Of a DNA stretch of 11,945 nt, positions 1-11,945 are shown one piece after another. The notes beneath the pieces were generated by a model. It searched no databases and was not told the DNA's origin. It saw only the letters and a list, made by a program, of their open reading frames with translations. Source of the DNA: Pseudomonadota bacterium (GTDB lineage: Bacteria > Pseudomonadota > Alphaproteobacteria > Rhizobiales > Rhizobiaceae); NCBI GenBank assembly GCA_003242525.1, contig QGUU01000034.1, positions 1-11,945 of the forward strand. The letters run 5' to 3'. The translations under genes were made by a program, and so were the position numbers. How positions within the stretch are numbered: the stretch's first letter is position 1; each line of letters opens with the position of its first letter.

Positions 1-201
1 GTCGTGGGTGTGGCTGCCGCGGGGCAGGGACCGGGCGGCAAGCATGCGGCCGCTCAATACAATCTCGTCGAGATCGGCGGCGAGCAAGGCCGGTGGACCG
101 TGAAGCTTACACGTCGCGGCCTGGTTGGGCCGGCCATGCCGCCTGCGGACATTGAGGTTGTGGACCTTGGCGCTTCGTCCCGTCCGGCGGTCAGAAGCTG
201 A
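1..201 (+). CDS. C-terminal end of a plus-strand gene, possibly metallophosphoesterase
   Basis: The frame is open from the left edge to a TGA at 199-201, so this is the last 66 residues of a longer protein. It is the only plus-strand gene in the window. The visible part has the segments QYNLVEIGGE and RWTVKLTRRGL. These resemble the C-terminal beta-strand region (a YNL-E-I-G-x-W-x-V-x-x-x-RG pattern) of alphaproteobacterial calcineurin-like metallophosphoesterases. No catalytic motif lies inside the window, so the family is a guess from memory of that tail; the reading frame itself is better supported by its composition and by the convergent neighbour. Its last 11 bases overlap the end of the minus-strand gene that follows. 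Confidence 0.5.
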   Translation, partial: VVGVAAAGQGPGGKHAAAQYNLVEIGGEQGRWTVKLTRRGLVGPAMPPADIEVVDLGASSRPAVRS

Positions 202-811
202 ATTGCATGGCCACAAGGCGATCCCAGAGGAGGATCGCAGAAACGACGAGCCCAACCAATGCGCCAGCGGCAACCATCGCCACGCCCGAGAGAATCGCTG
301 AATATCTTCTGCGACGCTCGGCTGGTCCGGGCTGAAGCGGCCCTGCTTCCAGTACCTCCTGACGCCGGAAGGTGGCTGCCACTGGCTCCGCCATACCTTC
401 CATGAGGCGCTGCCGTTCGACCACCCGCTCGGCGATATAGCGCGTGACGTGATCGGCCACGACCCTCATGTCTGTCGATTCGGCGAGCACGATCCGGCCT
501 GCGCGCGTATCCCTGAGAAAGCGATAGGTGCGCCGGTCACTGCCCATCTGTACATGGGCAACCGCGTCGATCCACAACCGGGGCTGAAGTCCGGAGGAGA
601 TGGCGAAGTCGAAATTGTCCATGTCCGCCGGAACGTCCGCAAATACAGGTGAAAGTTCAGCCGCTAGGAGGTCGAGCCGTGCCCTGTGCGCCTCGCGCAG
701 GTCCACCACCACATCGTCTCGGTCCGCCAGAGCGTTCTTCACCTCGCGGATGGCGTTCGCCAGCTTTCGCGACGGTTCCATAGGCGTAACTTTGTCGGCC
801 GCGTCGTGCAT
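191..811 (-). CDS. Conserved hypothetical protein with a C-terminal membrane anchor
   Basis: A protein of about 206 residues of unknown function. The core, starting near RKLANAIREVKNAL and running through a DDVVVDLREA segment and the SSGLQPRLWIDAV and DRRTYRFLRDT segments, looks soluble. The last 35 or so residues contain one hydrophobic helix (VAMVAAGALVGLVVSAILLW) after a basic RRRR stretch, which suggests a tail-anchored inner-membrane protein facing the cytoplasm. I recall similar uncharacterised proteins in rhizobia that begin near the RKLANAIREVKNAL segment. The start is uncertain: in-frame ATGs lie at 847, 811 and 781 and none has a strong Shine-Dalgarno site. I chose 811 because an AGAG lies at a usable distance and an AT-rich inverted repeat, which looks like promoter DNA, lies between 811 and 847. 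The gene converges on the plus-strand gene at the left edge. Confidence 0.75.
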   Translation of the reverse strand: MHDAADKVTPMEPSRKLANAIREVKNALADRDDVVVDLREAHRARLDLLAAELSPVFADVPADMDNFDFAISSGLQPRLWIDAVAHVQMGSDRRTYRFLRDTRAGRIVLAESTDMRVVADHVTRYIAERVVERQRLMEGMAEPVAATFRRQEVLEAGPLQPGPAERRRRYSAILSGVAMVAAGALVGLVVSAILLWDRLVAMQFSF

Positions 812-829
812 CGGGAGCTCTGGCGTTTG

Positions 830-845
830 GTTAATAGCGATTAAC
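830..845. promoter_or_regulatory. Perfect inverted repeat, possible operator (CtrA-box-like)
   Basis: GTTAAT-AGCG-ATTAAC is a perfect 6-bp inverted repeat with a 4-base spacer in an AT-rich patch. It lies just upstream of the preferred start (811) of the small membrane-anchored protein. Read on the minus strand it is TTAA-N6-TTAACC, one base shorter than the TTAA-N7-TTAA CtrA consensus known in alphaproteobacteria. If translation starts at 847 instead, the repeat is inside the coding region. Confidence 0.35.
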
Positions 846-922
846 ATAAATATGGCCGAAATACATCCGATGTGGTGGGCGGAGCGGTCATTCGCAGCCA
901 GTTGCCTGGGCGCGACACCTCA

Positions 923-943
923 ATGGCGCTGTGCGAGCGCCAT
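923..943. terminator. Hairpin after the TPR gene, possible terminator without T-tract
   Basis: ATGGCGCT and AGCGCCAT form a perfect 8-bp stem around the 5-base loop GTGCG. The hairpin begins 18 bases beyond the stop of the TPR-protein gene and lies ahead of the next minus-strand gene. No run of T follows it on the minus strand, so intrinsic termination would be weak; it could instead be an operator for the downstream gene. Confidence 0.35.
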
Positions 944-960
944 GGAAGGAAGCAGGTCCA

Positions 961-2682
961 TCAACTACCTTTGCCCAGTCCTGCCTCACGGAGTGCGGAC
1001 ACGAGTCGGTTCGTCAGGTCCGGCGGATAGCGCCGCTCGGAAAAGGCATGCCGAGGATCTGCGGCAAAGGCAGGGAAGCGGGTGACCAGTTCGTTCAGAA
1101 TCCGCCGTCTCATCTGGTCGTTACCCGCCCCGGTGGCTGCAATCAGCTGGGCAGCGAGATAGTGCGACTTGACGTCGGTCGTTGTCAGCGCCGATGCAGC
1201 GCGGGCAGCCCGTTCCTGGTCGCCTTGCATGAATGCGCCGAGGAAAAGGCCGAAATCCCACCATGTCGGATGCGCGCTCGACGCCTCAACGGCCCGCAGG
1301 ATGATTGGCGTGCCTTCGCGGTAGCGGCCGGAAAAGATGAGGCCGTAGCCATAGGCAGCAGCCATGGAAAGATCATAGGTGTTGAGTTCATACGCCTTGC
1401 GCATCCACCGCAGGGAGTCGTCGCCACTGCCGAGCCGCGCGTTGAGGAAGCCATAGGTGCGATGGGCGGACGGACTCGTCGCTCCCATGAGTACGGCCTT
1501 ATGAGCAAACCCCTTTGCCGTTTCGAAACTGGCGTGCGGCGGATAGGCATAATTGTCCGTGATGGACTCCATCTGCAGCGCCGCGAGTCCCGAATAGACC
1601 AAGGCGGACTTGGCATCCTGATCCGCCAGATCTTCGAGACAGCGATAGGCTGTCTCGTGGTTGCGCGCGTTCTGATCCAGAAAATAGGCTTCGCCGAGCA
1701 GCAGGCACCGGGTCAGTCCGGCATCCAGCCGGGCCTGTTCGATATATCGGTAGATGCTCCCGGAGGGCAGCACCGTGGCGCTCAATAGCCCGGCCACGCG
1801 GTCTTCGACAACGCCCTGCTCGGTGTCTGCCGGGGTCAGGTTGCGCGATACCAGCACTCGTCCCGATGCGAGGTGCTGCAGTTCGACTGCTACGTCGCCG
1901 GCGGTCGCGCCGGGACCCACTTCAAAGACGAAACTCGTGAGCCCGTGCGAGTCGGACGAAGTTTCGGCGTTTCGGCCGATGAAATCCACCCAGTCAAATC
2001 CAGGCAATCCAGCCCGCATGGCGGCTGCGACCCGTGCGGCGGCGGGGGCTGCGTCATTGACCGACATGTAGACCAGAGGCAGCGTTTCATTCGGCGCGGG
2101 TGGGGAGATGCTCGCGGTGGCAACCGTCGTTTCCACGTTTGCGATTTGCTCTGCCAAGGGTGGGGCCATCCCGTTCTGGCGGAGCGTCAGCAGGCCCAGC
2201 ATCAGCACCACGAGGCCCAGGGCCAGCCAGACCAATCTGAACTGGCGCCTGATTGAAGGGAGGGGGACAGGGGATTCCGGAAGGTCGGCATCGGCAGGAG
2301 CCGAGCCCATATCGGCAAGCAACCCGTTCGTGGCGCCGCCTCTCTTGTATTCATAGATCGGCACATAGCTGCCGCGTGGAATGACGATTCTTAAGGGGTC
2401 GTCCGCGCCTTCGGTCGTGGCATACTGGCTAAGCAGATCGCGCAGGCGGCCTGCCTGAACCCTTACGACGGCATCGGTTGCCGGATCGAAATCGGCATCC
2501 TTGCCGAATACATCCATGGCAATGGCGAAGCCCTTGAGCCGGTTGGCCTCGCCTTGCTGCTCCCGCTCGACAAGATAACGCAAAAGGTTTCGCGCGCGCT
2601 CGGATCGGGCGAAGGTTTCGCTGGCGAGTATGCGCTCCAGCGTTTCGCGCACTGCGGGGGCGGCAGGCGTGTAATGCTGCAA
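961..2682 (-). CDS. Single-pass membrane protein with N-terminal regulator-like domain and C-terminal TPR-like repeats
   Basis: A 573-residue protein. Residues about 10-112 form a conserved domain with the pattern LLRYLVE...RLKGFAIAMDVFG...FDPATDAVVRVQAGRLRDLL...IVIPRGSYVPIY. This domain is common at the N-terminus of alphaproteobacterial and acidobacterial proteins labelled as regulators, adenylate cyclases or TPR proteins; its molecular role is not known to me. One membrane helix follows at about 149-168 (LVWLALGLVVLMLGLLTL). The rest would then be periplasmic, with several helical TPR-like repeats from about residue 310 to the end. No cyclase catalytic domain is present. The start is a TTG at 2682: GGAAGG lies 9 bases upstream, and the protein then begins just before the conserved domain. 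A longer reading from 2934 would overlap leuA and has an unlike, basic composition. A signalling or DNA-binding role is inference. Confidence 0.8.
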   Translation of the reverse strand: MQHYTPAAPAVRETLERILASETFARSERARNLLRYLVEREQQGEANRLKGFAIAMDVFGKDADFDPATDAVVRVQAGRLRDLLSQYATTEGADDPLRIVIPRGSYVPIYEYKRGGATNGLLADMGSAPADADLPESPVPLPSIRRQFRLVWLALGLVVLMLGLLTLRQNGMAPPLAEQIANVETTVATASISPPAPNETLPLVYMSVNDAAPAAARVAAAMRAGLPGFDWVDFIGRNAETSSDSHGLTSFVFEVGPGATAGDVAVELQHLASGRVLVSRNLTPADTEQGVVEDRVAGLLSATVLPSGSIYRYIEQARLDAGLTRCLLLGEAYFLDQNARNHETAYRCLEDLADQDAKSALVYSGLAALQMESITDNYAYPPHASFETAKGFAHKAVLMGATSPSAHRTYGFLNARLGSGDDSLRWMRKAYELNTYDLSMAAAYGYGLIFSGRYREGTPIILRAVEASSAHPTWWDFGLFLGAFMQGDQERAARAASALTTTDVKSHYLAAQLIAATGAGNDQMRRRILNELVTRFPAFAADPRHAFSERRYPPDLTNRLVSALREAGLGKGS

Positions 2683-2721
2683 CTGTCTGACCCTTCCAGA
2701 CGGCGGCAAGGACAAGACGCG

Positions 2722-2749
2722 ATAATATAGCGCTTGCCCGGGGGTACAA
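2722..2749 (-). promoter_or_regulatory. Possible promoter for the TPR-protein gene
   Basis: On the minus strand TTGTAC (2749-2744) is followed after 16 bases by TATTAT (2727-2722), in the 143-base gap between leuA and the TTG start at 2682. The -10 match is good, the -35 match is weak. This is sequence resemblance only. Confidence 0.35.
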
Positions 2750-2776
2750 GCGTCGACGGACTGCCCGGAATTATTT

Positions 2777-2803
2777 GCCCAGCCAAAAATATTCCGGCTG
2801 GGC
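2777..2803 (-). terminator. Possible leuA terminator hairpin
   Basis: GCCCAGCC and GGCTGGGC form a perfect 8-bp GC-rich stem around an 11-base AT-rich loop, beginning 22 bases after the leuA stop codon. The bases that follow on the minus strand are AAATAATT rather than a T-run, so the call as an intrinsic terminator is tentative. Flanking CCGGAAT and ATTCCGG segments offer a competing pairing. Confidence 0.4.
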
Positions 2804-2825
2804 GCTGTTCCGGCAGTATCCGTCC

Positions 2826-4643
<1,818 letters not shown>

Positions 4644-4671
4644 TCAATTGGTCTGATGACGAAAGGAGCTG

Positions 4672-4711
4672 GCCGTGGGCAACCCGCCCTGGCGGCATCG
4701 ACCGCCGGGCG
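4672..4711 (-). promoter_or_regulatory. Leucine attenuator: competing hairpins between leader ORF and leuA
   Basis: Three overlapping hairpins can be drawn on the minus strand. Segment 1, CGCCGGGC (4731-4724, at the end of the leader ORF), pairs with GCCCGGCG (4710-4703). That second segment can instead form a 10-bp stem with CCGCC-A-GGGCG (4711-4685, one bulged A, loop TCGATG). The third segment can instead pair downstream as GCCG...GGGC with GCCC...CGGC (4696-4672). This 1:2, 2:3, 3:4 order is the layout of a transcription attenuator. After the last hairpin comes CAGCTCCTTTCG, only a weak T-tract, so the terminator is the weakest part of the reading. A further AAGGAGC/GCTCCTT pairing encloses the whole. 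Confidence 0.55.
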
Positions 4712-4716
4712 CTCCT

Positions 4717-4833
4717 TCAATGGGCCCGGCGATCGCCGATAAGGCCGAGAAGAAGCACGGTGGAGGAAAGCGCGCGCAAGGTCTGGCCGGTGAAGCCGGC
4801 TGGACGGGCAGTTTTGGTGCGGCGCGTCATCAT
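4717..4833 (-). CDS. leuL: Putative leucine leader peptide upstream of leuA
   Basis: A 38-codon ORF in the 329-base gap upstream of leuA, starting with two consecutive ATG codons (4833 and 4830); an in-frame ATG at 4845 would give 42 codons. It is very basic at first, then Leu-rich toward its end: the segment TVLLLGLIGDRR carries Leu codons CTT CTT CTC and CTT just before the stop, with two more (TTG and CTT) shortly before. The stop is followed at once by competing hairpins and then leuA, the expected place for a regulatory leader peptide. There is no Shine-Dalgarno site; a -10-like hexamer ends 7 bases before the first ATG, so the RNA may be leaderless. At 38 codons it is long for an attenuator peptide. 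Translation is inferred, not shown. Confidence 0.55.
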   Translation of the reverse strand: MMTRRTKTARPAGFTGQTLRALSSTVLLLGLIGDRRAH

Positions 4834-4840
4834 GGGCGCT

Positions 4841-4869
4841 GTCATACAGGAGAGATTTCGCCGAGGCAA
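4841..4869 (-). promoter_or_regulatory. Putative leuA leader promoter
   Basis: TTGCCT (4869-4864), a 17-base spacer and TATGAC (4846-4841) lie directly upstream of the leader ORF. With the usual distance from the -10 box, transcription would begin at or one base before the ATG at 4833. The design matches the trp leader promoter in this window. If transcription does begin there, the ATG at 4845 cannot be used. Confidence 0.5.
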
Positions 4870-4906
4870 GACAAGGTTTGGCCGCTATGAAATGCCTGAG
4901 GGCGGC

Positions 4907-5995
4907 CTATTGCCGAAGCGTGCGCGCAACGATCCTTGCGAGCGACGGTCCAAGGATAAGCACGATCAGGAAGCGAACGGTCTGCAACGCCATGATGAAG
5001 GAAAGATCCACGCTGTGCGAGGCAGCGGCAATGATAGCGACGGAATCCATGCCGCCCGGGCTGGTGGCGAGATAGGCCGTCAGCGGGTCGATGCCGAGGG
5101 TGATGCTGATCAGCCAGGCTATGGCCCCGCACACGGTGATGAGGACGACAATGGACGCGATGATCTGCGGCAGGGCGCGTGCCGCGTGGCGCAGGATGGG
5201 CATGGTGAAGTTCAGCCCGATCGACCAGCCGACCGCAGCGTAGCTTATCGCCAGCAACCATGGCGGCAACTGGAAGTTCAAGTCGAGGCCGAGACGGAGC
5301 GAAGTACCCAGGATCATCGTGCCGAGGAAATAGGGCGAGGGCAGTTTCAGCAGGCGGCCGACGGAAGCCCCGACAAGGGCGACCGCGATAGTAGAGGCAA
5401 AAGCCTGGGCTTCGATGGGCGGAAACCAGATGATCGCCGGCGGTTCCTGCCCGGAAACGTCGATCCAGAGCCGCGCGATGAGCGCCGCCGTCAGCGATAC
5501 GAGGATTACGCGCAGATACTGCATGAAGGCGACCAGGCGCTGGTCCGCACCGAACGCCCCCGCCATCAGCACCATGGCCGTTGCGGCGCCGGGAGTGGAG
5601 CCCCATACCGCCGTTGTTCCCGGAAGAATCCGCCAGCGGCTGATCAGCCAGCCCAGAACGCTCGACGCCATCAGCGTGGCCGCCACCGCACCCAGGAAAA
5701 TTGGCCATTCGTCCATGAACACCGGGAATATTCCCGGCTCTATCGAGGAGGCGACGAGGCAGCCTACGATTGACTGCGCCGCGGCAAAGGCAACCCTTGG
5801 CACACGTACCGTCGCATCATTAGTACCGGCAACGATACCTGCAAACATTGGGCCGATGAGGAGGGCGGCCGGGAGCATCGCCATCTCCAGCAGGCCGACG
5901 AAAAGGACTGAAACGAGGAGAACAGCCAACCATTGCCCCCACCGCGGCACCCTGGCCAGGCGCCCCGGTGATTGTTTTCGCTGAGAGTCGGTCAT
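4907..5995 (-). CDS. AbrB-family integral membrane protein (putative transporter)
   Basis: A 362-residue, highly hydrophobic protein with about ten membrane helices. It has an internal duplication typical of the AbrB family (once annotated as ammonia monooxygenase-like, unrelated to the Bacillus regulator AbrB). The first half carries GSTPGAATAMVLMAGAFGAD followed by LRVILVS, and the second half carries the matching ATSPGGMDSVAIIAAASH followed by TVRFLIVLILGP. These paired SPGG/TPGA loops and Arg-containing helices are what identify the family. The substrate is not established; transport or efflux of a small organic molecule is inference. The start is taken as the ATG at 5995 (MTDSQRK); a TTG at 6025 would add ten residues, and neither has a clear ribosome-binding site. 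It is not tightly coupled to leuA, which follows after the leader region. Confidence 0.88.
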   Translation of the reverse strand: MTDSQRKQSPGRLARVPRWGQWLAVLLVSVLFVGLLEMAMLPAALLIGPMFAGIVAGTNDATVRVPRVAFAAAQSIVGCLVASSIEPGIFPVFMDEWPIFLGAVAATLMASSVLGWLISRWRILPGTTAVWGSTPGAATAMVLMAGAFGADQRLVAFMQYLRVILVSLTAALIARLWIDVSGQEPPAIIWFPPIEAQAFASTIAVALVGASVGRLLKLPSPYFLGTMILGTSLRLGLDLNFQLPPWLLAISYAAVGWSIGLNFTMPILRHAARALPQIIASIVVLITVCGAIAWLISITLGIDPLTAYLATSPGGMDSVAIIAAASHSVDLSFIMALQTVRFLIVLILGPSLARIVARTLRQ

Positions 5996-6122
5996 TGGAT
6001 CGGTCTTTGCTCGGCGGTGGCGCAATGCGAGGTGCAGCAGATGTCAGCCGCTGGGCCATGACGGGCAACAGCCAGAGAAGATCGGGCTGCGAGGGGATGA
6101 CCCCGCGTCCGTGCATCGCGCG

Positions 6123-6421
6123 TCAGCTTGACGGGAGGCCGCAACCGCCAACCGGTTCAGTCTCCACCTGGAATTCCATACCTGCAATCAATGGCCGGGC
6201 ACGCGCAATTGCCGCCTGGATCTCCGGCATGGCCAGCGAGGCCTTGTGGCTGGCGGCGTCGGCCCATGCTTCCGTTATCCAGATGGCGGTGGTGTCGGGG
6301 GGACGCGGGCAACGACGTAGCTCAGGCATCCAGGCATGGCACCAGTTGCATCGAGCAAAATACTCACCAATTCATCCCGCTTGCCGGGTTGGGCGCGCAA
6401 CTTCCCGATCAATCCGTACAT
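6123..6421 (-). pseudogene. Antibiotic-biosynthesis-monooxygenase-fold (ABM) protein gene with a frameshift
   Basis: The ATG at 6421 has a strong ribosome-binding site, AAGGAG (6434-6429), 7 bases upstream, and opens MYGLIGKLRAQPGKRDELVS...MPGCLSYVVAR, the first half of a small ABM ferredoxin-like domain protein of the YgiN quinol-monooxygenase type. At a run of six Cs (minus strand; 6297-6302) the frame is lost. The second half, DTTAIWITEAW...SHKASLAMPEIQAAIARARPLIAG, continues in another frame to a TGA at 6123-6125. The total, 299 bases, is one base short of 100 codons, so one missing C would restore a 99-residue protein. Such proteins are small dimeric oxygenases or detoxification enzymes; the substrate is unknown. 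This may be a real pseudogene, a phase-variable tract or a sequencing error in a homopolymer. Confidence 0.82.
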
Positions 6422-6450
6422 CAGGCCTCTCCTTGCCTGCCCGCCGCGGA

Positions 6451-6462
6451 TGTTTGCAAACA
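6451..6462. promoter_or_regulatory. 12-bp perfect palindrome upstream of the ABM gene
   Basis: TGTTTGCAAACA is a perfect palindrome 29 bases upstream of the ABM start codon. Next to it lies GAACT-N6-AGTTC (6467-6482). The position fits an operator for a dimeric repressor; no specific regulator can be named. Confidence 0.4.
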
Positions 6463-6554
6463 AGGCGAACTTCGTCCAGTTCGGATATTGCGAAATTTTC
6501 CGGGCCGATGTGTTTTGTCCCGATCAAACCCGTGGCGATGAGAGGCTTCCACGC

Positions 6555-7463
6555 TCAGGCGAACGGGACCGCGGGCGTGCCCTTGGGCAGCTTGGCTTCG
6601 TCGTCGGGCTCGACATGGATTACGACCCGCACGGACGGGATTTCGGCCTTCAGCGCATCTTCGATCCGGTCGCAGATCATGTGACTGTCCCGGACCGGCA
6701 TCTCGCCGTCCACAATCATGTGAAATTCTATGAAGGTGGCTCGTCCGGCGATTCGGGTCCTGAGGTCGTGTACCTCGATGACACCCTTGGAATTGGCGGA
6801 GATGATGTCACGGATGCGGATGTTTTCCTGGATGTCGACGGCGCGGTCCATCAATCCATTCAGGGAAGAGGCGATGACGTGCCATCCTTGCCACAGGATG
6901 TTGAGTGCCACGAGGACAGCCAGTGCCGGGTCGAGCACCTGCCAGCCGGTCAGAACCGCCCCGACAAGACCTGCAAAGACGCCCATGGATGTGATGACGT
7001 CGGTCATGATGTGCCTGCCATCGGCGACCAGTGCAGGTGACTTGCCGCTGCGTCCGGTCCGGATCAGCGCCCACGCCCATGCAGCGTTGATGACCGTCGC
7101 CACGCCATTGACGGCAAGCCCCTCCCACGGCTGCTCGAGCGGGCTCGGCGACTGAAAGGTGCGCCAGACCTCGGCCAATATCAGGATCGCGGCCAGCACG
7201 ATCAGAACGCCTTCCAGAACGGCGGAGAAATACTCCGCCTTGTGGTGGCCGAAAGGGTGGTCCTCGTCGGCAGGCTTGTGGCTGATGCGGATGGCCCAGA
7301 AGGCAGCGATGGCGGTGATGACGTTGACGATCGATTCCAGGGCGTCGGAATAGAGCGCGACGGAGCCCGTGATCCACCATGCCATGACCTTGAGCGCGAG
7401 GACGACCAGCGCCACCAGAATGGAAGAAAGCGCGAGGCGCGCCACTTTCTGCTTGGCGTTCAT
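6555..7463 (-). CDS. Cation diffusion facilitator (CDF) family metal transporter
   Basis: A 302-residue inner-membrane metal/proton antiporter of the CDF family, which exports divalent cations such as Zn, Fe, Co or Mn from the cytoplasm. Six membrane helices are visible. Helix 2 has SVALYSDALESIVNV; the first loop has DEDHPFGHHKAE (residues 66-77), the FieF-like HxxGHxKxE signature; helix 5 has ADGRHIMTDV with the H-x-x-x-D pair (His151, Asp155). The C-terminal cytoplasmic domain (about 210-300) includes EVHDLRTRIAGRATFIEFH and VVIHVEP, typical of the CDF dimerisation domain. In helix 2 the metal-site pair reads as Glu43/Asn47, where FieF has Asp/Asp, so metal specificity cannot be taken from FieF. 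The start at 7463 avoids an unlike 20-residue extension and has AAGGA about 11 bases upstream, inside a strong hairpin. It follows trpE(G) after 106 bases on the same strand. Confidence 0.93.
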   Translation of the reverse strand: MNAKQKVARLALSSILVALVVLALKVMAWWITGSVALYSDALESIVNVITAIAAFWAIRISHKPADEDHPFGHHKAEYFSAVLEGVLIVLAAILILAEVWRTFQSPSPLEQPWEGLAVNGVATVINAAWAWALIRTGRSGKSPALVADGRHIMTDVITSMGVFAGLVGAVLTGWQVLDPALAVLVALNILWQGWHVIASSLNGLMDRAVDIQENIRIRDIISANSKGVIEVHDLRTRIAGRATFIEFHMIVDGEMPVRDSHMICDRIEDALKAEIPSVRVVIHVEPDDEAKLPKGTPAVPFA

Positions 7464-7476
7464 ACCGCTCAGATTC

Positions 7477-7500
7477 CTTCTTGCCCCGAGCGGCAAGAAG
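7477..7500 (-). promoter_or_regulatory. Hairpin burying the CDF-gene ribosome-binding site
   Basis: CTTCTTGCC and GGCAAGAAG form a perfect 9-bp stem with a 6-base loop, in the trpE(G)-CDF gap. The 3' arm on the minus strand is GGCAAGAAG followed directly by GA, so the purine-rich AGAAGGA that would bind the ribosome is largely within the stem. No T-run follows, which argues against a simple trpE terminator. Directly upstream is the 10-bp palindrome GCCCGCGGGC (7500-7509). Confidence 0.45.
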
Positions 7501-7569
7501 CCCGCGGGCGGATCGCCCTGCAAGGCGGAACCTGCTGTCTGATGCCAGGGAGAAGGAAACTGCGTCCGC

Positions 7570-9759
7570 TCACGCTGCCTTTTCCTTCGCCTTGCGCGGG
7601 AGCAGCGCGACCACGTTCTCGATCATGCGCATGCCGGCATTCTGGCCGAGCGTCATGATGGACTCGGGATGGAATTGCACGGCCGCGACGGGCTCCTTCG
7701 TATGCTCGAAGGCCATGATGGTGCCGTCCTCGCTCATGGCCGTGACTTCGAATTCCGGGGGGAGTGCCGCCGGGTCCGCAAAGATCGAATGGTAGCGGCC
7801 GACAGTGATCTCTTTCGGCAGGCCGGAGAAGACCACGCCATGCTTCGACACGCGGATGCGGGAAGGCTTGCCGTGCATTGGCACGGCAAGCTGACGCAAC
7901 TCGCCTCCATAGGCTTCCGCCAGCGCCTGGAGGCCGAGGCAGACGCCAAAAATCGGCAGGCTGCGGGAGCGCGCCTTCCTGATGGTGGCGGCGCAGTCGA
8001 AGTCCTTCGGCAAGCCGGGGCCGGGCGAGAGCACGACAAGATCCGGCTTCAACCGGTCGAACAGTTCCTCGGCCACCGGGCTGCGCACGGTGGAGACATT
8101 GGCACCCGTCTGGCGGAAATAATTCGCCAGCGTGTGGACGAAGGAATCCTCGTGGTCGACCAGAAGGATGTTGACGCCTTTACCCACCTGCGCCGTGGCG
8201 CGCTCGGTCGAGGCAGAATTTCCGGTTTTGGCGTCGCGAATGGCGGAGAGCATGGCTGATGCCTTCAGTTCGGTTTCTGCTTCCTCTTCCTCTGGGACAG
8301 AATCAAAAAGCAGCGTTGCGCCGGCACGGACTTCGGCAATGCCGTCCTTGATGCGGATGGTGCGCAAGGTGAGGCCGGTATTCATGTCGCCATTAAAGTT
8401 CACCATGCCGATGGCGCCGCCATACCATGCTCGCGGGCTCTTTTCATTCTGTTCGAGGAAGCGCATGGCCCAAAGTTTTGGAGCGCCCGTAACCGTCACG
8501 GCCCAGGCGTGGGAAAGGAATGCGTCGAACGCGTCCATGCCCTCCCGTAGCCGGCCCTCTATATGGTCCACTGTATGGATCAGGCGAGAATACATCTCGA
8601 TCTGGCGGCGGCCGATGACACGTACGGATCCCGGCTCGCAAACGCGCGACTTGTCGTTGCGGTCGACGTCGGAGCACATGGTCAGCTCGCTCTCGTCCTT
8701 CTTGGAATTGAGCAGCTTGAGTATCTGCTCGGAGTCAGAAATGGCGTCGTCGCCGCGCTTGATCGTGCCGGAGATCGGGCAGGTTTCGACGCGTCGTCCG
8801 TTGACGCGCACGAACATTTCAGGCGAGGCGCCCACCAGATATTCGTTTTCCCCCAGATTGATGAAGAACGAATAGGGAGAAGGGTTGATAGCCTTCAGCC
8901 GGCGCGAAATGGCGGAAGGCGGGCTTTCGCAGCGTTCGTAAAACATCTGGCCCGGCACGACCTCGAACAGGTCGCCGCGCTTGAAGCTTTTCTTCGCACG
9001 GCGCACCAGCTCGGCATATTCGCCAGGCGCATGATCGCCGCGCGGCGGGACGCGGTCGGATGGCGTGAAGGGAACGACCGCGCCTTCTCGGGGTAGGTCG
9101 GCCGTGGAGAAGCCATCCCCCGCATAATCGTATCGGTCCGTCCAGGCCTTGGCCGAATAGTGGTCCACTACCAGGATCTCGTCCGGCAGGTAGAGCACCA
9201 GGTCGCGCTGGCTCTCGTCTCGTTTCAGCTTGAATTCGACGGGATCGAACTGAAAGGCGAGGTCGTAGCCAAAGGCGCCGTAGAGGCCGAGATTCGCGTC
9301 CTGGTCGGTATGGAACAAGGCCGTTATGGCCCGCAGTACAGTGAATACCGAAGGGGCGCGCGAGCGCTCTTCCTCGGTGAATATGCGGTTGGGCTCGGCG
9401 ACGGTAAGAGCCAGGCGTTGCTTCGTCGTCTGGGTGAGGGCGACATCCTTTTCCTTGAGCAGGGCTCTGGCGATGGTGGGCAGAAGCGCCTCGCCCCGGC
9501 GGTTCAAGGCCTCGATGCGCATGGCGCGTCCGCGCGCGGAAATTACCAGCGGCGGGTCGATGATGGCCGTATCCCACCGGGTATAGCGACCTGGATACTC
9601 GTAATTGGAGGAGAACACGGCGCCACGGCGCGTATCCAGACCATCTATATAGGCATCGAGCGCACCTTCGTAGGGCTGCTGGCGGCGCTCACGGGTGATC
9701 GCGATGCCGCCTGCGGTGACGAAACGCTCGGCGCCGCCTTCCAGAACTTCCACCTTCAT
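7570..9759 (-). CDS. trpE(G): Anthranilate synthase, fused components I and II, TrpE(G)
   Basis: This cytoplasmic enzyme converts chorismate and glutamine to anthranilate, glutamate and pyruvate, the first step of tryptophan synthesis. The 729 residues match the length I recall for the fused rhizobial enzyme. Residues up to about 520 are the chorismate-binding part: [12 protein letters not shown] (from about 325), [29 protein letters not shown] and [21 protein letters not shown]. The glutamine amidotransferase part begins at about 528 ([20 protein letters not shown]) and has the complete triad: Cys607 in GVCLGLQ, His697 and Glu699 in QFHPES. The start at 9759 (MKVEVLEGG) is preceded by GGGAG at a 6-base spacing; the ATG at 9765 touches that site, and an extension to 9891 would run through the attenuator. 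Expression is expected to respond to charged tRNA-Trp through the leader upstream, and the activity to tryptophan by feedback. Confidence 0.97.
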
Positions 9760-9801
9760 TGCCATCTCCCTGTTCTGCCGGGCAGTGTCCGGAGGCTCTG
9801 G

Positions 9802-9834
9802 AAAACAAAAGGCCGCCGGACTTCTCCTGCGGCC
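9802..9834 (-). terminator. trp attenuator terminator
   Basis: On the minus strand GGCCGC (9834-9829) pairs with GCGGCC (9816-9811), with an inner GGA/TCC pairing and a GAAG loop, and is followed by TTTTGTTTT. It lies between the leader peptide and trpE(G). The competing antiterminator uses GCGGCC at 9871-9866 to capture the same GGCCGC; a third pairing between the Trp-codon stretch GGTGG and CCGCC (to 9863) completes the attenuator logic. Confidence 0.85.
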
Positions 9835-9872
9835 AACCAAAAATCTTACGCGCATGCGTTTCGGCGGCCGCT

Positions 9873-9917
9873 CTAGCTGGCCCACCACCAAGCGATCTTG
9901 GAAGAACGAATGCTCAT
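9873..9917 (-). CDS. trpL: trp operon leader peptide
   Basis: A 14-residue [17 protein letters not shown], with three consecutive TGG codons near its end and a TAG stop. It lies 113 bases upstream of the trpE(G) start codon and just before the antiterminator and terminator. Its length, the WWW position and the gene downstream match the known Sinorhizobium meliloti trpL arrangement, in which ribosome stalling at Trp codons decides between read-through and termination and the terminated RNA (rnTrpL) is itself a small RNA. No Shine-Dalgarno site precedes the ATG, and the -10 box ends 6 bases before it, so the RNA is probably leaderless. The terminated transcript would be about 115 nucleotides (9917 to about 9802). 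Confidence 0.9.
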
Positions 9918-9923
9918 GCGCAT

Positions 9924-9952
9924 TCCATAGCGACGAACGCCAAGGCGTGCAA
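9924..9952 (-). promoter_or_regulatory. trp leader promoter
   Basis: TTGCAC (9952-9947) and TATGGA (9929-9924) are separated by exactly 17 bases on the minus strand. Six bases separate the -10 hexamer from the leader ATG at 9917, so transcription is expected to begin at or next to the A of the start codon. Confidence 0.65.
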
Positions 9953-10043
9953 CTTGATTCAGTGCTTCAGGCGGCCGTTTGCCCGCGATCATGGCGCCAC
10001 TACGGGAAAACGATCGCCACGGCGAGGCAGACCGCTTGCGACG

Positions 10044-10064
10044 ATCTCCCCGCCGTGGCGAGAT
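10044..10064 (-). terminator. Possible terminator hairpin after the ABC permease
   Basis: ATCTC and GAGAT flank a GC-rich centre (GCC-ACG-GGC type pairing with unpaired Gs), 26 bases beyond the permease stop. There is no T-tract, so the call is weak. Nothing else recognisable lies between the permease stop and the trp promoter. Confidence 0.25.
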
Positions 10065-10089
10065 GCGCAGGTTTGAACCCGGCGCGCCC

Positions 10090-11049
10090 TCAGGCCCTGA
10101 TTTCCTGCCGCTGGAAGGCGACGTAGGCGATGGTGAACAGGACCAGAAGTGCAGCGATCATGCCGGCGATCTGCGGCCATACCAGGCCCAGACTTGCCGA
10201 AAGCTGCAGTGGTGCGCCCATCAATGCGCCATCCATCTGGTAGGCGAAGAGCAGGCCCAGCGAGCGCGTGGCCGGGTTGAGCAGCGCAAGGGTCGCCTCA
10301 TTGTAGAGAATGTTGGGCGAAACCCGGGCCAGCCCCTGCTGCAGGTTGAACTGCTGAACGGCGCTCATGGGATCGAGCGGGTCGAGCGGGGCGAACCAGC
10401 CGGCGAGCAAAGGCGACAGCATCGGCCAGAAGATGGTGAAGACCAGCCAAAGCGTCAGCGCGCACAGCGCCGATGTAGCAGGCGATTTCACCACGGTCGA
10501 GAAAGCCATTGCCACGGCAAGCCACACACCTGCATAGACGAATGATACAAAGAGGAAAGCCAGTCCGCGCGCGATTTCCTCGCCGTTTGGCGGCAATCCA
10601 AGCAGCAGCAGTCCCATGCCGGTCACCAGCAGCCATAGAGTCAGCAGGCAGATGGCGATTACCAGAAGCCCGCCCAGGAATTTTCCGGTCAGCAGTGCGT
10701 CCCGGTAGATGGGCTGCGAGAGCACGCGGGAAAGCGTGCGCCGGTTGTATTCTCCATTGATGGCGTCAAACCCCAGCGCAATGGCCACGAGCGGGATGAG
10801 AAAGCCCAGGAAGGAGACGAAGGAAGGAAGCGGATCCTTCGCGGTGGTGAAGAGCCTGAGGAAAAGGAACTCGTCCTCTCCGATCGTGCTCTTGATCTGG
10901 CCGATTGCCGCATAGACCGATCCGATTGCGGTCAGCAGCACCAGCAGCATGACCAGGTGGATGCGGGCCGAATTCATATGGTCGGCCGCTTCCTTCATCG
11001 CAACCGTGGCCAGGCCGGAAAAGGGTGAGCCTTCACGCCGCGACATCAT
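10090..11049 (-). CDS. ABC-2 type transporter permease (NosY-like)
   Basis: A 319-residue integral membrane protein that would form the membrane channel for the ATPase encoded just upstream. The N-terminal helix ([19 protein letters not shown]) is followed by a short extracytoplasmic region, then [41 protein letters not shown]. This is the typical ABC-2/NosY pattern (an internal NGE...GTL/RTL...LSQP...R...L.GK segment between helices). Four more helices follow, and the last runs to about ten residues from the end. The start is one of two adjacent ATGs at 11049/11046: GGGAG lies 6 bases before 11049. It overlaps the ATPase gene by 17 bases, which implies translational coupling. The substrate is unknown; NosY relatives serve copper-site maturation, gliding or drug export, and nothing in view decides among these. 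Confidence 0.9.
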
Positions 11050-11945
11050 GCTTGTCTCCCTCGAAGAAACGCACATACACCTCGTCGAGGCTCGACTGAC
11101 GGATGGTCATCTCCGACAGCTCGCCCCCGGCCTGCACGACCCTGCGGGCAATGTCGGCGCGAATGTCATCATCGGCATCCACACGCCAACGTCCAGCCTT
11201 CAGGGGTGTTACGGATGACACGTGGGGCGCGTCCTTGAGCACAGCCGCGAGGTCGGCACCTCTCGCTTCGACTTCCACCACATGGGTTCCGCCGAGCACG
11301 TCCGCCGTCAGTTCGCCGACCTTGCCGATCAGGCCGATCCTGCCCTTGCGGAAGAGCGCCACCCGGTCGCAGATCGTCTGCATCATCGACAGAAGATGCG
11401 AGGAGAGCACGATAGTGACGCCCTCGGCGGCGAGCTGCCGGATCAGGTCAAGCAACTCCTGGGTGGATTGCGGATCAAGACCCGAGGTAGGTTCGTCGAG
11501 TATGGCGATCTCCGCCTGCTTGACCAGCATCTCGGCAATCCCCAGGCGCTGACGCATGCCGCGCGAGAAGGTGGACACTCGCCGATCCCGCACCTCGGTC
11601 AACCGCACGCGTGCCAGCGCATCGTCAATCCGCCTGGATGCCTCGGGAGAAGCTAGCCCGGCGAGCCGCGCCGAATAGCCGAGGTTCTCCCGGGCCGTGA
11701 GATGATCGTAGAAACCGATCTGGTCGGGGAGATAGCCGACCTTGCGCTTCACGGCGAGCGGCTGCCGGAGTGGATCGAGGCCGAGGACGCGAATCTCTCC
11801 GGCGCTGGGCTCGGTCAGGCCGAGCAGCAGGAGGATGGTGGTGGTCTTGCCCGAGCCGTTCGGGCCGAGCAGCCCGAACACCTCGCCCCTCTCAACAGTC
11901 AGGGCGACTCCATTTTCCGCGACGGACTGGCCGTAGCGCTTGACG
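11033..11945 (-). CDS. ABC transporter ATP-binding protein, N-terminus cut by the window edge
   Basis: The frame is open to the right edge, so a few N-terminal residues are missing; 303 residues are visible. All ABC ATPase motifs are present: Walker [10 protein letters not shown] (about visible residues 27-35), a Q-loop in [12 protein letters not shown], the signature FSRGMRQR (a variant of LSGGQ), Walker B with catalytic Glu in [13 protein letters not shown] and the H-loop in VLSSHLL. The region after about residue 215 ([16 protein letters not shown]... to [12 protein letters not shown]) is the C-terminal extension common in ATPases paired with ABC-2 exporters, such as the NosF and CcmA/DrrA types. 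The GTG at 11881 is an internal Val just before Walker A, not the start. It powers export together with the overlapping permease; a further partner gene may lie beyond the edge. Confidence 0.95.

Follow-up and report, generated by a model that had tools for sequence, protein, structure and literature searches.

A leucine-rich leader ORF preceding leuA, together with three RNA helices, S1, S2, and P0, that covary among relatives, was found in the 11,945-nucleotide stretch of Rhizobiaceae DNA analyzed here (the window). Judging from these sequence comparisons, we favor, with little more than even confidence, the interpretation that this leader is a proteobacterial LEU element that would act by translational attenuation, in which occupancy of the run of Leu codons would be decisive and a stalled ribosome would uncover the leuA Shine-Dalgarno (SD) sequence.

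The leuA leader ORF and its promoter-like sequence

The leader region is located on the minus strand, between a gene for an AbrB-family membrane protein and leuA (Table 1). The most likely start of leuA is the ATG at 4577 rather than the ATG at 4610 of a longer ORF, as GGGAG (4590-4586) is found at SD distance before 4577 only. The promoter-like sequence and the 38-codon ORF ending in Leu codons, both of which an earlier note on this DNA had pointed out, are present as it described them, and the encoded peptide ends in VLLLGLIGDRRAH. TTG at positions -34 to -38 and TA at -11 to -16 upstream of an in-frame ATG were present in all 104 leader loci and at two of 1,026 other ATGs (a duplicate of the window's own locus was left out of the loci but left among the control ATGs). 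Across these 104 close loci the leader measures 36 to 41 codons from ATG to stop, and a loose search of a wider set recovered the promoter geometry in 85 of 94 sequences. As this spacing places the transcription start at about the ATG, the leuA leader mRNA is predicted to be leaderless. The 121-nt fold of the window itself had a z value of -2.36, better than expected by chance, and 3 of 200 shuffled sequences folded equally well.

Table 1. Features of the leuA and trp leader regions in the window
Feature	Position	Strand	Sequence or landmarks	Remarks
Promoter-like sequence	4841..4869	-	TTGCCT (4869-4864), 17 nt, TATGAC (4846-4841)	Geometry shared by leader loci
Leader ORF	4717..4833	-	MMTRRTKTARPAGFTGQTLRALSSTVLLLGLIGDRRAH; ATG 4833, stop TGA 4719-4717	38 codons plus TGA; Leu-rich tail in relatives
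Leu-codon run	4741..4758	-	GTGCTTCTTCTCGGCCTT	Putative control codons and P0 5' strand
P0 5' strand	4744..4751	-	UUCUCGGC	Best helix of the window itself, 2 G-U pairs; weak by folding
P0 3' strand	4586..4593	-	GCCGGGAG	Contains leuA SD GGGAG; family covariation
S1 5' strand (segment 1)	4725..4735	-	CGATCGCCGGG	Within leader ORF; covariation
S1 3' strand (segment 2)	4699..4709	-	CCCGGCGGTCG	Covariation
S2 5' strand	4711..4718	-	GAAGGAGC	Overlaps stop codon, in S1 loop; covariation
S2 3' strand	4662..4669	-	GCTCCTTT	Covariation
Hairpin 2:3	4691..4706	-	GGCGGT (4706-4701) with GCCGCC (4696-4691)	Excludes S1; weak covariation
Hairpin 3:4	4672..4696	-	GCCG..GGGC-loop-GCCC..CGGC; core GGGCGGGTTGCCC (4689-4677)	Covariation of short forms
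leuA	2826..4577	-	Start most likely 4577	2-Isopropylmalate synthase
trpL leader before trpE(G)	9802-9943	-	Promoter-like TTGGCG / TATGGA, ATG 9917, hairpin 9834-9811	

Distribution of the leader

The closest named leuA relatives of the window's genome belong to Mesorhizobium. leuA loci were drawn from 25 genomes of the genus, among them that of the window, and from 80 loci in named records, and the window's own locus was recovered again in another search; a total of 111 loci were collected, with a leuA anchor in 106 and five distant loci lacking one. An upstream ORF ending in a Leu run and a GDRR-like tail was identified in 105 of the 106 anchored loci, bearing out the expectation of a conserved Leu-ending ORF in relatives, although these loci are not independent, as the window's own is present twice and nine rows duplicate the sequence of another over the leader stretch. 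The exception (L026) has a run of N at the leader position, and in one leader (L078) the Leu run is shortened. Named loci with the leader include those of Mesorhizobium, Ensifer, Phyllobacterium, Nitratireductor, and Ochrobactrum/Brucella.

An RNA model (R1), built on an alignment of 48 relatives (A1) with stem 1:2 as its sole structure, found matches in 187 of 199 family genomes (E ≤ 0.01), covering 103 of 109 genera, with a single match per genome except in three. A second search of 10 of the 12 missed genomes under relaxed filters recovered a clear match in one (G096, E = 4e-4) and weak matches in two (E = 0.01 to 0.02); of the remaining seven genomes, six are 1.0 to 2.0 Mb in size. In an order-level sample R1 matched 14 of 249 genomes, of which nine were from the same family and four from one genus of another family, while the last (G456) is probably a chance match, no Leu leader having been found in a scan of its locus, L153. 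A broader model (R2) matched 5 of 289 genomes in a class-level sample, including the window's own; leuA adjoins three of the other four matches, and the match at L264, where a scan found no leuA, is probably false.

No Rfam 15 family reached its gathering threshold in the window or in 20 related loci. A subthreshold match on the opposite strand to MH_s10, described as a Mesorhizobium sRNA (PMC5596092), was rejected (20.2 bits of 81, E = 0.073; no gathering-level match in the 20 loci). A 38-amino-acid leaderless small ORF of S. meliloti was likewise set aside, as the account in PMC10117765 places it upstream of leuC and not leuA. No earlier description of a rhizobial leuA leader was found among the matches listed; subscription journals lay mostly outside this search, so an earlier account is possible.

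Conservation of the Leu codons

All 100 diverse relatives have at least three Leu codons, and 99 have at least four, among the 12 codons preceding stem 1, the leader frame having been chosen by Leu count. In 98 of the 100, this frame is in the same register and its stop falls within the S1 loop; in the remaining two, the usual frame has an equal Leu count. CUU and CUC account for 433 of 549 leader Leu codons, compared with 124 of 287 in six long ORFs of the window. The letters of the Leu codons change with those of their partner at the leuA SD, as in L166, where CTT CTC TTA CTT (codons assigned by eye) faces AAGTAAGAGA.

Stems S1 and S2

The hairpin 1:2 of the earlier note is better drawn as an 11-bp stem, S1 (Table 1), in which all 528 cells were paired across the 48 rows of A1. 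In an alignment of 100 diverse sequences (A3), 99.5% of 1,099 cells were paired, both sides had changed in 7 of the 11 pairs, and 50 cells were double changed, compared with 16.8 ± 2.8 in shuffles. As A3 was fitted to S1, partner swaps between sequences were used as well; these gave z values of 12.2 for the 100 sequences and 8.6 for 47 sequences of <75% identity (kinship among sequences inflates this and the other swap tests reported here, and the nonredundant sets reduce but do not remove the inflation). Of the three stems for which covariation had been anticipated, 1:2 thus covaries strongly. In the window, CGGCGATCGCCG (4738-4727, minus strand), at the start of S1, forms a perfect palindrome that is also found in many aligned relatives and is absent from the Ensifer-type rows.

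Two helices, S2 and P0, were not on the list in the earlier note. In S2, AAGGAGC immediately after the stop codon of the leader pairs with GCTCCTT some 40 nt farther downstream; this helix was paired in no RNA model or alignment model used. It was paired in 98.2% of 333 cells in A1 and in 87.9% of 694 cells in A3, where 35 cells were double changed, compared with 10.9 ± 2.5 in shuffles. Partner swaps, for which the region was extended by 18 nt so that 3' strands past the model end were included, gave z values of 9.4 (100 sequences) and 6.6 (47 nonredundant sequences), with none of 200 swaps as good; when S2 was slid by +3, its covariation score was similar (0.240 versus 0.249). Variants in relatives include GGGGC:GCCCC, GGAAGC:GCTTCC, and AGAGAGC:GCTCTCT. 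Pairing of the Leu run with the post-stop AAGGAG is not claimed (z = 1.6 in the 100 sequences, reached by 10 of 200 swaps; z = 2.3 in the 47 nonredundant sequences, reached by 3 of 200).

As the 5' strand of S2 lies inside the S1 loop, S1 and S2 would together make up an H-type pseudoknot, which is plausible from its loop lengths of about 7, 1 to 2, and usually 15 to 30 nt. The two stems would presumably form together and not in turn.

Predicted pairing of the Leu run with the leuA Shine-Dalgarno region

A leuA start could be placed in 94 of the 100 sequences, at a median distance of 91.5 nt past the element; for the six that were dropped, the start search gave none. The Leu run paired better with the 24 nt preceding leuA of its own sequence (base stem P0) than with those from other species, both in the 94 sequences (15.89 versus 14.43 ± 0.25, z = 5.8) and in 42 nonredundant sequences (15.74 versus 13.69 ± 0.39, z = 5.3), and none of 300 swaps was as good in either set. 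Four control windows farther upstream gave z values of 0.8 to 2.2, and the reversed SD gave 1.4 to 1.7. P0 is illustrated by CTTCTTCTC:GAGAAGAAG, TCTCTTACTT:AAGTAAGAGA, and CTCGCTT:AAGCGAG.

In nested folding, that is, by a model without pseudoknots, forcing the Leu run open lowered the cost of opening the SD by a mean of 1.33 kcal/mol across the 94 sequences, compared with 0.03 kcal/mol for an upstream mask and -0.33 kcal/mol for a mask from the S1 start. Gains of more than 1 kcal/mol were obtained in 41 of the 94 with the Leu-run mask and in 10 and 7, respectively, with the two controls. In the window itself P0 has 8 bp, two of them G-U, and the Leu-run mask gains 0.40 kcal/mol, compared with 0.23 and 0.67 for the controls; as this is no better than the controls, P0 of the window rests on the family evidence and the 8-bp helix. 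Of three relatives from the same genus, two (L005 and L032) became worse under the Leu-run mask, while the third (L025) gained 5.6 kcal/mol.

The covariation of S2 and of the base stem on the leuA SD points to control of translation, which the earlier note had named as one possibility. In the mechanism proposed, the Leu run of the leaderless ORF would be complementary to the leuA SD region, and the S1/S2 pseudoknot, lying between the two, would bring them together. With leucyl-tRNA plentiful, leader ribosomes would pass quickly and leave the Leu run mostly free, so that P0 would form and leuA would be poorly translated; with leucyl-tRNA scarce, a ribosome stalled on the Leu codons would cover the run and free the SD, allowing translation of leuA. 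The comparisons show the conservation, the leaderless geometry, and the covariation of S1, S2, and P0; we infer the translation of the leader ORF, the leucine-dependent stalling, and the direction of the response.

Hairpins 2:3 and 3:4 and transcription termination

Three mutually exclusive hairpins had been proposed for this leader. Exclusion holds between 1:2 and 2:3 and between 2:3 and 3:4, but 3:4, which is located in the long pseudoknot loop, is compatible with both S1 and S2. Hairpin 2:3 covaries weakly (z = 4.0 in the 100 sequences; z = 2.1 in the 47 nonredundant sequences, reached by 3 of 200 swaps). Hairpins at the place of 3:4 beat shuffles (none of 100 as good), and half-swaps of 3:4-type hairpins gave z values of 4.1 (100 sequences) and 5.1 (47 nonredundant), with none of 200 as good. 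This covariation is, however, that of a hairpin that is short in most relatives, for example GCC-N4-GGC, with a score of at least 12 in 30 of the 100; the long GGGC...GCCC form was seen by eye in 3 of 48 A1 rows (L002, L033, and L010). The lack of a good T-tract in the window, already remarked upon, extends to relatives, as at least five T in an 8-nt window just past the element were found in 7 of 94 loci and at least five T among 8 nt scored from the GCTC end in 3 of 105. An automatic terminator scan found nothing at the leuA or trp leader; as it missed the trp hairpin, it was not used as evidence. Since the 3:4-type hairpin is mostly short and a T-tract is found in 7 of 94 loci, termination is not supported as the output of the leuA leader. 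The leucine attenuator logic read from the window alone is supported as regards a conserved Leu leader and competing RNA structures and is not supported as regards a terminated transcript.

Two forms of transcriptional control are nonetheless serious rivals to translational attenuation. The first, which we consider unlikely, is Rho-dependent attenuation, in which stalling or release of the leader ribosome would alter the access of Rho between the leader and leuA. It is counted as serious owing to a precedent in the same family, an upstream ORF of S. meliloti reported to control premature termination of a DUF1127 gene through what may be a rut site (PMC12218461). No intrinsic terminators are apparent at leuA leaders, and Rho might also come into play once leuA translation is blocked; against this, C in the spacer is not notably above G (0.292 versus 0.268 over 94 loci), and Rho alone would not account for the fact that the Leu run and the leuA SD covary.

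The second, that of the earlier note and in our view distinctly unlikely, is classical ribosome-mediated transcription attenuation with 3:4 as the terminator. It is taken seriously as 3:4 shows covariation, and it would account for a leader with Leu codons and for the exclusion between S1 and 2:3; the nearby trp leader moreover shows that a terminator hairpin is used in the same genome. The scarcity of T-tracts and the shortness of most 3:4-type hairpins speak against it, as does the geometry, by which a ribosome stalled at the beginning of the Leu run would not get as far as segment 1, although one at the final Leu codon would extend into it; S2 and P0 would also be left unexplained.

Comparison with the actinobacterial LEU element

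The LEU element was described upstream of actinobacterial leuA as a leader with a Leu run, a pseudoknot, a base stem between the Leu run and the leuA SD, and an alternative hairpin, its mechanism being left unsettled (PMC1262725, Seliverstov et al. 2005). The rhizobial leader resembles that description in its Leu-run leader ORF, its pseudoknot helices, its base stem between the Leu run and the SD, and a related leuA. The Leu-run leader and the two pseudoknot helices were all found in rhizobia, and the base stem was found family-wide and is weak in the window. The published account in PMC1262725 covers Actinobacteria. Rhizobial leuA begins a median of 91.5 nt past the element; the rhizobial leaders of 36 to 41 codons are also longer than four actinobacterial leaders of 13 to 16 codons (counted from the start codon closest to the Leu run), and the letters differ.

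In the same source, mutations of the Leu codons of S. coelicolor leuA are cited as not fitting classical attenuation, and a protein is argued for, with the orthologue of ML1624 as the candidate regulator (PMC1262725). Applied to rhizobia, that proposal for Actinobacteria would make the element a protein-binding site on the leuA mRNA, of which the leader ORF is merely a part of the structure. It would agree with the strong conservation at the RNA level and with the report that the Leu codons have no effect in Streptomyces (PMC1262725). We hold it to be improbable for the rhizobial leader, where Leu codons are kept before S1 in all 100 sequences while their letters follow the SD partner and where the position of the promoter suits leaderless translation in all 104 loci.

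The S. meliloti trp attenuator (trpL, rnTrpL, and peTrpL) begins with a leaderless trpL mRNA (PMC7298713) and shares with the leuA leader a leaderless ORF with a regulatory codon run before a biosynthetic gene. Action of the leuA leader RNA or peptide in trans, as for rnTrpL or peTrpL and as the earlier note had suggested, is very improbable despite this likeness of a leaderless small ORF to trpL (PMC7298713), since the poor conservation of the N-terminal half argues against a peptide whose function is conserved: codon positions 1 and 2 there vary nearly as strongly as position 3 (0.85, 0.84, and 0.92 for positions 1, 2, and 3 in 23 unique 38-codon leaders and 0.91, 0.83, and 1.00 in 50 unique 39-codon leaders). 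The trp leader of the window has a hairpin with a T-tract, whereas its leuA leader has no such combination and has S2 and P0 instead. In the trp leader a G+C-rich hairpin is followed by TTTTGTTTT, and the geometry looks leaderless, as in the leuA leader.

The enterobacterial leucine operon leader (Rfam Leu_leader) also has Leu codons in its leader peptide, and its likeness to the leuA leader, by description only, consists in these. In translational attenuators of the ermC type, stalling of the ribosome on the leader likewise exposes an SD farther downstream, the signal being a drug and the SD being held by a separate hairpin; in the leuA leader, by contrast, the codons that do the sensing would also serve as the anti-SD.

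Related elements in other lineages

A short leader with S1 and S2 was found upstream of leuA in Nocardia, Tsukamurella, Nonomuraea, and Microbacterium (for example, GACCGGC:GCCGGTC), with base-stem helices of varying quality; no such element was found upstream of leuA on a Streptomyces plasmid. R2, the rhizobial RNA model, matched one of these four actinobacterial elements (E = 0.0088). A similar plan, identified partly by eye, precedes leuA in Cupriavidus, in L254 and L279 (outside the class), in Shinella (L235), and in two alphaproteobacteria (L265 and L266).

A crude scan for a Leu leader with an S1-like helix matched 17 of 63 leuA upstream regions outside the main rhizobial group, compared with 5 of 63 reverse complements and 0 to 6 in five mononucleotide shuffles; by eye, 8 of the 17 are LEU-like, 4 belong to a related type, and 5 appear to be chance matches, and most of the 63 regions were without such an element. 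P0-like pairing with other letters was found in Cupriavidus (11 bp), the alphaproteobacterial locus L265 (9 bp), and Microbacterium (10 bp). In eight loci beyond the main group (L254 and L279 were left out, as no start was placed), pairing between the leuA SD region and the 32 nt preceding S1 was 19.6, compared with 16.0 ± 1.1 in swaps, of which 1 of 300 was as good; the best helix in Nocardia lies outside the Leu run, and that in Tsukamurella has 5 bp.

The best match of LeuA among solved structures was 1sr9 (683 bits), which we take to be the Mycobacterium tuberculosis enzyme, far above 3rmj (64 bits), presumably that of Neisseria. Transfer of leuA with its element from Actinobacteria is not claimed, the backbone of the LeuA tree being weak.

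With confidence that falls just short of even, we extend the proposal to a widespread type of translational attenuator in Actinobacteria, Rhizobiaceae, and some other alpha- and betaproteobacteria. Its sensing codons would be the anti-SD of the regulated gene, synonymous Leu codons would track the leuA SD with leucine kept, and a pseudoknot would hold the strands close; this would supply a mechanism for the LEU element. If true, rhizobia and their relatives would have a common leucine sensor, one that Rfam 15 did not recognize in the window and the 20 loci scanned. An element known from Actinobacteria since 2005 with no settled mechanism would be extended into Proteobacteria, where the sequences are numerous and divergent enough for helices to be tested. 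As the base stem covaries, the mechanism can be tested sharply and cheaply, by a synonymous swap of Leu codons and restoration in the SD.

Other leader arrangements were also seen. In one Sphingomonas and three genomes of the f56 family (L232, L262, L270, and L273), Leu-rich leaders with LRLIRP- or LRLTRP-like ends run into a CCCTTAG/CTAAGGG hairpin and are possibly a separate attenuator type. In Cupriavidus (L233), T-runs (CCGTTTTTCC...CCGTTTTTG) are located downstream of the LEU-like element and may reflect an added layer of transcriptional control. On a plasmid of Shinella zoogloeoides (L235, positions 470-553), a divergent leuA (52% identity) has its own copy of the element, with the leader tail ALLLLLLRLIGDRWA.
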